A stretch of 64,000 nt of DNA from Laspinema palackyanum D2c (GTDB lineage Bacteria; Cyanobacteriota; Cyanobacteriia; Cyanobacteriales; Laspinemataceae): NCBI RefSeq assembly GCF_025370875.1, contig NZ_JAMXFD010000009.1, positions 62,001-126,000 of the forward strand, read 5' to 3'. Below the pieces are notes generated by a model. That model searched no databases, was not told the DNA's origin, and saw only the letters and a program-made list of their open reading frames with translations. A program made the position numbers and the translations under genes. Positions 1 to 64,000 of the stretch are shown here, in pieces. The stretch's first letter is position 1; every line of letters begins with the position of its first letter.

Positions 1-86
1 ACTGAAATCTGGCATGGGTTATGGGGGGAGGCGATCGGGATTGCTGGGAGTTGCGTTGGGTCCCCGATTCTTCTATGATCCAAAAA

Positions 87-265
87 ACCCGCAGGCTGAA
101 GCCTGGGGCTACACGGACAAAGCCTGTCCTGAGCTCCGTCGAAGGGCCCGCCTGCGCGGGCTGAAGAGTCTTGTTATACCCGATCCGGTTGTCAAAAGTT
201 AGTTTTTTCTAGTAGCCTGCGAAGGCAGGCTTCGTCTGTGTAGCCCCAGGCTTCAGCCTGTGGGT
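87..265. repeat. MITE-like inverted-repeat element (family A)
   Basis: The two ends are inverted copies of each other. The left end reads ACCCGCAGGCTGAAGCCTGG and the right end is its near-perfect reverse complement, each followed inward by GGCTACAC or its complement. Small internal palindromes lie at about 149-164 and 213-231. There is no coding capacity. Shorter relatives containing TAGCCCC and a GC-rich hairpin occur at 11954-12005 and near 32355-32385. Bases 1-86 hold nothing I can recognise. Confidence 0.6.
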
Positions 266-310
266 AAGTGTAGCCTAAGCAGCATCCCCCCCACCCTGAG
301 AATTCCCACC

Positions 311-1084
311 ATGAATGAAAGCGCATTAGCCAGAATTCGGATCGTGCTCGTAGAACCGGCTGGCCCCTTGAACGTGGGTTCAGTGGCCCGAGTGATGAAA
401 AATATGGGGTTGTCTCAGTTAGTCTTGGTGAATCCCCAGTGCGATCGCCAGGATGAATGGGCGATTAAAATGGCCGTACATGGGGCAGATATTTTAGAAG
501 CGGCCCAAATTGTCAACGAACTGCCAGAGGCCCTCGTGGGATGTCAACGGGCGATCGCAACCACCGGGCGATCGCGGTCCTTACCCACGGACTTAGAAAC
601 CCCCCGAGTCGCCCTCCCCTGGCTATTAGAAACCCCCTCCGCCTTAATTTTTGGTCGGGAAGACCGAGGATTGAGCAACGATGAACTGAACTACGCCCAG
701 CGATTCGTGCAAATTCCCGCCAGTCCCGAGTATCCTTCCTTAAACTTGGCCCAATCTGTCGCCGTTTGCGCCACCGAACTGTACCAACAGGCGACTGGAC
801 TGGCAGAAGACAAAACCAGCATCCCGTCCCCCTTCATCAGCGCCAGTTCTAGCATTCCCACCGCCTCTTTGGAGGAATTAGAGGGATATTATCAACACTT
901 AGAACGATTGCTCTTGGAAATTGGGTATCTTTATCCTCATACTGCCCCCCGGAGACTGGAAAAATTCCGACGGTTGTACAATCGTGCTCAATTATCCACT
1001 CAAGAAGTCGCCATGCTGCGGGGAATCTTGACACAAATGGAGTGGGCATTGTCCCAAGGCTCGGAGGTTGGTGATAGGCTATAG
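311..1084 (+). CDS. TrmH/SpoU-family RNA 2'-O-methyltransferase (TrmJ-like)
   Basis: This 257-residue protein resembles SpoU/TrmH (SPOUT) RNA methyltransferases, which transfer a methyl group from S-adenosylmethionine to a ribose 2'-OH. The start of the fold, IVLVEPAGPLNVGSVARVMKNMG, is near residues 8-30 (N and R of NVGSVAR are the usual motif 1 residues). Motif 2 is ALIFGREDRGLSNDEL and motif 3 is IPASPEYPSLNLAQSVAV. Length and the C-terminal helical extension fit the TrmJ type, which modifies tRNA position 32; target specificity is inference. I chose ATG 311 because the frame opens at 260 inside the upstream repeat, and the family begins close to MNESALARIRIVLVEP. The gene stands alone, with about 200 bp before the next gene on the same strand. 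Confidence 0.85.
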   Translation: MNESALARIRIVLVEPAGPLNVGSVARVMKNMGLSQLVLVNPQCDRQDEWAIKMAVHGADILEAAQIVNELPEALVGCQRAIATTGRSRSLPTDLETPRVALPWLLETPSALIFGREDRGLSNDELNYAQRFVQIPASPEYPSLNLAQSVAVCATELYQQATGLAEDKTSIPSPFISASSSIPTASLEELEGYYQHLERLLLEIGYLYPHTAPRRLEKFRRLYNRAQLSTQEVAMLRGILTQMEWALSQGSEVGDRL

Positions 1085-1289
1085 GCGTTAGAACCCTTGG
1101 ATAGAGAAATTCTCAAGCAACCCGGGTTCTGCCCCAAAATTTCGGCCCAAGGTTGTCCAAACGATCGCTAAAACAGTGCCTCAAGGGGTTACGATTGACG
1201 GTGCTGCGGGTAAAACTGAGCCTAAGAAATGGCACTTAGGGAGTCGGTTCGCCGAATAAGTAGCAAGAATGAAATAACAGGAGTGTGGT

Positions 1290-2918
1290 GTGGCTCAAAG
1301 GTCTCCAATTCGGTCATTTTTGTCGGTGGTGCCTTCGGAAAAAACGGAGTCTGGCGAACCGACAAAGCGGGTAAAAAAAACTAAAACCAAGACATCGGGG
1401 AAAAAAGCAACTAAATCCGCTTCCCGCAAATCTGCCCCCGGGACCCGTGGCGATCGCCCTTTGGAAGCGCCACCCCGGAACCCCAGAAAAACAGGATCCC
1501 CCATCCCGACCTTGGGTGATGGCGAACCGGCACAACCGGCACAATCTCGATCGGATCAGGCCCAACAACAGCAACAGTCTCAACAGTTAGCTGAACAATT
1601 GCGAATGGGCCGGGTCCCTCGTTCCCGGAACCAACCGGATTATGCCAGTTCGGAGAATCCCCGTCCTCCCCGTGGGTCAAAATCTCGCGATCGCCTTGCC
1701 GAACAAAGACCCTCTACCTCGACTCGTTCTACCTCCTTAAGTCGTCAGATGGCCCAGGAAGGAGCCGACTCTCCCCGGGAACGAGTGCCCGGGCGAAGAC
1801 CCCCAGATTCTGGGAATAAACCCCCCCGCAAGCGGACTCCCAAAGGGCAATCTAAACGCACTGCCGGGACTGCCTCCAAAACGAGCCTCCCCAAAACTAG
1901 AACCCGGAAAACTACCGAGAAGAAACCGAAAAACACCAAAATCTCGCCCCTGATTTATGGGGCGCGGTTGCTGATTCTTGGGGTTGGACTCGGGGTACTC
2001 GCGGGCACCCTCTTATCCATCTGGAATCCTGCGGATAACCACACCGTCGGGGCGGCTGGAAATGCTGAAACCCAAGAAGAACAGCAGGAACAGGTCACGG
2101 CTGCCTACAATCTTCAGGCCCTGCCTATCAGCCAGGAAATCACGACCCTGAAAGAAAAATTGCAGGCAATGGCGGCAGAACATCCGGAATTGACCCCAGG
2201 AGTTTATGCCATTGAATTGGATACAGGGGCCTATCTGGACTTGAATGGGTCCCAGAGATTTTCCGCTGCCAGTACGATTAAAGTGCCAATTTTAATTGCA
2301 TTTTTTCAGGACGTGGATGAGGGAAAAATCACCCTGGATGAAATGCTGACCATGAAACAGGAGCATATTGCCGAAGGATCCGGGGATATGCAGTTCACCG
2401 AACCGGGGACGAAGTACAGCGCCCTAGAGACGGCGACTAAAATGAGCGAGATTAGCGATAATACCGCGACCAATATGTTAATTGAGCGGTTAGGGGGTGC
2501 AGCGGCCCTAAATCAGCGCTTTGCATCCTGGGGATTGAGCAACACCACGATCGCCAACCCTCTCCCGGATTTAGAGGGAACCAACACCACCAGTCCCCAA
2601 GATTTGGTGCAGGTGATGGGACTGGTGGAACGGGGACAGGTGCTGTCTTTGAGAAGTCGCGATCGCCTGTTCAAGATTATGCAGGGTACGGTGAATAATT
2701 CCCTACTCCCCCAAGGATTGGGTTCCGGCGCAGCGATCGCCCACAAAACTGGAGATATTGGGACTGCCATTTCTGATGCGGGATTAGTGGATATGCCGAA
2801 TGGGAAGCGTTATTTAATGGCGGCGATCGTCAAACGTCCCCACAATGACCCCGCAGCAGAAGAGTTAATCCGGCAAATGTCCCAAGTAGTTTACCAATCC
2901 TTTAGCGGAGAACTCTAA
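1290..2918 (+). CDS. Membrane-anchored serine hydrolase of the class A beta-lactamase fold
   Basis: This 542-residue protein has three parts. Residues 1-215 are a very basic, Pro/Ser/Arg/Lys-rich disordered segment. Residues about 220-245 form one membrane helix (LIYGARLLILGVGLGVLAGT). The remainder is a class A beta-lactamase-like domain. The catalytic serine and lysine are in STIK (S328, K331), the second motif is SDN at 389-391, and the KTG triad is at 486-488. The omega-loop glutamate is not in the classical spacing (candidate E429), so true beta-lactamase activity is doubtful and a role as peptidoglycan DD-peptidase-like enzyme or scaffold is possible. The topology puts the basic tail in the cytoplasm and the catalytic domain in the periplasm. 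The start is GTG 1290, with CAGGAG just upstream. Confidence 0.8.
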   Translation: MAQRSPIRSFLSVVPSEKTESGEPTKRVKKTKTKTSGKKATKSASRKSAPGTRGDRPLEAPPRNPRKTGSPIPTLGDGEPAQPAQSRSDQAQQQQQSQQLAEQLRMGRVPRSRNQPDYASSENPRPPRGSKSRDRLAEQRPSTSTRSTSLSRQMAQEGADSPRERVPGRRPPDSGNKPPRKRTPKGQSKRTAGTASKTSLPKTRTRKTTEKKPKNTKISPLIYGARLLILGVGLGVLAGTLLSIWNPADNHTVGAAGNAETQEEQQEQVTAAYNLQALPISQEITTLKEKLQAMAAEHPELTPGVYAIELDTGAYLDLNGSQRFSAASTIKVPILIAFFQDVDEGKITLDEMLTMKQEHIAEGSGDMQFTEPGTKYSALETATKMSEISDNTATNMLIERLGGAAALNQRFASWGLSNTTIANPLPDLEGTNTTSPQDLVQVMGLVERGQVLSLRSRDRLFKIMQGTVNNSLLPQGLGSGAAIAHKTGDIGTAISDAGLVDMPNGKRYLMAAIVKRPHNDPAAEELIRQMSQVVYQSFSGEL

Positions 2919-3217
2919 CCAGGAGACCCTGACCCCTTACAAGGGGAAGTTTTTTACGTTCAGGGGGGATTTGCCCAAGATTAACTACACCTCCGGTCCC
3001 CTCCCCTTGGCAAGGGGAGGAGACCATCAGAAGCAGTTACCCATACAAAACCTCCTCTTGTAAGGAAGCTAACTCCCAGGTTTCTCCATTCATCCGAGGG
3101 ATTCTCCCGGCAACATTAGCGGTGTCGATAGCGGATGTGCCAAAATCCAGATAGTTCAAGACCCGGATTCAGGACAACCCATCGGGACCGCTTTTTTGTT
3201 TGCCAGGAGAAATTTTA
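2919..3217. other. Gene-free gap with a palindromic repeat
   Basis: No ORF with family resemblance was seen. A hairpin repeat at 2995-3025 (GGTCCCCTCCCCTTGG followed by its complement) recurs at 38493-38522. A related CCCCTT/AAGGGG hairpin lies at about 2931-2947 and may terminate the preceding gene. The bases before 3218 contain the ribosome binding site CAGGAGA of the next gene. Confidence 0.5.
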
Positions 3218-4453
3218 ATGAAAGTTGCTATCCATCCAGCCCTAAGTGATGCCAATATAGACGCGGGTCAACCCAGTTCTCAGCGTCAACTGTCCCTATC
3301 TATTTCCGCGATCGCCGCAGGTTTAGAAACCTCAGTTCCCCTCAACCTCTGCCTGATTTTGGACCATAGCGGATCCATGACCGGACGTCCGTTAACCACC
3401 GTCAAAGAGGCAGCCTATCGACTGATTGACCGACTCAAACCCGGCGATCGCCTCAGCATTGTCGCCTTCGATCATCGCGCCAAAGTGATCATCTCCAATC
3501 AGGCGATCGAAGATACCGATCGCATCAAAAAACAGATCGACAAACTCAAAGCCGATGGCGGGACTGCGATCGATGAAGGCATGAAAAAAGGCATGGAAGA
3601 ACTCAAAAAAGGCGCAACCGGCACCGTCTCCCAAGCTTTCATCCTCACCGATGGCGAAAACGAACATGGTAGCAACGATCGCTGTCTGAAATTAGCCTCC
3701 GAAGCGGCAGATGCCAACCTCACCCTCAACACCCTCGGATTCGGCGATCACTGGAACCTTGATGTCCTCGAATCCATTGCCACTGCCGCCCGAGGTGCAC
3801 TCTCTCATATCGAACGCCCGGAACAAGCCGTCGAAGAGTTTAGCCGCTTATTCAGTCGGATTCAATCCGTTGCCTTAACCAATGCTTACCTGCAACTGAA
3901 GCTAATGCCAAAAGTTCGCCTTGCCGAACTCAAACCCGTCGCCCAAGTCTCACCGGAAACCATCGAACTCCCCGTAGAAGCCAAAAATGGACTGTTTGAA
4001 GTGCGCTTAGGGGATATTATGACCACAGAACGGGTGATTTTGGCGAACCTATATATTGGCAAATTTGCCGAAGGTAAACAAACCCTCGCGGAATTGCAAA
4101 TTCGCTACGATGACCCTTCTGCAGGACGGAAACAGATTCTCAGTGATCCGTTCCTGATCGATGCCAACGTCCTGAGTGCCTATCACCCGGCGATCGACCC
4201 CACGGTACAGCAGCATACCTTAGCCTTAGCGAAATATCGGCAAACCCAAATTGCCGAACAGAAAATCCAACAAGGCGATCGGGCAGGTGCCGCCACCATG
4301 TTACAAACTGCCGCCAAAACCGCCTTACAAATGGGCGATAAAGGCGCAGCAACCGTCCTCCAAACCAGTGCCACCCGCCTCCAAGAGGGACAAGAACTTT
4401 CCGAAGCCGATCGCAAAAAAACCCGCATCGTCTCCAAAACCATTTTGCAATAA
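3218..4453 (+). CDS. VWA domain-containing protein
   Basis: This 411-residue protein carries a von Willebrand A domain from about residue 40. The metal-ion-dependent adhesion site is intact: DHSGSMTG (DxSxS), a threonine in DGGTAID, and the aspartate in ILTDGENE. Behind it is a beta-rich segment, then a helical C-terminal region rich in Ala/Gln/Lys. There is no signal peptide, so it is probably cytoplasmic. The family mediates protein-protein contacts; the partner is not evident here, because no MoxR-type AAA ATPase is adjacent. The ATG at 3218 is preceded by CAGGAGA at 3204-3210. A strong hairpin terminator follows directly. Confidence 0.85.
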   Translation: MKVAIHPALSDANIDAGQPSSQRQLSLSISAIAAGLETSVPLNLCLILDHSGSMTGRPLTTVKEAAYRLIDRLKPGDRLSIVAFDHRAKVIISNQAIEDTDRIKKQIDKLKADGGTAIDEGMKKGMEELKKGATGTVSQAFILTDGENEHGSNDRCLKLASEAADANLTLNTLGFGDHWNLDVLESIATAARGALSHIERPEQAVEEFSRLFSRIQSVALTNAYLQLKLMPKVRLAELKPVAQVSPETIELPVEAKNGLFEVRLGDIMTTERVILANLYIGKFAEGKQTLAELQIRYDDPSAGRKQILSDPFLIDANVLSAYHPAIDPTVQQHTLALAKYRQTQIAEQKIQQGDRAGAATMLQTAAKTALQMGDKGAATVLQTSATRLQEGQELSEADRKKTRIVSKTILQ

Positions 4454-4463
4454 CACTCACCAC

Positions 4464-4494
4464 AAAAGCGGCAGACTTAATCTCTGCCGCTTTT
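4464..4494 (+). terminator. Intrinsic terminator after the VWA gene
   Basis: The perfect 12-bp stem AAAAGCGGCAGA / TCTGCCGCTTTT has a 7-base loop and ends in TTTT, eleven bases after the VWA stop codon. Confidence 0.75.
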
Positions 4495-4838
4495 GCAATC
4501 CATCCCCTTCCCTCAATTTTGGATCATGCCTTCTGTCATTCTTCTTCGTTCGTAGTAACGCCTTCAGGCGTTCTCCACCCCTATTTTTAAAAGGTTTGTA
4601 ATAGTTTATTTTTTGCAGTTCAAGGAGTACGCTGGGCAATGCCCACCCTACAATTGCGTAAAATTAATCTGGATAATTCAGGAATTTCACCCGAGATTAA
4701 TTGGAAAAAATCCGCCCAATTACCAGGATAGGGCAGCGGGGATAGGGCTTCAACGAGGGCCATTAGGGGCCGTATGAAGCGCAAACACCCCAGGCAAGGT
4801 ACAATGCACAATTTGACGTCGCGCAGCTACTGGATGAA
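4495..4838. other. Intergenic gap before menB with repeats
   Basis: It contains one family B repeat at 4548-4572 (GTTCGTAGTAACGCCTTCAG followed by GCGTT, with a perfect palindromic core). It also has an imperfect copy of the GGGTGGGCATTGCCCACCC-type palindrome near 4629-4652 (intact copy at 49292-49316). A possible -10 box, TACAAT, is at 4800-4805, about 34 bp before menB. No gene is supported. Confidence 0.45.
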
Positions 4839-5672
4839 ATGCAAATCAACTGGCAAACCGCCAAAACTTACGAAGATATTCTCTATGAGAAAACCGATGG
4901 GATTGCCAAAATTACTATCAACCGGCCCCACAAGCGGAATGCCTTCCGTCCGAAAACGGTATTTGAACTGTATGATGCCTTTTCTAATGCGCGGGAAGAT
5001 AGTCGGATTGGGGTAGTGTTATTCACCGGGGCGGGACCTCATACCGATGGCAAATATGCGTTCTGTTCCGGTGGGGACCAAAGTGTGCGAGGGGAAGCGG
5101 GATATATTGATGAGGCGGGAGTTCCCCGTTTAAATGTCCTGGACTTGCAGCGGTTAATTCGGTCGATGCCGAAAGTGGTGATTGCCTTAGTTGCCGGATA
5201 TGCAGTCGGAGGGGGTCATGTTTTACACCTGATTTGTGATTTAACCCTAGCGGCAGAGAATGCCATTTTTGGGCAAACGGGACCGAAAGTGGGGAGTTTT
5301 GATGGAGGGTTTGGGGCCAGTTATATGGCGCGAATCGTCGGTCAAAAGAAAGCGCGAGAAATCTGGTTTCTTTGTCGGCAATATAACGCGACTCAAGCGT
5401 TGGAGATGGGGTTGGTGAATGCGGTGGTGCCGGTGGAACAACTGGAGGCGGAGGGGGTCACCTGGGCGAATGAAATTTTAGAGAAAAGCCCGATCGCCAT
5501 TCGCTGTCTGAAAGCTGCCTTTAATGCCGATTGCGATGGTCAAGCGGGGTTACAGGAACTGGCGGGAAATGCCACGATGCTGTACTACATGACTGAGGAA
5601 GGGGCGGAAGGAAAACAAGCGTTTTTAGAAAAACGGCAACCAGATTTTCGTCAGTATCCCTGGTTGCCATAA
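4839..5672 (+). CDS. menB: 1,4-dihydroxy-2-naphthoyl-CoA synthase
   Basis: MenB is a crotonase-superfamily enzyme that closes the second ring of naphthoquinone by Dieckmann-type cyclisation of o-succinylbenzoyl-CoA. In cyanobacteria it serves phylloquinone synthesis for photosystem I. The 277-residue length is normal. Diagnostic segments are [12 protein letters not shown], the oxyanion-hole region [47 protein letters not shown], and the C-terminal [12 protein letters not shown], which is almost invariant in MenB. The ATG gives the family's usual [14 protein letters not shown]-type N-terminus; no obvious Shine-Dalgarno sequence precedes it. It is monocistronic, with a terminator after it and no other men genes nearby. 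Confidence 0.95.
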
Positions 5673-5713
5673 TGCTTTAATTGCCTAGATCATTCACTGC
5701 CTTTGAATCATGC

Positions 5714-5742
5714 AACCCGGTTGGATTTCCAAACCGGGTTTT
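5714..5742 (+). terminator. Intrinsic terminator after menB
   Basis: The stem AACCCGGTT / AACCGGGTT around an eight- to nine-base loop is followed by TTT, about 40 bp after the menB stop. Confidence 0.65.
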
Positions 5743-5758
5743 ACCCCTGATGTTTAAA

Positions 5759-5780
5759 AGAAGCGATCGCGATCGCTTCT
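5759..5780. repeat. 22-bp perfect palindrome of two overlapping HIP1 sites
   Basis: The sequence is AGAAGCGATCG followed exactly by its reverse complement, so two GCGATCGC octamers share a GC. It lies between the menB terminator and a convergent gene and could form a hairpin or cruciform. Confidence 0.6.
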
Positions 5781-5916
5781 GAAGTTTAACCCTAGAAGCG
5801 CGAGTTGCTGAGTAATTCTACTGAGCGATTCCACCCAATCATGCGGTCGTTTAACTTTTAGGAAATGAACGTGAATGTCAAATCTGTTGTAGCGTTAGCT
5901 TACTGAGAGAAAATGC

Positions 5917-6237
5917 TCACCGTATCTCCGGCTTATTGAGGTTTGTCGCGACAACTACCGAGTCAGGTTGACCATTGTATCGCTCTGCTGAGGGTTGGTA
6001 GAATGCCCTTTCTAGGGATAGAGTCCCCTCCACCCGGAGGCGTTGGTCTTCCAAAATGATCATTTCGGGTTTAATCTCTTCCCAAGAAGGTGCAAAGGGA
6101 GGTAAAGCTAACGAACAAGCTTTCCAGCCTCCACGAACCAGTACACCGAGTTGTTGGCAGTTTCCACCCCTGCGGCCTTCCGGGGTATAGAACCGACAAT
6201 GGCGACAGGATGATGATTGGCAATTTGAGGTCTTCAT
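5917..6237 (-). CDS. Conserved small Cys-rich cyanobacterial protein, function unknown
   Basis: This is a 106-residue protein whose N-terminus carries five cysteines at about positions 6, 11, 14, 27 and 41 (C-X4-C-X2-C-X12-C-X13-C). They surround RFYTPEGRRGGNCQQLGV and GGWKACSLALPPFAPSWE. I recognise this pattern from unnamed proteins of other cyanobacteria, but no function is known to me. The spacing suggests a metal or Fe-S site, which is inference. The C-terminal third is variable. I placed the start at the ATG giving MKTSNCQ; an in-frame ATG eight codons upstream (6261) is possible. It stands alone and is convergent with menB. Confidence 0.65.
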   Translation of the reverse strand: MKTSNCQSSSCRHCRFYTPEGRRGGNCQQLGVLVRGGWKACSLALPPFAPSWEEIKPEMIILEDQRLRVEGTLSLERAFYQPSAERYNGQPDSVVVATNLNKPEIR

Positions 6238-6261
6238 TATGGGTGCTTGGGGGACAATCAA

Positions 6262-6744
6262 ATGATGCTTCTATTATGCTGTAAGGTAATTTTACGCAAG
6301 AAAGGCATCAAGGCTTTATCCTGTATAGCTTTAAGCGATCCCCAATAAAAATTTACCTTAATAATTTCTTTATTATTTTGTAAGAAATAGCAACAATTCA
6401 GTTAAGTACCAACTCATCTCGACCCCTCGTAACTGGATGAGTTCAAGCTAAAAAAATATGGGGATCAACATTTTAGCCAGTCGTGCGCCTCACTGACAAG
6501 GGGAGATTTCAGGGAAGATCGCCTCCATAAAGACCTAGAGTTTACCTTGTAACTCAGCAGTTGGTGGTCCAAATTGGAAATAAGTCAAGGCACTCAAGAC
6601 CGAAATTTGAGGGAGATGTTGCCAATGGATGTGGGGGTATGGGTAGTTCCGAAACCCCCGTCGGTTGGTGCAACGGGTGCTAGATCTCTGAATCAGCCCG
6701 AATGGAAAATTTGAATTGCCTTCCGGAAAGAGTCGCGATCGCCC
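6262..6744. other. Gene-free gap
   Basis: About 480 bp, AT-rich at 6290-6400. No ORF with family resemblance, no clear hairpin and no recognisable RNA were seen. It presumably holds the promoter of the leftward gene that ends at 5917. Confidence 0.4.
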
Positions 6745-7308
6745 CTACCCTGACCACTGTTTCGGCGCACAGAGGGCGCAAACCGCCCAGCGATCGAGTT
6801 CCCCGGGAGGCGTGGGACATCCACAATCGGGACAAAGGGGCAACCCCAGGGACTGCGCCTGCACCCGCTGTGCCCAGCGCTCAAAAGTCCCTTGAGCATT
6901 CTCAACCTTAGAACCCTTCGGAGTTCCGGCATCAGCACTTAACTCAGCCAACCGAGAAGGATGATCCTGCCACAGTATTTCTTGCTCCGCCAAATCTGGA
7001 CATTTAACATCAGATTTAGACCAATCCTTGGGAGAAAATCGAATATCCGCGATCGCCTCGGAGCGTCCCACATTCAACCGTTGCAAAATCCGTCGCCGCT
7101 CAAACATCAGGTTTTGGGCCCAAGCCGAACTAGAAGTCGCCACCCGCAGCACCCCCCGTTCCACCGCCAAGGGACGAGTATGTTGATTAATCTTCGGCCC
7201 CACGGCGATCGCCCAAGACTCCACCAACTGCTGATATTCCCGTTGCTTTTGTCCCAGGGTCTGAGCCGCCAGGGCACCTAAAATATGATCCAGAGAGTTA
7301 AAAGCCAT
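6745..7308 (-). CDS. DciA-like (DUF721) protein with C-terminal zinc-ribbon-like tail
   Basis: The N-terminal about 100 residues match the DUF721 family. The matching stretches are LDHILGALAAQTLGQKQREYQQLVESWAIAVGPKINQHTRPLAVERGVLRVATSSSAWAQNL and the following FERRRILQRLN. This family includes DciA, the ancestral loader of the replicative helicase DnaB, which is expected where dnaC/dnaI-type loaders are absent, as in cyanobacteria. The C-terminal tail adds CPDCGC and CALC, a likely zinc-binding pair not found in short DciA proteins. It is 187 residues long. Its start lies 185 bp from the divergent gene at 7494, so the two promoters share that gap. Confidence 0.75.
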   Translation of the reverse strand: MAFNSLDHILGALAAQTLGQKQREYQQLVESWAIAVGPKINQHTRPLAVERGVLRVATSSSAWAQNLMFERRRILQRLNVGRSEAIADIRFSPKDWSKSDVKCPDLAEQEILWQDHPSRLAELSADAGTPKGSKVENAQGTFERWAQRVQAQSLGLPLCPDCGCPTPPGELDRWAVCALCAPKQWSG

Positions 7309-7493
7309 CGAGTCAAACTCAACATTAAACTGAATTGAACTGAAACATTTAAAATGTGGTGCAACAGTACAGTCTGTGACTTGCCATGCCTTTTATTATA
7401 AGAATGGGCATCGGCCAGAATCAGTCAAACTCCCCATCTTCAGGGAGCAACCCCCAAGGCGAAATCATCACGAAATCACACAGGAGAGACGGC

Positions 7494-8924
7494 ATGAGCG
7501 AACGGTCCCCCAAGGCGAGTCCCGCCCCAGTTTCCCCAGAGCAGGGATTAAAACCAGTATTGCAGTCGGTACTAGAGAGTTTAGATGTCAAGCTAGAGTC
7601 AGAATTAACCCGATATCGACGACAAAAACGGGGTGATGCCGTGCAACCGTCCTACTCCGGGAATGGGTTGACCCCCCCTCAAAAAACCGCAGTGGATTTA
7701 ATTACCCTCTCCCCAAGTAGCACGGCACCCCAGCAGTCTCCCGCCTTAGAACTGCCCAGCGCTCAGACGTTGAAATTTGAATCTCTCAAACCGATGCCCG
7801 GACCGGACGCGCCCAAAACGCCGAGTGCTGAGGTTAATGGGAGTCAGAATCAGCCCTTGGGTATTCCGGCGATCGCCACCTTTGGGGACAACAGCAACCC
7901 CCCATCCGCAGACAATCCAGGAACTGCCAATGGCATCGGCTTATCTACCGAAAGCCCCGGTGCGATCGTGGGAGCAATTCAGGGAACTGATCCCAAAGAT
8001 CCCAATGAGTATCTCGACTCTTCAGAAAAATTAGTCAGTAGTTTAGATCGAGAAAACGCCAAAAAACTGGCCGAACTGCGAGCTAGACGAAAAACTCGCT
8101 CCCAAAATAGCTTCCTGAGTCCCGTGGGAATTGGGTCAATGCTGTTATTTGTCGCAGCCAGTGCCACCTTAGTTTATGTCGTGACTCAGATGGGAGAGGG
8201 TGAAGCCCCAGGCACTCGGCAACAAGCCAATGGAGGAACAAATGCCAATAGTCAAGTCTCGGAGCCTAGCTCAACGAATGAAGCATCCCAAATTACCCCA
8301 GATTTAACCAATTCCCAGTTTAAACCCTTGGATTTAGGCAATCTCGGAACCCTGGAGGAAAAACCGCCGGTTGCAGTTCCGGCCCCCAGTGCCCAAGGGT
8401 CTGTCCCTCCACAGACGGTGGCGATCGCCCCACAGGTCACTCCCAACTCCGCCCCGGTCACTCCGGCCCCAACTTCCCCCGGGTTGAGGAATCTGACCAC
8501 GGATTATCTGGCTGGATCCGGACAGCCTGTGGTGACTCAACCGGCCACGGGCACCGCTCCGACCGTTGCTCCGAATGCGGGGACGGGAGCACCGGCAGCA
8601 ACGGGAACACCGGCAGCAACGGGAGCACCGGCAGCACCGGGAGCACCGGCAGCAACGGGAACACCGGCAGCAACGGGGGGAACACCGGCCCCGACTACAG
8701 GGGTGAGTCCGGCGTCATTCCCTGGGTTTTACTATGTGGTGATGGATTATCAGAATGATGAGAGCCTATGGAAGGCGCGAGAAGTCGTACCGGATGCCTA
8801 CCTGCGCGAATATCCCATCGGGGTTAAGATTCAGGTCGCAGCCTTTGAAGATCAAGCCTCAGCTCAAGCAATGCTAGAACAAATGAAGCAGCAAGGGATA
8901 ACGGGGCAAATTTATAAGCCTTAA
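7494..8924 (+). CDS. Single-pass membrane protein with SPOR-like C-terminus
   Basis: This 476-residue protein has a cytoplasmic, Pro/Ser/Gln-rich N-terminal region of about 205 residues. One membrane helix lies near 211-231 (GIGSMLLFVAASATLVYVV), followed by a long Pro/Thr/Ala linker. A C-terminal domain of about 65 residues reads FYYVVMDYQNDESLWKAR and then VKIQVAAFEDQASAQAMLEQMKQQGITGQIY. The last part resembles the beta-alpha-beta pattern of SPOR domains, which bind denuded peptidoglycan at division sites; this is inference from pattern. The linker contains an 18-bp minisatellite. I chose ATG 7494 because CAGGAGA lies at 7481-7487, although the frame is open from 7386. Confidence 0.7.
   Translation: MSERSPKASPAPVSPEQGLKPVLQSVLESLDVKLESELTRYRRQKRGDAVQPSYSGNGLTPPQKTAVDLITLSPSSTAPQQSPALELPSAQTLKFESLKPMPGPDAPKTPSAEVNGSQNQPLGIPAIATFGDNSNPPSADNPGTANGIGLSTESPGAIVGAIQGTDPKDPNEYLDSSEKLVSSLDRENAKKLAELRARRKTRSQNSFLSPVGIGSMLLFVAASATLVYVVTQMGEGEAPGTRQQANGGTNANSQVSEPSSTNEASQITPDLTNSQFKPLDLGNLGTLEEKPPVAVPAPSAQGSVPPQTVAIAPQVTPNSAPVTPAPTSPGLRNLTTDYLAGSGQPVVTQPATGTAPTVAPNAGTGAPAATGTPAATGAPAAPGAPAATGTPAATGGTPAPTTGVSPASFPGFYYVVMDYQNDESLWKAREVVPDAYLREYPIGVKIQVAAFEDQASAQAMLEQMKQQGITGQIYKP
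8585..8689 (+). repeat. In-frame 18-bp minisatellite
   Basis: Five to six copies of an 18-bp unit (GGGAGCACCGGCAGCAAC and close variants with A-for-G or C-for-A changes) encode GAPAAT, GTPAAT and GAPAAP hexapeptides in the linker of the surrounding membrane protein. A copy-number change keeps the reading frame. Confidence 0.85.
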
Positions 8925-9182
8925 GGGATAGACTCCACAGCCTTTATGAGACTGCGATAGCATAGGATTAGGGTTTGTACCCGGTCCGCAACAGGCAGGA
9001 TGTGAGCAGTAGAGTCTAGGCGATCGCCCCTTGGGGGAAGGTGGTTTAAAAAAATTGCCAGCCCTCGGTAACGCGATAGAACGCGATAGCCTCTGGCGAT
9101 CGCCTTGTTTTAAAATCCTCATATTTGAGCCGGGGACCCGGGGCGACCTTGGAGGCACTACCCAACTTATATGGAGTCCGTT

Positions 9183-9938
9183 ATGGGATTGTTTGACCGA
9201 ATCATGAGGGTGATTCGCGCCAATATTAATAGCCTAATTAATAAAGCCGAAGACCCCGAAAAGATTCTCGAACAGACGATGATTGAGATGCAGGAGGATT
9301 TGACCCAACTGCGACAAGCCGTGGCTCAGGCGATCGCCACCCAAAAACGCACCGAGCGTCAGTACAGCCAAGCCCAGTCTACCGCTGACGAATGGTATCG
9401 ACGGGCGCAGTTGGCCTTGCAAAAAGGGGATGACAACCTGGCCCGAGAAGCCCTGACCCGTCGTAAATCCTACCAAGATACCGCGACGACCATGAAAGCA
9501 CAGATCAACCAACAAACCGGATTGGTGGAACAGCTCAAGCAAAATATGCGGGCTTTAGAAGGTAAAATCGTCGAAGCGAGGACAAAAAAAGACCTCTATA
9601 TCGCTCGTGCAAGGTCCGCCCAGGCATCGGAGCGACTTAATGAGATGCTCGGAAATGTCGGGACGGGGAATGCAATGGCGGCTTTTGAGCGGATGGAAGA
9701 AAAAGTCATGCAACTTGAAGCGCGATCGGAGGCAGTCGCGTCCCTCGGTGGCGATGACCTAGAGAAAAAATTTGCTTCCCTAGAATCCGGGGGAGACGTA
9801 GATGAGGAATTAACGGCACTGAAAGCGCAAATCAGCGGGAGTAACCCGGCTCGTCTTGAACTTCAGCCCGTCTGTGCTCCCCGAGATCCGGAAATAGAAG
9901 GAGAACTCCAAAAACTCCGCGATCGCATGGACGAGTAA
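9183..9938 (+). CDS. PspA/IM30 (Vipp1-like) membrane-remodelling protein, copy 1
   Basis: This 251-residue coiled-coil ESCRT-III-like protein has the family N-terminus MGLFDRIMRVIRANINSLINKAEDPEKILEQ (amphipathic helix 0 plus helix 1). The conserved hairpin QEDLTQLRQAVAQAIATQKR and the signature AFERMEEKVMQLEARSEA follow. After a short linker it ends in a separate helix (EIEGELQKLRDRMDE) of the kind that distinguishes Vipp1/IM30 from PspA. Vipp1 maintains thylakoid and plasma membranes. The start at 9183 has GGAG at 9173-9176; the alternative ATG 9171 would destroy that spacing and the canonical MGLFDR end. It is followed by a paralogue after 553 bp. Confidence 0.88.
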   Translation: MGLFDRIMRVIRANINSLINKAEDPEKILEQTMIEMQEDLTQLRQAVAQAIATQKRTERQYSQAQSTADEWYRRAQLALQKGDDNLAREALTRRKSYQDTATTMKAQINQQTGLVEQLKQNMRALEGKIVEARTKKDLYIARARSAQASERLNEMLGNVGTGNAMAAFERMEEKVMQLEARSEAVASLGGDDLEKKFASLESGGDVDEELTALKAQISGSNPARLELQPVCAPRDPEIEGELQKLRDRMDE

Positions 9939-10491
9939 CCCTGGAGAGAAAGTCTCTTATCCATCTATCCTCAAGGATCCCCCTCCCCCTAGCCAGCCTC
10001 CGTTTCCTCTCTGAATTTAGGGTGAATTTGCCAGAAATCCGTTCCGTTGCATCGCGTCAAATTTGATAATTTTGTGAATTGGCAAGCGCTGATGAGCTAT
10101 CAAAACTTTAAGCCTTACCCTTTAAACTAGGAATTAAACCCACTTAGAAAAACTCCCCAGGCGCTGACATCCCCTATCCGGTTCCCCTTGACTCAACCCG
10201 GGACCCTTGAAGCAGTGGCTTCGGAGTCACGATTCCAGGCGGTCCATCCACCCAAAAATATATCGGGATGTAGCGCGAAAGCGGATGAAGTTTTTACACT
10301 AGATTCATCAAGAGAGTCTCTGGTATTTGATCGCCGCAGGCACCTTCTGTCTCCGGCGCACACCGAGTACCATCAAAGTAGATGGAATGGGTAAGGACCG
10401 TTGCCACCCAATCAATCAACAGCGGGGATCTCAGACCAGCAGCCTGTCCATAAAAACCTACCTTGTAAACCCCAAAAGGAAAAATAGCATC
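9939..10491. other. Gap between the two vipp1-like genes
   Basis: About 550 bp with no supported gene. The frame upstream of 10492 is open from 10327, but the residues before MGLFDR show no family resemblance, so I treat it as leader. No clear terminator was seen between the genes. Confidence 0.4.
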
Positions 10492-11256
10492 ATGGGATTG
10501 TTCGATCGCATTAGCCGAGTTGTCAAAGCCAATCTTAACGATCTAGTCAGCAAAGCAGAAGACCCAGAAAAAGTCCTAGAGCAATCTATTATCGATATGC
10601 AAGAAGACTTGGTGCAATTGCGCCAAGCCGTTGCCAGCTCCATTGCTAACCAAAAACGCACCCAGAAACAGTACGAGCAGGCCAACACAGAAGCCAATAC
10701 CTGGCAAAGTCGCGCCCAACTCGCTCTCCAAAAAGGGGATGAAAATCTCGCCCGGGAAGCCCTGGTTCGCAAAAAATCCAACGCTGAAACCGCTGCCATG
10801 TTAAAAACCCAACTGGATGGGCAGTTGACTCAGGTGGATACCCTGAAGCGTAATTTAATCGGTTTGGAAAGCAAGATTTCCGAAGCGAAAACCAAGAAAA
10901 ATATGCTCAAAGCTCGGGCGCAGGCGGCCAAGGCGAACGAACAGCTTCAAAATACCCTCGGTTCGCTCAATACGGGTGGCTCAATGGCAGCCTTTGAGCG
11001 GATGGAAGAAAAGGTTCTGCAAATGGAGGCCCGTTCTCAAGCGGCTTATGAAATTGGCGGCACGAATCTGGAAAATCAGTTCGCGCAATTGGAGGCGGGA
11101 AGTGATGTGGATGATGAACTTTCGGCCATGAAAGCTCAACTCACCGGCGCATCTCCGGCTCAAAGTCAACTCCCCAGCGCCGGAAACAGCAGCGCGCCCA
11201 AAACCGCTGTGGATGATGAATTGGAACAGTTGCGATCGCAACTCAATGACAGTTAA
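10492..11256 (+). CDS. PspA/IM30 (Vipp1-like) membrane-remodelling protein, copy 2
   Basis: This 254-residue paralogue of the preceding gene has the same architecture. It begins MGLFDRISRVVKANLNDLVSKAEDPEKVLEQ, then QEDLVQLRQAVASSIANQKR, AFERMEEKVLQMEARSQA and a C-terminal helix VDDELEQLRSQLNDS. Both copies keep the Vipp1-type terminal helix, so I cannot assign one as PspA and the other as Vipp1 with certainty. AAAAGGAAAA lies about 10-16 bp before the ATG. A terminator follows. Confidence 0.88.
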   Translation: MGLFDRISRVVKANLNDLVSKAEDPEKVLEQSIIDMQEDLVQLRQAVASSIANQKRTQKQYEQANTEANTWQSRAQLALQKGDENLAREALVRKKSNAETAAMLKTQLDGQLTQVDTLKRNLIGLESKISEAKTKKNMLKARAQAAKANEQLQNTLGSLNTGGSMAAFERMEEKVLQMEARSQAAYEIGGTNLENQFAQLEAGSDVDDELSAMKAQLTGASPAQSQLPSAGNSSAPKTAVDDELEQLRSQLNDS

Positions 11257-11274
11257 CTAATCCCCGAATTCTCC

Positions 11275-11349
11275 ACAACTCCCTGATGTTGATGAGCTTG
11301 TCTTTAGTTCTGACTGAGACTTCCTCTACTCAGGGAGTTGTGGTTTTTT
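11275..11349 (+). terminator. Long-loop intrinsic terminator after the vipp1-like pair
   Basis: The perfect 12-bp stem ACAACTCCCTGA / TCAGGGAGTTGT (11275-11286 with 11330-11341) encloses about 43 bases and is followed by GGTTTTTTTT. The remaining gap to 11573 holds tandem short repeats of the type ATGACAAATGACATAAGACC (11391-11440), seen again near 45375-45405, and no gene. Confidence 0.65.
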
Positions 11350-11573
11350 TTATAAATCCCCAATCCCCCCAATCCCCCCATCCCTTAAGGACAAATGACA
11401 TAAGACCCATGACAAATGACATAAGACCAATGACCAATAACCCCTCCCCCATCTCACCCATCTCCCTCATCTCCCATTGCCTCCCCTGCTGTAAAATAAT
11501 CACAGTTTAATAACATTGAGCGATCGCCACTCCGGGACGATCGCCTCGTACCTGATATTTGAAAGCGGTGGGC

Positions 11574-11897
11574 ATGAGTAGCATTATCAAAGTCACAGAT
11601 ACTGAGTTTGGAACGGAAGTAGAACAAGCAACAACCCCAGTCTTGGCCTATTTTTGGGCGAGTTGGTGTGGGCCTTGCCGATTGGTCTCCCCTTATATAG
11701 ACTGGGCCGCATCAGAATATGGCGATCGCCTCAAAGTCCTTAAGCTAGAAGTCGATCCCAATCCTGAATCAGTGAAAAAGTGCGGTGTTGAAGGCGTACC
11801 GGCAATCCGCATCTTTAAAGAAGGGGCGATCGTGGAATCCTTTGAGGGAGCCATTACCAAACAGGCACTAGCTACCCTGATCGAAGCCCATCTCTAA
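11574..11897 (+). CDS. Thioredoxin-family protein
   Basis: This 107-residue single thioredoxin domain has the active site WCGPC in YFWASWCGPCRLVSPYIDWAA. The conserved cis-proline context is GVEGVPAIRIFKEG. The dithiol-disulfide exchange function is expected in the cytosol. It is close to the m-type or TrxA-like thioredoxins of cyanobacteria but lacks a C-terminal extension. The start is the ATG giving MSSIIKVTDTEF; GGTGGG precedes it weakly. It lies 176 bp upstream of the aminotransferase gene in the same direction, separated by a repeat, so cotranscription is possible but unproven. Confidence 0.9.
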   Translation: MSSIIKVTDTEFGTEVEQATTPVLAYFWASWCGPCRLVSPYIDWAASEYGDRLKVLKLEVDPNPESVKKCGVEGVPAIRIFKEGAIVESFEGAITKQALATLIEAHL

Positions 11898-11953
11898 AAA
11901 CTCATGGGCATTCCCTAACCGGACTCACCCCTGGAACCCTGTTTTATGATGAG

Positions 11954-12005
11954 AGCCTGCGTAGGCAGGCTTTGTTAGTATAGCCCCACCCTTGAGGGTG
12001 CGGGT
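11954..12005. repeat. Family A palindromic repeat
   Basis: AGCCTGCGTAGGCAGGCT is followed by TAGCCCCACCCTTGAGGGTG, matching the right half of the element at 87-265. Confidence 0.5.
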
Positions 12006-12073
12006 TTAGCAGACCCAGGTAAACCGGATTCCGTATCCGTTGCACTCCATCAGCTTCTCACCCGTTAACCATC

Positions 12074-13246
12074 ATGCAGTTTGCTAACCGTTTAGAACCC
12101 CTGCGTTCCAATGTCTTTGCAGATATGGATAACGCTAAAGCTAAGGCTAAAGCCGCAGGATTGAAGGTCATTGATTTATCCTTGGGGTCCTCAGACCTGC
12201 CCCCGGCCCCCCATATCGTGGAGGCGATCGCCTCATCTTTACCCGATCGCAACTCTCACGGCTATGTCCTCTTTCACCGCACCCAAGCCTTTCGCGAAGC
12301 CGCTGCCCGGTGGTACCACCAGCGCTATGGCATTGCCGTAGACCCCCAAACTGAAGTCCTAGCGTTAATTGGCTCCCAAGAAGGCACTGCTCATTTACCC
12401 TTAGCGGTTTTAAATCCTGGAGATTTTGCCCTCCTCATGGATCCGGGCTATCCCTCCCATGCCGGTGGAGTGTACTTAGCCAGTGGTCAAATTTATGGGA
12501 TGCCCCTGCGGGAAGAAAACGGATTTCTCCCCGTCTTTGAGGAAATTCCCCAAGGGGTTCTAAACCAAGCGCGGATGATGGTTCTCAGCTATCCACACAA
12601 CCCCACTACCGCGATCGCTCCTTTGTCGTTTTTTCAAGAAGCGGTTGCCTTTTGTCAGCAGCATCAGTTAGTTCTGGTTCACGACTTTCCCTACGCGGAC
12701 TTAGTATTTGATGCTCAGATTTCCGTTCCCTCCGTCCTGCAAGCGGACCCCGAAAAAACCGTTTCTATCGAGTTTTTTACCTTGTCCAAATCCTATAATA
12801 TGGGCGGATTGCGGATTGGGTATGCCATTGGCAATCCCGAACTAATTAAAGCCCTGCGGCAAGTCAAGGCGGCAGTGGATTTCAACCAATATCAGGGGAT
12901 TCTTAACGGGGCGATCGCCGCCCTCACAGGTCCCCAAGACACCGTAGGCGAAATGACCAGCATCTTCCGCAACCGTCGGGATGCTTTCGTCAACGCCCTC
13001 CATCGCATCGGCTGGCAAGTACCGATGCCCGAGTCTACCATGTATGTCTGGGCCAAACTCCCCGAACAGTGGGCCAACAATTCCATCGGCTTTTGTACTC
13101 AAATGGTCGAAAAAACTGGCATCGCAGCCTCTCCTGGTTCCGGTTTTGGCAAAATGGGTGAAGGGTATGTGCGGTTTGCCTTAGTTTGGGACCCCCCGGT
13201 CTTAGAAGAAGCGGTGGAACGAATTGCCCAGTTTTTAAACTCTTAA
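12074..13246 (+). CDS. PLP-dependent class I/II aminotransferase
   Basis: This 390-residue fold-type I aminotransferase includes the cofactor lysine in TLSKSYNMGGLRIGY, the substrate-pocket asparagine in LSYPHNPTTA, and the phosphate-binding GSQEGTAHLPLAVLNPGD region. The N-terminus LRSNVFADMDNAKAKAKAAGLKVIDLSLGSSDLPPAPHIVEA resembles proteins annotated as LL-diaminopimelate aminotransferase or aspartate aminotransferase. Substrate specificity cannot be read from the sequence alone. It is a normal-length cytosolic enzyme. The ATG at 12074 starts the conserved region directly. A strong terminator follows. Confidence 0.85.
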   Translation: MQFANRLEPLRSNVFADMDNAKAKAKAAGLKVIDLSLGSSDLPPAPHIVEAIASSLPDRNSHGYVLFHRTQAFREAAARWYHQRYGIAVDPQTEVLALIGSQEGTAHLPLAVLNPGDFALLMDPGYPSHAGGVYLASGQIYGMPLREENGFLPVFEEIPQGVLNQARMMVLSYPHNPTTAIAPLSFFQEAVAFCQQHQLVLVHDFPYADLVFDAQISVPSVLQADPEKTVSIEFFTLSKSYNMGGLRIGYAIGNPELIKALRQVKAAVDFNQYQGILNGAIAALTGPQDTVGEMTSIFRNRRDAFVNALHRIGWQVPMPESTMYVWAKLPEQWANNSIGFCTQMVEKTGIAASPGSGFGKMGEGYVRFALVWDPPVLEEAVERIAQFLNS

Positions 13247-13271
13247 TTTTACCTTCACCACCATTCCCCCA

Positions 13272-13309
13272 AAAGAACTGATGAGACTGTCTCATCGGTT
13301 CTTTTGTTT
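13272..13309 (+). terminator. Intrinsic terminator after the aminotransferase
   Basis: The stem AAGAACTGATGAGA / TCTCATCGGTTCTT has one mismatch or wobble and a three-base loop, then TTGTTTG. Confidence 0.7.
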
Positions 13310-13509
13310 GAATCGCCAAACTGGAAGGGGAAAACCGCAAAAATAGGGAGGGCAAACTGTCTGGGTTTAGGAATTCTTTACACAACAGTCTGGATAATTT
13401 TAGCGACCCATTCACAACCCGTTGAGTTTTCCTGGAATGCTTGACCGACTCAAAGCGATGATCAGCCTCATTCGGTCGTTAATATCCTCACACTGTCCTG
13501 TGAGTATTC

Positions 13510-13531
13510 TTTACAGAAACTTTACGGAAAT
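13510..13531 (+). promoter_or_regulatory. 11-bp direct repeat upstream of PEP-CTERM gene 1
   Basis: TTTACAGAAAC is followed immediately by TTTACGGAAAT, then by CATCATAACTTTAT. The same arrangement is at 15223-15244 before the paralogue. Eleven-base tandem half-sites are typical of OmpR/PhoB-type response regulators. The regulator is unknown. Confidence 0.5.
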
Positions 13532-13599
13532 CCATCATAACTTTATTAGAAGTCAGAGAATTCACGGATACGATCATTCCAGCTAGTATTTACTCCTAT

Positions 13600-13760
13600 T
13601 TTTCTAAGGAACGCTGAGGTTTAGCCACTCTGAAGTTCAGACTGTGGCACCGAGGTAGAAGTCTTTGTCAGTGTCGTTTCTGACAACTTCCAAACCCGTG
13701 CGGATTGAGGTGATGGAGACAGGAGCCTGATTCAAAGGCAGCCGTTTAATCACAACACTA
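13600..13760 (+). promoter_or_regulatory. Candidate structured leader of PEP-CTERM gene 1
   Basis: The leader is long: the direct repeat is 326 bp from the start codon. A stem GCCAC (13624-13628) / GTGGC (13644-13648) encloses a second TCTG/CAGA stem. Downstream are TTGAGGTGATGG (13705-13716) and GCCTGATTCA. The same modules with the same 20-base GCCAC-to-GTGGC offset recur before the paralogue. No known riboswitch family was recognised. Confidence 0.4.
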
Positions 13761-13835
13761 AAGTACCGCCTTCCTAGAACCTAGCTGGATGAACCCCCCT
13801 ACTCTGACTTGCACAACTTTGAGGATACCGCGACT

Positions 13836-14720
13836 ATGACAGAACTCTTCCAAAAGCTCTCCATCACGACTTCCCTTGCTGTTAGTATTGCGGCGATCGG
13901 TAGCGCCCCCGCCCTTGCAGGTACTTTAATGAACCCCCTGTTTGGAGGGACTGACGCCAGCGACTATTCCCGATACTGCTCTAATGGCACCAGCACTTTC
14001 ACCGGGAGTAATTGTACCGATTCCTTAGAAACTATCCTGTCCGGCAATAGCAGCAACCCAGGCGGCTATATAGAATTAGCCAAAAGCAGCGAACAAGCCG
14101 GGTTTGACTTTACCCAAAATACCACTTTAACGGGTACCATCGGCGGCCAAGAAATCGTGATCAGCAGCTTGACCGAAAGTGACTGGAAGACCGATATGGG
14201 CAACGGGAAGTCCCTGCTCAGTCAATGGTTAGACGATGTATTTCTCGCCCACAACGTCTATATGCCCCCTTTCCTGAAACCGGCAGTTGAGAATGCCTTG
14301 ATTGCTAATGGCGGAAGGCAGCGGTTCAGTGACCCCAAAATTTCCTACGTCAATCAAGATGACACCACCGGCGAAATCAGTATCGGACTAGCTGGACATT
14401 TCAACGCTTCCGAGACCCTAAAAGCTGCTTTGGGAGACACCACCATTCAGGGGTTTAAACTCGCTGACTTCATCCCCAGCCAAGTACAAGCCAGCGAACT
14501 GGTTAAAGTTATCTATAATAATGGACCTGCACAATACTTGTATAGCTTTGTTGCTACGCAAGCGGGTACAGAAGACTCTGCTCGCAATGGAAACTATCAG
14601 GTCAGCCTAGCTGGTACCCTCCCGGTGACATCAGTTCCCGAACCCTCCACGATGTTGGGTCTGATGGCAATCAGTGGTCTGGTTGCTGTCCAGAAGCGCA
14701 AGTCTGCAACCAAGGCATAA
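13836..14720 (+). CDS. PEP-CTERM sorted secreted protein, paralogue 1
   Basis: This 294-residue protein has a Sec signal peptide (SLAVSIAAIGSAPALAG, cleavage probably after ALA) and an extracytoplasmic beta-rich body with four early cysteines. Its C-terminal sorting signal is VPEPSTMLGLMAISGLVAVQKRKSATKA, that is VPEP, a hydrophobic segment and a basic tail. Such proteins are processed by exosortase-type enzymes and usually relate to surface or extracellular polysaccharide; no exosortase gene is in this window. The body (EIVISSLTESDWKTDMGNGKSLLSQWLDDVFLAHNV) is about two-thirds identical to the next gene. ATG 13836 is chosen because the frame's earlier TTG adds only MHNFEDTAT before the signal peptide. 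Confidence 0.85.
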   Translation: MTELFQKLSITTSLAVSIAAIGSAPALAGTLMNPLFGGTDASDYSRYCSNGTSTFTGSNCTDSLETILSGNSSNPGGYIELAKSSEQAGFDFTQNTTLTGTIGGQEIVISSLTESDWKTDMGNGKSLLSQWLDDVFLAHNVYMPPFLKPAVENALIANGGRQRFSDPKISYVNQDDTTGEISIGLAGHFNASETLKAALGDTTIQGFKLADFIPSQVQASELVKVIYNNGPAQYLYSFVATQAGTEDSARNGNYQVSLAGTLPVTSVPEPSTMLGLMAISGLVAVQKRKSATKA

Positions 14721-14760
14721 GTTTCCCTAATTCAGGGATTGCACGGTCTTGACAGACCCA

Positions 14761-14787
14761 GGAAGCCTAGAGGCTTCCTTTTTTTAT
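14761..14787 (+). terminator. Intrinsic terminator after PEP-CTERM gene 1
   Basis: GGAAGCCT AGA GGCTTCC is followed by TTTTTTT. The rest of the gap to the next promoter element (14788-15222) shows no gene. Confidence 0.85.
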
Positions 14788-15222
14788 TCCTGAACCTCTT
14801 CTTTTATTTCTCCCTTTTATACTCAATCGGATTGGGAAAGACTGGTTTGATATTTCGCAGGCTGAGGCTGGCTCCAGACAAAATAAGGACATCCTGAAGG
14901 GTGTAGCTACAGGAACCCTGCCTCTCCTGCATTAACTTTGGGCCACCGGATTTTATAGAGAGTTTTGATTTTTCCAAGATAGCTCATATTTGGCGATTAT
15001 TCATCAGGGTTGGAGCCAGGGATTTGGGGGATGTAAAGAAATATGTCACAAAGGGCTAAAGGACTGATGCAAGCGAAGCCAAAATTGCGTGTTTTTACTG
15101 AGGTTTCTTAGCAAGAAATCGACCTTTTTCCAAATAAATCAGGTGTTTTTACATCAGCTCAATCCTAGATAGAGCAAAGGGTTTACGAGAAAATACTGAG
15201 TAAGATCCAGGTTGAAAAACTC

Positions 15223-15244
15223 TTTACAGAAACTTTACCGAAAT
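15223..15244 (+). promoter_or_regulatory. 11-bp direct repeat upstream of PEP-CTERM gene 2
   Basis: TTTACAGAAAC is followed immediately by TTTACCGAAAT, then TTTCATAACTTTATGG, matching 13510-13531 and its flank. It lies 296 bp before the start codon. Confidence 0.5.
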
Positions 15245-15324
15245 CTTTCATAACTTTATGGGCAGTGATAGGATTTGCGGATAGGATAAGAGGAAGAAAT
15301 AACAAATCAGTTGTGATACCTCAA

Positions 15325-15425
15325 CATTTAAGGTCAGCCACTTTTAAAATCAGACGGTGGCACGCAGAGGAAACTCGGGACGATCGCAACTTGAGGTGAT
15401 GGCGATCGCCGCCTCATTCAGAAAG
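15325..15425 (+). promoter_or_regulatory. Candidate structured leader of PEP-CTERM gene 2
   Basis: GCCAC (15337-15341) pairs with GTGGC (15357-15361), at the same offset as in the first leader. TTGAGGTGATGG (15391-15402) follows and forms a longer hairpin with CGCCTCA. The surrounding bases have diverged from the first leader while these modules are kept. Confidence 0.4.
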
Positions 15426-15518
15426 CACAAGTTTAATGGAAACAGGGCAGCATCTCTAACACCTAACCGGATTACGCAACCCACCCTTCTTTAGAACAAC
15501 ACTCAGGAGACCCCAACC

Positions 15519-16421
15519 ATGACTGGATTCGTGAACAAACTCGCACTCGCCACTTCTATTGCCTTGGGTATGACCGCGATCGGTAGCACCTCAGCCTTTG
15601 CAGGCACTTTAACCAACCCCCAATTTGGAGGAACGGTTGACACCGACGTCTTATTGTACTGCTCCAATGGTAGTAGCACCTTCGCCGGGCCCACCTGCAC
15701 AGATTCCTTATCCACCATCCTCTCCGGCAATAGCAGCAGCCCTGGTGGCAACATCGAACTAGCAGCCAGCAGCGAACAAGCTGGGTTTGATTTTACCAAA
15801 AACACGACTTTAACCGGGACAATCGGCGGCAAAGATATCGTCATCAGCAGCTTAACCCAATCCGACTGGATGACCGTTCTGGGTAATGGCAAAACCTTAC
15901 TGTCTCAATGGTTAGACGATGCCTTTCTCGCCAACAACGTCAATATCCCCGCTATCTTAAAACCAGTGGTTGAAGTTGCTTTTACCAACCTTAATGGAAG
16001 GCAGCGCTTCAGTGACCCTAATATTTCCTATGTCAATCAAAATGATACCACAGGGGAAATCAGTATTGGACTAGCAGGACACTTCAATGTTTCCAATTTG
16101 TTGAAAGATGCGCTGATCCCAAACAATCCCTTTTTAGCCACCTATATACCCGCCAGCCTACAAGCCAGCGAACTGGTTAAAGTGGTTTATGACAATGGCC
16201 CCGCTAAATATCTGTATAGCTTTGCTGCCACTGCTTCGGGCCAAATCAACGGCCACGGCGTGGGTGCAGATGGGATATCTCACAATGGAAACTATGAAGT
16301 TAAACTAGCAGGCGTCCCCCCAGTAGTCACCTCCGTTCCCGAACCCTCTACGATGCTTGCTTTAATGGCAGTAGGCGGTCTATTTGCCACCGCCAAGCGC
16401 AAATCGGCCAAAAACGCCTAA
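15519..16421 (+). CDS. PEP-CTERM sorted secreted protein, paralogue 2
   Basis: This 300-residue tandem paralogue of the gene at 13836 has a signal peptide near residues 5-28 (ATSIALGMTAIGSTSAFAG). Its body has the same pattern (TLTGTIGGKDIVISSLTQSDW, KTLLSQWLDDAFLANNVNIPAILKPVVEVAF, RQRFSDPNISYVNQNDTTGEISIGLAGHFN). It ends in the sorting signal VPEPSTMLALMAVGGLFATAKRKSAKNA. The extra insert relative to paralogue 1 is QINGHGVGADGISHN near the C-terminus. The start has CAGGAGA at 15503-15509. Function is unknown beyond surface delivery. A terminator follows. Confidence 0.87.
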   Translation: MTGFVNKLALATSIALGMTAIGSTSAFAGTLTNPQFGGTVDTDVLLYCSNGSSTFAGPTCTDSLSTILSGNSSSPGGNIELAASSEQAGFDFTKNTTLTGTIGGKDIVISSLTQSDWMTVLGNGKTLLSQWLDDAFLANNVNIPAILKPVVEVAFTNLNGRQRFSDPNISYVNQNDTTGEISIGLAGHFNVSNLLKDALIPNNPFLATYIPASLQASELVKVVYDNGPAKYLYSFAATASGQINGHGVGADGISHNGNYEVKLAGVPPVVTSVPEPSTMLALMAVGGLFATAKRKSAKNA

Positions 16422-16461
16422 CTCTGACTAGGGCATCAGTTTCAACAGTCTCCTAGAAAAA

Positions 16462-16488
16462 GGAAGCCTCCGGGTTTCCTTTTTTTTT
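16462..16488 (+). terminator. Intrinsic terminator after PEP-CTERM gene 2
   Basis: GGAAGCC TCC GGGTTTCC is followed by eight or more T. It is similar in sequence to the terminator of paralogue 1, so the terminator was probably duplicated with the gene. Confidence 0.75.
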
Positions 16489-16550
16489 AGACCCTTCCGG
16501 AGTGTTTAGGGGCGAAAAATTTTGTCGCCCCTAGGTGTGATTATGCGCAA

Positions 16551-18371
16551 TTATAAACTCGCCTGCAACTTATCTAATAAGCCCTCGATATAATCTAAGG
16601 CACTGGCGATCGTCTGGGGATTTTCGATATCCACATCCACATACTTCCGCAACGCCTCCACCTGATTCATACTCCCACCGGCAGCCAACAACTTCAGATA
16701 CCCGGGAATAAAATCTTTACCTGTTTCGAGATACTTCTGATAACAGGCTAAACTCACAATGTTAGAAGCAGCGTACTGATAGCAATAAAAAGGCTTAAAG
16801 TAAATATGCCCAATCCGCGCCCAATCATACTGGTGTTCCGGTAATAATTCCACGGAATTTCCACAAAGATTGCGATACAATTCCATCCACTTTTCATTGA
16901 CGAACTTGGCATCAAAGCTGCCTTCTTTGGCGCGATCGTGAATCGCCAATTCCAAACGGCTAATCGTACTTTGCCGGAATAGCAAATTAAACTGGTCTTC
17001 TAACTGCCGAGTCAGCAACGACTTCATCAGCGCCTTATTGTCTGCCGAAGTTTTCAGCAGGTAATCCAGCAACAGCAGCTCATTAAAGGTCGAAGCAATC
17101 TCTGCTAAAACCAAAGGCGGATTGCTATTATAATAGGACTGAGCATCATCAATCCAAGCAAAATGCAACCCATGACCCATTTCATGAGCTAGGGTAAACA
17201 AAGAATTGTAATCGTCCGTGTAAGAGAGCAATAAATAACTATGTTTACCGTGAGAGTAGGCACAAAATGCCCCACCCCGTTTGCCCGGACGGACCTTGGC
17301 ATCAATCCAATTTTTCAGGAAAAACTCTTCTGCACGCCGCGCATAATTAACATCAAACTCTTGTAAGGCATTGAGTAAGGTTTCTACCCCGGTTTGATAT
17401 GTTAACGGGGGTAAGGGTTCCTCATCTTCAGTCGTCCAAGGTGCATAAAGGTCACAAATGCGGATTGTTTGACCGAGTGCCTTTCCTTTGAGTTGATAGT
17501 AGCGCTCAAACAGTTCAAACCGACTCGCTGTCCCGTCCATAATGGCACGAAAAACAGGTTCAGAAACCTCATCCGCCAACAATTGCTTATGCAAAGTAGA
17601 GGAATACTGGCGCATCTGACTTTCGATGCGATGATCCTGTGTGACGGTATTCAGAATGAACCCATAGAGGGAGTTGTGCTGTTTGAGGACATTTCGGACG
17701 GAGAGATAGGTATTGTACCGCACTTCCGGGGAGGGATGAAACAACAAGGCACTTAATTCGGCCTCATTACTTGCACTTTTGCCATCGGGGGTGGTTACGG
17801 GTTCATATTCTTGTTCTCCCAAATGCACCGATCGCAATTGGATAAACGCTTGCCGACCCGTGAGACTGTCTTGATTGCGCGTTTGTTCGATTTCTTCGGA
17901 CAGGGTGTGAGGACGAAACTCCGCAATGCGATGGAGATAATGGGTATAACTTGCTAGTTCCGCAGCAGTGAGTAATTGATTGAAATTCTCTTCAGAAATC
18001 TGCTGTAATTCTAGGTCAAAAAACAGCAATTGATTTTCAATTGCCGTTAGAGATTCCATCACCTGATCCAGCAGTTGCTTCGCTTCCGTATTGCGCGTAT
18101 CTGCGGAAAAAGTTAGAGAAGGATAGGCATAGACATAACCGGAGACTTGACCGATTTCTTCCAATTCTTGTAAACAATCGGCGATTTGTTCCGGGGTGAG
18201 TGCAGCAACATTGCCGCGATAAGTGCGACGAAACCCCGCAGCACGATGCTGAAGGACTTCTAAATCATGCTCAATCTGCGGGTCATCAAACCCTTGATAA
18301 AGGTCTGATAAGTCCCACTCCTGGGGATTTTCCAATTGAGCGATCGCCGGGGATTTAGGGGTTTGAACCAA
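16551..18371 (-). CDS. M3-family oligoendopeptidase F-type metallopeptidase
   Basis: This 606-residue zinc peptidase of family M3 cleaves short peptides in the cytoplasm. The zinc site is H396-E397-M-G-H400 in TLAHEMGHGLHF, with the third ligand glutamate at about 424 (VLAEIASTFNE). The rest shows the helical fold of PepF-type enzymes: an N-terminal ENPQEWDLSDLYQGFDDPQIEHDLE, and GKRGGAFCAYSHGKHSYLLLSY before the active site. There is no signal peptide. The start codon gives MVQTPKSPAIAQLENPQEWDLSDL; AGGAGTGTTAC lies just upstream. It stands alone, convergent with the PEP-CTERM gene. Confidence 0.92.
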   Translation of the reverse strand: MVQTPKSPAIAQLENPQEWDLSDLYQGFDDPQIEHDLEVLQHRAAGFRRTYRGNVAALTPEQIADCLQELEEIGQVSGYVYAYPSLTFSADTRNTEAKQLLDQVMESLTAIENQLLFFDLELQQISEENFNQLLTAAELASYTHYLHRIAEFRPHTLSEEIEQTRNQDSLTGRQAFIQLRSVHLGEQEYEPVTTPDGKSASNEAELSALLFHPSPEVRYNTYLSVRNVLKQHNSLYGFILNTVTQDHRIESQMRQYSSTLHKQLLADEVSEPVFRAIMDGTASRFELFERYYQLKGKALGQTIRICDLYAPWTTEDEEPLPPLTYQTGVETLLNALQEFDVNYARRAEEFFLKNWIDAKVRPGKRGGAFCAYSHGKHSYLLLSYTDDYNSLFTLAHEMGHGLHFAWIDDAQSYYNSNPPLVLAEIASTFNELLLLDYLLKTSADNKALMKSLLTRQLEDQFNLLFRQSTISRLELAIHDRAKEGSFDAKFVNEKWMELYRNLCGNSVELLPEHQYDWARIGHIYFKPFYCYQYAASNIVSLACYQKYLETGKDFIPGYLKLLAAGGSMNQVEALRKYVDVDIENPQTIASALDYIEGLLDKLQASL

Positions 18372-18586
18372 AGTAACACTCCTTTGTCACAGTTTGCTAC
18401 TTCTATTATGAGGGAAATTTTCCCCATTATCCACACCCAGTCCGAGTACGGCAATCCGAACGGACTCCCGGAGTCTATCAGGCGAGCAGATTCCGGTGCC
18501 GGTAAATTAATGTAAACTCTGGGAATTATCATGGACCTTTTTATCCTAAACTTAAACTTGAAACATGGCAATTAACCTCCAGGATT

Positions 18587-19417
18587 ATGCCGATTGACAA
18601 CTTATGTAAGTACCTAGTTACGAAATATCCACAACGCTTTGCTTCTTGGATATTGCGAAGAATCATTACCTCACCCGTGGAGGTGTTAAAAACCGAATTA
18701 ACCCTAGAACCCGTGCGGGCTGATTCGGTGATTTTTTTACGGACAGACGAGGAAATTCTGCATTTAGAATTTCAGGTCAAAGTCCCTACGGATAGACCGA
18801 TGCCTTTGCGGATGTTAAATTACTGGGTGCGGCTCTATTGGCAATATGGACTGCCAGTGAGATAGGTGATTATTTGGCTGCAACCCACCAGCAATCCAGC
18901 AGTTTTTGAGACAGAATTCCCGTTCCAATCAACCCGACATGGATATGAGGTTGTGCGGATATGGGAGGAATCTCCCGAACTGTTTTTACAAGACCCAGCA
19001 TTACTCCCCTTGGCGGTGTTATCCGCCACTCAAGAACCGAACCAACTCTTGGCTCAAGTTGCTCAGGAAGTGGCTAAAATAGAAGAAACTGAACTGCGCC
19101 AAGAAATCGCCGCTTGTACTCAGGTTCTAGCGGGTTTACGGTTTAGCAAAGATTTGATTGCTAACTTTTTTCGGGAGGAAATTATGCAGGAATCCGTGAT
19201 TTATCAAGACATTCTTCAAAAGGGACTGAATCAAGGGAAAAAGCAGGAGGCGATCGCCATGATTATGCGTCCGATTACCCGACGGTTTGGTTCCCTGGAC
19301 CCCGATATCCGAGACCGCATTGATGCACTGACAACGGCTCAATTGGAAGATTTGAATGAAGCCTTATTCGATTTGACAGAAGTCACGGATTTAGTGACTT
19401 GGTTGCAGTCTCATTAG
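18587..19417 (+). pseudogene. Rpn-family PD-(D/E)XK nuclease gene interrupted by an in-frame TAG
   Basis: The first part (92 codons, MPIDNLCKYLVTKYPQRFASWIL ... ILHLEFQVKVP) is the N-terminal nuclease core of the Rpn/PDDEXK transposase-like family. The EFQ motif is intact. A TAG at 18863-18865 stops it. The same frame then continues without a break: IIWLQPTSNPAVFETEF ... DUF4351-type tail RPITRRFGSLDPDIRDRIDALTTAQLEDL ... VTWLQSH. A CAG to TAG change would explain it (LPVR-Q-VIIWLQPT). Apart from this codon, the 276-residue protein looks intact, so the lesion is recent or read through. Separate translation of the second part from GTG 18866 is possible. Confidence 0.8.
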
Positions 19418-19444
19418 CAGTTTTCTAAAAAAAATGCTGGAAAG

Positions 19445-19469
19445 GACAAGGCAGTGCCTTGTCTTTTTT
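19445..19469. terminator. Intrinsic terminator between convergent genes
   Basis: GACAAGGC AGT GCCTTGTC is followed by TTTTTT, 27 bp after the rightward pseudogene; the leftward kinase gene ends at 19510. Confidence 0.8.
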
Positions 19470-19509
19470 GCTATCATATTTGCCAATTTATAATGTTAAT
19501 AAATCGGCT

Positions 19510-21228
19510 TTAAGGAGCGATTAAATGCTGCTCAGAACGGCGATATTGAGCTTTGAGACGCGATCGCTTGATGGGAAGCCAGACCATGACTCCAATCACG
19601 GGAATGCCGGTGATCGCCGCAGCAGCGATGAGCAATGGGGTCCAGAATCCTAATTGTAAAGCAATGCCACAACTGATGCCAGAGGCAGCAGTTAGTAGGG
19701 AGAGAGCAGTGGCGATTTGTAGTCCAAATTCCTTGGTAATCCCCGAGGCGGCTAAGATTAAGGCAACCCCGGTAACTGCTGTAGCGGCTAAGCTGCCAGC
19801 GGTGGCCCAGGACCCGATTAGACTGGCACCGGCAGCCATTCCTAGGGTAAATCCGGCGAGCGCTGCCATCAGGGTTGTAGCTACGGCAGTGAGCATGAAT
19901 TTTACTACAAATCCCTGCTTTCCCGTCAGTTTAGCAAGCCCCGCCCAAGCTAGAAATCCACTCAGGGCGATCGCAATCGGGGTGGCGATCGAATGAAGCG
20001 CTAACATTCCTCCGGCACCAGCGGCTAAAAATAACAATCCTAATGAACTGTAGGGTAATTTGTGAGTTGAAATCGGCATGGGAGCAGTGGTGATTTCTAG
20101 GGAAATTCTAATCGGATTGGGTATGCCATTATGTTCTAATAAAACTTCTCTTTGATAGGTCTCATTAGCGCGTAATTGACAGGTATCAATAATAACTTGA
20201 GCATCCAAACGATTCTTCTTAAAATGAGCAGGAGAAAAGGAAATCCAAGCATGAGCATCGGGACGATGAGGCGGGTCCTGGGGATGGGGGGCAACCTGCC
20301 ATTTTCCTCGGAGTCGGGTGTCGGGAACCGGGTTTTTAATCGAGAGGATTTGGGTGATTTGTTCTCCGAGGGTTGAGGCGGTTGCTGTAATGTGAGTTTT
20401 GCTCAGATGGACTTCCGGTGTGCGGACGACATAAATCGGCTCCAATGCGGCCAAGGCCGTTGCTGCATCGGGGAAGCGACTGCTCGGATTGGGTTCGACC
20501 ATTGTTTCCAACCATTCAATCCAGCGCAAGCTCACTTTAGGAGTGAGATGGTTGAATTGGATGCGATAATCATCATCGACCAACTCGGCGATCGCAACCG
20601 ATCGAGTTCCCGTCAGTAAACAAATCAAAGTCGCACCCAATCCGTACAGGTCAGACGCAGCAGACAGTTGACGGTTCAGCAGTTGTTCAGGGGGCATAAA
20701 TCCCATTGTCCCTTTAACCATACTGCTCATTGCCACATCGTCGGAACCGAGTTTAGCAAAGCCAAAATCAACGAGATATAACGTGAGGCGATCGCTGACT
20801 AGGATATTTTCCGGTTTAATATCCCGATGAATCACCAACGGGGTCCGATTTTGTAGATAAACTAAGATGTTTAAAGCCGCGATCGCCAGTACCTTGACCT
20901 CATCCGCCTCAAAACTGCGCGGCACCGCCAGGGATTGAGCATTTTTATACTCCTGGACCATACAAAACCCATCGGCAGTCTCAAACGAATCCAAATATTT
21001 AGGAATCCCGGGGTGATTTAACTGTTGCAACACCTCAATTTCCCGTTCCACCGCCCGATAAGCGGACCAGTCGGAACCACTGGTGGCAAATTGAAATTGT
21101 TTAATTGCTACCGATTCTTGTCGCTGCTGATTCAGCGCCAAATAAGTCACCCGACCCCCGGCACGATTATGGCCGAGCTCTCGGATAATTTTATAGCCGT
21201 TCGCGCTAAAGTCGGGAAAATCATTCAT
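19510..21228 (-). CDS. Serine/threonine protein kinase with C-terminal membrane domain
   Basis: This 572-residue protein has a Hanks-type kinase domain in residues 10-270: glycine-rich region near 20, lysine K43 in VAIKQF, catalytic HRD at 134-136 in IHRDIKPENILV, DFG at 154-156, and GTMGFMPPEQ as activation-segment end. A soluble region follows to about 390. About six hydrophobic segments then run to near residue 555, ending in a basic tail. The kinase therefore sits in the cytoplasm, tethered to a membrane. Substrates are unknown. Glycine loop residues (GHNRAGGRV) are slightly unusual but compatible with activity. Confidence 0.88.
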   Translation of the reverse strand: MNDFPDFSANGYKIIRELGHNRAGGRVTYLALNQQRQESVAIKQFQFATSGSDWSAYRAVEREIEVLQQLNHPGIPKYLDSFETADGFCMVQEYKNAQSLAVPRSFEADEVKVLAIAALNILVYLQNRTPLVIHRDIKPENILVSDRLTLYLVDFGFAKLGSDDVAMSSMVKGTMGFMPPEQLLNRQLSAASDLYGLGATLICLLTGTRSVAIAELVDDDYRIQFNHLTPKVSLRWIEWLETMVEPNPSSRFPDAATALAALEPIYVVRTPEVHLSKTHITATASTLGEQITQILSIKNPVPDTRLRGKWQVAPHPQDPPHRPDAHAWISFSPAHFKKNRLDAQVIIDTCQLRANETYQREVLLEHNGIPNPIRISLEITTAPMPISTHKLPYSSLGLLFLAAGAGGMLALHSIATPIAIALSGFLAWAGLAKLTGKQGFVVKFMLTAVATTLMAALAGFTLGMAAGASLIGSWATAGSLAATAVTGVALILAASGITKEFGLQIATALSLLTAASGISCGIALQLGFWTPLLIAAAAITGIPVIGVMVWLPIKRSRLKAQYRRSEQHLIAP

Positions 21229-21287
21229 GGTGGAAAATCGCTAGGGGCTGTTTTTATTGTAGGAGATGGGGAAGATTGTTTGTACTT

Positions 21288-21457
21288 GTTTGTAGTAACG
21301 ACTTCAGTCGTTGCTCGCGTGTCATGGCATCCGCCATGATACGCGCTATGAGCGGATTAAGTGCCTGGGAAGGAACTGGAGGGTCCGCAGATAGATGGGT
21401 GCGTTACTTGGCATCCGCCAAGTAACGCGGATAACGACTGAAGTCGTTACTACAAAC
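21288..21457. repeat. MITE-like element with family B terminal repeats
   Basis: The left end GTTTGTAGTAACGACTTCAG (then TCGTT) is exactly inverted at the right end (21433-21457). Inside are two further hairpins built on CATGGCATCCGCCATG and TTACTTGGCATCCGCCAAGTAA. There is no ORF. It fills the gap between the kinase and the pseudouridine synthase. Confidence 0.75.
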
Positions 21458-21473
21458 ATGAATCCCAATCTCC

Positions 21474-22073
21474 CTACGATCGCAACTGTTTCAAGACAGA
21501 TTTCACCTCCTCGCGAGTCAAATCTCGCCATTGTCCCGGTGGTAACCCCGCTAGGGAGAGGTTGCCGATGCCCGATCGCACCAGGCGCAGGGTGGGAAAC
21601 CCAACCGCAGCAGTCATGCGTCGGACTTGGCGGTTTTTCCCTTCTGTGAGGGTGATTTCTAACCAGGCGGTGGGGACGGTTTTGCGAAAGCGCACTGGGG
21701 GATCGCGAGGAGGGAGTTCGGGTTCCGTGGGTAAGAGTTGCACCGTTGCGGGTCGGGTGCGATAATCCTGAATCTGGACGCCGTTGCGGAGAAGGTCGAG
21801 GGCCGGTTCGTCGGGGATGCGTTCAACCTGTACCCAATAGGTCCGGGGATGGGCATATTTAGGAGAGGAGAGGCGATGTTGGATGGCCCCATGATTCGTT
21901 AACAGCAACAGTCCCTCACTGTCTAAATCTAGGCGACCGACGGCATAAATGTCGGGGATATCAATGTAATCTTTTAAGGTAGGGCGTTGAATGCCTGCAT
22001 TCTTGCCGTCGCGATCGCTAAATTGGCACAGAACATTATAGGGTTTGTGGAACAAAATATAGTGATAAGACAC
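21474..22073 (-). CDS. rRNA pseudouridine synthase, RsuA/RluE type
   Basis: This 199-residue enzyme isomerises uridine to pseudouridine in rRNA. The catalytic aspartate lies in [16 protein letters not shown]. Further family segments are KTYWVQV-like [41 protein letters not shown] and [10 protein letters not shown]. It lacks the N-terminal S4 domain of RsuA/RluB. Together with its length, this fits RluE-like enzymes (23S rRNA U2457 in E. coli); the exact site here is inference. It begins [18 protein letters not shown], a typical start. Confidence 0.88.
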
Positions 22074-22150
22074 AGTTCAATTCATTGATAAAACATAACA
22101 TTCGGTTATAAGTGAGGAGTTTACCTCAAAAAGACGGTGCGCCCTTGGTC

Positions 22151-22180
22151 ATCGGAGGAACAAGCGCTTGTTCCTCCGAT
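22151..22180. repeat. 30-bp perfect palindrome between convergent-tailed genes
   Basis: ATCGGAGGAACAAGC is followed directly by its exact reverse complement. It lies 14 bp after the end of the leftward hydrolase gene and upstream of the pseudouridine synthase gene. It could act as a terminator or a transcript-end stabiliser for the hydrolase, or be an unrelated repeat copy. No T-run follows on the minus strand. Confidence 0.7.
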
Positions 22181-22193
22181 GAATCAGAAAATA

Positions 22194-23099
22194 TTAGGCG
22201 TTGGAGTTCCCTGACGCACTGGTTTCTAACCAGTCTAAAATCAAGGGATTCACCACCTCTGGACGTTCATCATGGGGACAGTGTCCGGTATTGGGAATGG
22301 ACTTAAAGGTAATGGTCCGGTCTGGGTGAGATTGTTGGAAAATCCGACTTCCGGCGATCGGTGTCCAAGGGTCATCTTCCCCCCACAACACCAATAACGG
22401 ATGGGTAACATGGGGTAAAATTTCCGAGGGAGGTCTTCCCGGAGGTGCGGTCAAAATGGAAGCAAACACTTTTTGCGCGCCCACATCACAGGACGGTTCG
22501 TAGAGCAAATCGACCAACTCATCGGTAATCGCCTCCCGGTTGCGATACACTTGGCGTAAGGTATTGCGAATCCGGTGTTTTTGGCGAATTCGGTTAAATA
22601 GGAAGGTGCCCACCGTGGGAGAACTCACTAATTTGCTAAACGTACCCATCACCAACCGCAAGGGTGGATTGAGTTCTTCTGGGCGATGATTTAACCCCCC
22701 GGCACAATTGATTAAAACACCCCCTGCTGACTTTTCGGGGTGATTGGCAACCAGCATCAGACTCAGCAATGCACCAATGGAATTGCCTATAAATACCGTC
22801 GGTTCCTGGATATGTTCTGTCCAGAAATCCGTAATCAGTTCTTCCCACAATTCCAGGGTGTAATTCAGGGGGGCTTTATCCGAACCGCCAAACCCCAGCA
22901 AATCTAAGGCAAACACGCGATATCCCCCTTCGGCAAGGGCGGGAAGGTTCTTGCGCCAATGGCCGATGGAGGCCCCAAATCCATGAATCAGGAGGAGGGG
23001 ACGACCGACCCCTTGGACGGCATACTGAACTTTATGGCCGTTCCAAATCCAGGTTTCCTTGGCGATCGCAGTCGGTAGTCTAAGCTGTTGTGTGGTCAC
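22194..23099 (-). CDS. Alpha/beta-fold hydrolase
   Basis: This protein of about 301 residues has the oxyanion HGFGASIGHW, the nucleophile elbow GNSIGA (serine), the acid in LVLWGEDDPWTP and the histidine in PNTGHCPHDERPE. The family is well conserved in cyanobacteria and plants (LDLLGFGGSDK, NCAGGLNHRPEEL), sometimes annotated as pheophytinase-like, but its substrate is unknown. The frame is open to 23390, which would overlap the divergent panE gene by 120 bp. I prefer GTG 23099 (VTTQQLRLPTAIAKETWIWNGHKVQY), because relatives begin there. A longer start at ATG 23261 cannot be excluded. Confidence 0.8.
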   Translation of the reverse strand: MTTQQLRLPTAIAKETWIWNGHKVQYAVQGVGRPLLLIHGFGASIGHWRKNLPALAEGGYRVFALDLLGFGGSDKAPLNYTLELWEELITDFWTEHIQEPTVFIGNSIGALLSLMLVANHPEKSAGGVLINCAGGLNHRPEELNPPLRLVMGTFSKLVSSPTVGTFLFNRIRQKHRIRNTLRQVYRNREAITDELVDLLYEPSCDVGAQKVFASILTAPPGRPPSEILPHVTHPLLVLWGEDDPWTPIAGSRIFQQSHPDRTITFKSIPNTGHCPHDERPEVVNPLILDWLETSASGNSNA

Positions 23100-23267
23100 G
23101 GTCTCTATTATTAAGTTTAGTAAACTCTCCTTATCATAATCTAGGAGGTGGGTACTTGGGGGGACCCGAAACCGGGTTTCTGACCCAGATGCGGTGATAA
23201 CCGAGTATGTTGTTGATGCCACTTCCCCGTAAAATGGATAGAGTAGCAAGTTGAAAGTCATGGGAGA

Positions 23268-24248
23268 ATGGGTACAGCGTTGCAGTCTCCGAGGAATCGG
23301 AGTTATGCCATTATTGGCACCGGGGCGATTGGCGGATTTTATGGCGCAAAACTCCAGCAAGCGGGGTTTGAGGTGCATTTTTTGCTGCATAGCGATTATC
23401 AGTTTGTGCAGCAGCGCGGATTAAGGGTGGATTCGGTTTGGGGTGACTTTACCCTCGACTCCCTGAATGTTTATAACGAGGTCCACCAAATGCCGCCTTG
23501 TGATGTGGTCATTGTTGCTCTAAAAACCACCCGCAATTCTTTACTAACCACTCTGTTGCCGCCAGTTTTGAAAGAATCCGGGGCGGTATTAATGTTACAA
23601 AATGGTCTGGGTAACGAAGAGGCGATCGCCCCGATTGTTGCTCCTGCTCATATCCTGGGCGGATTATGCTTTATTTGCTCTAATAAAGTCGGAAAAGGTC
23701 ATATTCACCACCTAGATTATGGCGCGATTACCCTCGGGGAATATGCACCGGATTATCAACCCTTGGGAATTACCCCTACTCTCCAAGACATTGCCACAGA
23801 TTTTGAAACTGCCGGAATTCCCACTCAATTTGCCGAAGATTTACTCCTCGCCCGGTGGAAAAAATTGATTTGGAATATTCCTTATAATGGCTTGTCAGTG
23901 GTGCTGAATGCCCGCACAGATGAAATCATGGGGAATGAATACACGCGCCTTTTATCTGAACAGTTAATGCGCGAAGTCGCAGCGATTGCCGCTGCCTATA
24001 ATCGGAAAATTCCCGAAAGTTTTATTCAAAAAATGCTGGATCATACGGCCCAAATGAAACCCTATATTACCAGCATGAAATTGGATTATGAACACCGCCG
24101 ACCCCTAGAAGTAGAATCCATTGTTGGTAATCCTCTGCAAGCGGCGATCGCCAAACAAATCCCCGTCCCCAAAATAGCCATGCTTTACGCCCAATTAAAC
24201 TTCATAAACACTCAAATCCAAACCAAACCCCCTCTCCCCCGTTCGTAG
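23268..24248 (+). CDS. panE: 2-dehydropantoate 2-reductase
   Basis: PanE reduces ketopantoate to pantoate with NADPH in the pantothenate/CoA pathway. The 326-residue protein has the Rossmann motif IIGTGAIGGFYGAKLQQAGFEV, the catalytic lysine region LLLARWKKLIWNIPYNGLSVV, and a C-terminal MKPYITSMKLDYEHRRPLEVESIVGNPL with the substrate-binding glutamate and serine. Its last codons and the stop TAG (24246-24248) lie inside the first unit of a tandem repeat, so the tail PLPRS is repeat-encoded. The start lies 168 bp from the divergent hydrolase start. Confidence 0.88.
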   Translation: MGTALQSPRNRSYAIIGTGAIGGFYGAKLQQAGFEVHFLLHSDYQFVQQRGLRVDSVWGDFTLDSLNVYNEVHQMPPCDVVIVALKTTRNSLLTTLLPPVLKESGAVLMLQNGLGNEEAIAPIVAPAHILGGLCFICSNKVGKGHIHHLDYGAITLGEYAPDYQPLGITPTLQDIATDFETAGIPTQFAEDLLLARWKKLIWNIPYNGLSVVLNARTDEIMGNEYTRLLSEQLMREVAAIAAAYNRKIPESFIQKMLDHTAQMKPYITSMKLDYEHRRPLEVESIVGNPLQAAIAKQIPVPKIAMLYAQLNFINTQIQTKPPLPRS

Positions 24249-24420
24249 TAACGCCTTCAGGCGTTATCATTTCCCCCTTCGTAGTAACGACTTCAGTCGT
24301 TATCTTTCCCCCGTTCGTAGTAACGCCTTCAGTCGTTATCTTTCCCCCGTTCGTAGTAACGACTTCAGTCGTTATCTTTCCCCCGTTCGTAGTAACGACT
24401 TCAGTCGTTATCTTTCCCCC
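24239..24420. repeat. Tandem array of five family B palindromic repeats
   Basis: Units of 36 bp (35 for one) read CGTTCGTAGTAACGACTTCA, then GTCGTTATCTTTCCCC. Each core is the palindrome AACGACTTCAGTCGTT or its variant AACGCCTTCAGGCGTT; unit 3 has one uncompensated half (GCCTTCAGTC). The intervening bases are the same in every unit, so it is not CRISPR. It occupies all of the space between panE and the next gene. Confidence 0.9.
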
Positions 24421-24438
24421 AACCGACCCCGCACAATT

Positions 24439-25212
24439 ATGGATGAACGCTTAATCAAACCCGGACTCCCTCAACCCCCCACATTCGATCGCCTCAGCGA
24501 TGAAAGATTATATCGCAAACAACGCTTGGCAGCCGCATTTCGCCTATTCGCTCACTTTGGATTTGATGAAGGCGTAGCGGGTCATATTACAGTCCGGGAC
24601 CCGGAATTTCCTCACCAATTCTGGGTCAATCCCTTTGGAATGTATTTTGGTCAGATTCGCGTCTCGGACCTGGTATTAGTCAACCATCAAGGAGAAATTA
24701 AGCAAGGCGATCGCCCGATTAATGCCGCTGGATTTGCCATTCATTCCCAAATCCATCAAGCACGTCCCGATGTGATTGCGGCAGTACACGCTCATTCCCT
24801 CTATGGCAAAACCTGGTCCACCCTGGGACGACTTCTTGACCCTCTCACTCAAGATGCCTGTGCTTTTTATGGGGATCATGCCTTATTTGATGACTATACA
24901 GGCGTGGTGTTAGAGATGAGTGAGGGCGAACGATTAGCGCGGACCTTGGGAAATGCCAAGGCGATTATCCTTCGCAATCATGGATTACTCACCGTGGGTC
25001 ATTCCGTGGATGAGGCAATCTGGTGGTTTATCACAATGGATCGGTCCTGTCAAAGTCAACTGATGGCAGAGGCAGCAGGAACACCCATCGCTATTGCGCC
25101 AGAAATTGCCCAATTGACTTATACTCAGGTGGGAAGTCATTACATGGGGTGGTTTAGCTTTCAGTCGCTTTATGAGATGATCGTTTGTCAGCAGCCGGAT
25201 TTATTGGAATGA
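24439..25212 (+). CDS. Class II aldolase/adducin-family protein
   Basis: This 257-residue protein of the class II aldolase/adducin head fold has metal-binding histidines in VIAAVHAHSLYGKTWS and AIILRNHGLLTVGHSVDEA. The substrate region is HFGFDEGVAGHITVRDPEFPHQFWVNPFGMYFGQI. Such zinc enzymes include fuculose-phosphate aldolases and decarboxylases, but many members are uncharacterised, so the substrate is left open. It starts 18 bp after a repeat array and is probably transcribed with or just after panE; no functional link is known. Confidence 0.82.
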   Translation: MDERLIKPGLPQPPTFDRLSDERLYRKQRLAAAFRLFAHFGFDEGVAGHITVRDPEFPHQFWVNPFGMYFGQIRVSDLVLVNHQGEIKQGDRPINAAGFAIHSQIHQARPDVIAAVHAHSLYGKTWSTLGRLLDPLTQDACAFYGDHALFDDYTGVVLEMSEGERLARTLGNAKAIILRNHGLLTVGHSVDEAIWWFITMDRSCQSQLMAEAAGTPIAIAPEIAQLTYTQVGSHYMGWFSFQSLYEMIVCQQPDLLE

Positions 25213-25513
25213 AGGAGGCGATCACGTAAAAAATCTCACTTAATTTTCCCCCAGAAAAGTGAGAAAGTTTCAGGCTAAACCTGATGGCAATTCATCAACA
25301 TCACCGATGAATTGCTATCGGACTGGGAAATCTGTAATTTAATCAAAAATTAACCCAGTTTATGAGGGAAAGAATAGCAGGGCAGGAAATTTTAGAATAT
25401 TTCTTATTCAGGGAGAAAGAGTATAGTTTTTAAGGTTTCATCCTTTTGATAGAGAGAACAATAGGAGGGATTGTAGTAAAAAGGAACTCTGAATCTCAAC
25501 CCCAAAATTAGCT
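25213..25513. other. Gap with two hairpins
   Basis: Hairpins are TCTCACTT...AAGTGAGA at about 25235-25263, which could terminate the aldolase-like gene, and GCAATTCATC...GATGAATTGC at about 25284-25314. No ORF is supported. The following gene's leader is AT-rich. Confidence 0.45.
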
Positions 25514-25807
25514 ATGCAACTAACCCGCGTTGATGGGATCGCCCGAGGACTAGCTTTAGAGGCGATCGCTTCCTATAAAATCCACCTTTCTCCCAGAAAA
25601 GGTTTTGCCTGCGCTCATCGGATGTTACATCAAGACGAGTCTTGCTCGGATTATATTTACCGGATGTTTAGTAGTGAGAATTTTCTGGCTGCCGTTGCCC
25701 ACTCTGGGGAACGGTTCCGCGCTTGTGCTAACGCGCACCAAGCGTTAAAAGGAACCTCGAAATCTAGTTTCGGCTGTATTGTGCTTCCCTGCTGTCTCCC
25801 GTTATAA
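25514..25807 (+). CDS. YidD-like membrane protein insertion efficiency factor family
   Basis: This 97-residue protein contains AIASYKIHLSPRKGFACAHRMLHQDESCSDYIYRMF, which follows the YidD pattern (YqxxISPxxGxxCxxxPTCSxY). The PTC is replaced by a CAHRxLHxxxSCS variant common in cyanobacterial homologues. Canonical YidD assists YidC-dependent insertion at the inner membrane, but this subgroup is untested. The C-terminus contains another cysteine pair (FGCIVLPCCLPL). It is not near rnpA or yidC here. The ATG is the first in the frame. Confidence 0.65.
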   Translation: MQLTRVDGIARGLALEAIASYKIHLSPRKGFACAHRMLHQDESCSDYIYRMFSSENFLAAVAHSGERFRACANAHQALKGTSKSSFGCIVLPCCLPL

Positions 25808-25880
25808 CAACTGAAAGTGTCAATCAGCAGGCGTCATCCGGGTAGAGGCGGGTTTTTTCCCTCTCTACCCTCGTTTGCAG

Positions 25881-26663
25881 CTAACTGGAGGCACTGGTAT
25901 AAAACCGGAGGGCAAACCGCCAAAATGCCATCGAAGCCAAAAAAAGGACGATCGCCAAGAGAGCGGCCCCGGCAATCCAACTGACTTCGACCCGTCCCAA
26001 AACCGACTCTGCCGGTACAGTAGTGAGAAAGGCGACGGGGACAATAAAGGTGAAGAAAAAGCGATAAGCAGTGGGATAAGCCACCATTGGAAATCGACCC
26101 GCTTCCAGTAATCCTCTGAGCACCTGAGTCACATTATAAATTTTTACAAACCAAATACTCAGCGCACCTAGCATAAACCATAAGCTATAGAGACTGATGG
26201 CCCCAAAGAGGAGGGGAATTAAACTGATCAGGTAGTTAACCGGGTCTAAATTCAGGGTACTGCCTGCATAAAAAATCAGGAGTAAGCCCAAAATAATATC
26301 CGGCAGCCCCCATAGTGAAATCGTCCGTCCCGATAGCCAAAATTGAGAACTGATGGGTTTAAGCAGCACAAAGTCGAGAGTGCCTTCTTGGACTTGTTTG
26401 ACAATAGTATTTAGATTAGGGGCGAGGAAGGTGGAGGAAAAGCCTTGGAGAATGGTAAATACTCCTAAAACCACGAGGGCTTCTTCCCATTGCCATCCGG
26501 CGAAATTGTAGTCAGTGCCGTAAAATAGGGAGAGGGCAAACCAACTCCCGGCGAGGTTTCCGAGGCTGCTGAACGAGGCGATCGCAAAGTTGACCCGATA
26601 TTCGAGCTCAGCGGCGATCGCAGTTTTCCAAAATAGGGCGAGTGTGGATAAATATCGTTTCAT
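25881..26663 (-). CDS. ABC-2 type transporter permease (DUF990/COG3694 group)
   Basis: This 260-residue integral membrane protein has about six hydrophobic segments. Its typical start is AAELEYRVNFAIASFSSLGNLAGSWFALSLFY, and GTLDFVLLKPISSQFWLSGR is the family's marker loop. It belongs with an ATPase of the COG4586 type and a second permease of the COG4587 type; those two genes are at 31284 and 30413 on the same strand. In relatives the three are adjacent, but here 3.7 kb carrying two genes on the opposite strand intervenes. Substrate unknown. Confidence 0.82.
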   Translation of the reverse strand: MKRYLSTLALFWKTAIAAELEYRVNFAIASFSSLGNLAGSWFALSLFYGTDYNFAGWQWEEALVVLGVFTILQGFSSTFLAPNLNTIVKQVQEGTLDFVLLKPISSQFWLSGRTISLWGLPDIILGLLLIFYAGSTLNLDPVNYLISLIPLLFGAISLYSLWFMLGALSIWFVKIYNVTQVLRGLLEAGRFPMVAYPTAYRFFFTFIVPVAFLTTVPAESVLGRVEVSWIAGAALLAIVLFLASMAFWRFALRFYTSASS

Positions 26664-26857
26664 TTCAAGTGGGGATTTGAGAGAAGCAATTGGGACCGGT
26701 CAAAATTAGTCGGGTTTTTATTACAGTAGCGCACCGATCGCCCATTGAGGAAATGAGGAAGAATTCAGGGACCTTGATTCAGTAACCGCTCTCAATTGAA
26801 CTGGAGTTAAGGTAAGCTAAGGAAATAAGTCGATCACCCATTGAGGGCATAAAAGAA

Positions 26858-28060
26858 ATGATGAACCAGTTTACAAAAATATTACGAGATAAAAAAGCCA
26901 CGATTGTTGAACAATGGGTTGCAGTGGTTCGGGGCGATGAAAGTATTACGACAGCAGATACACTCCCCTATTTGGCGATTCGCGATACTCTGCCTAACAT
27001 CATTGATGCGATCGCTTCTCTCCTCGACTCCCAGGAAGAATGCGAGGAGGCAGAGCTGTTACAATCGGCTTTGGAACATGGCTATCTTAGAGCGCAACAG
27101 GGCTACGAACCTGAAGAAATTGCCCGAGAATATGGGTTAGCCCGAGAGATGATGATTTCCGCGATGGAGGAGGAACTAGAACGAGCCAAACCCCAGGAAA
27201 TTATTCGGGTCTTCCGCCTAATTGATCAGGCAATGGCTAAAGTCCTCGGACGCTGTTTCCGCAGTTATACAGAAGAAAGAGTGAGGGAGTTAGAGGAGTT
27301 GCAAACTCAGATTCATCTCACCAATCAAGAACTCACCCGATTAGTCCGGTCCAATAAAGAAAATTTGGTCTACCTGGCCCACGAATTAAAAACACCATTA
27401 AATTCGATTATTGGCTACTCTGATTTATTTTTACGACAACAGCGCAAACAGTTTAATGAAGGAGAAAACTCTCCAGCCAATATGGAGCATATTGAAAAGG
27501 TACTCCACAGCGGAAGACTTTTGCTTCAATTAATTAATAATGCTTTAGAAATTTCCCGTCATGAAGCGGGTAAAATGTCTTTACATTTCATAGAGACTCC
27601 GGTTAAAAATTTAATTTTTACAACCGTAGAAATGCTAGAACCGACGGCCCGAGAGAAACAAATTAAGCTAGAGGTGGATTGTGATCACGCTCCGGAGAGC
27701 ATCGTGACGGACCCGTTACGGTTACAGCAAGTGGTGACTAATTTGCTCAGTAATGCACTTCGCTATACCGACGATGGAACCGTCCGAATTGAATGCCGAA
27801 TTATTTCTGAACAGGAGTGGAAAATCGCCATTAGCGATACGGGAGTTGGGATTGATGAAAAAGACCAAGCGGAGATTTTTAATCCATATTTTCGGGTAAC
27901 TAGAGACAATCAGACGTTTCTTCCCAATAGTACAGGATTGGGGCTGGCGATCGTCTCGCGGTTGGTGAAGTTGTTGCAAGGCAATATCCAGGTGTTTTCA
28001 GAAGTGAATGTCGGTTCTACCTTTACAGTAACTTTACCCCTGCAAATTCAGTCCTCTTAA
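26858..28060 (+). CDS. Sensor histidine kinase with RsbRD-like N-terminal domain
   Basis: This 400-residue soluble kinase begins with an RsbRD-type helical domain (residues 3-135: LRDKKATIVEQWVAVVRG ... AREMMISAMEEELERA). A short coiled coil follows, then HisKA with the phospho-acceptor H175 in LAHELKTPLNSIIGYSDLF. An HATPase_c domain comes next, with N box VTNLLSNALRYT, G1 ISDTGVGI and G2 NSTGLGLAIVSRL. There is no membrane helix, so the signal is intracellular. No response regulator gene is adjacent. It is transcribed in the same direction as the chemoreceptor 470 bp downstream. Confidence 0.88.
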   Translation: MMNQFTKILRDKKATIVEQWVAVVRGDESITTADTLPYLAIRDTLPNIIDAIASLLDSQEECEEAELLQSALEHGYLRAQQGYEPEEIAREYGLAREMMISAMEEELERAKPQEIIRVFRLIDQAMAKVLGRCFRSYTEERVRELEELQTQIHLTNQELTRLVRSNKENLVYLAHELKTPLNSIIGYSDLFLRQQRKQFNEGENSPANMEHIEKVLHSGRLLLQLINNALEISRHEAGKMSLHFIETPVKNLIFTTVEMLEPTAREKQIKLEVDCDHAPESIVTDPLRLQQVVTNLLSNALRYTDDGTVRIECRIISEQEWKIAISDTGVGIDEKDQAEIFNPYFRVTRDNQTFLPNSTGLGLAIVSRLVKLLQGNIQVFSEVNVGSTFTVTLPLQIQSS

Positions 28061-28176
28061 CCTCCGGAAGCATTGTTTCCCTCCGTTAGAAACCGTTCGG
28101 GTCCCCTCTGTTCCCTAGACTTCAAACCACAGTCAGTTTTCTTGATCCAGGTCCCACAATTCCGGGGTCTTTGGTC
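28061..28176. other. First part of the gap between kinase and chemoreceptor
   Basis: Together with 28206-28527 this makes a gap of about 450 bp without a gene. The leader after the promoter contains small hairpins (TCTGG/CCAGA at about 28330-28343 and GGGTTAACCACCC around 28363-28375). No known RNA family was recognised. Confidence 0.35.
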
Positions 28177-28205
28177 TTGACAATTTATGCGTATTGTGCT
28201 AAAAT
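28177..28205 (+). promoter_or_regulatory. Sigma70-type promoter for the chemoreceptor gene
   Basis: TTGACA (28177-28182) and TAAAAT (28200-28205) are separated by exactly 17 bases. The start codon lies about 315 bp downstream, implying a long untranslated leader. Confidence 0.65.
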
Positions 28206-28527
28206 CATCAACTTATTTTTATTTTTATCAACCTAAATCCCAACCCAGGATCAGCAGTCCCTAAAGTTCAGCAAAAAAGCGGATGTCTGATAGGTATCTT
28301 TTCCTATAAAATAAGAAGTAAATCCATAACTCTGGTAACCAGACCGAAACGGGTAAACGTTGGGGGTTAACCACCCTAGTCTTAAAGAAGAAAAGTGACA
28401 GAAGCATAGAGAATTCTCTATTTATTCAGGGTGTCGATGCGACTCCTCTTCGGTCATTAATGGGTTTTTTGAAATTTCAACTGCATTTAGAACAAGTTAG
28501 TGCTTTTCGGTGAATTTGGAGATTCCA

Positions 28528-30405
28528 ATGATTACTCAACTATTCAGCAAATTTCAAAATAAGCTCTTGGTTTTACTTTTCTTGAGTACATTAATTCCGG
28601 TGGCGATCGTCGGCGGATATAGTACCCTGTCCTACCGAAAGGTTTTAACCGAGTTACTCTATAACCAAATGGTGCGTCAAGGGACAGATAGTGAATCAAA
28701 AATTAGTTCTTTTCTAAAAAATGTTAAAGCTGATATTTTATACCTCAGCCAAACTCCTCCAGTTCAAGGGATAGTGAGATCCCGAGCCAATAAAGGAATC
28801 GACCCCCAAGACAAATCCTCATATCAAGACTGGAAAAGTCGATTAGAAATCATTTTTAATTCTTTCCTCGACTCTAAACCTTATTATTATCAACTGCGCT
28901 ATTTAGATGAAAATGGCAATGAGTTAGTCCGGATGAATTCAAAAAATGGAACAATTCAAACTGTACCGGATTCTCAACTTCAGAATAAGGCCACTGATGA
29001 CTATTTCATCGAAACGATGAAATTAAGTTCCGGTGAAATTTTTGTTTCTCAGGTTAACTTGAATCGGGAAAATGGAGAAATAGAAGTTCCTCATATCCCA
29101 GTGATTCGCTACAGCACCCCAATTTATAGTGCATCGGGAGAAAAAAAGGGAATTGTTATTGCCAATGTATTTGCCGATAGCTTTTTAGAAATGGTGGATG
29201 TGAAAACGGGGGAACAGTCCAATGAAGCCTTTATTATCAACCCAGAGGGCTACTACATTTATCACCGAAATGAAAGCAAAGAGTGGGGCTTTGACTTAAA
29301 TAAACAGGAGACTGTAGTCCAGGACTATCCTGAAGAAATTAGTCAAAAATTATTGTCATTTCAAACGGGGTTTATTTCTGAAGGAATTGATTGGGTAATC
29401 AGCTATAATCCAATTTTTCCCAATACTCAAAATCAGAAACATGGTTTTGTTCTCGTCTATGCCGCGCCGAAAGACGTAGTTTTTGCGCCGATTAATAACT
29501 TAAGCACGGTTGCCATTCTGATTACTGGGTTTGCCTTGGTGGTTGTCCTGCAAATCGGGAGTATGATTTTAAAGAATTTGCTGGGTTCTATTCGAGACAT
29601 TACTGGAGTGGTTTCCTCCTTTTCCATAGAACTGTTAGCAACCATTGAACAGCAAGAACGAATGACGGTGCAGCAGTCGGCATCGGTGCAAGAAACAACC
29701 GTAGCGATTGATCGGATTAATGCTGCTTCCGCAGACTCAGCGCGACAAGCGCAAAATGCCGCTATTGGGGGAAAACACGCCTTAGTTAGAGTGGCAGAAG
29801 GGAGCAAAGCGGTTTCCCAAACCTTTGAGGAAATGGAAACTTTGAAAGAAAAAGTAGAGGCGATCGCCTCCCGGAGTTTCAGTTTAAATGAGCAGACGAA
29901 TAAAATTAGCACCATCTCCAATTTAGTCAGCAATTTAGCCACCGAAACCAACCTGTTGGCGTTGAATGCAGCCGTAGAAGCAGTTCGTGCAGGAGATCAG
30001 GGAAAAGGGTTCGGCGTAGTTGCCTCGGAAATTAGAAAACTGGCCGATCGCAGTAAACAATCGACCCAGAATATTTCAACCTTAGTTCAAGATATTGAAC
30101 GGGCGGTTAATTCAATGGCCCTGGCTGCTCATGAGGGCCAAACCAATGTAGAAACCGGGGTAAAAATTGCTCAAAATACCGCAGAAGTGTTTACAGATAT
30201 TGCCAGTGGTATGGAACAAATTGTGGAACATACCCAGCAAATTGCTCTGACTGCACAACAACAATCCCTGGCGATCGAACAGGTGATGACGGCGATGAAC
30301 GATCTCACCCATGAAGCAGCAGAAACGGCAACGAGTATGACTCACGTCAAAACCGGGATTCAAAAACTCAACGAAACCGCCTTAAATCTGAAATCCATGA
30401 TTTGA
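28528..30405 (+). CDS. Methyl-accepting chemotaxis protein without HAMP domain
   Basis: This 625-residue receptor has membrane helix 1 at about residues 12-34 and a periplasmic double-Cache-like sensor domain to about 325 ([60 protein letters not shown]). Membrane helix 2 lies at about 328-348 and the cytoplasmic signalling coiled coil follows. The hairpin tip [37 protein letters not shown] (near 472-510) is intact and would bind CheA/CheW. No HAMP segment separates helix 2 from the signalling domain. ATG 28528 has GGAG at the right spacing. No che genes are nearby. It may serve phototaxis or chemotaxis of gliding. Confidence 0.87.
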
Positions 30406-30412
30406 GTTCAAA

Positions 30413-31201
30413 TCAAGCCCCCATCCCGGAATATTGGCGCAACCCGCGACGCCACAACCAGCGATTGATGATCAAAAAGATTGCCACCCAACCGCACATG
30501 ATGGCAAGACTGGGACTCACATTCACAGGTAATCCCACCAATAATGCCGCTGGAAAGTGAATCATATAAGGAAACGGTGTCCATAACACCACTTGGCGCA
30601 CTGATTCCGGGAACACCTCTAAGGGAGCAACCATGCCGGAGAAAAACAGATAAAATAAAAACCAAAATTGCTCGATCGCATTCGCCCGTTCTATCCAAAA
30701 ACACAGGAGGGAAAACGTATATTGAATCACAAAACGCAGGACAAATCCTAATATAACTACCCCAATCCAGAGCAAAAACCGTCCTAAATCGGGCAGCCAA
30801 AACGCATCGGGATATAAGGCAAAAAAGACTAAAATTAAGATGCCAATAAAAGGGAGGCGAGCACCCCGTTCCGCCACATGAGCGGCCACATGATGCCACA
30901 CCGGGTCCAACGGTTGTAATAACCTCATGGAGAGTTTTCCTTCCACCACTTCTTTTTCAAACTCCCAAACCACCCAAACAACATTGAATTGTCGGACAAT
31001 AAATGCCGCTAAAAAATACCGAGCAAACTCCACCGGGTTTAAAGCAAAACCTCCGTTTTGAGAAGCTTCTAACCAGAGTCCCATTAAAATGAACGGCAAA
31101 GTACCCGAGAGCGCCCACAACACAATTTCGGCGCGGTATTCCAACATATGAGCATAATGAACGGAGAACAAAGTGGGAGCAATTCTGAAAAAACGTCTCA
31201 T
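30413..31201 (-). CDS. ABC-2 type transporter permease (COG4587 group)
   Basis: This 262-residue membrane protein has about six hydrophobic segments. Family marks are HYAHMLEYRAEIVLWALSGTLPFILMGLWLEAS, KEVVEGKLSMRLLQPLDPVWHHVAAHVAER and SGMVAPLEVFPESVRQVVLWTPFPYMIHFPAALLVG. It pairs with the ATPase gene 82 bp upstream (31284-32282) and with the permease at 25881. It converges with the chemoreceptor gene, with only 7 bp between their ends. Confidence 0.85.
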   Translation of the reverse strand: MRRFFRIAPTLFSVHYAHMLEYRAEIVLWALSGTLPFILMGLWLEASQNGGFALNPVEFARYFLAAFIVRQFNVVWVVWEFEKEVVEGKLSMRLLQPLDPVWHHVAAHVAERGARLPFIGILILVFFALYPDAFWLPDLGRFLLWIGVVILGFVLRFVIQYTFSLLCFWIERANAIEQFWFLFYLFFSGMVAPLEVFPESVRQVVLWTPFPYMIHFPAALLVGLPVNVSPSLAIMCGWVAIFLIINRWLWRRGLRQYSGMGA

Positions 31202-31283
31202 GAATTTTAGGGGTTAACAGATTAGGGTATTGGTCCAGGGAAAGGGTTGAGAAACCGGGTTTGTGGTCCAGGGAAAGGGGTAT

Positions 31284-32282
31284 TTAGCCGATCGCCCCAG
31301 CCGTAAAGACTCGTCCAATCACTTCTTCAATCGGGGGTTCAGTCACCGTCAAATCTATGATTTCAAAATCGATTAAAATCTGACTCACCGTAGCCGTTAG
31401 CGTATCCCGACGCACCAGTAATCGCACCGACTGACCTGCAATTTCTTCGACTTCGCCATACTTCGAGATTTGTTGCCGCAATTTTTCCGGGTCAGAAACC
31501 GGATCCGTTAACTCTAACTGAACCTCACGATAGGGCGCAAATCGTTCGACTAAACCATCTAAACTGCCATCATAAATCAGTTGACCGGCATAAATCAAAA
31601 TCACGCGATCGCAAAGGGCAGTAATATCCGCCATATAATGACTGGTTAACAAAATTGTCGCCCCAGTTCGCTGATTATATTCGCGTAAAAAATCCCGGAC
31701 TGATGCTTGTCCATTCACATCTAATCCCAGGGTCGGTTCATCCAAAAATAGCACATCTGGATTGTGCAATAAAGCCGCCATCAATTCCGCTTTCATCCGT
31801 TCCCCGAGGGACAGCTTTCGCACAGGTTGATTCAGTTTCCCTTGCAGAGAAAGCATTTCCGTTAATTGACCAATCCGTTCCCGACATTCTTTCTCCGGAA
31901 TCCCATACACCACCCCATTAATTCGCAAGGAATCTAAGGCGGGCAAATCCCAGAGTAACTGTTGCTTTTGTCCCATAACTAAAGTGATTTTTTTTAGAAA
32001 CGCTTCTTGGCGTTTAAAAGGAACATGACCCGCCACTTTCACAAGTCCACTAGAGGGATGAATTAGCCCGGTTAACATTTTTAAAGTTGTCGTTTTTCCG
32101 GCACCATTGGGTCCTAAAAATCCCACCACTTCCCCGGGCTTAATTTGAAATGAAACATCTTTCACCGCTTCAATATTCCGATAGGTCCGGTGAAAAAAGT
32201 GATTTAAAGTCCCTTTGAGTCCCGGTTCTTTGATGGCAACGGGATAAACTTTACTGAGGTGTTCGGCAACAATGATTGACAT
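31284..32282 (-). CDS. ABC transporter ATP-binding protein (COG4586 group)
   Basis: This 332-residue ATPase has Walker A GPNGAGKTTTLK, signature LSLGERMKAEL, and Walker B DVLFLDEPTLGLD with H-loop TSHYMAD. A C-terminal regulatory extension of about 80 residues is present. The N-terminus MSIIVAEHLSKVYPVAIKEPGLKGTLNHFFHRTYRNIEAVKDVSF, with its insert, is typical of exporters that work with two DUF990-type permeases. It is probably the first gene of the transporter operon. Transported substrate unknown. Confidence 0.88.
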   Translation of the reverse strand: MSIIVAEHLSKVYPVAIKEPGLKGTLNHFFHRTYRNIEAVKDVSFQIKPGEVVGFLGPNGAGKTTTLKMLTGLIHPSSGLVKVAGHVPFKRQEAFLKKITLVMGQKQQLLWDLPALDSLRINGVVYGIPEKECRERIGQLTEMLSLQGKLNQPVRKLSLGERMKAELMAALLHNPDVLFLDEPTLGLDVNGQASVRDFLREYNQRTGATILLTSHYMADITALCDRVILIYAGQLIYDGSLDGLVERFAPYREVQLELTDPVSDPEKLRQQISKYGEVEEIAGQSVRLLVRRDTLTATVSQILIDFEIIDLTVTEPPIEEVIGRVFTAGAIG

Positions 32283-32394
32283 AATAATTATTTTTACTAA
32301 AACCGCAACTCATCCGGTGAAATTTTAATCTAACCCCGCCGAGGTAGACTGGGTTAGAGTAGCCCCATGCTTTAGGGGATAAGTTTATTTTAGC

Positions 32395-33369
32395 TCAGGG
32401 GAGCAATTCTTTTAACTCAACAACCCGAACCACGGGACGCGGATGGGTAAAAATCAACCCATTATGGCGATAAACGAGAATCAATTGCACAACCAGACGC
32501 TCAAGAATCTCGATGATTCGACCGAAACAATGACGACTTTTAAAGTGTTCCAGCGGGGAGGGAGTCCGATGAATCAACCATTCGGTGAGTCGGTATTTCC
32601 AGCACCGAGTTCCCCGTTTAGAGATTTGCAAAATTGTCCCGGGAATGAAGTCTCCTTGATTGGCCCAAAATGCGTAACGTTCTCCGAGGGTAAAGTAATG
32701 AAACACCAAGGGATGAGGGCTAGATTGGGCTAACTTTCGGCCAATTCCTAATGGATTAAAGGTGATGACGGACCGAATGCGATCGGGGTATTTAACCGCC
32801 AGTTGTTGGGCAATTTTGCCGCCGAGACTTTCGCCGATCACATCCGGGCGATCGCCTTGTTGGCATTTTTCCGTAATCCAAGCGACTGCACCTTCCGTTT
32901 CCGCCGCTTTCGATTGCCAATCGAGATGAGCAATAAATACCTCTGGAGTATCTTGCAAAACTCCATCCAACGGATACCAAGATCCATATCCGCGAATCAC
33001 TAAAACCGGCGGTGCATTACCCGCTAAAGGAACGCGACCCTCCGCGTAAAATCCCGTAATTTTATCCTCAAAAACCCTTTCAACTTGATAGTTTCCTCGG
33101 ACCCTTTGTCCCTCAGTATGACGAATATAAATCGAGGGTTCATCTTTTTTTAAAATTAAAGTCAGTTGCGGTTTGCTAAACTGTTCATAAACCACATCGA
33201 GGGGATGGCGAGGGGTTGGGGACGAGATAAAATCAGGGAAGTTAACTGAATCAGCGGGTTTTCGACCAAGTTGAGCGCGTTTTGAGTTGGATTTTTTGCG
33301 TTTAGATAGCACGAATTCATTCCCCTTGCATACCGAGAGGGTCATTACCCGGTTATTTTTATAGAGCAT
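32395..33369 (-). CDS. Alpha/beta-fold hydrolase, function unknown
   Basis: This protein has up to 324 residues. The nucleophile elbow is GESLGGKIAQQLA and the preceding strand is PPVLVIRGYGSWYPLDGVL, where the usual HG is RG. The N-terminal about 50 residues are basic and Ser-rich (KRKKSNSKRAQLGRKP), so the true start may be further in; ATG 33345 is an alternative. The C-terminal LIHRTPSPLEHFKSRHCFGRIIEILERLVVQLIL is unusual for hydrolases. There is no signal peptide. It lies between an ABC transporter operon and recF on the same strand. Confidence 0.65.
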   Translation of the reverse strand: MLYKNNRVMTLSVCKGNEFVLSKRKKSNSKRAQLGRKPADSVNFPDFISSPTPRHPLDVVYEQFSKPQLTLILKKDEPSIYIRHTEGQRVRGNYQVERVFEDKITGFYAEGRVPLAGNAPPVLVIRGYGSWYPLDGVLQDTPEVFIAHLDWQSKAAETEGAVAWITEKCQQGDRPDVIGESLGGKIAQQLAVKYPDRIRSVITFNPLGIGRKLAQSSPHPLVFHYFTLGERYAFWANQGDFIPGTILQISKRGTRCWKYRLTEWLIHRTPSPLEHFKSRHCFGRIIEILERLVVQLILVYRHNGLIFTHPRPVVRVVELKELLP

Positions 33370-33427
33370 AGCCTAAGAAGGCCCACAACGGGGAGGGGAT
33401 GGTCAAAAAAACCCCCACCACCTCATC

Positions 33428-33469
33428 AAAGTCCCTCTCCCAAGATGGGAGAGGGATTTAGGGTGAGGG
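33428..33469. repeat. Family D palindromic repeat overlapping the recF end
   Basis: TCCCTCTCCCA is followed by its complement TGGGAGAGGGA, flanked by AAAG and TTTAGGGTGAGGG. A copy in the other orientation is at about 62507-62546. The recF stop codon lies in the flank of this copy. Confidence 0.7.
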
Positions 33470-34618
33470 AAAAATTTCCCCCGCTTTCACCGTGAGAATT
33501 TGAGCAGAATTGATCCAATCATGTTCAAATCCGCCTAAATGAGTCGTTGCAATCACCGTTTGAAATCGGTCTTGAATCGCTTCCAAAAGTTGGTTTTGTC
33601 GCTTGGGGTCTAACTCCGCAAGCACATCATCAAGGAGTAACACTGGGGGTTCTCCAACGATTTCTTCAATCAGTTTCAATTCTGCCAATTTTAAAGCTAA
33701 AACGAGGGTGCGTTGTTGTCCTTGGGAGGCGAATTGTTTCACCGGAAGTTCATTGAGGGTGAACTCGATATCATCACGGTGAGGACCGACCAGAGTTGTC
33801 CCTTGAAATGATTCTGCGATCGCCCGAGATTGGAGTTTTTCTAAAAATGCCTGCATTGCCTGTTGTGGATAATCTCGCAACGATTTATCTTGCATTCCTT
33901 CCACATTTGGAGCATAATGAATACATAAAGATTCCAGTCGCCCACTAATCGCCGCGTGCCAAGTTTCAGCAATGGGAACCAATCGGTCTAACGCCCGCGA
34001 TCGCCGCTGCATTACCCGGACTCCAATGGTCGCCAATTGGGCATCCCATAACCCCAATTGCGCCTGATGTTCCGGACCAAGATAGGATTTTTCTCCCCGA
34101 GACTCTGCACTTCTCATTTCCTTTAATAAGGCATTTCTTTGTTTTAAAATCTTATTATATTGCTGTAAAATATGAGCATAAATTGGCTCTAGCTGGACCA
34201 ACAAACCATCTAACCAATTGCGCCTAGTTTCCGGACCGGACCGAACCAACTCCAAATCTAAACTCGAAAACTGCACCACATTTAACAACCCCAAAAAATC
34301 CACATTTCGCCGACAGGATTCTTCATCGACAGATACAGTTCGCCGTCCACTCCGACGCAAAACCACACCCAATTTAACTGACCGATATTCCCGAGACACG
34401 ATGCCGGTAATTTGTCCCTGGGGTTCTCCCTCCCGAACTAAATCGCGATCGCGAGAAACCCGAGAACTCTTCAACGTCGAAAGTAACCCCAACGCTTCCA
34501 AGACATTGGTTTTGCCTTGAGCATTATCCCCCACTAAAATAGTCTTCGGGGCATTTAACTCAATCTGCTGTTCCCGATAATTCCTAAATTGTCTCAAATG
34601 CAGATGGCTTACAAACAT
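33458..34618 (-). CDS. recF: DNA replication/repair protein RecF
   Basis: This 386-residue SMC-like ATPase helps load RecA at gaps together with RecO and RecR. Walker A is GDNAQGKTNVLEALGLL, Walker B and signature regions are LKLAELKLIEE and PPVLLLDDVLAELDPKRQ, and TLVGPHRDDIEFTLN is typical. It begins MFVSHLHLRQFRNYREQQIELN, the canonical N-terminus. The last residues PSP and the stop TAA come from a family D palindromic repeat (CCCTCACCCTAA). As in other cyanobacteria it is not next to dnaA-dnaN. Confidence 0.94.
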   Translation of the reverse strand: MFVSHLHLRQFRNYREQQIELNAPKTILVGDNAQGKTNVLEALGLLSTLKSSRVSRDRDLVREGEPQGQITGIVSREYRSVKLGVVLRRSGRRTVSVDEESCRRNVDFLGLLNVVQFSSLDLELVRSGPETRRNWLDGLLVQLEPIYAHILQQYNKILKQRNALLKEMRSAESRGEKSYLGPEHQAQLGLWDAQLATIGVRVMQRRSRALDRLVPIAETWHAAISGRLESLCIHYAPNVEGMQDKSLRDYPQQAMQAFLEKLQSRAIAESFQGTTLVGPHRDDIEFTLNELPVKQFASQGQQRTLVLALKLAELKLIEEIVGEPPVLLLDDVLAELDPKRQNQLLEAIQDRFQTVIATTHLGGFEHDWINSAQILTVKAGEIFPSP

Positions 34619-34681
34619 AATTAAATCGAATTTATTAAAATAAAATCAACCCCTAATCCCGATAAAAAATCTAAAGTAGTA

Positions 34682-34821
34682 GCGACAACCGCAGGGGGTT
34701 AAAACCCCCTGCTAATAGCTAAAGTCGGATAAATCCGACTAAAAACACCACTCGATAAAATGAGCAGTCGGTTTTAACCGACTTTAGCTGTTAGACGGGG
34801 GTTTTAACCCCCGTCGGTGTC
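34682..34821. repeat. MITE-like element of nested hairpins
   Basis: The left half contains GCAGGGGGTTAAAACCCCCT, then TAGCTAAAGTCGG; the right half contains these in inverted order (CCGACTTTAGCTG, then GACGGGGGTTTTAACCCCCG). The two ends are therefore related as terminal inverted repeats with internal palindromes. The end of the Ca2+-ATPase reading frame lies inside the right half. Confidence 0.7.
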
Positions 34822-37631
34822 TTTTTCTTCCCATAAAATACCCGGAAAAATACCTTCTCCATCTCCACCCAAACGAACAACAACGAACTAAATCCTAAAC
34901 AAACTGCCAACTCAGTTGGCGTCAACCAATGGGTTCCAAAAAATGCCCGTAACGGTTGCACATAAATCAACATAAGTTGAAGAATCGTGGTAATAATCAC
35001 CGCCCCAAATACAAACGGATTCGACAACGGATTTAACTGAATCGTTAACTGAGTATTGGACCGAACCGCGATCGCATGACCCATCTGAGCAATACACAAA
35101 GTCGTAAATACCATCGTTTTCCAGCGGTCCGGAGACAATCCCTCCCCTAGAACCGTGTGTGTGTAAGAATATGCCCACATCATTAAGGCAATAGAAATAA
35201 TCGCAAACACAATCCCAATGCGCACCATATACAACCCCAAACCCCGGGCAAAAATATTCTCCCGAGGACTAAAAGGAGGCCGATTCATGACATCCGGTTC
35301 TGGCGGTTCAACGGCCAATGCTAACGCGGGAAACCCATCCGTCACCAGATTCATCCAGAGAATTTGTAACGGCGTGAGGGGAACACCGGGTAATCCTAAC
35401 AAAGGTGCAGCGGCGATCGTCAGCAATTCCCCAATATTAGACCCGAGAATGTATTTAATAAACCGGCGAATATTCGTATAAACTACTCGCCCTTCTTCCG
35501 TCGCAGCAACAATGGTAGCAAAATTATCATCCAGAAGTACCATGTCGCTGGCTTCTTTACTCACATCGGTTCCCGTAATCCCCATTGCAATCCCGATATC
35601 CGCTTGTTTGAGGGCTGGTGCATCGTTTACCCCGTCCCCGGTCATCGCGACAAATTTACCCCGTTTCTGCAACGCTTGGACAATTCTGAGCTTATGTTCC
35701 GGAGAGACTCGGGCATATACACTAACGTGATCCACCTCCCGTTCTAACTCCTCTTGGGGCATTTCTTCCAACTCTTGACCGATGAGGACCCGATCGCCCT
35801 CTTGAGCAATTCCCAAATCCTGGGCAATGGCGATCGCGGTGAGTTGATGATCTCCCGTAATCATAATCGGTCGAATCCCCGCCCTGCGACATTTCACCAC
35901 CGCCTCACGCACTTCTGGTCGGGGTGCATCTAACATTCCCACCATTCCCAACCAAACTAACTCCCGTTCCGTCTGGTCTTCTGAACTCTCTGGCGGTTCT
36001 TGCGTTAACGGTTTATAAGCAAATCCGAGAACCCGCAACCCCCTAGCTGCTAAATCGTTATTCCGGTCTAAAACCTGCTGTCGTTGCACCTCCGAAAGGG
36101 GTTGAATCTGGTTACCCATCAGAATTTGAGTACAACAGTCTAAGGTTAACTCAGGAGACCCTTTGGTAAACATCACGAAGGGCGTTGAATCCTGACTCAG
36201 AACCGCAAATTCAGGATTAGAAACTTGAGAGATGACACTCATCCGTTTGCGTTCCGAGGAGAAAGGAAACTCACTGATTCGAGGCAGTTGGGGAGAGAGG
36301 CGATCGCCAGTGAATTCCAACTTACCCGCTAACACCAGTAACGCCCCTTCCGTCGGGTCCCCCACAATTGCCCAGTCATTATTCTCGTACTGCAACACTG
36401 CATCATTGCACTGCACACAACTCAACAGCAGGGTTTCCAGTTCGGGATACTCCCCTAACTTACCCACCCCAATTTTTGTCCCATTTTCACCTAAAAAATC
36501 TCCCGTGGGTTGATATCCTTCTCCCGTCACCGTGAAGCTGTGACTCGGAGTTTCCACCCCTTGGACCACCATTTTATTTTGAGTTAACGTGCCGGTTTTA
36601 TCCGAGCAAATTGTGGTAACACTCCCCAAAGTTTCCACCGCAGGCAATTTGCGAATTAAGGCATGACGCTTAACCATGCGCTGGGTCCCCAGGGCCAGAG
36701 TCACGGTAATCACTGCCGGTAACCCCTCGGGGACGATCGCCACCGCCATACTCAGGGAAATTTCTAACAGATGATTAAATGCTGACATTCCCTCAACCAG
36801 GGTGCCCCCAATGACCACGATCGCCACCAGAATTAAGGACCCCGTGACCAACACATTCCCGAGTTGAGTCATCCGTTGTTGCAGGGGAGTATCTTCACTT
36901 TCCACCCCCTGAATCAAAGTGGCAATTTTACCCAATTCCGTACGCATTCCGGTGCCAGTCACGATCGCCTTAGCCCGTCCCTTGACCACTTCCGTGCCAC
37001 AAAAGACCATATTCAGGCGATCGCCCAGGGATGTATTCTCCGGCAACTGGATCAGCGCATCTTTTTCTACCGAATGCGCCTCCCCCGTCAAAGCAGACTC
37101 GCGGATTTGCAAATTAGACTCTTCTAGGAGTTTGGCATCGGCTGCCACCTGCACCCCCGCTTCCAAAAACATCAAATCTCCCGGGACCACGTCCGTTGAG
37201 GCGACTTCCAGCAGTTTTCCATCCCGCAGAACTCGGACCAGAGGAGAGGCCAAACTTTTCAACGCAGCGAGGGCTTTTTCCGCCCTGGTTTCCTGAAGAT
37301 AGCCCAATACCCCATTCAGAATCACGATTAGCATAATCGCCACCGCATCCTTGGGAAACTCTCGCTGCTGAATAGCCAAAAATCCTGAAATAAAAGCAAC
37401 CCCGATCAGCATCAATAACATAATGTTTTTGAACTGATCCAGTAAAATAATCCACGGACTGCGACCGGCAGTTTCTTGCAGTTCATTAGGGCCGTACTTC
37501 TGCAAGCGTTCCGATACCTCCGCAGTGCTTAATCCCGTCGCGGGATCAACCTGGAGTTTTTCCAGGGTGGTATCGATGTCGAATGTATGCCAAGGGACCG
37601 GCGTATTTTGCCTAGAAGAATTTGCAGACAT
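34791..37631 (-). CDS. P-type Ca2+-transporting ATPase (SERCA-like, type IIA)
   Basis: This 946-residue pump has the phosphorylation site [13 protein letters not shown], the TGE actuator loop ([11 protein letters not shown]) and the hinge [21 protein letters not shown]. Ion ligands look like those of SERCA: PEGLPA in M4, N and E of GSNIGEL in M5, and NLVTDG in M6. Both calcium sites may therefore be present. The ion is inferred from these motifs. I start at the ATG giving [17 protein letters not shown]; the open frame upstream to 37739 shows no resemblance. The C-terminal TPTGVKTPV and the stop are encoded by a palindromic element. Confidence 0.9.
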
Positions 37632-37886
37632 GAGTGTAATCAAGGTGATGAGAGGGGGAGAGTGGCAGCGCAGGACCCGGAGAGTTTGGCACAACAATTG
37701 ATTAAAATTGCCAGTCTCCTGACCCCTAACCCCGGACAAATTCTACTCGGAATTGGACAGCATTCTTCCTAAATCTGTAGAGGCGATTCACGAATCGCCC
37801 CTACAGGATTTAGGGTGGATTCTCAAAATAAGTGTCAGTCCTGTGGGAGTTGGATTTGGGAGTGTAACAACCTCCATGAGGCAGTC

Positions 37887-38339
37887 TTATCCGTTGAGAG
37901 TCCCTTCAGTCGCGAGTCTTGCTTTGATCTGTTGGAGGTAGTCCCATCCCCGTTGCAGTGCCACCGGACGGGCAATCCGTTCCGATATCCACTCTGCAAC
38001 GGTGCGACTATTCCACAATCCGCCATTGGGAGGGGGGCCTTGGAGTGCTTCCCATAATTCGGTTTCCTGTTGGGGAGACAGCAACGGTTCGGCACCCGGG
38101 TTCTCATGACGGCGATCGCCCAGTCCGGCGCTGCCTTCCTTATTATAACGACGCGCCACCTGCCGGATCCAATCCCGACAATACCCCGTCACCTCCGCCA
38201 CCTGTTCCGTGGCAAAGCCTTTTGCCAACAGCCAGATGATTTGATAATGGGTGCGTTCTACCGGGTCTTTGGAGTGGCGATAGCGAGTTTCCAGTTCTAC
38301 TACACTCAAATGAGCTTGAATAGTGATGCGTCTGGGCAT
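37887..38339 (-). pseudogene. Relic of an IS630-type transposase (N-terminal HTH half)
   Basis: The 150 residues match the N-terminal part of IS630-family transposases: HLSVVELETRYRHSKDPVERTHYQIIWLLAKGFATEQVAEVTGYCRDWIRQVARRYNKEGSAGLGDRRH, then a winged-helix part GGLWNSRTVAEWISERIARPVALQRGWDYLQQI. After that, RPRH and the DDE catalytic domain should follow, but the frame ends at LATEGTLNG and no DDE motif is found in any frame of the 250 bp downstream. It is probably a truncated remnant, or a domesticated DNA-binding protein. No terminal inverted repeats were recognised. Confidence 0.65.
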
Positions 38340-38618
38340 AGAGCATCAGAATGAGACAGCATATCATCACTATACGCTCCGATTCAGAACCCTGTCCAAT
38401 TTCCCCATTTCCTGGAAATTCCTGGGGGAGAAACCCCTTACATTCGCAAGGGTCTTACAAGAGTAGGTTTTTTAGGTTGAGGGTGATTCTCCGGTCCCCT
38501 CCCCTTGGCAAGGGGAGGGGACAAGAAGGACTCCCGGGGTCCAGTTGTTTGCGCGGTGACGGAATCGCGGGGGAATGTCCTGTATGTTAAGACGGTTTAT
38601 TAAAAAGGAAGGGCAATC
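38340..38618. other. Gap with repeat copy
   Basis: A copy of the GGTCCCCTCCCCTTGG palindrome is at 38493-38522. No gene is supported. The last 20 bases contain AAAGGAAGGGC, the likely ribosome binding site of the next gene. Confidence 0.4.
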
Positions 38619-38840
38619 ATGAACCCCAATCGGGACTTGCAAACGGCAAAACCCCATCAGGTCAACTATCGGGATTGGACCATTTTGGTCTTTCCCGGAA
38701 CTGATGGATACCGTCCCTTGTGCCTTGCCTCAGAAACGGAGGTCCTCAGCGATACGAAACCCTATCCCACTCCCGAGGTGGCGATCGCTGCGGGGAAGCG
38801 TTTTATCGACCGGGCGATCGGTCATCAAGAGGTGGCGTAA
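38619..38840 (+). CDS. Small conserved protein, function unknown
   Basis: This 73-residue acidic-neutral protein reads MNPNRDLQTAKPHQVNYRDWTILVFPGTDGYRPLCLASETEVLSDTKPYPTPEVAIAAGKRFIDRAI. The pattern (short beta strands WTILVFPG, a helix at PEVAIAAGKRFID) resembles unnamed small proteins of other filamentous cyanobacteria. There are no membrane segment and no metal motif. A good ribosome binding site precedes the ATG. Neighbours give no hint of function. Confidence 0.6.
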   Translation: MNPNRDLQTAKPHQVNYRDWTILVFPGTDGYRPLCLASETEVLSDTKPYPTPEVAIAAGKRFIDRAIGHQEVA

Positions 38841-39021
38841 TTCATCGGATTTTGTTATTTATCCCCCCATCATGACCCGACTGAGAGGGTAAGCGATCGG
38901 TTTTTCTCAACTCAGGATAGGGTCACATCAGTTCGACGTTTTTGAGGATATTACGAATCATAAATTCTTGAATGATTGGGGGCGCAAGTTATGCGCCCTT
39001 TCGATTTGGTAATGACTGGGG

Positions 39022-39140
39022 GAACGACTGAAGTCGTTACTACGAACATTGGAGAGAACGACTGAAGTCGTTACTACGAACATTGGAGAGAACGACTGAA
39101 GTCGTTACTACGAACATTGGAGAAAACGACTCAAGTCGTG
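39022..39140. repeat. Tandem array of family B repeats, reverse orientation
   Basis: Three full 34-bp units read GAACGACTGAAGTCGTTACT, then ACGAACATTGGAGA. A fourth is degenerate (AACGACTCAAGTCGTGAGG). The core is the same AACGACTGAAGTCGTT palindrome as at 24239-24420, read from the other strand. The surrounding gap 38841-39259 has no gene. Confidence 0.88.
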
Positions 39141-39259
39141 AGGTTGAGCTGGATTTTGAATTAATGGTTCATAGTGTGGGATAATTGGGACTGAGGACTG
39201 AACTTCGGGATAGCCGAAATTCATCGTTCTAACTCGGGGTTATCTTTCTGTAGACACTC

Positions 39260-40960
39260 ATGCAATATCAACAGTTACGACAGCAATTAAATCAATTGGA
39301 TGGCCGAAGTTATAAGGCGTATAAAGATATCCAGGGTCGCTACAAATTCTCGGATTTTACCCTGTCTATCGATTATGTTCAGGGAGACCCGTTTGCATCA
39401 CCGAGTAAACTTTCCGTGCGAGTACCTCAATCGGTAGCGGGTTTTCCCGAGGAATTATATCAGTCTCGGAGTCGAAATATTGCGTTGGGAGATTATCTCA
39501 CGCGGGAATTTTCTCAGGCGGCGAGGCAGGTTTCCACCCGACGGGGAACGGGGAAAAGTGGTCAAATTGCGATCGCCAAGGTAACTCAAGAGGTCCTAGA
39601 ACGCAGTTGTGCTACCATCAATTCCGATTGGGTGGAAATTCGCTTCAACGTCGGACTTCCCGCCCAAGGACGGCGAATTTTGGGCCATCTCGCCGGGGAA
39701 ATGCTCTGCGATGATATCCCCAAAATTGTAGAAAAGGCGCTGTTTTACCGCAATCTGAATCAGTCGAAAATTCGCACTCAGGTGGAAACCATTGAAGATG
39801 CCGACTGGTTGCGCGATCGCCTCCCAGAACAGAATCTAATCGCCTTTATTGCCAATGGTGCCATTCTACCTCGCCGCAGTGGCGTAGACGATCGCCCATT
39901 AATTGCCACGGAAGCAATTCCCTTCGTCTCTCCGGAGTCATTCCAAGTAGAATTTAACTGTCCCAATCGCGGCAACATTATCGGCATGGGAATTCCCTCG
40001 GGAATTACCCTCATTGTCGGAGGCGGTTATCATGGCAAATCTACCTTACTCCGGGCGATCGAAGTCGGGGTTTATAATCACATTCCCGGCGATGGTCGAG
40101 AATTTGTCATCACCGATCCAGGGGCGATGAAAATCCGGGCAGAAGATGGTCGTAGCGTCGTCGGAGTGGATATTTCACCCTTTATCAATCATTTACCCCA
40201 AGGTCGTTCTACCCAACAGTTTTCCACGGCAAATGCCAGCGGCAGCACCTCACAATCTGCTAATATTATGGAAGCATTGGAAGCAGGCACAACAGTATTA
40301 TTGGTGGATGAAGATACGGCAGCGACTAATTTTATGATTCGCGATCGCCGAATGCAAGCGTTAATTGCGAAAGAAAAAGAACCCATTACACCGTTTATTG
40401 ATAAAATTAAATCCCTGACTACTCTAGGCGTTTCGACCATTTTAGTCATGGGAGGCAGCGGTGATTATTTTGATGTGGCCGATCGCGCCGTGGCAATGGA
40501 TAATTTTGTAGCTTATGATGTCACCGATCGCGCCAAAGCAGTTGCCGCAGAATATGCCACGGGTCGGCAATCGGAAGGGGGACAAGAGTTCGGGAGTATT
40601 CCCAACCGCATCCCCATTCCCAACAGTCTTGATCCCAGTTCTGGGAAACGGGATGTGCGTCTGAAAGTGCGAGATGTGGATGAAGTGCGGTTTGGCGTAG
40701 AAGACATTGATTTAACTGCCGTTGAGCAAATTGTGGACCCGGGACAATTACGGGCGATCGCGGCGGCAATGGTGTATGGGAAGGACCGCTACATGGATGG
40801 CAGGCGATCGCTACGGGAGATTCTCGATCGGGTGATGGCGGATATTGATGAACAAGGATTAGATGTGTTAACTCGGTTTCCGGAAGGGGATTTAGTGCGG
40901 TTTCGTCCTCTGGAACTCGCGGCGGCCCTGAATCGGTTGCGAACTTTACAAGTTCGATGA
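39260..40960 (+). CDS. Predicted ABC-class ATPase (PF09818 family)
   Basis: This 566-residue stand-alone ATPase of the ABC class is not a transporter subunit, as it has no permease partner. Walker A is GGGYHGKSTLLRAIE near residue 255, Walker B is TTVLLVDEDTAATNFMIRD, and the family's C-terminal region is LTAVEQIVDPGQLRAIAAAMVYG. The N-terminus LRQQLNQLDGRSYKAYKDIQGRYKFSDFTLSIDYVQGDPFASPSKLSVRV is the family's hallmark. Its function is not established; a nucleic-acid role has been suggested for the family. It is flanked on both sides by family B palindromic elements. Confidence 0.88.
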   Translation: MQYQQLRQQLNQLDGRSYKAYKDIQGRYKFSDFTLSIDYVQGDPFASPSKLSVRVPQSVAGFPEELYQSRSRNIALGDYLTREFSQAARQVSTRRGTGKSGQIAIAKVTQEVLERSCATINSDWVEIRFNVGLPAQGRRILGHLAGEMLCDDIPKIVEKALFYRNLNQSKIRTQVETIEDADWLRDRLPEQNLIAFIANGAILPRRSGVDDRPLIATEAIPFVSPESFQVEFNCPNRGNIIGMGIPSGITLIVGGGYHGKSTLLRAIEVGVYNHIPGDGREFVITDPGAMKIRAEDGRSVVGVDISPFINHLPQGRSTQQFSTANASGSTSQSANIMEALEAGTTVLLVDEDTAATNFMIRDRRMQALIAKEKEPITPFIDKIKSLTTLGVSTILVMGGSGDYFDVADRAVAMDNFVAYDVTDRAKAVAAEYATGRQSEGGQEFGSIPNRIPIPNSLDPSSGKRDVRLKVRDVDEVRFGVEDIDLTAVEQIVDPGQLRAIAAAMVYGKDRYMDGRRSLREILDRVMADIDEQGLDVLTRFPEGDLVRFRPLELAAALNRLRTLQVR

Positions 40961-40964
40961 TTAG

Positions 40965-41035
40965 GGAACGTTCGTAGTGACTCCTTGATTGAGTCATCTT
41001 GATTTAACCCCTAAAGGGGTTACTACAAACGTTCC
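40965..41035. repeat. Short MITE-like element with family B ends
   Basis: GGAACGTTCGTAGTGACTCC at the left is mirrored by GGGGTTACTACAAACGTTCC at the right, an imperfect inverted repeat. Two internal palindromes (GACTCCTTGATTGAGTC and AACCCCTAAAGGGGTT) lie between. It begins 5 bp after the ABC-class ATPase stop and ends inside the remains of a methyltransferase gene. Confidence 0.7.
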
Positions 41036-41278
41036 GGCAAGAGGGGATGCCACAAGCGCAATCCGTTAGCAAACCCCAAGAGATAGATGGCCCCTTCTGA
41101 CCCAATCAGGTCAAAACTACCTGGAGGGTCCTCTAAGGCCCCCAGATCTGCTTGCCGAATCGTGATGCGATCGCGGCAACGGAGGCAACCGGCGAAGTGC
41201 CTCCCGCGTCGCCTCATCACTTCCGGGCCCCTCTCTCGGCAGATTGCAGTGCACCGTAAACAATGCCTCAAAATCCAT
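41023..41278 (-). pseudogene. Relic of a class I SAM-dependent methyltransferase
   Basis: From ATG 41278 one frame reads MDFEALFTVHCNLPREGPGSDEATREALRRLPPLP, the usual N-terminus of a small methyltransferase family. It then shifts, and another frame continues with RITIRQADLGALEDPPGSFDLIGSEGAIYLLGFANGLRLWHPLLP (motifs II-III region). The segment that should contain the SAM-binding motif I (DIGCGPG) is missing, and the junction falls at a CGATCGC (HIP1-like) site. The 3' end is cut by the family B element. The gene is therefore a truncated, internally deleted relic. Confidence 0.7.
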
Positions 41279-41569
41279 TCCTTCCCCCCCTCCAACTCCG
41301 TGAAAATCCGTGAAATCCGTGGTTCCCTTCCCACCCATGCAAAAATCGGATAATCTAAATGCAATCCTTTCATGGATAACCGATTCTGGTAATCAATGAT
41401 ACGAATTGTCATCCAGATTACAAATAGCCTAAACTATAAATAACAGAGCGGTCGGGAATTCCCTGATCCAAATCTTTTTTCGATATTATTGATACATTTT
41501 AACGCGATAAACCCAGGTCAATCGGACCGATTCAGAGCAACTAAAGTCAAGGATTAAAGTTGAGTCAAT
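41279..41569. other. Gap upstream of cobA
   Basis: AT-rich and without a gene. No cobalamin riboswitch or other known leader RNA was recognised. Confidence 0.4.
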
Positions 41570-42370
41570 ATGGTAGTACAATCTTCAAACTCAAGCGGAC
41601 CAAAGGCCAAGACATTGGGCAAAGTGTATTTAGTCGGCGCAGGACCAGGAGACCCGGGTTTGCTGACGATTAAGGGCAAAACCCTCTTAGAATGTGCGGA
41701 TGTGGTGATTTATGATGCCTTAGTCAGTCCGCAAATTCTCGCCCTGATTAATCCTCATGCTGAACAAATTAATGCCGGAAAACGCCGGGGACGGCATTCG
41801 TTGAAGCAAGATGAGACGACTCAAATTTTAATTGAACAGGCGCAGGTTCATGCCGTTGTGGTGCGGTTAAAAGGCGGGGATCCCTTTGTATTTGGGCGCG
41901 GTGGGGAAGAGATGGAGGATTTAATTGCCGCTGGGGTGGCGGTGGAGGTGGTCCCGGGAGTGACTTCAGGAATTGCGGCCCCTGCTTATGCGGGAATTCC
42001 CCTAACCCATCGGGGATATAGTTCTTCGGTGACGTTTGTCACGGGACATGAGACGGTGGGGAAATATCGACCCCAGGTGAATTGGCAGGCGATCGCCCAA
42101 GGTTCAGAAACCATCGCCGTCTATATGGGGGTGCATAATTTACCCTATATTACCCGGGAATTGCTGAATGCAGGGCTGAGTCCTGAGACCCCGATCGCCT
42201 TAATTAGATGGGGGACCCGCCCGGATCAAGAAGAACTGATTGGCACCTTAGAAACCATTGTCCAGCGGGTTGAAGAGAGTGGATTTGAGGCCCCTGCGAT
42301 CGCCGTGATTGGCCAGGTGGTCAATTTACATTCCATTTTATCCAGCAGTCGTCCCGCCGTTTTTGGGTAA
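41570..42370 (+). CDS. cobA: Uroporphyrinogen-III C-methyltransferase
   Basis: SUMT transfers two methyl groups from SAM to uroporphyrinogen III, giving precorrin-2 for siroheme and cobalamin. The 266-residue protein shows GKVYLVGAGPGDPGLLTIKG, DVVIYDALVS, VVRLKGGDPFVFGRGGEE, EVVPGVTSGIAAPAYAGIPLTHRG and YMGVHNLPYI, all diagnostic. There is no fused siroheme synthase (CysG) or HemD domain. A 20-residue polar N-terminus precedes the core. It is monocistronic here. Confidence 0.94.
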   Translation: MVVQSSNSSGPKAKTLGKVYLVGAGPGDPGLLTIKGKTLLECADVVIYDALVSPQILALINPHAEQINAGKRRGRHSLKQDETTQILIEQAQVHAVVVRLKGGDPFVFGRGGEEMEDLIAAGVAVEVVPGVTSGIAAPAYAGIPLTHRGYSSSVTFVTGHETVGKYRPQVNWQAIAQGSETIAVYMGVHNLPYITRELLNAGLSPETPIALIRWGTRPDQEELIGTLETIVQRVEESGFEAPAIAVIGQVVNLHSILSSSRPAVFG

Positions 42371-42425
42371 AAAAATGCCTAAAAAAAAGGAATCAGGTTT
42401 CCCCTTTCCTTCGGTGTTTTGAGGG

Positions 42426-43451
42426 TTAATTTCCGATTCTTAAGGGTAAGGAGTTGCTATCTACCCATTCGGGAATTTCTTGCAACTCCAACTCCATCCA
42501 AAAGATGCTCCCTTCGCCGACACGACTGATAACATGGAGTTCTCCTCCCATCATTTCTACTAATTTTTTACTAATAGCGAGTCCCAGTCCGGTTCCTTCT
42601 GCCATGCGGCTTTTATCACCCACTTGATGGAAAGGAAGAAAAATTTCGTTGAGCATTTCCTCGGGAATGCCGATGCCTGTATCTTGAATTTCAAAGCGAA
42701 TTTTTCGGGGGGACAGATGTCCCATGTTTTGCGGTTCTGGCTTAAGTTCCTCGGTGGTCCCGTTACTACTGGGGAGGGAACAACAACCTGGGGGGCGATC
42801 GCTCTTGCACCACTGTCCATTCACCGCATAGCCCACTTTAAAAGCAACTAAACCGGAATCCGTAAACTTAATCGCATTTCCTAATAAATTAATCAAAATT
42901 TGCCGTAATCGTTTCTGATCCGTGTAAATGCCACTGGGTAAAGGAGTAACCCGCTCACAAGTAAACGTGATCCCCTTTTGTTTAGATCTCATATCAAATA
43001 AATCGCAAATTCCCTTAAGGAAGAGGGGAAAATGAAATTCTTGGGCATCGATTTCTAATCGGCAAGCTTCGATTTTAGCAATATCCAGAATATCGGCAAT
43101 TAAAGTTAAGAGATGTTCGCCGCATTGATAAATTTTAGTCAGGTCGAGTTGTTGTTGTTCCGTGAGGTCTTCTTCTTCTTCCAACATCAGTTGGGCATAG
43201 CCTAAAATCCCATTTAAAGGGGTTCGCAATTCGTGGCTCATATTCGCTAAAAATTCGCTTTTAGCACGGCTGGCCACTTCTGCCACCTCTTTGGCTTTTA
43301 ACAGTTCCGCTTCGATATTATCGCAGTGTTCCGTGGTATTCTCCAGTAGGATCTCCAGGTCATTTTTTTCCTGCTTGAGCATTTCCACTTCACGGCGCAG
43401 GGTCTGGACCTCCAAAAGGAGCTGTTCTCTTGTTACTGTCTCTTCCCACAT
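42426..43451 (-). CDS. Sensor histidine kinase, soluble, coiled-coil input
   Basis: This 341-residue kinase has an N-terminal coiled coil (residues 5-60), then HisKA with H73 in [23 protein letters not shown]. HATPase_c follows, with N box [16 protein letters not shown], a low-complexity insert with Cys-Cys at about 225-245, G1 [12 protein letters not shown] and G2 [15 protein letters not shown]. There is no membrane helix or sensor domain, so it probably receives signal through partners. It is the third gene of a leftward group with a STAS protein and an ATPase-like regulator, resembling the slr1657-slr1659 type of neighbourhood in Synechocystis (recollection, not checked). Confidence 0.85.
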
Positions 43452-43727
43452 AGACTTAATTTCTTCCTTTGGCGATCGCGTGACGTTTGCCGCATTTACC
43501 CCGTTGTACTCGCCTGGTTCAAGCCTTATAAAAGTTCTAGCGGTAAAGCTCCGGTTGAGGTCGCTTTAAAGTAGTTTTGAAGACTTGAAAGAGGACCAGG
43601 GATTCAACTGAGGGCAATCAGCCGCTTTGACCCTTGAGCTACCCTTGTTAAAGCAGTCCCCTGTCGCCTACGGGATAGCGACGGGTGTTATGCCCCTTAT
43701 GACCACCCCCTCCCCTGGGGTCTCTCC

Positions 43728-44075
43728 CTATTCCCATTCGAGTTCTAAAGACGGCATCAGTCGCTGTAAGTTCTTCAATGATTTTCCCTGCCACAGTAGC
43801 TTTTTAGAACCTTTGACAATCAGATTCACATTCTTTTTCTGCCGTACTTTAATCACAAACTTGGAAAGCACGTTGATCCCCGAGCTATTTAAAAATTCTA
43901 GGCCCTTGAGATTGAGAATCATCGTCTCCGGTTCTTGGTCGATCGCGCTTTCGAGGAGTTGGATAATTGGGTCATATTCATCCATACCATTCAACCGCAG
44001 GGAACCCAGGCAGTTTAGTGTCGAGGTTTCATTCTCATACCACAGGCGATAATCGTCAGTCTTAATTTCCATCAT
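43728..44075 (-). CDS. STAS-like regulator (slr1659 superfamily type)
   Basis: This 115-residue protein has the STAS/anti-anti-sigma pattern: LLESAIDQEPETMILNLKGLEFLNSSGINVLSKFVIKVRQ. The serine pair of FLNSSGI corresponds to the phosphorylatable serine of SpoIIAA-like proteins. It is expected to bind the ATPase-like partner encoded upstream (44433). The name slr1659 superfamily is from memory of cyanobacterial annotation. Start at MMEIKTDDYRLWYENE; a second ATG follows immediately. Confidence 0.8.
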   Translation of the reverse strand: MMEIKTDDYRLWYENETSTLNCLGSLRLNGMDEYDPIIQLLESAIDQEPETMILNLKGLEFLNSSGINVLSKFVIKVRQKKNVNLIVKGSKKLLWQGKSLKNLQRLMPSLELEWE

Positions 44076-44432
44076 CAGTAGTCAATCGTTAATAAGGGAT
44101 CTCGGGTTAAGGTTATAAGGAGTAAGAGGGTCAGATTGCCGCTCCTAACCGTAGTTTGCCCAGATTGGATTGCCTCCTCTCTCGTTTTTCTCCGGTTCTA
44201 GTCGATGCACTCACCCACTCGGACCGATGCTCGCCGAATCACTCCCTAGTTCATGGTACGGGACAATGCCGGGATAGTGTTCAGTAGAATTACCCCTCCA
44301 GTTCATTGATAACACTGACCCTGGGAGCCGTGAGCACCTCTGATCACTTGCGCCGCGCTCTGTTGGAGCACCTGTCCCACCGGCAACAGGATAGAAACGG
44401 ATAGGGGTCCGAGGAGCGTGATATTAATGAGT
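44076..44432. other. Gap between the two partner-switch genes
   Basis: About 360 bp with no ORF or clear hairpin recognised. It probably carries a separate promoter for the STAS gene. Confidence 0.35.
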
Positions 44433-45014
44433 CTATAATAAGAGTTGTACCATTGTGGTTACGGCGATCGCTTTTTGCTCCGCGTTCATATCTTGAAATT
44501 TCCACCCTATCTTAGCGTCATAGTCGTTGATCATGGTCAGAAAACCCACTCCCGAGGTGCTGCTGCCACCCTCTTGGGCATTTTTTTCCACTTGCTTAAT
44601 GTAGAGTTCTAGGGGATCCTCAGTGCTTAACAGTTTTAAAAATCCCTTAAATTCCCGCACTTTCTCACGGCAAATACTATTAGTGGTAACAAAAACAATT
44701 CTTTCAGGATTTAAGTGGAGTTGAATACTAATCGGAGCTCCCGGAGCCTGTGCACTAAACTTCATGGCATTTTCTAGGAGTTCATTGGCAATGTAGCTGA
44801 CTGCACATTGGATTTCGGCTTTTTTATCCGGAGGTGAAGCGGTTTCCTCACTATTTGGAAAAAACGTTGTTAAATAGTCTGCCAGAAAATCCGCCGATAA
44901 TCCATTGTTTCGCCATCGCTGTTTGAGGGGAATCGAAGCGGGAGAAAATCCCAAAATCAAATATTCCGTTCCCGAGGGCAAATCCTCAATGAAGTCTCCA
45001 AATATTTCGGTCAT
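44433..45014 (-). CDS. ATP-binding regulator (slr1658 superfamily type)
   Basis: This 193-residue protein has a GHKL-like ATP fold: N box YIANELLENAMKFSAQAPGAP, a strand RIVFVTTNSI and a glycine region TSGVGFLTMINDYDAKIGW. It resembles anti-sigma-factor or PP2C-partner kinases of partner-switching systems, here paired with the downstream STAS protein. No sigma factor is adjacent. Its short N-terminal segment (FGDFIEDLPSGTEYLILGFSPASIPLKQRW) is typical of this cyanobacterial group. Target unknown. Confidence 0.75.
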   Translation of the reverse strand: MTEIFGDFIEDLPSGTEYLILGFSPASIPLKQRWRNNGLSADFLADYLTTFFPNSEETASPPDKKAEIQCAVSYIANELLENAMKFSAQAPGAPISIQLHLNPERIVFVTTNSICREKVREFKGFLKLLSTEDPLELYIKQVEKNAQEGGSSTSGVGFLTMINDYDAKIGWKFQDMNAEQKAIAVTTMVQLLL

Positions 45015-45591
45015 AAGTGGGTTTTAGTGGCTAGATCAGTAATTTATAATGGGCAACTCAGTTGAAATACAACAAAAACATACAACCGGGAGATTTTTCA
45101 GCAGATCTACTCGGGAAACGGATCAGATCAGGGAACGATTTTTTCACCAGAATCGGGGCGATCGCAGTCTAACTCGGAACTGTTGACTCTTGAACAATTA
45201 CCCTACTCTCTCGGAATCAGCCAGATTGTAGATGTCAAATGGGTGAGGTGTTGCAGTCGGACCATTCCTCAATCCAGGGATTGTTCGTTTGAGAGTTTCC
45301 GGAGGTTGGAGGACCTGGGCGATCGCTCACTCATCCCTATCATAAACCTTTCGGGTAAAGGCATTTGTGATTAAGAACAAATGACCAATGACCCATGACC
45401 CATGACACCCATCGGGATCATCCACCTTTAGGGTGAAGATACCCCGGCCTTGTAATTCACCCAGATACTTTTATTGTACCCACAACTCATCCAGCGCGAC
45501 AAGATACCCCCTCTAACTGGCGTTTTCCTGTAGAAGTGGGAGACTCAAATTTTCCAGACAACCCGGAACTGATCGGAGTCTCCCCCACCTA
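45015..45591. other. Gap without supported gene
   Basis: About 580 bp. It contains a run of ATGACCAATGACCCATGACC-type short direct repeats at 45378-45405, also seen at 11391-11440. No terminator of aroF was clear. Nothing else was recognised. Confidence 0.4.
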
Positions 45592-46449
45592 TTAAGCTGC
45601 TGATAATTCCCGCACAGGTTCCACCCCACGCACCCGACGCCCGACTGCTGCTGCCACCGGACCCAAACTCTGCACCAACTCTACCATCTCGGGAAGCGAA
45701 AGAGCCTGTCTCGCATCAGAAACCGACTGTTCCGGTTCCGGGTGACACTCAATAATCAACCCATCGGCCCCTGCTGCCACTGCCGCCCTTGCCAATCCTG
45801 CCACTAATTCTCGCTTACCGGCGGCATGAGACGGGTCCACCATCACCGGCAAATGGGTAATCTGTTTCAGGGCCACCACTGCCCCCAAATCCAGAATATT
45901 CCGCGTGAAGGAATCGAAACTACGGATCCCCCGTTCACAGAGAATCACATCCGGATTCCCATGACTGAGGATATATTCAGCAGCAAACACAAATTCTTCC
46001 AGGGTCGCTGCCAGTCCCCGCTTCAACAACACGGGTTTACCCGCTTCCCCTAATGCTTTGAGCAAGTCGAAATTTTGCATATTCCGACTGCCCACTTGTA
46101 ACATATCCGCGTGGGCAACAATGCTTTCAATTTGATGAACGGACATTACCTCCGTCACCACGGGAATCCCATAGCGCTGACGCACCCCAGATAAAATAGT
46201 TAACCCCGCATCTCCCATGCCTTGAAACGAGTAAGGGGAGGTGCGGGGTTTGAAGACGCCACCGCGTAACATTTGCACGGGTGCATGGGCGAGGTGACGG
46301 GCGACGGTTTCCATTTGTTCGAGACTTTCCACGGCACAGGGACCGCCGATAATTAATAAGTCTTGGCCCCCGATCGTGGTGCGATCGCCGATAGAAATGG
46401 CGGTTTGTTCCGTGGGATGAGATTTGTTGACGAGTTTGGCATTTTTCAT
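45592..46449 (-). CDS. aroF: 3-deoxy-7-phosphoheptulonate (DAHP) synthase, type I-beta, catalytic core only
   Basis: DAHP synthase condenses phosphoenolpyruvate and erythrose 4-phosphate, the entry step to Phe, Tyr and Trp. The 285 residues cover only the barrel: IIGGPCAVESLEQM, LRGGVFKPRTSPYSFQGMGDAG, QVGSRNMQNFDLL, KPVLLKRG, ILCERGIRSF and VDPSHAAGKRELV. Compared with the Thermotoga-type enzyme, the N-terminal ferredoxin-like regulatory domain (about 65 residues) is absent; the protein begins at the equivalent of KLVSREFHPED. There is no ACT or chorismate mutase domain either. GGAG lies 8 bp before the ATG at 46449. The 360-bp leader carries two leader peptides and two terminators, described below. 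Confidence 0.95.
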   Translation of the reverse strand: MKNAKLVNKSHPTEQTAISIGDRTTIGGQDLLIIGGPCAVESLEQMETVARHLAHAPVQMLRGGVFKPRTSPYSFQGMGDAGLTILSGVRQRYGIPVVTEVMSVHQIESIVAHADMLQVGSRNMQNFDLLKALGEAGKPVLLKRGLAATLEEFVFAAEYILSHGNPDVILCERGIRSFDSFTRNILDLGAVVALKQITHLPVMVDPSHAAGKRELVAGLARAAVAAGADGLIIECHPEPEQSVSDARQALSLPEMVELVQSLGPVAAAVGRRVRGVEPVRELSAA

Positions 46450-46489
46450 GGAATTACTCCTTTTGTACAAATAATCAAGATGGACGATA

Positions 46490-46523
46490 AAAAAGCCCGG
46501 AACCTTTTTAAAGTTCCGGGCTC
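46490..46523 (-). terminator. Proximal attenuator terminator of aroF
   Basis: On the minus strand, AGCCCGGAAC (46522-46513) pairs with GTTCCGGGCT (46503-46494), extended by AAA/TTT pairs at the loop side, and runs into TTTTTT. It lies 41 bp before the aroF ATG and 26 bp after the stop of the second leader ORF. Its 5' arm can alternatively pair with leader codons (CCCGGAACT with AGTTCTGGG at 46560-46552). Confidence 0.85.
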
Positions 46524-46548
46524 AGGCGATTTGGCATCATGACAAAAC

Positions 46549-46614
46549 CTACCCAGAACTCTTTCTGAGCCAAAAATAAAAACCAAAAAACCAGTTAGGG
46601 AGATGGGATGTCAT
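46549..46614 (-). CDS. Leader peptide 2 of aroF, aromatic-rich (21 residues)
   Basis: The ORF runs from ATG 46614 to TAG 46549. It encodes MTSHLPN, then WFFGFYFW (two Trp, four Phe, one Tyr and one Gly in eight codons), then LRKSSG. AAAGG stretches lie 10-20 bp before the ATG. The codons for the terminal S-S-G form AGTTCTGGG, which is complementary over nine bases (one G-U) to the 5' arm of the following terminator. A ribosome stalled in the aromatic run would leave this segment free; one reaching the stop would cover it. This is the arrangement of trp/phe-type attenuation leaders. Confidence 0.8.
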   Translation of the reverse strand: MTSHLPNWFFGFYFWLRKSSG

Positions 46615-46656
46615 GGCGATCGCCTTTTTCCTTTGCGAGAGAGTGTTTCAAACCAA

Positions 46657-46685
46657 CAAAAAACCGCAGCGTTGCTTCTGCGGTT
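46657..46685 (-). terminator. Distal attenuator terminator of aroF
   Basis: On the minus strand AACCGCAG (46685-46678) pairs with CTGCGGTT (46669-46662) around eight bases, followed by TTTTT. It lies after leader ORF 1 and before leader ORF 2. The upstream GCTGGTGAACC (46692-46682), which overlaps the base of the stem, can instead pair with GGTTCACCGGC in leader ORF 1. Confidence 0.75.
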
Positions 46686-46713
46686 CACCAGCGGTTTCCA
46701 TGTCAAAATGGAT

Positions 46714-46770
46714 TCACTGCCGGTGAACCAAGATAAACCAAAAATAAAAGAAGGGGCTGCGGTTTAACAT
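46714..46770 (-). CDS. Leader peptide 1 of aroF, aromatic-rich (18 residues)
   Basis: The ORF runs from ATG 46770 to TGA 46714 and encodes MLNRSPFFYFWFILVHRQ: six consecutive aromatic codons (Phe, Phe, Tyr, Phe, Trp, Phe). No strong Shine-Dalgarno sequence is visible, as is common in cyanobacteria. Its codons for L-V-H-R-Q contain GGTTCACCGGC (46729-46719), complementary over 11 bases (one G-U) to GCTGGTGAACC just before and into the distal terminator. The layout repeats that of leader 2, which argues against chance. Confidence 0.75.
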   Translation of the reverse strand: MLNRSPFFYFWFILVHRQ

Positions 46771-46817
46771 GATGATGAGAATTAATGAGTCAATTGAATG
46801 TAGTCCTAGATAGACTA

Positions 46818-46846
46818 AACCTAACAAAGCTCAAACCTGATGTCAA
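46818..46846 (-). promoter_or_regulatory. Candidate promoter of the aroF leader
   Basis: On the minus strand TTGACA (46846-46841) is followed after 17 bases by TAGGTT (46823-46818), a weak -10. It would start transcription about 40 bp before leader ORF 1, giving a transcript leader of about 360 bases. Confidence 0.45.
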
Positions 46847-46890
46847 CCCCCCAATCGGGATAACTTTTAACCCGGATTTCTACCTAGAGG

Positions 46891-47098
46891 TAGAGTGTTT
46901 CCTCGCTTCCTCGTGAGGGGGCTTCTGCCGCGTCACGCAATCTGGAGGCTCTGCCTCCAGTCCGCAAGCAAGGGTTTAAGCGGCCTATTATTGTACCTAT
47001 CACGGCTTCAAATCCTCATTAAAGGTACCGGCGGCAGAGCCGCCAAGAGTGCGTGACGCGCTTAAGCCCCGTCACGAGAAAACGCCAGACGCACTCTA
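46891..47098. repeat. MITE-like element with about 70-bp imperfect terminal inverted repeats
   Basis: The left end TAGAGTG ... CTCGTGAGGGGGCTT ... GCGTCACGCAATCT ... GGAGGCTCTGCCTCC is matched in inverted order from the right end. The right end reads, on the minus strand, TAGAGTGCG ... CTCGTGACGGGGCTT ... GCGTCACGCACTCT ... GGCGGCTCTGCCGCC. The inner palindromes differ between the ends but each stays self-complementary. About 208 bp, with no ORF. It separates the aroF leader from the polysaccharide export genes. Confidence 0.75.
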
Positions 47099-47104
47099 TC
47101 ATCC

Positions 47105-48397
47105 CTAATCCTGATGATGAAGCACTTTCCAACTCCGGGGTTGATAAAACAGACAGCGGCTGGTTACTTTATTAGATTTCACAGTAAATCTAAAGGATTC
47201 TACAATATCCAAGGATTTCACCCCGGTTCTGATATAAATCTTGGCACTATATGCACCGGGAACTAAACCGCACTGCGGCAAGTGCATCTGAATTTCCACT
47301 CGTCCTGGGGAGATTTCCAATAACTCATTATCACTGGCTGTCGTGAGATATAACACATACTCGCGATCGCCTCCTAATCCCGTGAGCAAAAACCCTAAAT
47401 TGGCATTCTCAAAATAGCCCGACGACTTACATTCAACGGATAAACAAGCCGGTTCTCCAGAATTGACATATTCTAAAATATTTCCTGCTTCATCTTTAAA
47501 ACAAACCTGGGTAATATCTAACCCCATGCTTTCCTCGGGGGATTTTGGCGGGAGGACCATTGCGCCGGTTGCTTTATCGGTACCACTCAAACAGAGGTCT
47601 TCCTCATAGTGGCGAATCACTGACTCAGTTTCCCCGGAGGTAATCAGTTGTCCTTTCTTCAAATAAATCGAGCGATCGCAAACATTCAGCAAACTGTGGG
47701 AATTATGGGACACCAGAATAAAAGCGGTCCCCGTTTCCCGCAATTCAGCCAAGCGGCGATGACACTTAATTTTGAACTTGACATCTCCGACAGCTAACAC
47801 CTCATCAATCAACAGAATATCTGGATTAATATGAGCCGCACAAGCAAATCCTAATCGCGCCGCCATCCCTGAACTATAGGTTTGAACCGGCGCATCAATG
47901 GCATCGGCAATCTCCGCAAACTCCACCACTTCATCAAAGCGTTCCTCAATTTCTCGGGTGGGTAACCCCAAAATTGACATATTGGCATAAATATTTTCTC
48001 GCCCGGTTAAAATGGGATTAAATCCCGCTCCCAAGGCAATTAAAGGGGCAACGCGGCCTCGGATTTTCACCGAGCCAGTATCTGGATGGATTAACCCACT
48101 AATAATCCTTAAAAGGGTACTTTTTCCGGCTCCATTCGCTCCTACTAATCCCAGGGCCTCCCCCCGTCTAAGTTCAAACTCAATATCACGGAGCGCCCAA
48201 AATTCTCCCTCTCGCAGCACATCGCTTTTTCTCCCCCCTCCAATTAATTCAGCCGCAATATCTCGCACCCCATAGAGCAAAGATTTCTTTAAATTTCGGC
48301 AAAATTTCTTAGACAGGTTTTCCACCGAAACCAACAAATCAGAATCATCGGAAGTGGGAGGGGTAAAATCTTGTTGTTTCAATTCTTCGACTATCAT
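47105..48397 (-). CDS. Polysaccharide ABC exporter ATPase (Wzt-like) with C-terminal glycan-binding domain
   Basis: This 430-residue protein has an ABC domain in residues 20-270: Walker A LVGANGAGKSTLLR, signature TYSSGMAARLGFA and Walker B PDILLIDEVLAVGD. They are of the TagH/Wzt type. A beta-sandwich C-terminal domain of about 150 residues (VCFKDEAGNILEYVNSGEPACLSVECKS ... PGAYSAKIYIRTG) follows, as in Wzt proteins that recognise the finished O-antigen. The start codon overlaps the permease stop (TGATG), so the two genes are translationally coupled. The open frame upstream to 48493 lies inside the permease gene. Confidence 0.9.
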   Translation of the reverse strand: MIVEELKQQDFTPPTSDDSDLLVSVENLSKKFCRNLKKSLLYGVRDIAAELIGGGRKSDVLREGEFWALRDIEFELRRGEALGLVGANGAGKSTLLRIISGLIHPDTGSVKIRGRVAPLIALGAGFNPILTGRENIYANMSILGLPTREIEERFDEVVEFAEIADAIDAPVQTYSSGMAARLGFACAAHINPDILLIDEVLAVGDVKFKIKCHRRLAELRETGTAFILVSHNSHSLLNVCDRSIYLKKGQLITSGETESVIRHYEEDLCLSGTDKATGAMVLPPKSPEESMGLDITQVCFKDEAGNILEYVNSGEPACLSVECKSSGYFENANLGFLLTGLGGDREYVLYLTTASDNELLEISPGRVEIQMHLPQCGLVPGAYSAKIYIRTGVKSLDIVESFRFTVKSNKVTSRCLFYQPRSWKVLHHQD

Positions 48398-49242
48398 CAG
48401 GAACTCACTCTTTCGATCGCAAATGGCAAGGCAATTCGGAATCCTACCCAAGTTACCACTAATCCCAGTAAAGTGAACAAGCTGGCAACCCAAAACCCAG
48501 TCTGCTGGGTCAGAATTCCTGTGGTGGCTAACTCTCGGGTGGTGACGAGTAAGGGGGTCACGGGATTTAGTTTAACGATTGTTGCAAAGGTTCCCTCCTC
48601 CGGAACGGGATAAACCACTGGGGTGATAAATAACCACAATCCCGTAAGCATGGTTAATCCTTTGGAAACATCTTTATATAAAAGACCGAGGGGGGCTAAT
48701 AAAATACCGAAAAATGTCCCGAGTAAAATTAAATGAATTAAGGCAACTGGCGCTAAAATGATGGTCCAACTGACGGGGACTCGAAATATCAGAAATAAGG
48801 CGCAAATTAAAATCATTTTGATGCCAAAATTAAACCCCACTTCCCCTAATTTTGCTAAAATTAAAGCTTCGCGGGGAAATTTAACTCGGGCTAACATGGG
48901 TTTAGCATCGGTTGAGGCTTGAACGGGACCTTGTAAGGATTCCACAAAGGTTTGCCAAAGTGCGGTGCTAAACATGACATAAGCGGGATAGGGAATGTCG
49001 GTTTCCCCAATGGAAATGGCTCTAGCATTTCCGGCTAGAGTAAATCCCACTGCCATTGCGATCGGGGGAATAAATGCCCAAGCAATTCCTAGAAAGGACT
49101 GGCGATATTGAGCGCTGATATCCCTAACCATCAGCCGCCATGCGAGCGATCGCGCTGCCAGCAAATCCCGCCACATTTGTCGGAACATTCGTTTCGGATG
49201 TCGGAGTTCGCTCTGGGGAGTATAAATGTATTCGGGTCGCAT
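48397..49242 (-). CDS. Polysaccharide ABC exporter permease (Wzm-like)
   Basis: This 281-residue ABC-2 permease has about six membrane segments. The N-terminus MRPEYIYTPQSELRHPKRMFRQMWRDLLAARSLAWRLMVRDISAQYRQSFLGIAWAFIPP and the segment FVESLQGPVQASTDAKPMLARVKFPREALILAKLGEVGFN are typical of Wzm/TagG-type exporters of O-antigen or teichoic-like glycans. It forms a complex with the ATPase downstream. The glycosyltransferase genes upstream on the same strand probably build the exported chain. Confidence 0.9.
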   Translation of the reverse strand: MRPEYIYTPQSELRHPKRMFRQMWRDLLAARSLAWRLMVRDISAQYRQSFLGIAWAFIPPIAMAVGFTLAGNARAISIGETDIPYPAYVMFSTALWQTFVESLQGPVQASTDAKPMLARVKFPREALILAKLGEVGFNFGIKMILICALFLIFRVPVSWTIILAPVALIHLILLGTFFGILLAPLGLLYKDVSKGLTMLTGLWLFITPVVYPVPEEGTFATIVKLNPVTPLLVTTRELATTGILTQQTGFWVASLFTLLGLVVTWVGFRIALPFAIERVSS

Positions 49243-49291
49243 ATTTCGTTTACCGACTGGAGATTAAGAAAGTACAGCAATTGTAGCAATT

Positions 49292-49316
49292 GTAGGGTGG
49301 GCATTGCCCACCCTAC
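49292..49316. repeat. 25-bp palindrome between polysaccharide genes
   Basis: GTAGGGTGGGC ATT GCCCACCCTAC is a perfect inverted repeat with a three-base centre. A degenerate copy is near 4629-4652. It could attenuate transcription between the glycosyltransferase and permease genes. Confidence 0.7.
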
Positions 49317-49325
49317 GCAGAAAGC

Positions 49326-50399
49326 TTAAGATTGAGATAGTGAGGGAGTGGGTTTGTTCTGTTCCTTGGGTTGAGTTTCTGTTGGCATCACGGGTTTAAT
49401 TTCGATGGGTTCAGATTGCTGTTTGACGTAGCGATCGCTCAAGTAACGGTTGAGCAACTTGTCCAAAGGACAGAGAATCCGCCGTTCAAAAAAGCCACTT
49501 TTAATCCCAAAAGTCAACCGTTCACTTAACGGCATCAAAATTGACTTTCTGCGCCGCCATCCCATCCGTTTATACTTCACTTGAAAATAAGCATCTTCGT
49601 CCAGATTCCATTTATCCCGTAAGCGGTGCAAACTATTCAACTGCCATGCATCACTCCATCGCAGCATATAGAAGGGTAAATCGGTCAATTCTAGGGGAGG
49701 ACCGGGAACATAAGTCACCAGGGATGCAGGCTCAAAATAGACGGTTTCCCCCGCTTCTCGGACACTCATACAGAAGTCGAGATGTTCTTTTGTATTCAGC
49801 ATCGCTTCATCCAGGGGTCCGAGGCGATCAAATATCGAACGACGCACCAAAACGCAATGAAACTCAGCCAATTCCGTTTCATGTCGCTGAAGTTCGTCGC
49901 GCACTTCAGCCACCCGTTTCCCTTGCTTATACATTTTTTCCCGCAGTCGGCGTCGGGGATGTTCTCCATTGTTGTCCGTCCAAATATGGGACTCTCCTCC
50001 AGCAAAATGGACGATTTCATGAACGGGTTTATCTTGGCACATCAGAGGACCAACAACGGTGGCATTGGTTTCTTCCGCACAGTCAATCAATCGTTCCAAC
50101 CATCCGGCACTGACAACGACATCGTTATCTAGGAACGCGACATATTTTGTTTTAACCTGACTCAAGCCAATATTGCGACTTTTATTCGGGGATAAATAAC
50201 GATTAACTCGAATTAGGTTAAACTCGTGCAAGCGGGCTTGTTCTTCTAAATATTGGCGCACTCCATCGGGAGAGTTGCCATCTACATAGACTAATTTAAA
50301 CGGAATATCCGTATATTGATAAATGCTTTCTAAGGATTCACGGGTACAACTAAACCGTTCCCGAGGAACAACAACAAGAGTAACTTGAGGTTCAGGCAT
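49326..50399 (-). CDS. Family 2 glycosyltransferase
   Basis: This 357-residue GT-A enzyme has TLVVVPRERFSCTRESLESIYQYTDIPFKLVYVDGNSPDG, the DxD-like site in YVAFLDNDVVVSAGWLERLID, and a conserved EFHCVLVRRSIFDRLGPLDEAMLNTKEHLDFCMSVREAG. The C-terminal portion is basic with a Pro/Thr/Gln-rich tail. I start at the ATG preceded by AAGGAGATATTAACC; an earlier ATG at 50477 would overlap the preceding gene by 8 bp and lacks such a site. Likely adds a sugar to the exported polysaccharide; donor unknown. Confidence 0.85.
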   Translation of the reverse strand: MPEPQVTLVVVPRERFSCTRESLESIYQYTDIPFKLVYVDGNSPDGVRQYLEEQARLHEFNLIRVNRYLSPNKSRNIGLSQVKTKYVAFLDNDVVVSAGWLERLIDCAEETNATVVGPLMCQDKPVHEIVHFAGGESHIWTDNNGEHPRRRLREKMYKQGKRVAEVRDELQRHETELAEFHCVLVRRSIFDRLGPLDEAMLNTKEHLDFCMSVREAGETVYFEPASLVTYVPGPPLELTDLPFYMLRWSDAWQLNSLHRLRDKWNLDEDAYFQVKYKRMGWRRRKSILMPLSERLTFGIKSGFFERRILCPLDKLLNRYLSDRYVKQQSEPIEIKPVMPTETQPKEQNKPTPSLSQS

Positions 50400-50469
50400 G
50401 GTTAATATCTCCTTAAACTGTCTGTTGGTTAAAAATTCGGTAAATTCGCTAAAAATCAAGTCCCGCAGA

Positions 50470-51765
50470 TTATTCATTTTGAACGGGAATCCAGGGAGAG
50501 GGTTGGGGTGACTGGGCTTTTGGGGGAGCGTTGAGTGCCTGCTGATAAATATCCACGAGGCGATCGTTGAGGGGGTTAATATTGTAATGGGTTTCTACTT
50601 CCATGCGCCCAGATTGACCCAGTTGCGCCCACTGTTCCGGATGCTCAATTAGAACCTTGATTTTCTCAGCTAATCCCTGAGCATCTCGTTCCGGAACGAG
50701 AACGCCGGAAATCCCATCTCGGACTAATTCTGGAATTCCTCCATGATAGGTACTAATTACGGGCAACCCCATCGCCATTGCTTCTTTTAAAACATTAATC
50801 GGCGCATCGCAGTCGCCATCGGCAGCGGTGACACTCGGAGCCATAAACAGATGAGAGTTCGCTAAAATCTCTTGAATTTCTGGCTGAGTTTTCCAGCCGA
50901 GTAACTGGACTGAATCTTTGACGCCCAGTTCGTCAATTAATTGTTCTAATTCCGGTTTTAAAGGACCATCGCCAATAATTTGATAGGTTAAATTAGGATA
51001 TTCGGGGACCAGTTGAGCCACGGCGCGAATTGCGTATTCAATTCCCTTTTTTTCACTGAGTCGTCCCGTAGTGGTAATGCGGATTTTTCCATCGGCAGGA
51101 GGACGAGGGGGGGAGAAAGTGAAGTCCCGAGGTTCTAGTCCGGAACGGACCACAGCGAGGCGATTGGGGTCACAGCCAATGCGGATCAGTTCGCGCTTGA
51201 AATAGTCGCAGTTGGTCATGAAAAAGTCGCCCTGTTCAAATAGGGGTTCGTAAACGCGATCGCCCTGTTCCCTCAGGTACAGGCTAATATCAAAGCCGCG
51301 AAAGGTTGTAACTAATTTTGCAGAAGGGAAACAGATATCCCGAAAAGAAATTCCTCTTAATCCCAGGTCCCCAAATTGACAATGAATGATGTCATAAGGT
51401 TTTTTGTCCAGGGTGGGGATGGCGACATGGAGTAACCAGAAGGTTGCCGCTGGGGTACCATATTTAAAAACGTTGAGCGATCGCAACACCGTTCCGGGAT
51501 TTTTGGAGAAATTCGCGGCAAATAATTTCAACCCATTCAGCCAACGAATGGCATAATTTGAGCTAATTTCCGGTAAGGGATAGGTGCGATCGAGGAGGTG
51601 ATATTTCTCTACATCCGGATGCACTTTTTCCAAATTTTGGGCGGGGATACCTTCTAGGGGATAAATATCTACTTCATGATTGCGATCAATCAAGCCCGTA
51701 ATCTGATTCAAAATGAAAGTTTGGGATAATACTGGAAAGTGTCTGACAATCAAAGCTATTCTCAT
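50470..51765 (-). CDS. Family 4 glycosyltransferase
   Basis: This 431-residue GT-B enzyme has the donor-site motifs TTTGRLSEKKGIEYAIRAVAQL, LTYQIIGDGPLKPELEQLI and EAMAMGLPVISTYHGGIPELVRDGISGVLVPERD with the EX7E glutamates. The N-terminal half is MRIALIVRHFPVLSQTFILNQITGLIDRNHEVDIYPLEG, typical of colanic acid-type transferases (WcaL-like). It is soluble or membrane-associated. It lies upstream of the family 2 enzyme on the same strand, probably in one operon. Confidence 0.9.
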   Translation of the reverse strand: MRIALIVRHFPVLSQTFILNQITGLIDRNHEVDIYPLEGIPAQNLEKVHPDVEKYHLLDRTYPLPEISSNYAIRWLNGLKLFAANFSKNPGTVLRSLNVFKYGTPAATFWLLHVAIPTLDKKPYDIIHCQFGDLGLRGISFRDICFPSAKLVTTFRGFDISLYLREQGDRVYEPLFEQGDFFMTNCDYFKRELIRIGCDPNRLAVVRSGLEPRDFTFSPPRPPADGKIRITTTGRLSEKKGIEYAIRAVAQLVPEYPNLTYQIIGDGPLKPELEQLIDELGVKDSVQLLGWKTQPEIQEILANSHLFMAPSVTAADGDCDAPINVLKEAMAMGLPVISTYHGGIPELVRDGISGVLVPERDAQGLAEKIKVLIEHPEQWAQLGQSGRMEVETHYNINPLNDRLVDIYQQALNAPPKAQSPQPSPWIPVQNE

Positions 51766-51918
51766 CGCTGTTTCTCATCCCGTGATGGTGCAGTTAGATT
51801 TTTCCCGAATTTTGATGCGTATCCCTGATTTATAAAATTTGGTGTTTTGGCAGAGTTTTTTATCGGATTTAAAAATAATTTCACTCGCCACTTATCTCAA
51901 TATCTGGAAAAATTCATT

Positions 51919-52902
51919 CTAAATTGAGCGGTTGGACTTCTCCATTTTTCTCCGTTTGCTGATTTCAGCATTCACGGGCCTCGGTAATTTAAGTCCCGGT
52001 TGATTAGGTAGGAAATCCGTGAACAATAGCTTAACTTTTTCCCTGGCTTTAACCCACTTCATCCAGATTAAAAGAGTCATAAACTCTAGTTTGTAGGGTA
52101 GATCATTGGGTCTATTGTTATTTCCAATTCTAAACCAAATTCGCAATGGGGGCTTGAGGTCTGCGAGGATAAACTTGAGGAGAACTAACGGAAAATTGGG
52201 GCGATGGCGGTTGAGATCATAGGTGGCCCTAGCCACTCTCGTCACCTTTCTCTGGAGTTTTTGCACCGAATCTCGGGCGGGATGACAGATAGCAGCATCA
52301 GCAGCAAAACTTTGGGTGTAACCCGCCGCAAAAACGCGCTTTCCCCATTCGCGATCGCCTCCTGATTTCAGCATCGAGTTAAATAACCCGACTTGCTCAA
52401 ACACTTGTTTATAAGTAAAAACATTGGCCGTCGCAGCAAATTGTTGATATTCCAGATAATATTCTTGCTGCAAAAAGAAAAACTGGTCGTAGAGTTCAGC
52501 AGCGGTTGGACGGTGGGGATTTTTAAAGGAAAACAGAACTTTACCCCCCACTAAACCACAATTGGGAACCGATAATAAATGAGCCGTTCCCTTGAATAAC
52601 CAATCGGACTGGGGAATACAATCGGCATCCGTAAAAGCCAGAACTTCACCTTTAGCGTGTAAAATTCCCTTATTACGAGCGGTATAGGACCCAGGAGAAG
52701 GTTCTAGGAGCATTTTCGCTTGCTTAAATTGGCGAACGATTGGCTCAATACTTTCATCGGACCCATTGTCAATCACCAAAACTTCATAAAGATGTTTGGG
52801 ATAGGTCTGGTTTTCTAATGCCTCCAAACAGATTTGAAGTCGTTTTGGATCATTCAACACGGGAATGATTGTAGAAACAAAGGGTTGAGTTTGCTGATTC
52901 AT
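51919..52902 (-). CDS. Family 2 glycosyltransferase
   Basis: This 327-residue GT-A enzyme shows VSTIIPVLNDPKRLQICLEALENQTYPKHLYEVLVIDNGSDE, GSYTARNKGILHAKGEVLAFTDADCIPQSDWL with the metal-binding DAD, and GGKVLFSF. It lacks membrane helices of the type seen in processive synthases. The open frame begins seven codons earlier (MVNPRKR), but GAGAAAAAG sits just before ATG 52902. It is the first gene of the leftward polysaccharide group. Confidence 0.87.
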   Translation of the reverse strand: MNQQTQPFVSTIIPVLNDPKRLQICLEALENQTYPKHLYEVLVIDNGSDESIEPIVRQFKQAKMLLEPSPGSYTARNKGILHAKGEVLAFTDADCIPQSDWLFKGTAHLLSVPNCGLVGGKVLFSFKNPHRPTAAELYDQFFFLQQEYYLEYQQFAATANVFTYKQVFEQVGLFNSMLKSGGDREWGKRVFAAGYTQSFAADAAICHPARDSVQKLQRKVTRVARATYDLNRHRPNFPLVLLKFILADLKPPLRIWFRIGNNNRPNDLPYKLEFMTLLIWMKWVKAREKVKLLFTDFLPNQPGLKLPRPVNAEISKRRKMEKSNRSI

Positions 52903-52923
52903 TCTTTTTCTCGGATTAACCAA

Positions 52924-53890
52924 AGAAGTGTAAGGATTGGCAAGTCTAGTTCCCTTTGGGCAATATATAAAGTTACCCCTAGGAAGGATTTTCCGTTAAG
53001 AAGCAGACGATCTAGGAGTGGTGATTGTCGGCAAGAGTGAAAATTTTCCGATGGGCGATCGACCAATTCTGCTATTCTCTCTCCTCGCTTATCTACTCCT
53101 AATGGATGATCCGGATGACCCCTTTCCAGAGGGGTAAAGGAGAGAGAGGAAAAAGGGATGGGACACGACTTGTAGCAGGCAATAATAAGAATTGTCGCTG
53201 TAAAAGACTTATATCATTTGTATCTAATACCCACCTACAAATCATCTACCTGTGGGATGAATTACTAATATTTTGTATTCCCAATCTTCCGTTTAACCCC
53301 GCCCTGTAACCCTCCTCTATCCCCTGCTGATATGCGATTTGCCGCTTCAGAGTTTTTATTATTTTTAAGAAGAAATTAGCTATTTTCTTGAAAAAATATA
53401 TCGAGTCCCTCGGCCAAATCTGGGAAGATTACTATAGAAATTATTTTTAACCGAGGTTTCCCTATCCCCCTGAGAGCGGCCATTCTAGCCGCTCCCCCAG
53501 TTTCGGAGAGCGTTTTTTTTAAATATATCTTAACCTTAGGTTAGCTTAATCTCTATTCCCCCCGTGAGTTGAGGGGCAATCTATCAAAAGAGGTAAACCG
53601 AGGTGATTTTTAAATTGACCCTAATCCGTCAACCCTCCTAGGGTAGAGAGGGTCTCATTTCCGCTCTTCTTGGATTCTAAATTACCCTCAAGCCTGGGCT
53701 AAGGCTACCCTACTTCACCCCGGTTTTCGCTTTACTTGCAGTCCAATTCTGTACCTGGGCTAGATCTTAACGCTCCGGTGAAGTCGTGAGGTTGAAGTTA
53801 GATACGAACCGACTTGATTTGTACTTAGTACCCAGTTAAGAAATGACTAAATTTAGGTTAGCTTTTATTGGAAAATAAAAAGCGATCGAG
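52924..53890. other. Large gene-free gap
   Basis: About 970 bp with no credible ORF (a 67-codon frame at 53106-53309 has no family features). It contains a hairpin GAGCGGCC...GGCCGCTC-like at about 53473-53496, the palindrome-like CTTAACCTTAGGTTAG at about 53528-53543, and a degenerate family A stretch near 53690-53720. The region may hold the promoter of the polysaccharide operon and the end of the RNase HI transcript. Confidence 0.4.
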
Positions 53891-54298
53891 TTAGGCTTGG
53901 TATTCGTCTATGGCTCGATTGGCTTCGGCGTCGGCTAAGGCGTTGTCTGCTCTGCGGACGTGTTCCGGGGGGGCGTAGCTTTCAAATTGATTGAGGAGGG
54001 ATTTTACTTGGTCATAGAGGGGTTTTAATTCTGGTTTTTTGACGCGGTATTGGCCGAGGAGTTGTTTGACCATCAGTTCACTGTCGGCGCGGAGTTGGAC
54101 GCGGGTTGCTCCCATTTCTAAGGCGGTTTCTAGGCCGAGAATTGCGGCTTGATATTCGGCTTGATTGTTGGTGGTTTCCCCTAGATATTTACAGACTTTG
54201 TTGAGGATATTTCCCTGTTCATCCAGGAGGACTGCACCGGCTCCAGCAGGGCCGGGGTTACGGCGAGAGGCTCCGTCGGAATAGATTGTGATATACAT
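53891..54298 (-). CDS. rnhA: Ribonuclease HI-family protein
   Basis: This 135-residue RNase H fold enzyme cleaves RNA in RNA-DNA hybrids. Metal ligands are visible: D8 in IYSDGASRRNPGPAGAG, E47-type glutamate in TTNNQAEYQAAILGLETAL, D71-type aspartate in RADSELMVKQL and the C-terminal D in ALADAEANRAID. It is the short cyanobacterial/archaeal-type variant that lacks the basic protrusion of the E. coli enzyme. The start is ATG 54298, with GGAGTC 9 bp upstream; the longer frame overlaps the next gene without resemblance. Confidence 0.85.
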   Translation of the reverse strand: MYITIYSDGASRRNPGPAGAGAVLLDEQGNILNKVCKYLGETTNNQAEYQAAILGLETALEMGATRVQLRADSELMVKQLLGQYRVKKPELKPLYDQVKSLLNQFESYAPPEHVRRADNALADAEANRAIDEYQA

Positions 54299-54410
54299 GG
54301 AAGATGACTCCTTTAGGGGTGAATGTGTATTGTACTGCAAAAGGGAGAGGCGATCGCAATAATTTGAGGCAGAATGAGATGGAGGGGTGGAGATGCGATC
54401 GCCCTCTGGG

Positions 54411-54875
54411 TTAGGGATATTCAACAATTAAGGGTCCATGAGGCAGCAAGCGGCGATCGGCATGGGCTTTTTTATTGAGGGCATGGAAAGAGGCAATGGG
54501 AATCTGTTCACTCACCGGCAATTCACTCAAGTTTTCCACTTCCCAAAATACCGCCCAGGTGCTTTTATCCAGTTGCGCTGAATCGGGGCGAAATCGCTTT
54601 TCTCCAGGATATCGACCCCGACGGGAAGGCAGGTGTCCTTGGTAGATGCCATGCCATGCGACGGACATCAGAAGGGGTTTATCGGAGTCAGGATGGGAGG
54701 GGTAGATAAACACTTCTACCGCTTGACCTTTTCTGATTTCATCCGCTTCCCGAAACAGTTCCCAGGCATCACTTCCGAAGACAACTTTCCCCTCGCGATC
54801 GCAAGTTTCCTTGCCGGAAATTAAGTGGGGTTCGGAAACAGGGGCCAGAATGGCAAAGGCTTTGGTGATGGTCAT
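54411..54875 (-). CDS. Conserved cyanobacterial protein, function unknown
   Basis: This 154-residue protein shows no membrane helix. Its recognisable features are WELFREADEIRKGQAVEVFIYPSHPDSDKPLL, GIYQGHLPSRRGRYPGEKRFRPDSAQLDKSTWAVFWEVENL and ASFHALNKKAHADRRLLPHGPLIVEYP. I have seen such sequences in other cyanobacteria without an assigned role. The beta-rich pattern suggests a small sandwich or OB-like domain, which is speculation. It sits 112 bp upstream of the RNase HI gene and may be cotranscribed. Confidence 0.6.
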   Translation of the reverse strand: MTITKAFAILAPVSEPHLISGKETCDREGKVVFGSDAWELFREADEIRKGQAVEVFIYPSHPDSDKPLLMSVAWHGIYQGHLPSRRGRYPGEKRFRPDSAQLDKSTWAVFWEVENLSELPVSEQIPIASFHALNKKAHADRRLLPHGPLIVEYP

Positions 54876-55010
54876 TTAATTTAACATCCTTAGATTTTCA
54901 GACTCAAGGGTTGTCAGGTTGTCGTCAACGAGTTTTTCGGATTCCTCAGATGGGTATTCAAAAAACTGAATTTTCGGCTAATCTCAGTTTACTGGCTTTC
55001 TGGAGAAACA

Positions 55011-55661
55011 ATGATATCCGCATTACTTTTTGATTTAGATGGAACCCTGTGCAACAGTGACCCCACTCACTTTGAAACTTGGGTGGAACTGTTGCGGGAC
55101 TATGGGATGGAGATTGATGAAGCCTTTTATCAATCCCGGATTACCGGACGGCTGACTGAGGCAATTATTCAAGATTTGTTACCCCAACTTTCACCGTCCG
55201 AGGGGAAGCAGCTTGCGGATGAAAAGGAAGCGCGCTTCCGCAAACTCGCCTTAAAACTGGAGCAATTGGCGGGGGTGTCCGATATTTTAGCCTGGTCTGA
55301 GGAACGGAAATTATTGCGATCGCTCGTCACAAATGCTCCCCCGAAAAATGTAGAATTCATGTTACAAGTATTAGGATTAACCGAGATGTTTGAGTCGGTA
55401 ATCTTAGCAGAAAATTTACCTGCTGGCAAGCCCGATCCGCTCCCTTATCGAATGGCATTGGAAGGATTAGGCATTTCCGCATCGGAGGCAGTCGCCTTTG
55501 AGGATTCTCCCTCGGGGATTCGGTCAGCGGTGGGGGCTGGAATTTACACCATTGGCATTGCCTCGACTCAATCGCCGCAGCATCTCAAAGATTTGGGTGC
55601 GTCAATGGCGGTTTCTGATTTCACCGACCCGGAACTGTGGAAGTTGCTAGAAACGATTTAG
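55011..55661 (+). CDS. HAD-superfamily phosphatase, beta-phosphoglucomutase-like
   Basis: This 216-residue enzyme has the nucleophile motif LLFDLDGTLCNSDP, cap domain to about 80, motif 2 SLVTNAPP, motif 3 lysine in LPAGKPDPLPY and motif 4 VAFEDSPSGIRSAVGAG. It resembles beta-phosphoglucomutases and sugar-phosphate phosphatases. The position directly before the trehalose genes, in the same direction (266-bp gap), would fit sugar metabolism, but no direct link is shown. A CATTGTTTT/AAAACAATG hairpin at about 55696-55727 lies in the gap. Confidence 0.85.
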   Translation: MISALLFDLDGTLCNSDPTHFETWVELLRDYGMEIDEAFYQSRITGRLTEAIIQDLLPQLSPSEGKQLADEKEARFRKLALKLEQLAGVSDILAWSEERKLLRSLVTNAPPKNVEFMLQVLGLTEMFESVILAENLPAGKPDPLPYRMALEGLGISASEAVAFEDSPSGIRSAVGAGIYTIGIASTQSPQHLKDLGASMAVSDFTDPELWKLLETI

Positions 55662-55927
55662 AGGGCCTTCTATTCCCTTCTAGGTAGGGGTTGAATTGCA
55701 TTGTTTTATCGCTCAAAAACAATGCAATGGTTGCCTCTGATACCGTTTAGCCGATACCCTCTGAATGCGCCTCTGAATGCGATGGTATTGTAAACGAATT
55801 TGCCCCTTAAATCTTCTCTCTTTAGAAAGATGCAACGTTGCCCTGGTTGCAGCAATAATCAGGATTGAGTTTAGTTGAGACATCAAGGGTCTATTCCCAC
55901 TCTAATCAGTAGGTTCTATTAAAACGT

Positions 55928-57763
55928 ATGACGGTTACACTAGGTTCTAATTATTTGGGGAACGATCGCTGTGAGTTTACAGTTTGGGCACCCACCCTTA
56001 AGAACGTGGCGGTGGTGATTGCGGGCGAGGATAAACAACGGGCGATCGCGATGGAACAGCAGGCGGAAGGATACTGGAAGGCGACTGCCGAAGGGATTAC
56101 ACCGGGCACTCGATATTTCTATCAGTTAGATGGGAACCTGATGAGACCGGACCCGGCGGCGCATTTGCAACCGGATGGGGTACATGGGGCCTCAGCAGTG
56201 GTGGACCCGAACGCCTTTTCCTGGAGCGATCGCAGTTGGTGTAACCTTCCTCTGTCCGAGTATATCATCTATGAACTGCACGTTGGCACATTTACCCCCG
56301 AGGGAACATTTGAGGCGATTATTCCCCGTCTCGGAGTCTTAAAAGAGTTAGGAATTAACGCCATTGAAATTATGCCCGTCGCCCAATTTCCTGGCGATCG
56401 CAACTGGGGATATGATGGCGTGTTTCCTTTTGCTGTCCAGAATTCCTACGGAGGACCGGATAAATTAAAAGAATTGGTAGATGCCTGTCATCAACAAGGC
56501 ATTGCCGTCATCATAGATGTGGTTTATAACCATCTGGGTCCCGAAGGCAATTATTTACCGGATTTTGGGCCATATTTTACCAATAAATATCGCCCCCTGT
56601 GGGGAGAAGCGATGAATTTTGATGAAGAATACAGCGATGGAGTTCGCAACTTTTTCATTGAAAATGCTCTCTATTGGCTGCGCGATTATCATATTGATGC
56701 ATTACGCTTAGATGCAATTCAAGCCATTTTTGAAATGGGAGCGCGGCCCTTTTTACAGCAACTTTCCGATGCGGTGGCGGACTTATCTGAGCAGGAAGGA
56801 CGAAAATTTTATATAACGGCAGAAAGCGATTTAAACGATGTTCGGGTGCTGCGTCCCAAAGAATTGGGAGGATATGGACTTGACTCCCAATGGTGTGATG
56901 ATTTCCATCACGTTCTGCATACCTTGCTGACCGGAGAGGATGACCGATATTATCAAGATTTTGGTCAGATTCAACAGTTGGTTAAATCCTTTAAAGAGGG
57001 GTTTGTTTATGATGGACAATATGCCCCTCATCGCAAGCGCAGACATGGAAATTCATCCAAAGACCAACCGGCTCATCAATTCATTGTTTTTTCTCAAAAC
57101 CATGACCAAACTGGAAACAGAATTGGGGGCGATCGGCTCTCTACTCTAATTTCCTTTGATGGATTAAAACTAGCGGCAGCCACCATTTTACTCTCTCCCT
57201 TCTTACCCTTTTTATTCATGGGAGAAGAGTATGGAGAAACCGCCCCATTTTTATATTTTGTCAGCCACTCGGACGAGGACCTAATCGAAGCCATTCGCCA
57301 AGACAAAGAAAAAGAATTTACACAGGGTTCGGAATCGGGAAAATTTAATAATCCTCAAGATGTTAATACCTTTAATCAATGCAAACTTAATTGGGAAAAG
57401 CATCAACAAGGTCAACATCAGATCCTCTGGAACTTTTACCGCAGGTTAATTGAACTGCGCCGCACCATTCCCGCCCTGAAAAACCGCAGTAAAGAAACCC
57501 TAGACTCTAGCTGCCTAGAAGCGGAAAATCTCCTGTTTGTCCGGCGATGGCATGACAATAGTCAAGTCTTTTATGTGATTAATTTCAGCAACAATATGGT
57601 CAAATTTGAACCCAATATTCCCGAGGGAAATTGGCAGAAAATATTAGACTCATCAGAAGAAAGTTGGAAAGGTTCAGGGGCGTCTTTACCGGATGTGATT
57701 CAACCCCAAAAATCTATCTCAATTCCCCCTTTAGCCGTTGCAGTTTATCAAATTTCTGGATAA
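55928..57763 (+). CDS. treZ: Malto-oligosyltrehalose trehalohydrolase
   Basis: TreZ (GH13_10) releases trehalose from maltooligosyltrehalose made by TreY. The 611 residues contain an N-terminal early-set domain (CEFTVWAPTLKNVAVVIAG) and the barrel with VIIDVVYNHLGPEGNYL, the nucleophile DALRLDAIQAIFEMG, the acid in FYITAESDLNDVRV, and VFSQNHDQTGNRIGGDRL with the transition-state HD. LPFLFMGEEYGE follows near the end. The arrangement treZ-treY-treH on one strand is known from desiccation-tolerant filamentous cyanobacteria. Confidence 0.95.
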   Translation: MTVTLGSNYLGNDRCEFTVWAPTLKNVAVVIAGEDKQRAIAMEQQAEGYWKATAEGITPGTRYFYQLDGNLMRPDPAAHLQPDGVHGASAVVDPNAFSWSDRSWCNLPLSEYIIYELHVGTFTPEGTFEAIIPRLGVLKELGINAIEIMPVAQFPGDRNWGYDGVFPFAVQNSYGGPDKLKELVDACHQQGIAVIIDVVYNHLGPEGNYLPDFGPYFTNKYRPLWGEAMNFDEEYSDGVRNFFIENALYWLRDYHIDALRLDAIQAIFEMGARPFLQQLSDAVADLSEQEGRKFYITAESDLNDVRVLRPKELGGYGLDSQWCDDFHHVLHTLLTGEDDRYYQDFGQIQQLVKSFKEGFVYDGQYAPHRKRRHGNSSKDQPAHQFIVFSQNHDQTGNRIGGDRLSTLISFDGLKLAAATILLSPFLPFLFMGEEYGETAPFLYFVSHSDEDLIEAIRQDKEKEFTQGSESGKFNNPQDVNTFNQCKLNWEKHQQGQHQILWNFYRRLIELRRTIPALKNRSKETLDSSCLEAENLLFVRRWHDNSQVFYVINFSNNMVKFEPNIPEGNWQKILDSSEESWKGSGASLPDVIQPQKSISIPPLAVAVYQISG

Positions 57764-57913
57764 AAATATCCCCGCATCTCTTTCCCAGGCAGGGCCTGGG
57801 AATGCCAAATTGGAGGCTCTGCCTCCTATCTACTCAAGCCTACAAAATATAAAATAGCTTGACGTTAGGAAAAACCTGACTCTCTTTCATTTTAACCAAA
57901 AACCAAGTCAAAC

Positions 57914-60709
57914 ATGAGAATTCCTCAAGCAACTTACCGAATTCAATTTAATTCTAAATTCCAGTTTGCAGACGCCGAAAAAATTGTTGAATATCTGGCC
58001 GATTTAGGAATTTCTGATATTTACGCTTCCCCAATTTTTAAAGCTCGTCAAGGCAGTACCCACGGCTATGATGTGGTAGACCCCAATCAACTCAATCCTG
58101 AACTGGGAACTCCAGAAGCATTTGAGTCTTTGATGGAAAAAGTCCAAGGGAAAAACCTCGGATGGGTTCAGGATATTGTCCCCAATCATACCGCGTATGA
58201 TAGTGAAAATTCCATGCTGATGGATGTCCTAGAAAATGGTGCAGCATCGGATTATTTTGACTACTTTGATATTGCCTGGAATGCTCCTTATGGCGATATT
58301 AGTGAAGGGGTTCTCGCGCCTTTGCTGGGAAATTTTTATCAAGAATGTCTAGAAAATGGCGAAATTCAGCTTCAATACGATGCCACGGGGTTAACCGTCC
58401 AGTATTATAGCCTAAAACTGCCGATTCGGATTGAGTCTTATGTGTCTTTTTTGACCCATAATTTAGGCAAACTGCGAAGAACCTTGGGGCGAAATCATCC
58501 TGAGTTTATCAAACTCCTGGGAATTCTTTACTTATTAAAAAGTATTCCCGCCGAAACTAAAGGGCGAGAACGGTATGATCAACTCACTTTTGTTAAAGGA
58601 TTGTTGTGGGAGTTGTATGACCAAAATCCCGATATCTGCCAATTTATCCAGGATAATTTAAAGGAATTTAATGGCACACCGGGAATATCTGAAAGCTTTA
58701 ATTTGCTGGAAGAGTTGCTGCGGGAACAAGTGTATCGCCTCACTTTTTGGAAAGTGGGGGCGGAAGAAATTAACTACCGGCGATTTTTTACGGTAAATGA
58801 ACTGATTTCCATGCGGGTGGAAACCCTGCGGGTGTTTCATGATACCCATGATTTAATTGCCAAATTGGTCAAAGAGGGAAAATTTACCGGGGTGCGGATC
58901 GATCATATTGATGGACTCTATGACCCTCAGCAATATTTAGAACGATTGCGAGAAAAATTAGGGGATATCTACATTACGGTGGAAAAAATCCTGGAAATGG
59001 CCGAAATCATGCCCTCAAATTGGCCAATTCAGGGAACCAGTGGCTATGATTTTATGAATCGGTTGAATGGGTTATTCTGTAACCGGAATACTCAAGACCG
59101 ATTTAGTGAAATTTATGGCAAGTTTACGGGATTAAATCCCAGTTACAAAGACTTGTTTTTTGAGAAAAAGCATCTGATTGTCGATCGCAATATGGCAGGA
59201 GATGCGGACAATCTGGCTCATTTGTTAAAATCCATTGCCAATCAATCTCGGGAGGGTCGAGATTTTACCTTGTATTCCCTGAAACGAGCGCTGGTGGAGG
59301 TGCTGGTGGCGTTTCCGGTGTATCGCACCTACATTAATGGGGAGGGGGTCAGCAGTCGCGATCGCCACTATATCAAAGAGGTAATTGCTCAAGCGAAACA
59401 GCTTCTGCCATTGCAGGGAAAAGAGCTTGAGTTTATTGAAAAATTAATGTTGCTGGAAAATGCCGATTATTTAACGGAAGAAGAACGAGAACAACGTCTC
59501 TATTCCGTGATGCGGATTCAGCAATGGACAGGACCTTTGATGGCAAAAGGGATTGAAGATACCCTGTTTTACGTTTACAATCGCTTAGTTTCTCTCAATG
59601 AAGTGGGCGGCGACCCGGCCCTATTTGGCCTAACTTTAGAAGAGTTTCATGAGTTTAATACTGAACAAAAAGAAACTTGGATTCATAAAATGAATGCCAC
59701 CTCTACCCATGATACTAAGCGGGGAGAAGATGTTCGCGCCCGAATTAATGTCCTGTCAGAAATTCCCGATGAGTGGGAACAGCACATTACATCCTGGCGG
59801 GAAATTAATCAAGGACATAAAACCAAACTCACGGATAAAGTCGTCCCCACTGCCAATGATGAATATTTCTTTTATCAAACCCTGTTAGGTGCTTTTCCCT
59901 TTGCCGAAAGCGAGTATTCTGAATTTATTCAGCGCGTTAAAGATTGTTCAATAAAATCGGTGCGAGAGGCGAAAGTTCACACCGCTTGGTTGCGCCCTGA
60001 TACGGCTTATGAAGAGGGATTTTTGGCCTTTATCGATGCAGTGATGCAACCGTCGCCTGAAAATCCATTTTTCCAAAAATTTCAGCCATTCCAACAGAAA
60101 ATAGCCGCTTATGGGGTTTATAATTCTTTAGCTCAAGTGCTGCTGAAATTGACCACTCCCGGCGTGCCTGATTTTTATCAGGGAACAGAATTGTGGGATT
60201 TGAGTTTAGTGGACCCGGATAATCGTCGTCCCGTGGATTTTGAGTACCGGATAGCCGCTTTAAGGGAGATTCGGACTCAAGCATCGGAGGATATTTTAGG
60301 TTTGATGAAGGGGGTGCTTTCTCATCCGGAATCTGGAAAGATTAAACTGTTTGCGATCGCCCAAATTTTAAAGGCAAAATCTCAGGCAATGGAACTGTTC
60401 CAAACGGGAGATTATCACCCCCTAAAATCGTCGGGAAAATTTAGTGAAAATGTGGTAGCATTTGCCCGATCGCTGGGGAATCAAGTGGCGATCGCGATCG
60501 CACCCCGCTTTCTCACTCATCTCATTCAACCGGGCACTCTCCCCCTGGGAGAAGTCTGGCAAGACACCCATTTAGAATTGCCTTCAGAACTCCCCTCCCA
60601 GTGGCAGGATGCAATTTCTGGACAACCCATTCAAACTGATGGCACCTTGTCCCTTGCCCAAACCTTAACCCATTTCCCCATCGCCTTGTTAATCAGTCAA
60701 ACCTCCTAA
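57914..60709 (+). CDS. treY: Malto-oligosyltrehalose synthase
   Basis: TreY (GH13_26) converts the reducing end of malto-oligosaccharides into an alpha,alpha-1,1 linkage. The 931 residues show IPQATYRIQFNSKFQFADAEKIVEYLADLGISDIYASPIFKARQGSTHGYDVVDPNQLNPELG, VQDIVPNHTA, GVRIDHIDGLYDP (nucleophile), ITVEKILEMAEIMP (acid), ATSTHDTKRGEDVRARI and VPDFYQGTELWDLSLVDPDNRRPVDF. It begins 150 bp after treZ. The gap holds hairpins such as GGAGGCTCTGCCTCC near 57811-57825. Confidence 0.95.
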   Translation: MRIPQATYRIQFNSKFQFADAEKIVEYLADLGISDIYASPIFKARQGSTHGYDVVDPNQLNPELGTPEAFESLMEKVQGKNLGWVQDIVPNHTAYDSENSMLMDVLENGAASDYFDYFDIAWNAPYGDISEGVLAPLLGNFYQECLENGEIQLQYDATGLTVQYYSLKLPIRIESYVSFLTHNLGKLRRTLGRNHPEFIKLLGILYLLKSIPAETKGRERYDQLTFVKGLLWELYDQNPDICQFIQDNLKEFNGTPGISESFNLLEELLREQVYRLTFWKVGAEEINYRRFFTVNELISMRVETLRVFHDTHDLIAKLVKEGKFTGVRIDHIDGLYDPQQYLERLREKLGDIYITVEKILEMAEIMPSNWPIQGTSGYDFMNRLNGLFCNRNTQDRFSEIYGKFTGLNPSYKDLFFEKKHLIVDRNMAGDADNLAHLLKSIANQSREGRDFTLYSLKRALVEVLVAFPVYRTYINGEGVSSRDRHYIKEVIAQAKQLLPLQGKELEFIEKLMLLENADYLTEEEREQRLYSVMRIQQWTGPLMAKGIEDTLFYVYNRLVSLNEVGGDPALFGLTLEEFHEFNTEQKETWIHKMNATSTHDTKRGEDVRARINVLSEIPDEWEQHITSWREINQGHKTKLTDKVVPTANDEYFFYQTLLGAFPFAESEYSEFIQRVKDCSIKSVREAKVHTAWLRPDTAYEEGFLAFIDAVMQPSPENPFFQKFQPFQQKIAAYGVYNSLAQVLLKLTTPGVPDFYQGTELWDLSLVDPDNRRPVDFEYRIAALREIRTQASEDILGLMKGVLSHPESGKIKLFAIAQILKAKSQAMELFQTGDYHPLKSSGKFSENVVAFARSLGNQVAIAIAPRFLTHLIQPGTLPLGEVWQDTHLELPSELPSQWQDAISGQPIQTDGTLSLAQTLTHFPIALLISQTS

Positions 60710-60799
60710 TTATGGCATAGCCGAGATGAAATTAACCCGGGTGAAACCCCCTTAATGCGGATTTATATAGCGGTTTCCCTACTTATGAGGTACATTTTG

Positions 60800-60826
60800 G
60801 GAGTGCGCGCATCTTGCTCGCACTCC
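60800..60826. repeat. Small inverted repeat between treY and treH
   Basis: GGAGTGCG...CGCACTCC surrounds CGCATCTTGCT. A possible -10, TACAAT, at about 60868-60873 lies further on, so treH may also have its own promoter. Confidence 0.5.
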
Positions 60827-60947
60827 TTAAATAGAGTCGCATTCCGACCAACTTTTTACAGGAACGCTACAATAGAAAAAGGTGCAAACTCTTAGCTGGA
60901 GTTGCCTGTTTTTTTAACTGCCCATTTAACATCAATTGGTGATAACA

Positions 60948-62477
60948 ATGTTAGCCGATGTCTTTCAACCCAACGAATTTCCCAGTCCCGAACGCATTGC
61001 CGCCATGCGAGAATATATCAAGAAAACCTGGAAAACCCTCTATCGTTCTCATGCTCATATTTTAGAAGCGGCCAAAGATGAAAAAATCGGCCATACCGAT
61101 GCCCAACGCTGGCCGATTTATATTTCTGCAATGGAGGATAAAGCCCGGGTAGAAGCTGAATTTAAAAGCGTTTTAAGTCCCGCAGAATTTAAACAAATTG
61201 AAGTGCTGAGATTACCCTCAGAAATGGACCAAATTACCGAACATGGATTGCTGTATCTTCCTGGGGATTATGTGGTTCCTGGAGGTCGGTTTAATGAAAT
61301 GTATGGATGGGATAGTTATTTTATCGTCCTGGGATTGTTACGCGATGGGGAGATAGAATTAGCGAAAAGTCAAGTGGATCAGCTAATATATCAAATTGAC
61401 CATTATGGAACGATTTTAAATGCGAATCGGAGTTATTTGTTGTCCCGATCGCAACCGCCATTTTTAACGCCGATGATTTTGGCGGTGTATGAGCATACCC
61501 AGGATCAAGACTGGTTGCGATCGCTCTTGGGGGCGGTAGAAAGTCATTACTATTACTGGATTGTCCCCCCACACTTAAATCAATCCACAGGACTTTCTCG
61601 CTATTGTGCCTTGGGAGAGGGACCCGCCCCAGAAGTGCTGGTGTCCGAAACCGATGCTCAGGGGCGAACTCACTACGATCGCATCCGAGAATATTATCGG
61701 CGATTTGAAGTGATGGCGTATGATGTGAGCTTGTATTACGACAAGGAAACCGATACCCTGACTGACCTTTTTTATAAAGGCGATCGCTCCATGAGAGAAT
61801 CCGGATTTGACCCTTCCAACCGTTTTGGTCCTTTTAATATCGATATTATTCATTACGCGCCCGTTTGTTTGAACGCGCTGCTGTATCGAATGGAACAAGA
61901 TATTGCCCAAATTTTGAAGATTTTAGGCAATCCACAACTGGCAGAATTATGGGATGAGCGCGCTCAAACCCGCCATCAGCTCATCGATAAATTCCTCTGG
62001 GATGAACCCTCCGGTTTGTATTTAGATTATAACTTCCGGACCAATGAACGCCGCCTGTATGAATTTGCTACCACCTTTTATCCCTTGTGGGTTGGACTTG
62101 CCTCAGAAAAACAAGCGCAACGAGTGGTAGAAAACTTGGAGTTATTTGAAGCCCCCGGAGGATTACTCACCAGTTCTCATGTCACGGGAAATCAATGGGA
62201 TGCACCCTTTGGTTGGGCACCTTTAACCTTAATTGCGGTGGAAGGATTGTATCGCTATGGGTATCGCAGCGAAGGCGATCGCATTGGGGGCAAGTTCATT
62301 AATTTAGTCACCCAAGAATTTGAAAAAACCGGCACGCTTTTAGAAAAATATGACGTCCTCTCCTGTTCGTCAGAAGTCTCAAACGAAATTGTTTTTGGAT
62401 ACAGTACCAATGAAATTGGATTTGGTTGGACCAATGGCTCAGTTTTGGAACTGTTAGCCGAAGCGAAAAAGATGTAA
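60948..62477 (+). CDS. treH: Trehalase (glycoside hydrolase family 37)
   Basis: Trehalase hydrolyses trehalose to two glucose. The 509-residue protein has both family signatures: PGGRFNEMYGWDSYF (near 112) and QWDAPFGWAPLTLIAVEGLYRYG near 415. Other GH37 segments are ERDRIREYYRRFEVMAYDVSLYYD-like and FIVLGLLRDGEIELAKSQVDQLIYQIDHYGTILNANRSYLLSRSQPPF. No signal peptide is present, so it acts on cytoplasmic trehalose made by TreZ/TreY. I chose ATG 60948; GTG 60936 is an alternative. It ends the cluster. Confidence 0.92.
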   Translation: MLADVFQPNEFPSPERIAAMREYIKKTWKTLYRSHAHILEAAKDEKIGHTDAQRWPIYISAMEDKARVEAEFKSVLSPAEFKQIEVLRLPSEMDQITEHGLLYLPGDYVVPGGRFNEMYGWDSYFIVLGLLRDGEIELAKSQVDQLIYQIDHYGTILNANRSYLLSRSQPPFLTPMILAVYEHTQDQDWLRSLLGAVESHYYYWIVPPHLNQSTGLSRYCALGEGPAPEVLVSETDAQGRTHYDRIREYYRRFEVMAYDVSLYYDKETDTLTDLFYKGDRSMRESGFDPSNRFGPFNIDIIHYAPVCLNALLYRMEQDIAQILKILGNPQLAELWDERAQTRHQLIDKFLWDEPSGLYLDYNFRTNERRLYEFATTFYPLWVGLASEKQAQRVVENLELFEAPGGLLTSSHVTGNQWDAPFGWAPLTLIAVEGLYRYGYRSEGDRIGGKFINLVTQEFEKTGTLLEKYDVLSCSSEVSNEIVFGYSTNEIGFGWTNGSVLELLAEAKKM

Positions 62478-62504
62478 AAAAACCGAGTGCATCTCATTGG
62501 GGTC

Positions 62505-62600
62505 GCCCTCACCCTAAATCCCTCTCCCAAAGTGGGAGAGGGACTTTGAATCCGGCTCCCCTTCTCCCCCTGAGCTAAGTCGAAGGGTTGGGAGAAGGGG
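62505..62600. repeat. Family D palindromic repeat plus Pro-rich palindrome
   Basis: CCCTCACCCTAAATCCCTCT, then CCCAAAGTGGGAGAGGG, is the same unit as at 33428-33469 in opposite orientation. A second hairpin CCCCTTCTCCC/GGGAGAAGGGG follows. The remaining gap to 62784 has no gene; it probably terminates treH. Confidence 0.65.
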
Positions 62601-62784
62601 TTGGGGGATGAGGGGGAACTGTCCAAACCGAAAAAGGGGTAATTGATGAATTACCCCTCTTTTTTATTTCAGGTATTCCATAAATCCGGGATGGATTGGG
62701 GATAAATTAAACCCATTACAAAATTTTAAAAGGCTACCTTAAAAAAGGGGATTTTGGGAAATTTTTATGCCATTTGCAAGAGGT

Positions 62785-63129
62785 CTAATCTTCTTTTTTC
62801 TCAACAACTAGGGTGAGACGAGCGACCATCGCGCCAATTGCGCCAACTGCTGCAACGACGGGAAATAATGCCACGCCAATGGTTCCCCCAACCACGCCCA
62901 CGGTGAGGGGAATTTCAATTAAGGTGTGACCCTCTTCATTTTTAATGACAATCCGTCGGGCATTTCCTTGTTGAATTAGTTCTCTAACTTTTTTTGTCAG
63001 GTCGTCTCCATTTAGTTTAAACTCTTCAACCCGAACGTTGGAATTAGTTTGCACTTCCGGGTCAATGGACCTGATAGGTTCTTGGAAAGGAGTTCCGATG
63101 GGATCTTCTGGACGAATAGGTTCAGTCAT
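62785..63129 (-). CDS. DUF4342-domain protein
   Basis: This 114-residue protein has a polar N-terminus (MTEPIRPEDPIGTPFQEPIRSIDPEV), then VRVEEFKLNGDDLTKKVRELIQQGNARRIVIKNEEGHTLIEIPLTVGVVGGTIGVALFPVVAAVGAIGAMVARLTLVVEKKE. The last part is a glycine-rich hydrophobic hairpin of the DUF4342 type, likely membrane associated. Function unknown. I start at the ATG giving MTEPIRP; MRGLVI at 63147 is an alternative. It stands alone. Confidence 0.75.
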   Translation of the reverse strand: MTEPIRPEDPIGTPFQEPIRSIDPEVQTNSNVRVEEFKLNGDDLTKKVRELIQQGNARRIVIKNEEGHTLIEIPLTVGVVGGTIGVALFPVVAAVGAIGAMVARLTLVVEKKED

Positions 63130-63147
63130 GATAACCAGTCCTCTCAA

Positions 63148-63840
63148 TGAAAGTATGCTTATAGTTTATCAAATGGTTTTAGGGATGAGTGGCGATCGCC
63201 CCAGGAGAAGCGATCGCCTGGAGGGTACAACCGGGCAAAGAGGTATCCCCGTCGTCTCCACAGGGAGTTAAGTCTAATTCCCCGGTGATAGAAACGGGGG
63301 ATTCCGAAGGGGGAGAGGGTTCGGAAGCTGCTCAATGGAGACTTGAGCCTATTTTCGCTACAATCATCACAGCAGAACTCAACAGAGGACGGGAGGGATG
63401 ATCCAGGAGAATTGATGCAAAAGGGGGACGGGTTGCCTGGGGTTGCACTCTTGACAACCGGGTGAGGGACAAGGGAGGATTTGAAAACCTCTCCCTGGCA
63501 TTCTTGGGCGTTAGTACAGTCATTAGTGCAGTAAAGGGTAAACACCGCGTTTCTTTACCGCATCTCTACTTACTTTGGCACAATGAGGATAGAAAATCCG
63601 GTTTCTTGCGCCCTTGATTTAATCTTGATCTAAGACTGGACTGATGCCCTACTGTTCAACGGCGATCGCCATCGATGAGGGGTCTAACCCTCTATCCGGG
63701 AAAGGACAAAACTCTCAGAACTCATTGGGGAGAAACCTTCTACTTGATGCGGGGCAACAGGTTGATTTGAAATCTCGATTTAAACTTTTTAAAAGCATTT
63801 CTTTTTAGGTCAATTAATCACTTTAAATGGGTATCATTCA
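63148..63840. other. Gene-free gap
   Basis: About 690 bp. ORFs exist in several frames, but none has family features and their codon patterns look like shadows or noise. No RNA or clear terminator was recognised. The final 60 bases are AT-rich and likely hold the promoter of the gene at 63841. Confidence 0.4.
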
Positions 63841-64000
63841 ATGTCGAAACGGGAGCATCTACTCATCCAATTTAAGGAACTAACCAAACCGTATAATTGG
63901 CTTGAAATAACCGAATTTATGTTATTAGTAGGTTCGGTGGCCGGGACCGTGGCAGCGGCGATCGCCAAACAGGCTGCATACGCTGCGGCCCCAGTCACCC
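63841..64000 (+). CDS. Partial membrane protein, continues beyond the window
   Basis: From ATG 63841 the frame is open to the end: MSKREHLLIQFKELTKPYNWLEITEFMLLVGSVAGTVAAAIAKQAAYAAAPVT. It has a hydrophobic segment LLVGSVAGTVAAAIAKQAAYAAAPVT. This resembles the beginning of unnamed cyanobacterial proteins with one or two N-terminal helices and a coiled coil. Only 53 residues are visible, so this is uncertain. Confidence 0.6.
   Translation, partial: MSKREHLLIQFKELTKPYNWLEITEFMLLVGSVAGTVAAAIAKQAAYAAAPVT

Follow-up and report, generated by a model that had tools for sequence, protein, structure and literature searches.

The window, a 64,000-nucleotide stretch of the genome of the cyanobacterium Laspinema palackyanum D2c, carries on its minus strand the gene aroF (45592..46449; ATG at 46449, end at 45592), which encodes a type I DAHP synthase of 285 amino acids. 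DAHP synthase is the first step to phenylalanine, tyrosine and tryptophan. The protein matches NCBIfam PRK08673 with 398 bits (cut-off 335) and TIGR01361 with 354 bits (cut-off 268). It is one of two DAHP synthases in the Laspinema genome. The second, about 50% identical, lies at L224:1418-2482 (G000 contig 10), has 354 amino acids and a longer N-terminus, and belongs to NCBIfam PRK13396. Downstream of aroF, on the same strand, are regulators of the slr1659 family (anti-sigma antagonist-like) and the slr1658 family, at 43728-44075 and 44433-45014. No aromatic-pathway proteins occur among the aroF neighbours scanned.

Read from promoter to gene, the minus strand presents a sigma-70-like promoter, leader ORF 1, terminator 1, leader ORF 2, terminator 2 and then aroF. 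A preliminary description of this DNA had claimed the order leader, terminator, leader, terminator, aroF on this strand, and its coordinates are correct to the base. The predicted sigma-70-type promoter (46818..46846, minus strand) has a -35 element TTGACA (46846-46841), a 17-nt spacer and a -10 element TAGGTT (46823-46818). Over 169 rows of orthologous loci the best promoter upstream of leader 1 scores 8.5 of 12 on average; shuffled copies average 6.2. Adjoining the promoter on its upstream side, positions 46880-47100 are repeat-rich and inverted-repeat-like; about 100 nt of this region (46900-46998) recur in part at 16 other places in the genome, a pattern that a small mobile repeat would give. 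The spacer from terminator 1 to the ATG of leader 2 covers 46660-46615 (median 33 nt in orthologues) and is so short that it leaves little room for a second promoter.

Leader ORF 1 (MLNRSPFFYFWFILVHRQ; 46714..46770, minus strand) runs from an ATG at 46770 to a stop that ends at 46714 and would encode 18 amino acids with the core FFYFWF. The aromatic core and a Val-His end are conserved among orthologues. The last codons of the ORF (Leu-Val-His-Arg-Gln) contain the 5' arm of a putative antiterminator (GGTTCACCGGC; 46719..46729, minus strand), and its 3' arm (GCTGGTGAACC; 46682..46692, minus strand) overlaps the 5' side of terminator 1. Positions 46729-46719 pair with 46692-46682 in 11 base pairs, one of them G-U, just as the preliminary description had counted. 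Terminator 1 itself is an intrinsic hairpin (46661..46686, minus strand) of the form GAACCGCAG-N8-CTGCGGTTT, with a T-run to 46658. The pairs of both stems covary among relatives.

The second unit is built in the same way. Leader ORF 2 (MTSHLPNWFFGFYFWLRKSSG; 46549..46614, minus strand; ATG at 46614, stop ending at 46549) would encode 21 amino acids around the conserved core WFFGFYFW. The 5' arm of its antiterminator (AGTTCTGGGT; 46551..46560, minus strand) spans the last three codons and the first base of the stop, and the 3' arm (GCCCGGAACT; 46512..46521, minus strand) lies on the 5' side of terminator 2. Here the earlier count holds as well: positions 46560-46552 pair with 46520-46512 in 9 base pairs, one of them G-U, and one further U-G pair can be added on the loop side. 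The last codons (Ser-Ser-Gly) hold AGTTCTGGG, a 9-bp complement of CCCGGAACT, the 5' arm of terminator 2. This terminator (46493..46523, minus strand; GAGCCCGGAACTTT...GGTTCCGGGCTT; T-run to 46489) also has covarying pairs, and its stem sequence differs from that of terminator 1. The locus therefore has the parts of an amino acid attenuator twice over: two putative short ORFs rich in conserved regulatory aromatic codons, an intrinsic terminator with a covarying stem between each ORF and aroF, and, behind both leaders, a gene that makes the amino acids encoded in them.

We propose that the aroF 5' leader is very probably a pair of ribosome-mediated transcription attenuators in series that sense aromatic aminoacyl-tRNAs. 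RNA polymerase would start upstream of leader ORF 1 at the predicted promoter. With charged Phe, Tyr and Trp tRNAs plentiful, the ribosome would reach the stop of leader 1 and cover the antiterminator arm (around Val-His), and with this arm covered terminator 1 would form. With charged tRNAs scarce, the ribosome would stall within the aromatic run, the leader tail would capture the 5' part of the terminator about to be made, and the polymerase would continue. Leader 2 and terminator 2 would repeat the decision with stems of other sequence. AroF would be made only from polymerases that pass both terminators, and control by the two units would be multiplied.

Might the leaders act mainly on translation, through ribosome loading or re-initiation at aroF, or on Rho-dependent rather than intrinsic termination? 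Effects of leader ORFs on translation are known elsewhere, according to the available part of PMC4833913, and ermB has two leader peptides for translational control (PMC8274638, available part). At aroF, however, a hairpin and a T-run with a covarying stem stand behind each leader, and the stop of leader 2 lies about 100 nt upstream of the gene. Moreover, the accessible text of PMC4833913 finds no short-distance leader peak in cyanobacteria. We regard control of this kind as extremely unlikely.

How widely is the arrangement kept? A search with AroF through 290 genomes of the class gave a match at E <= 1e-40 in 221 of them and a full-length orthologue in 108 (E at most 2.2e-118, identity 67% or more). 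Other relatives among the matches listed are a clade of 53-56% identity, the DAHP synthase of about 50% identity and a partial orthologue at a contig edge in G003, which was left out of the counts. Upstream DNA was fetched separately for 78 of the 108 orthologue genomes and came with the search loci for the other 30. A scan of named genomes covered the best 80 of 267 loci encoding a relative, from Laspinema, Oscillatoria, Nostoc, Calothrix, Leptolyngbya, Phormidesmis and others. An automatic rule required a pair of aromatic leader ORFs with a terminator behind each; rows with less than 62% identity or less than 220 nt upstream were left out, and five loci (L013, L020, L027, L052 and L076) were dropped for too little upstream DNA. 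By this rule both units are present in 175 of 184 orthologue rows, among which WIN and L089 are one locus and the genome sets may overlap.

Covariance models, one per unit and each built from 54 diverse rows (56 less L133 and L191), correct this count. Five of the nine rows that the rule missed have both units (L047, L060, L062, L139 and L147), two have unit 1 only (L116 and L197) and two have unit 2 only (L021 and L194); L191 passed the rule, yet its unit 1 is degenerate (21 bits, E 0.027). After correction both units stand in 179 of 184 rows. Homologues that lack the aromatic ORFs would have spoken against the preliminary description; in the upstream regions of related aroF genes these ORFs are kept. 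The models for units 1 and 2 also cross-match the other unit weakly in L021, L047, L062, L116 and L197 (17-25 bits, E 0.009-0.21).

When the 290 genomes were searched with the models (13 first-look candidates scored per genome, under strict filters), unit 1 was matched in 110 genomes and unit 2 in 108, with one match per genome. Counted by genus, these are 62 and 61 of 132. Both units are present in 104 of the 108 genomes with a full-length AroF orthologue; G055 and G218 are without unit 1, G282 and G010 without unit 2. In G120 and G102 both units are present and the contigs end before a whole aroF fits. Two genomes show remnants: G108 has a readable unit 1 leader before a broken aroF (L220:2305-2644), and G114 has a decayed unit 1 and no aroF in the stretch read (L222:2718-2827). 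In G121 (L104) the AroF orthologue match contains one in-frame TGA, with both leader units present.

At the 23 paralogue loci neither model matches at E <= 1, though some of them have stray aromatic ORFs. These loci are the second DAHP synthase of the same genome (L119), six of a 52-58% clade and 16 of the clade of about 50% identity. In a FastTree phylogeny of 197 DAHP synthases (23 paralogues and 174 that have the pair, with orthologues that fail the automatic rule left out), presence of the pair needs one change. In the sequences compared, the tandem units are beyond chance and are linked to one aroF clade. A scan of the Laspinema genome with the codon pattern of the cores found 24 matches, the same number as its reversed control, and is therefore uninformative on further leaders.

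The leader peptides are constrained at the level of the amino acids. Of the 174 cores compared for each leader, 167 contain all three of Phe, Tyr and Trp, in leader 1 as in leader 2; the conserved aromatic runs expected from the preliminary description are thus found. Tyrosine is encoded by TAT 186 times and by TAC 138 times in leader 1, and by TAT 103 times and TAC 211 times in leader 2. Because the third base is free, the residue itself is what is kept. The start signals speak against the attenuator reading: an in-frame ATG before the core is absent in 3 of 174 leader 1 and 10 of 174 leader 2 rows, and a Shine-Dalgarno match of 4 or more precedes leader 1 in 10 of 169 rows and leader 2 in 46 of 164.

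These observations bear on a second alternative, in which the leaders answer to an RNA-binding protein or, as riboswitches, to a metabolite, and the short ORFs are incidental. The terminator and antiterminator pairs alone would suit a riboswitch too, and unit 2 weakly resembles the trpB motif (RF04312), scoring 28 bits where the gathering score is 59. Against this, each antiterminator arm is embedded in the final codons of its ORF, downstream of the aromatic codons, and what is conserved in those codons is the amino acid. Scans of the window and of 20 homologous loci gave no Rfam match at or above a gathering score, and the 54-row alignments reveal no conserved RNA core beyond the described stems. 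A sensor of this sort strikes us as barely credible. The trpB resemblance, seen in a relaxed scan, was set aside as an identity for unit 2 because the match is far below the cut-off and the motif is described, in the available text of PMC11109978, from Firmicutes and Fusobacteria.

Attenuation by translating ribosomes calls for two competing stems in each unit, and both leave a record of compensatory change. After duplicates had been collapsed and units longer than 170 nt removed, sets of 161 (unit 1) and 165 (unit 2) distinct rows were compared with 300 shuffles. Antiterminator 1 is paired in 92.3% of cells and has 109 double changes over its 161 rows (shuffles: mean 24.7, maximum 38); antiterminator 2 is paired in 89.2% and has 80 over 165 rows (mean 27.2, maximum 41). 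For terminator 1 the figures are 99.7% and 28 double changes (shuffle maximum 6), for terminator 2 94.4% and 96 (shuffle maximum 46). All four stems, then, exceed the shuffles in double changes, and the preliminary description is borne out in its call for covarying stems. If the partner is slid along the sequence, pairing falls to 0.15-0.62 across all sets. The double-change counts of slid partners are well under the true ones, except for antiterminator 2 at +2 and +3 (58 and 71, as against 80); at +3 the 71 double-change cells go with pairing in only 17% of cells. Thinning at 80% identity, to 67 and 73 rows, gave the same outcome. In the separate 54-row alignments, none of 500 shuffles reaches either antiterminator in paired cells, double-change cells or covariation score. 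For unit 2 in this alignment two of five measures are not above the shuffles: pairs with a double change (3, shuffled mean 3.2) and pair types (13, shuffled mean 13.0).

Because the antiterminator arm is coding, its pairing is visible in the peptide. Leader end and opposing arm could be read in 163 of 174 rows for each unit and were compared by a Fisher test, which ignores kinship. In unit 2, Ser-Gly ends occur with CCCGGA in 147 rows and Pro-Gly ends with CCCGGG in 11; the exceptions are Pro-Gly with CCCGGA (4 rows) and Ser-Gly with CCCGGG (1 row). In unit 1, Val-His ends are found with GTGAACC (133 rows), GTGGACC (9), GTGAGCC (7) and GCGAACC (2), and all eight Ala-His ends with GTGAGCC. The four Val-Arg ends are split between GCGAACC (2) and GTGAACC (2), so that the matching arm is missing in two of four. 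On the tree, residue and arm of unit 2 change nine times each. Supported branches yield three independent pairs for unit 2 (two change the same way, one shows no difference) and four for unit 1 (on average 2.7 the same way, 0.1 opposite and 1.2 none). With so few events the sign tests on these branches are not significant, and taken alone they leave kinship possible as the source of the association.

Can a stalled ribosome tip the balance between the stems? The preliminary description had supposed that stalling favours the antiterminator, and the answer depends on when folding is judged. We folded 174 rows with the 3' arm of the terminator still to be transcribed and a ribosome halted on the first codon of the core. 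Under these conditions the predicted pairing of the terminator 5' arm with the leader tail has a median of 0.75 in unit 1 and 0.89 in unit 2, and exceeds 0.5 in 89% and 98% of rows; with the ribosome at the stop codon it disappears (median 0.000). Duplexes of the leader tail with its own terminator arm have median energies of -24.6 (unit 1) and -17.5 (unit 2); shuffled tails give -10.7 and -8.1, and pairing with the arm of the other unit gives -12.3 and -11.2. To this extent the supposition stands: the antiterminator excludes the terminator, and its arm is predicted to be covered by a ribosome at the stop and freed on a stall.

The supposition needs refining once the full-length RNA is folded to equilibrium, where the picture is less clear. 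With the whole terminator present and the ribosome at the first core codon, the terminator keeps a median probability of 0.70 in unit 1 and 0.89 in unit 2, as against 0.98 at the stop, and only 53% and 56% of rows, respectively, have a stall position that lowers it by more than 0.3. In Laspinema the unit 1 terminator drops from 0.90 to 0.40 under stall, and that of unit 2 stays at 0.95 at every stall. Since equilibrium often favours the terminator despite a stall, antitermination must rest on the order of folding: in these models the antiterminator has to form first and hold. In the absence of translation, predicted antiterminator pairing is intermediate, with medians of 0.61 (unit 1) and 0.68 (unit 2); the antiterminator should thus often form unaided, and no strong protector hairpin was found in either unit when folding was predicted with no ribosome. 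The E. coli trp leader, by comparison, has a strong protector hairpin that favours termination when translation is absent.

The two leaders differ in where their tryptophan codons lie. The median distance from the first Trp codon to the leader end is 8 codons for leader 1 and 14 for leader 2. If the ribosome is assumed to cover 11, 13 or 15 nt, stalling at Trp leaves median antiterminator pairing of 0.33, 0.07 and 0.00 in unit 1; the corresponding values for unit 2 are 0.88, 0.87 and 0.86. Stalls at Phe or Tyr codons are predicted to be effective in either unit, at 0.55-0.76 in unit 1 and 0.88-0.90 in unit 2. In leader 1 the distance between Trp codon and antiterminator arm is so small that a stall at Trp should have hardly any effect. 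The effect is milder in Laspinema unit 1 (0.56, 0.29 and 0.11 for the three footprints), and one point speaks against the asymmetry: the Trp codon is kept in 173 of 174 leader 1 cores. Because the cyanobacterial footprint is assumed, the asymmetry is a prediction. The earlier supposition about stalling on Phe, Tyr or Trp codons agrees with these models for unit 2, and unit 1 is predicted to be nearly blind to Trp.

A weak Trp response in unit 1 would suit a third alternative, that a single unit is the working attenuator and the other a conserved constitutive terminator or RNA 3' end, for example of a small RNA ending at terminator 1. Four of the 108 genomes do keep a single unit beside an intact aroF. 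But both models match in the other 104, and in each unit the ORF with its aromatic run, the terminator and the covarying antiterminator are conserved. If one hairpin were just a terminator, an aromatic ORF with final residues that vary together with its stem would not be retained beside it. We consider a lone working unit very unlikely.

If both attenuators work, as we favour, they may differ in what they read. We suggest tentatively, and with rather more doubt than conviction, that the leader is a conserved two-stage attenuator that reads one class of signal twice with different tuning: the first stage would respond to Phe and Tyr and scarcely to Trp, the second to all three, making the leader a multi-input logic gate. 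Because polymerase must pass both stages, aroF would open fully in a shortage of Phe or Tyr and only partly in a shortage of Trp. Such a leader-peptide logic gate would be tied to one clade of DAHP synthases and kept in dozens of genera. If our reading is right, leader-peptide attenuation would extend to cyanobacteria, and ribosomes in these bacteria would trail RNA polymerase at a distance short enough to influence its course. Genomes that naturally carry one unit, together with the predicted Trp asymmetry, allow a direct test of what stacking attenuators achieves, and the leader would offer cyanobacterial engineering a compact control of the entry to the shikimate pathway.

A 2016 paper states, in the part available, that there were no reliable data on attenuation in cyanobacteria (PMC4833913). 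The accessible main text of PMC2965389 does not name cyanobacteria, and the available parts of PMC10219788, PMC11109978 and PMC3766115 have nothing on an aroF leader. In the open-access literature, as far as its texts were accessible, we found no earlier report of a tandem leader at cyanobacterial aroF, though one elsewhere is possible. The same portion of the literature yielded no description of a one-signal-class tandem attenuator with two intrinsic terminators.

The classical leader-peptide attenuators of amino acid operons include those of E. coli trp, pheA and his. Like them, the aroF leader places a short ORF with regulatory codons, a terminator and a competing antiterminator before a gene concerned with the same amino acids. 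Unlike them, it has two complete units, each leader mixes all three aromatic residues, the antiterminator arm lies inside the last leader codons and no strong protector hairpin was found. The E. coli trp attenuator is summarised in the accessible text of PMC3641672. Another comparable system is the uORFC-13-1 motif before aroF in Acholeplasma, described in the available part of PMC8632094 as a candidate Phe-coding upstream ORF with a terminator and known from 24 sequences, from Acholeplasma and environmental sequences only. It too joins an aromatic upstream ORF and a terminator to a DAHP synthase gene, and it differs in having one unit, not two. Two terminator-ended sensors in series are found in the tandem riboswitches of B. 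clausii metE (as cited in PMC3641672, available part); there the RNA itself senses two ligands, whereas the aroF units would rely on ribosomes on leader peptides. The nearest tandem precedent is Salmonella mgtCBR, whose tandem attenuators mgtM and mgtP, according to the same part of PMC3641672, sense ATP and proline and have stem-loops unlike intrinsic terminators. In both systems two short ORFs precede the gene, each acting (at aroF, by prediction) on its transcription; the order and spacing of the aroF units would fit such a series on one transcript, as predicted from the promoter. Unlike mgtCBR, both aroF units carry aromatic codons and both end in intrinsic terminators.
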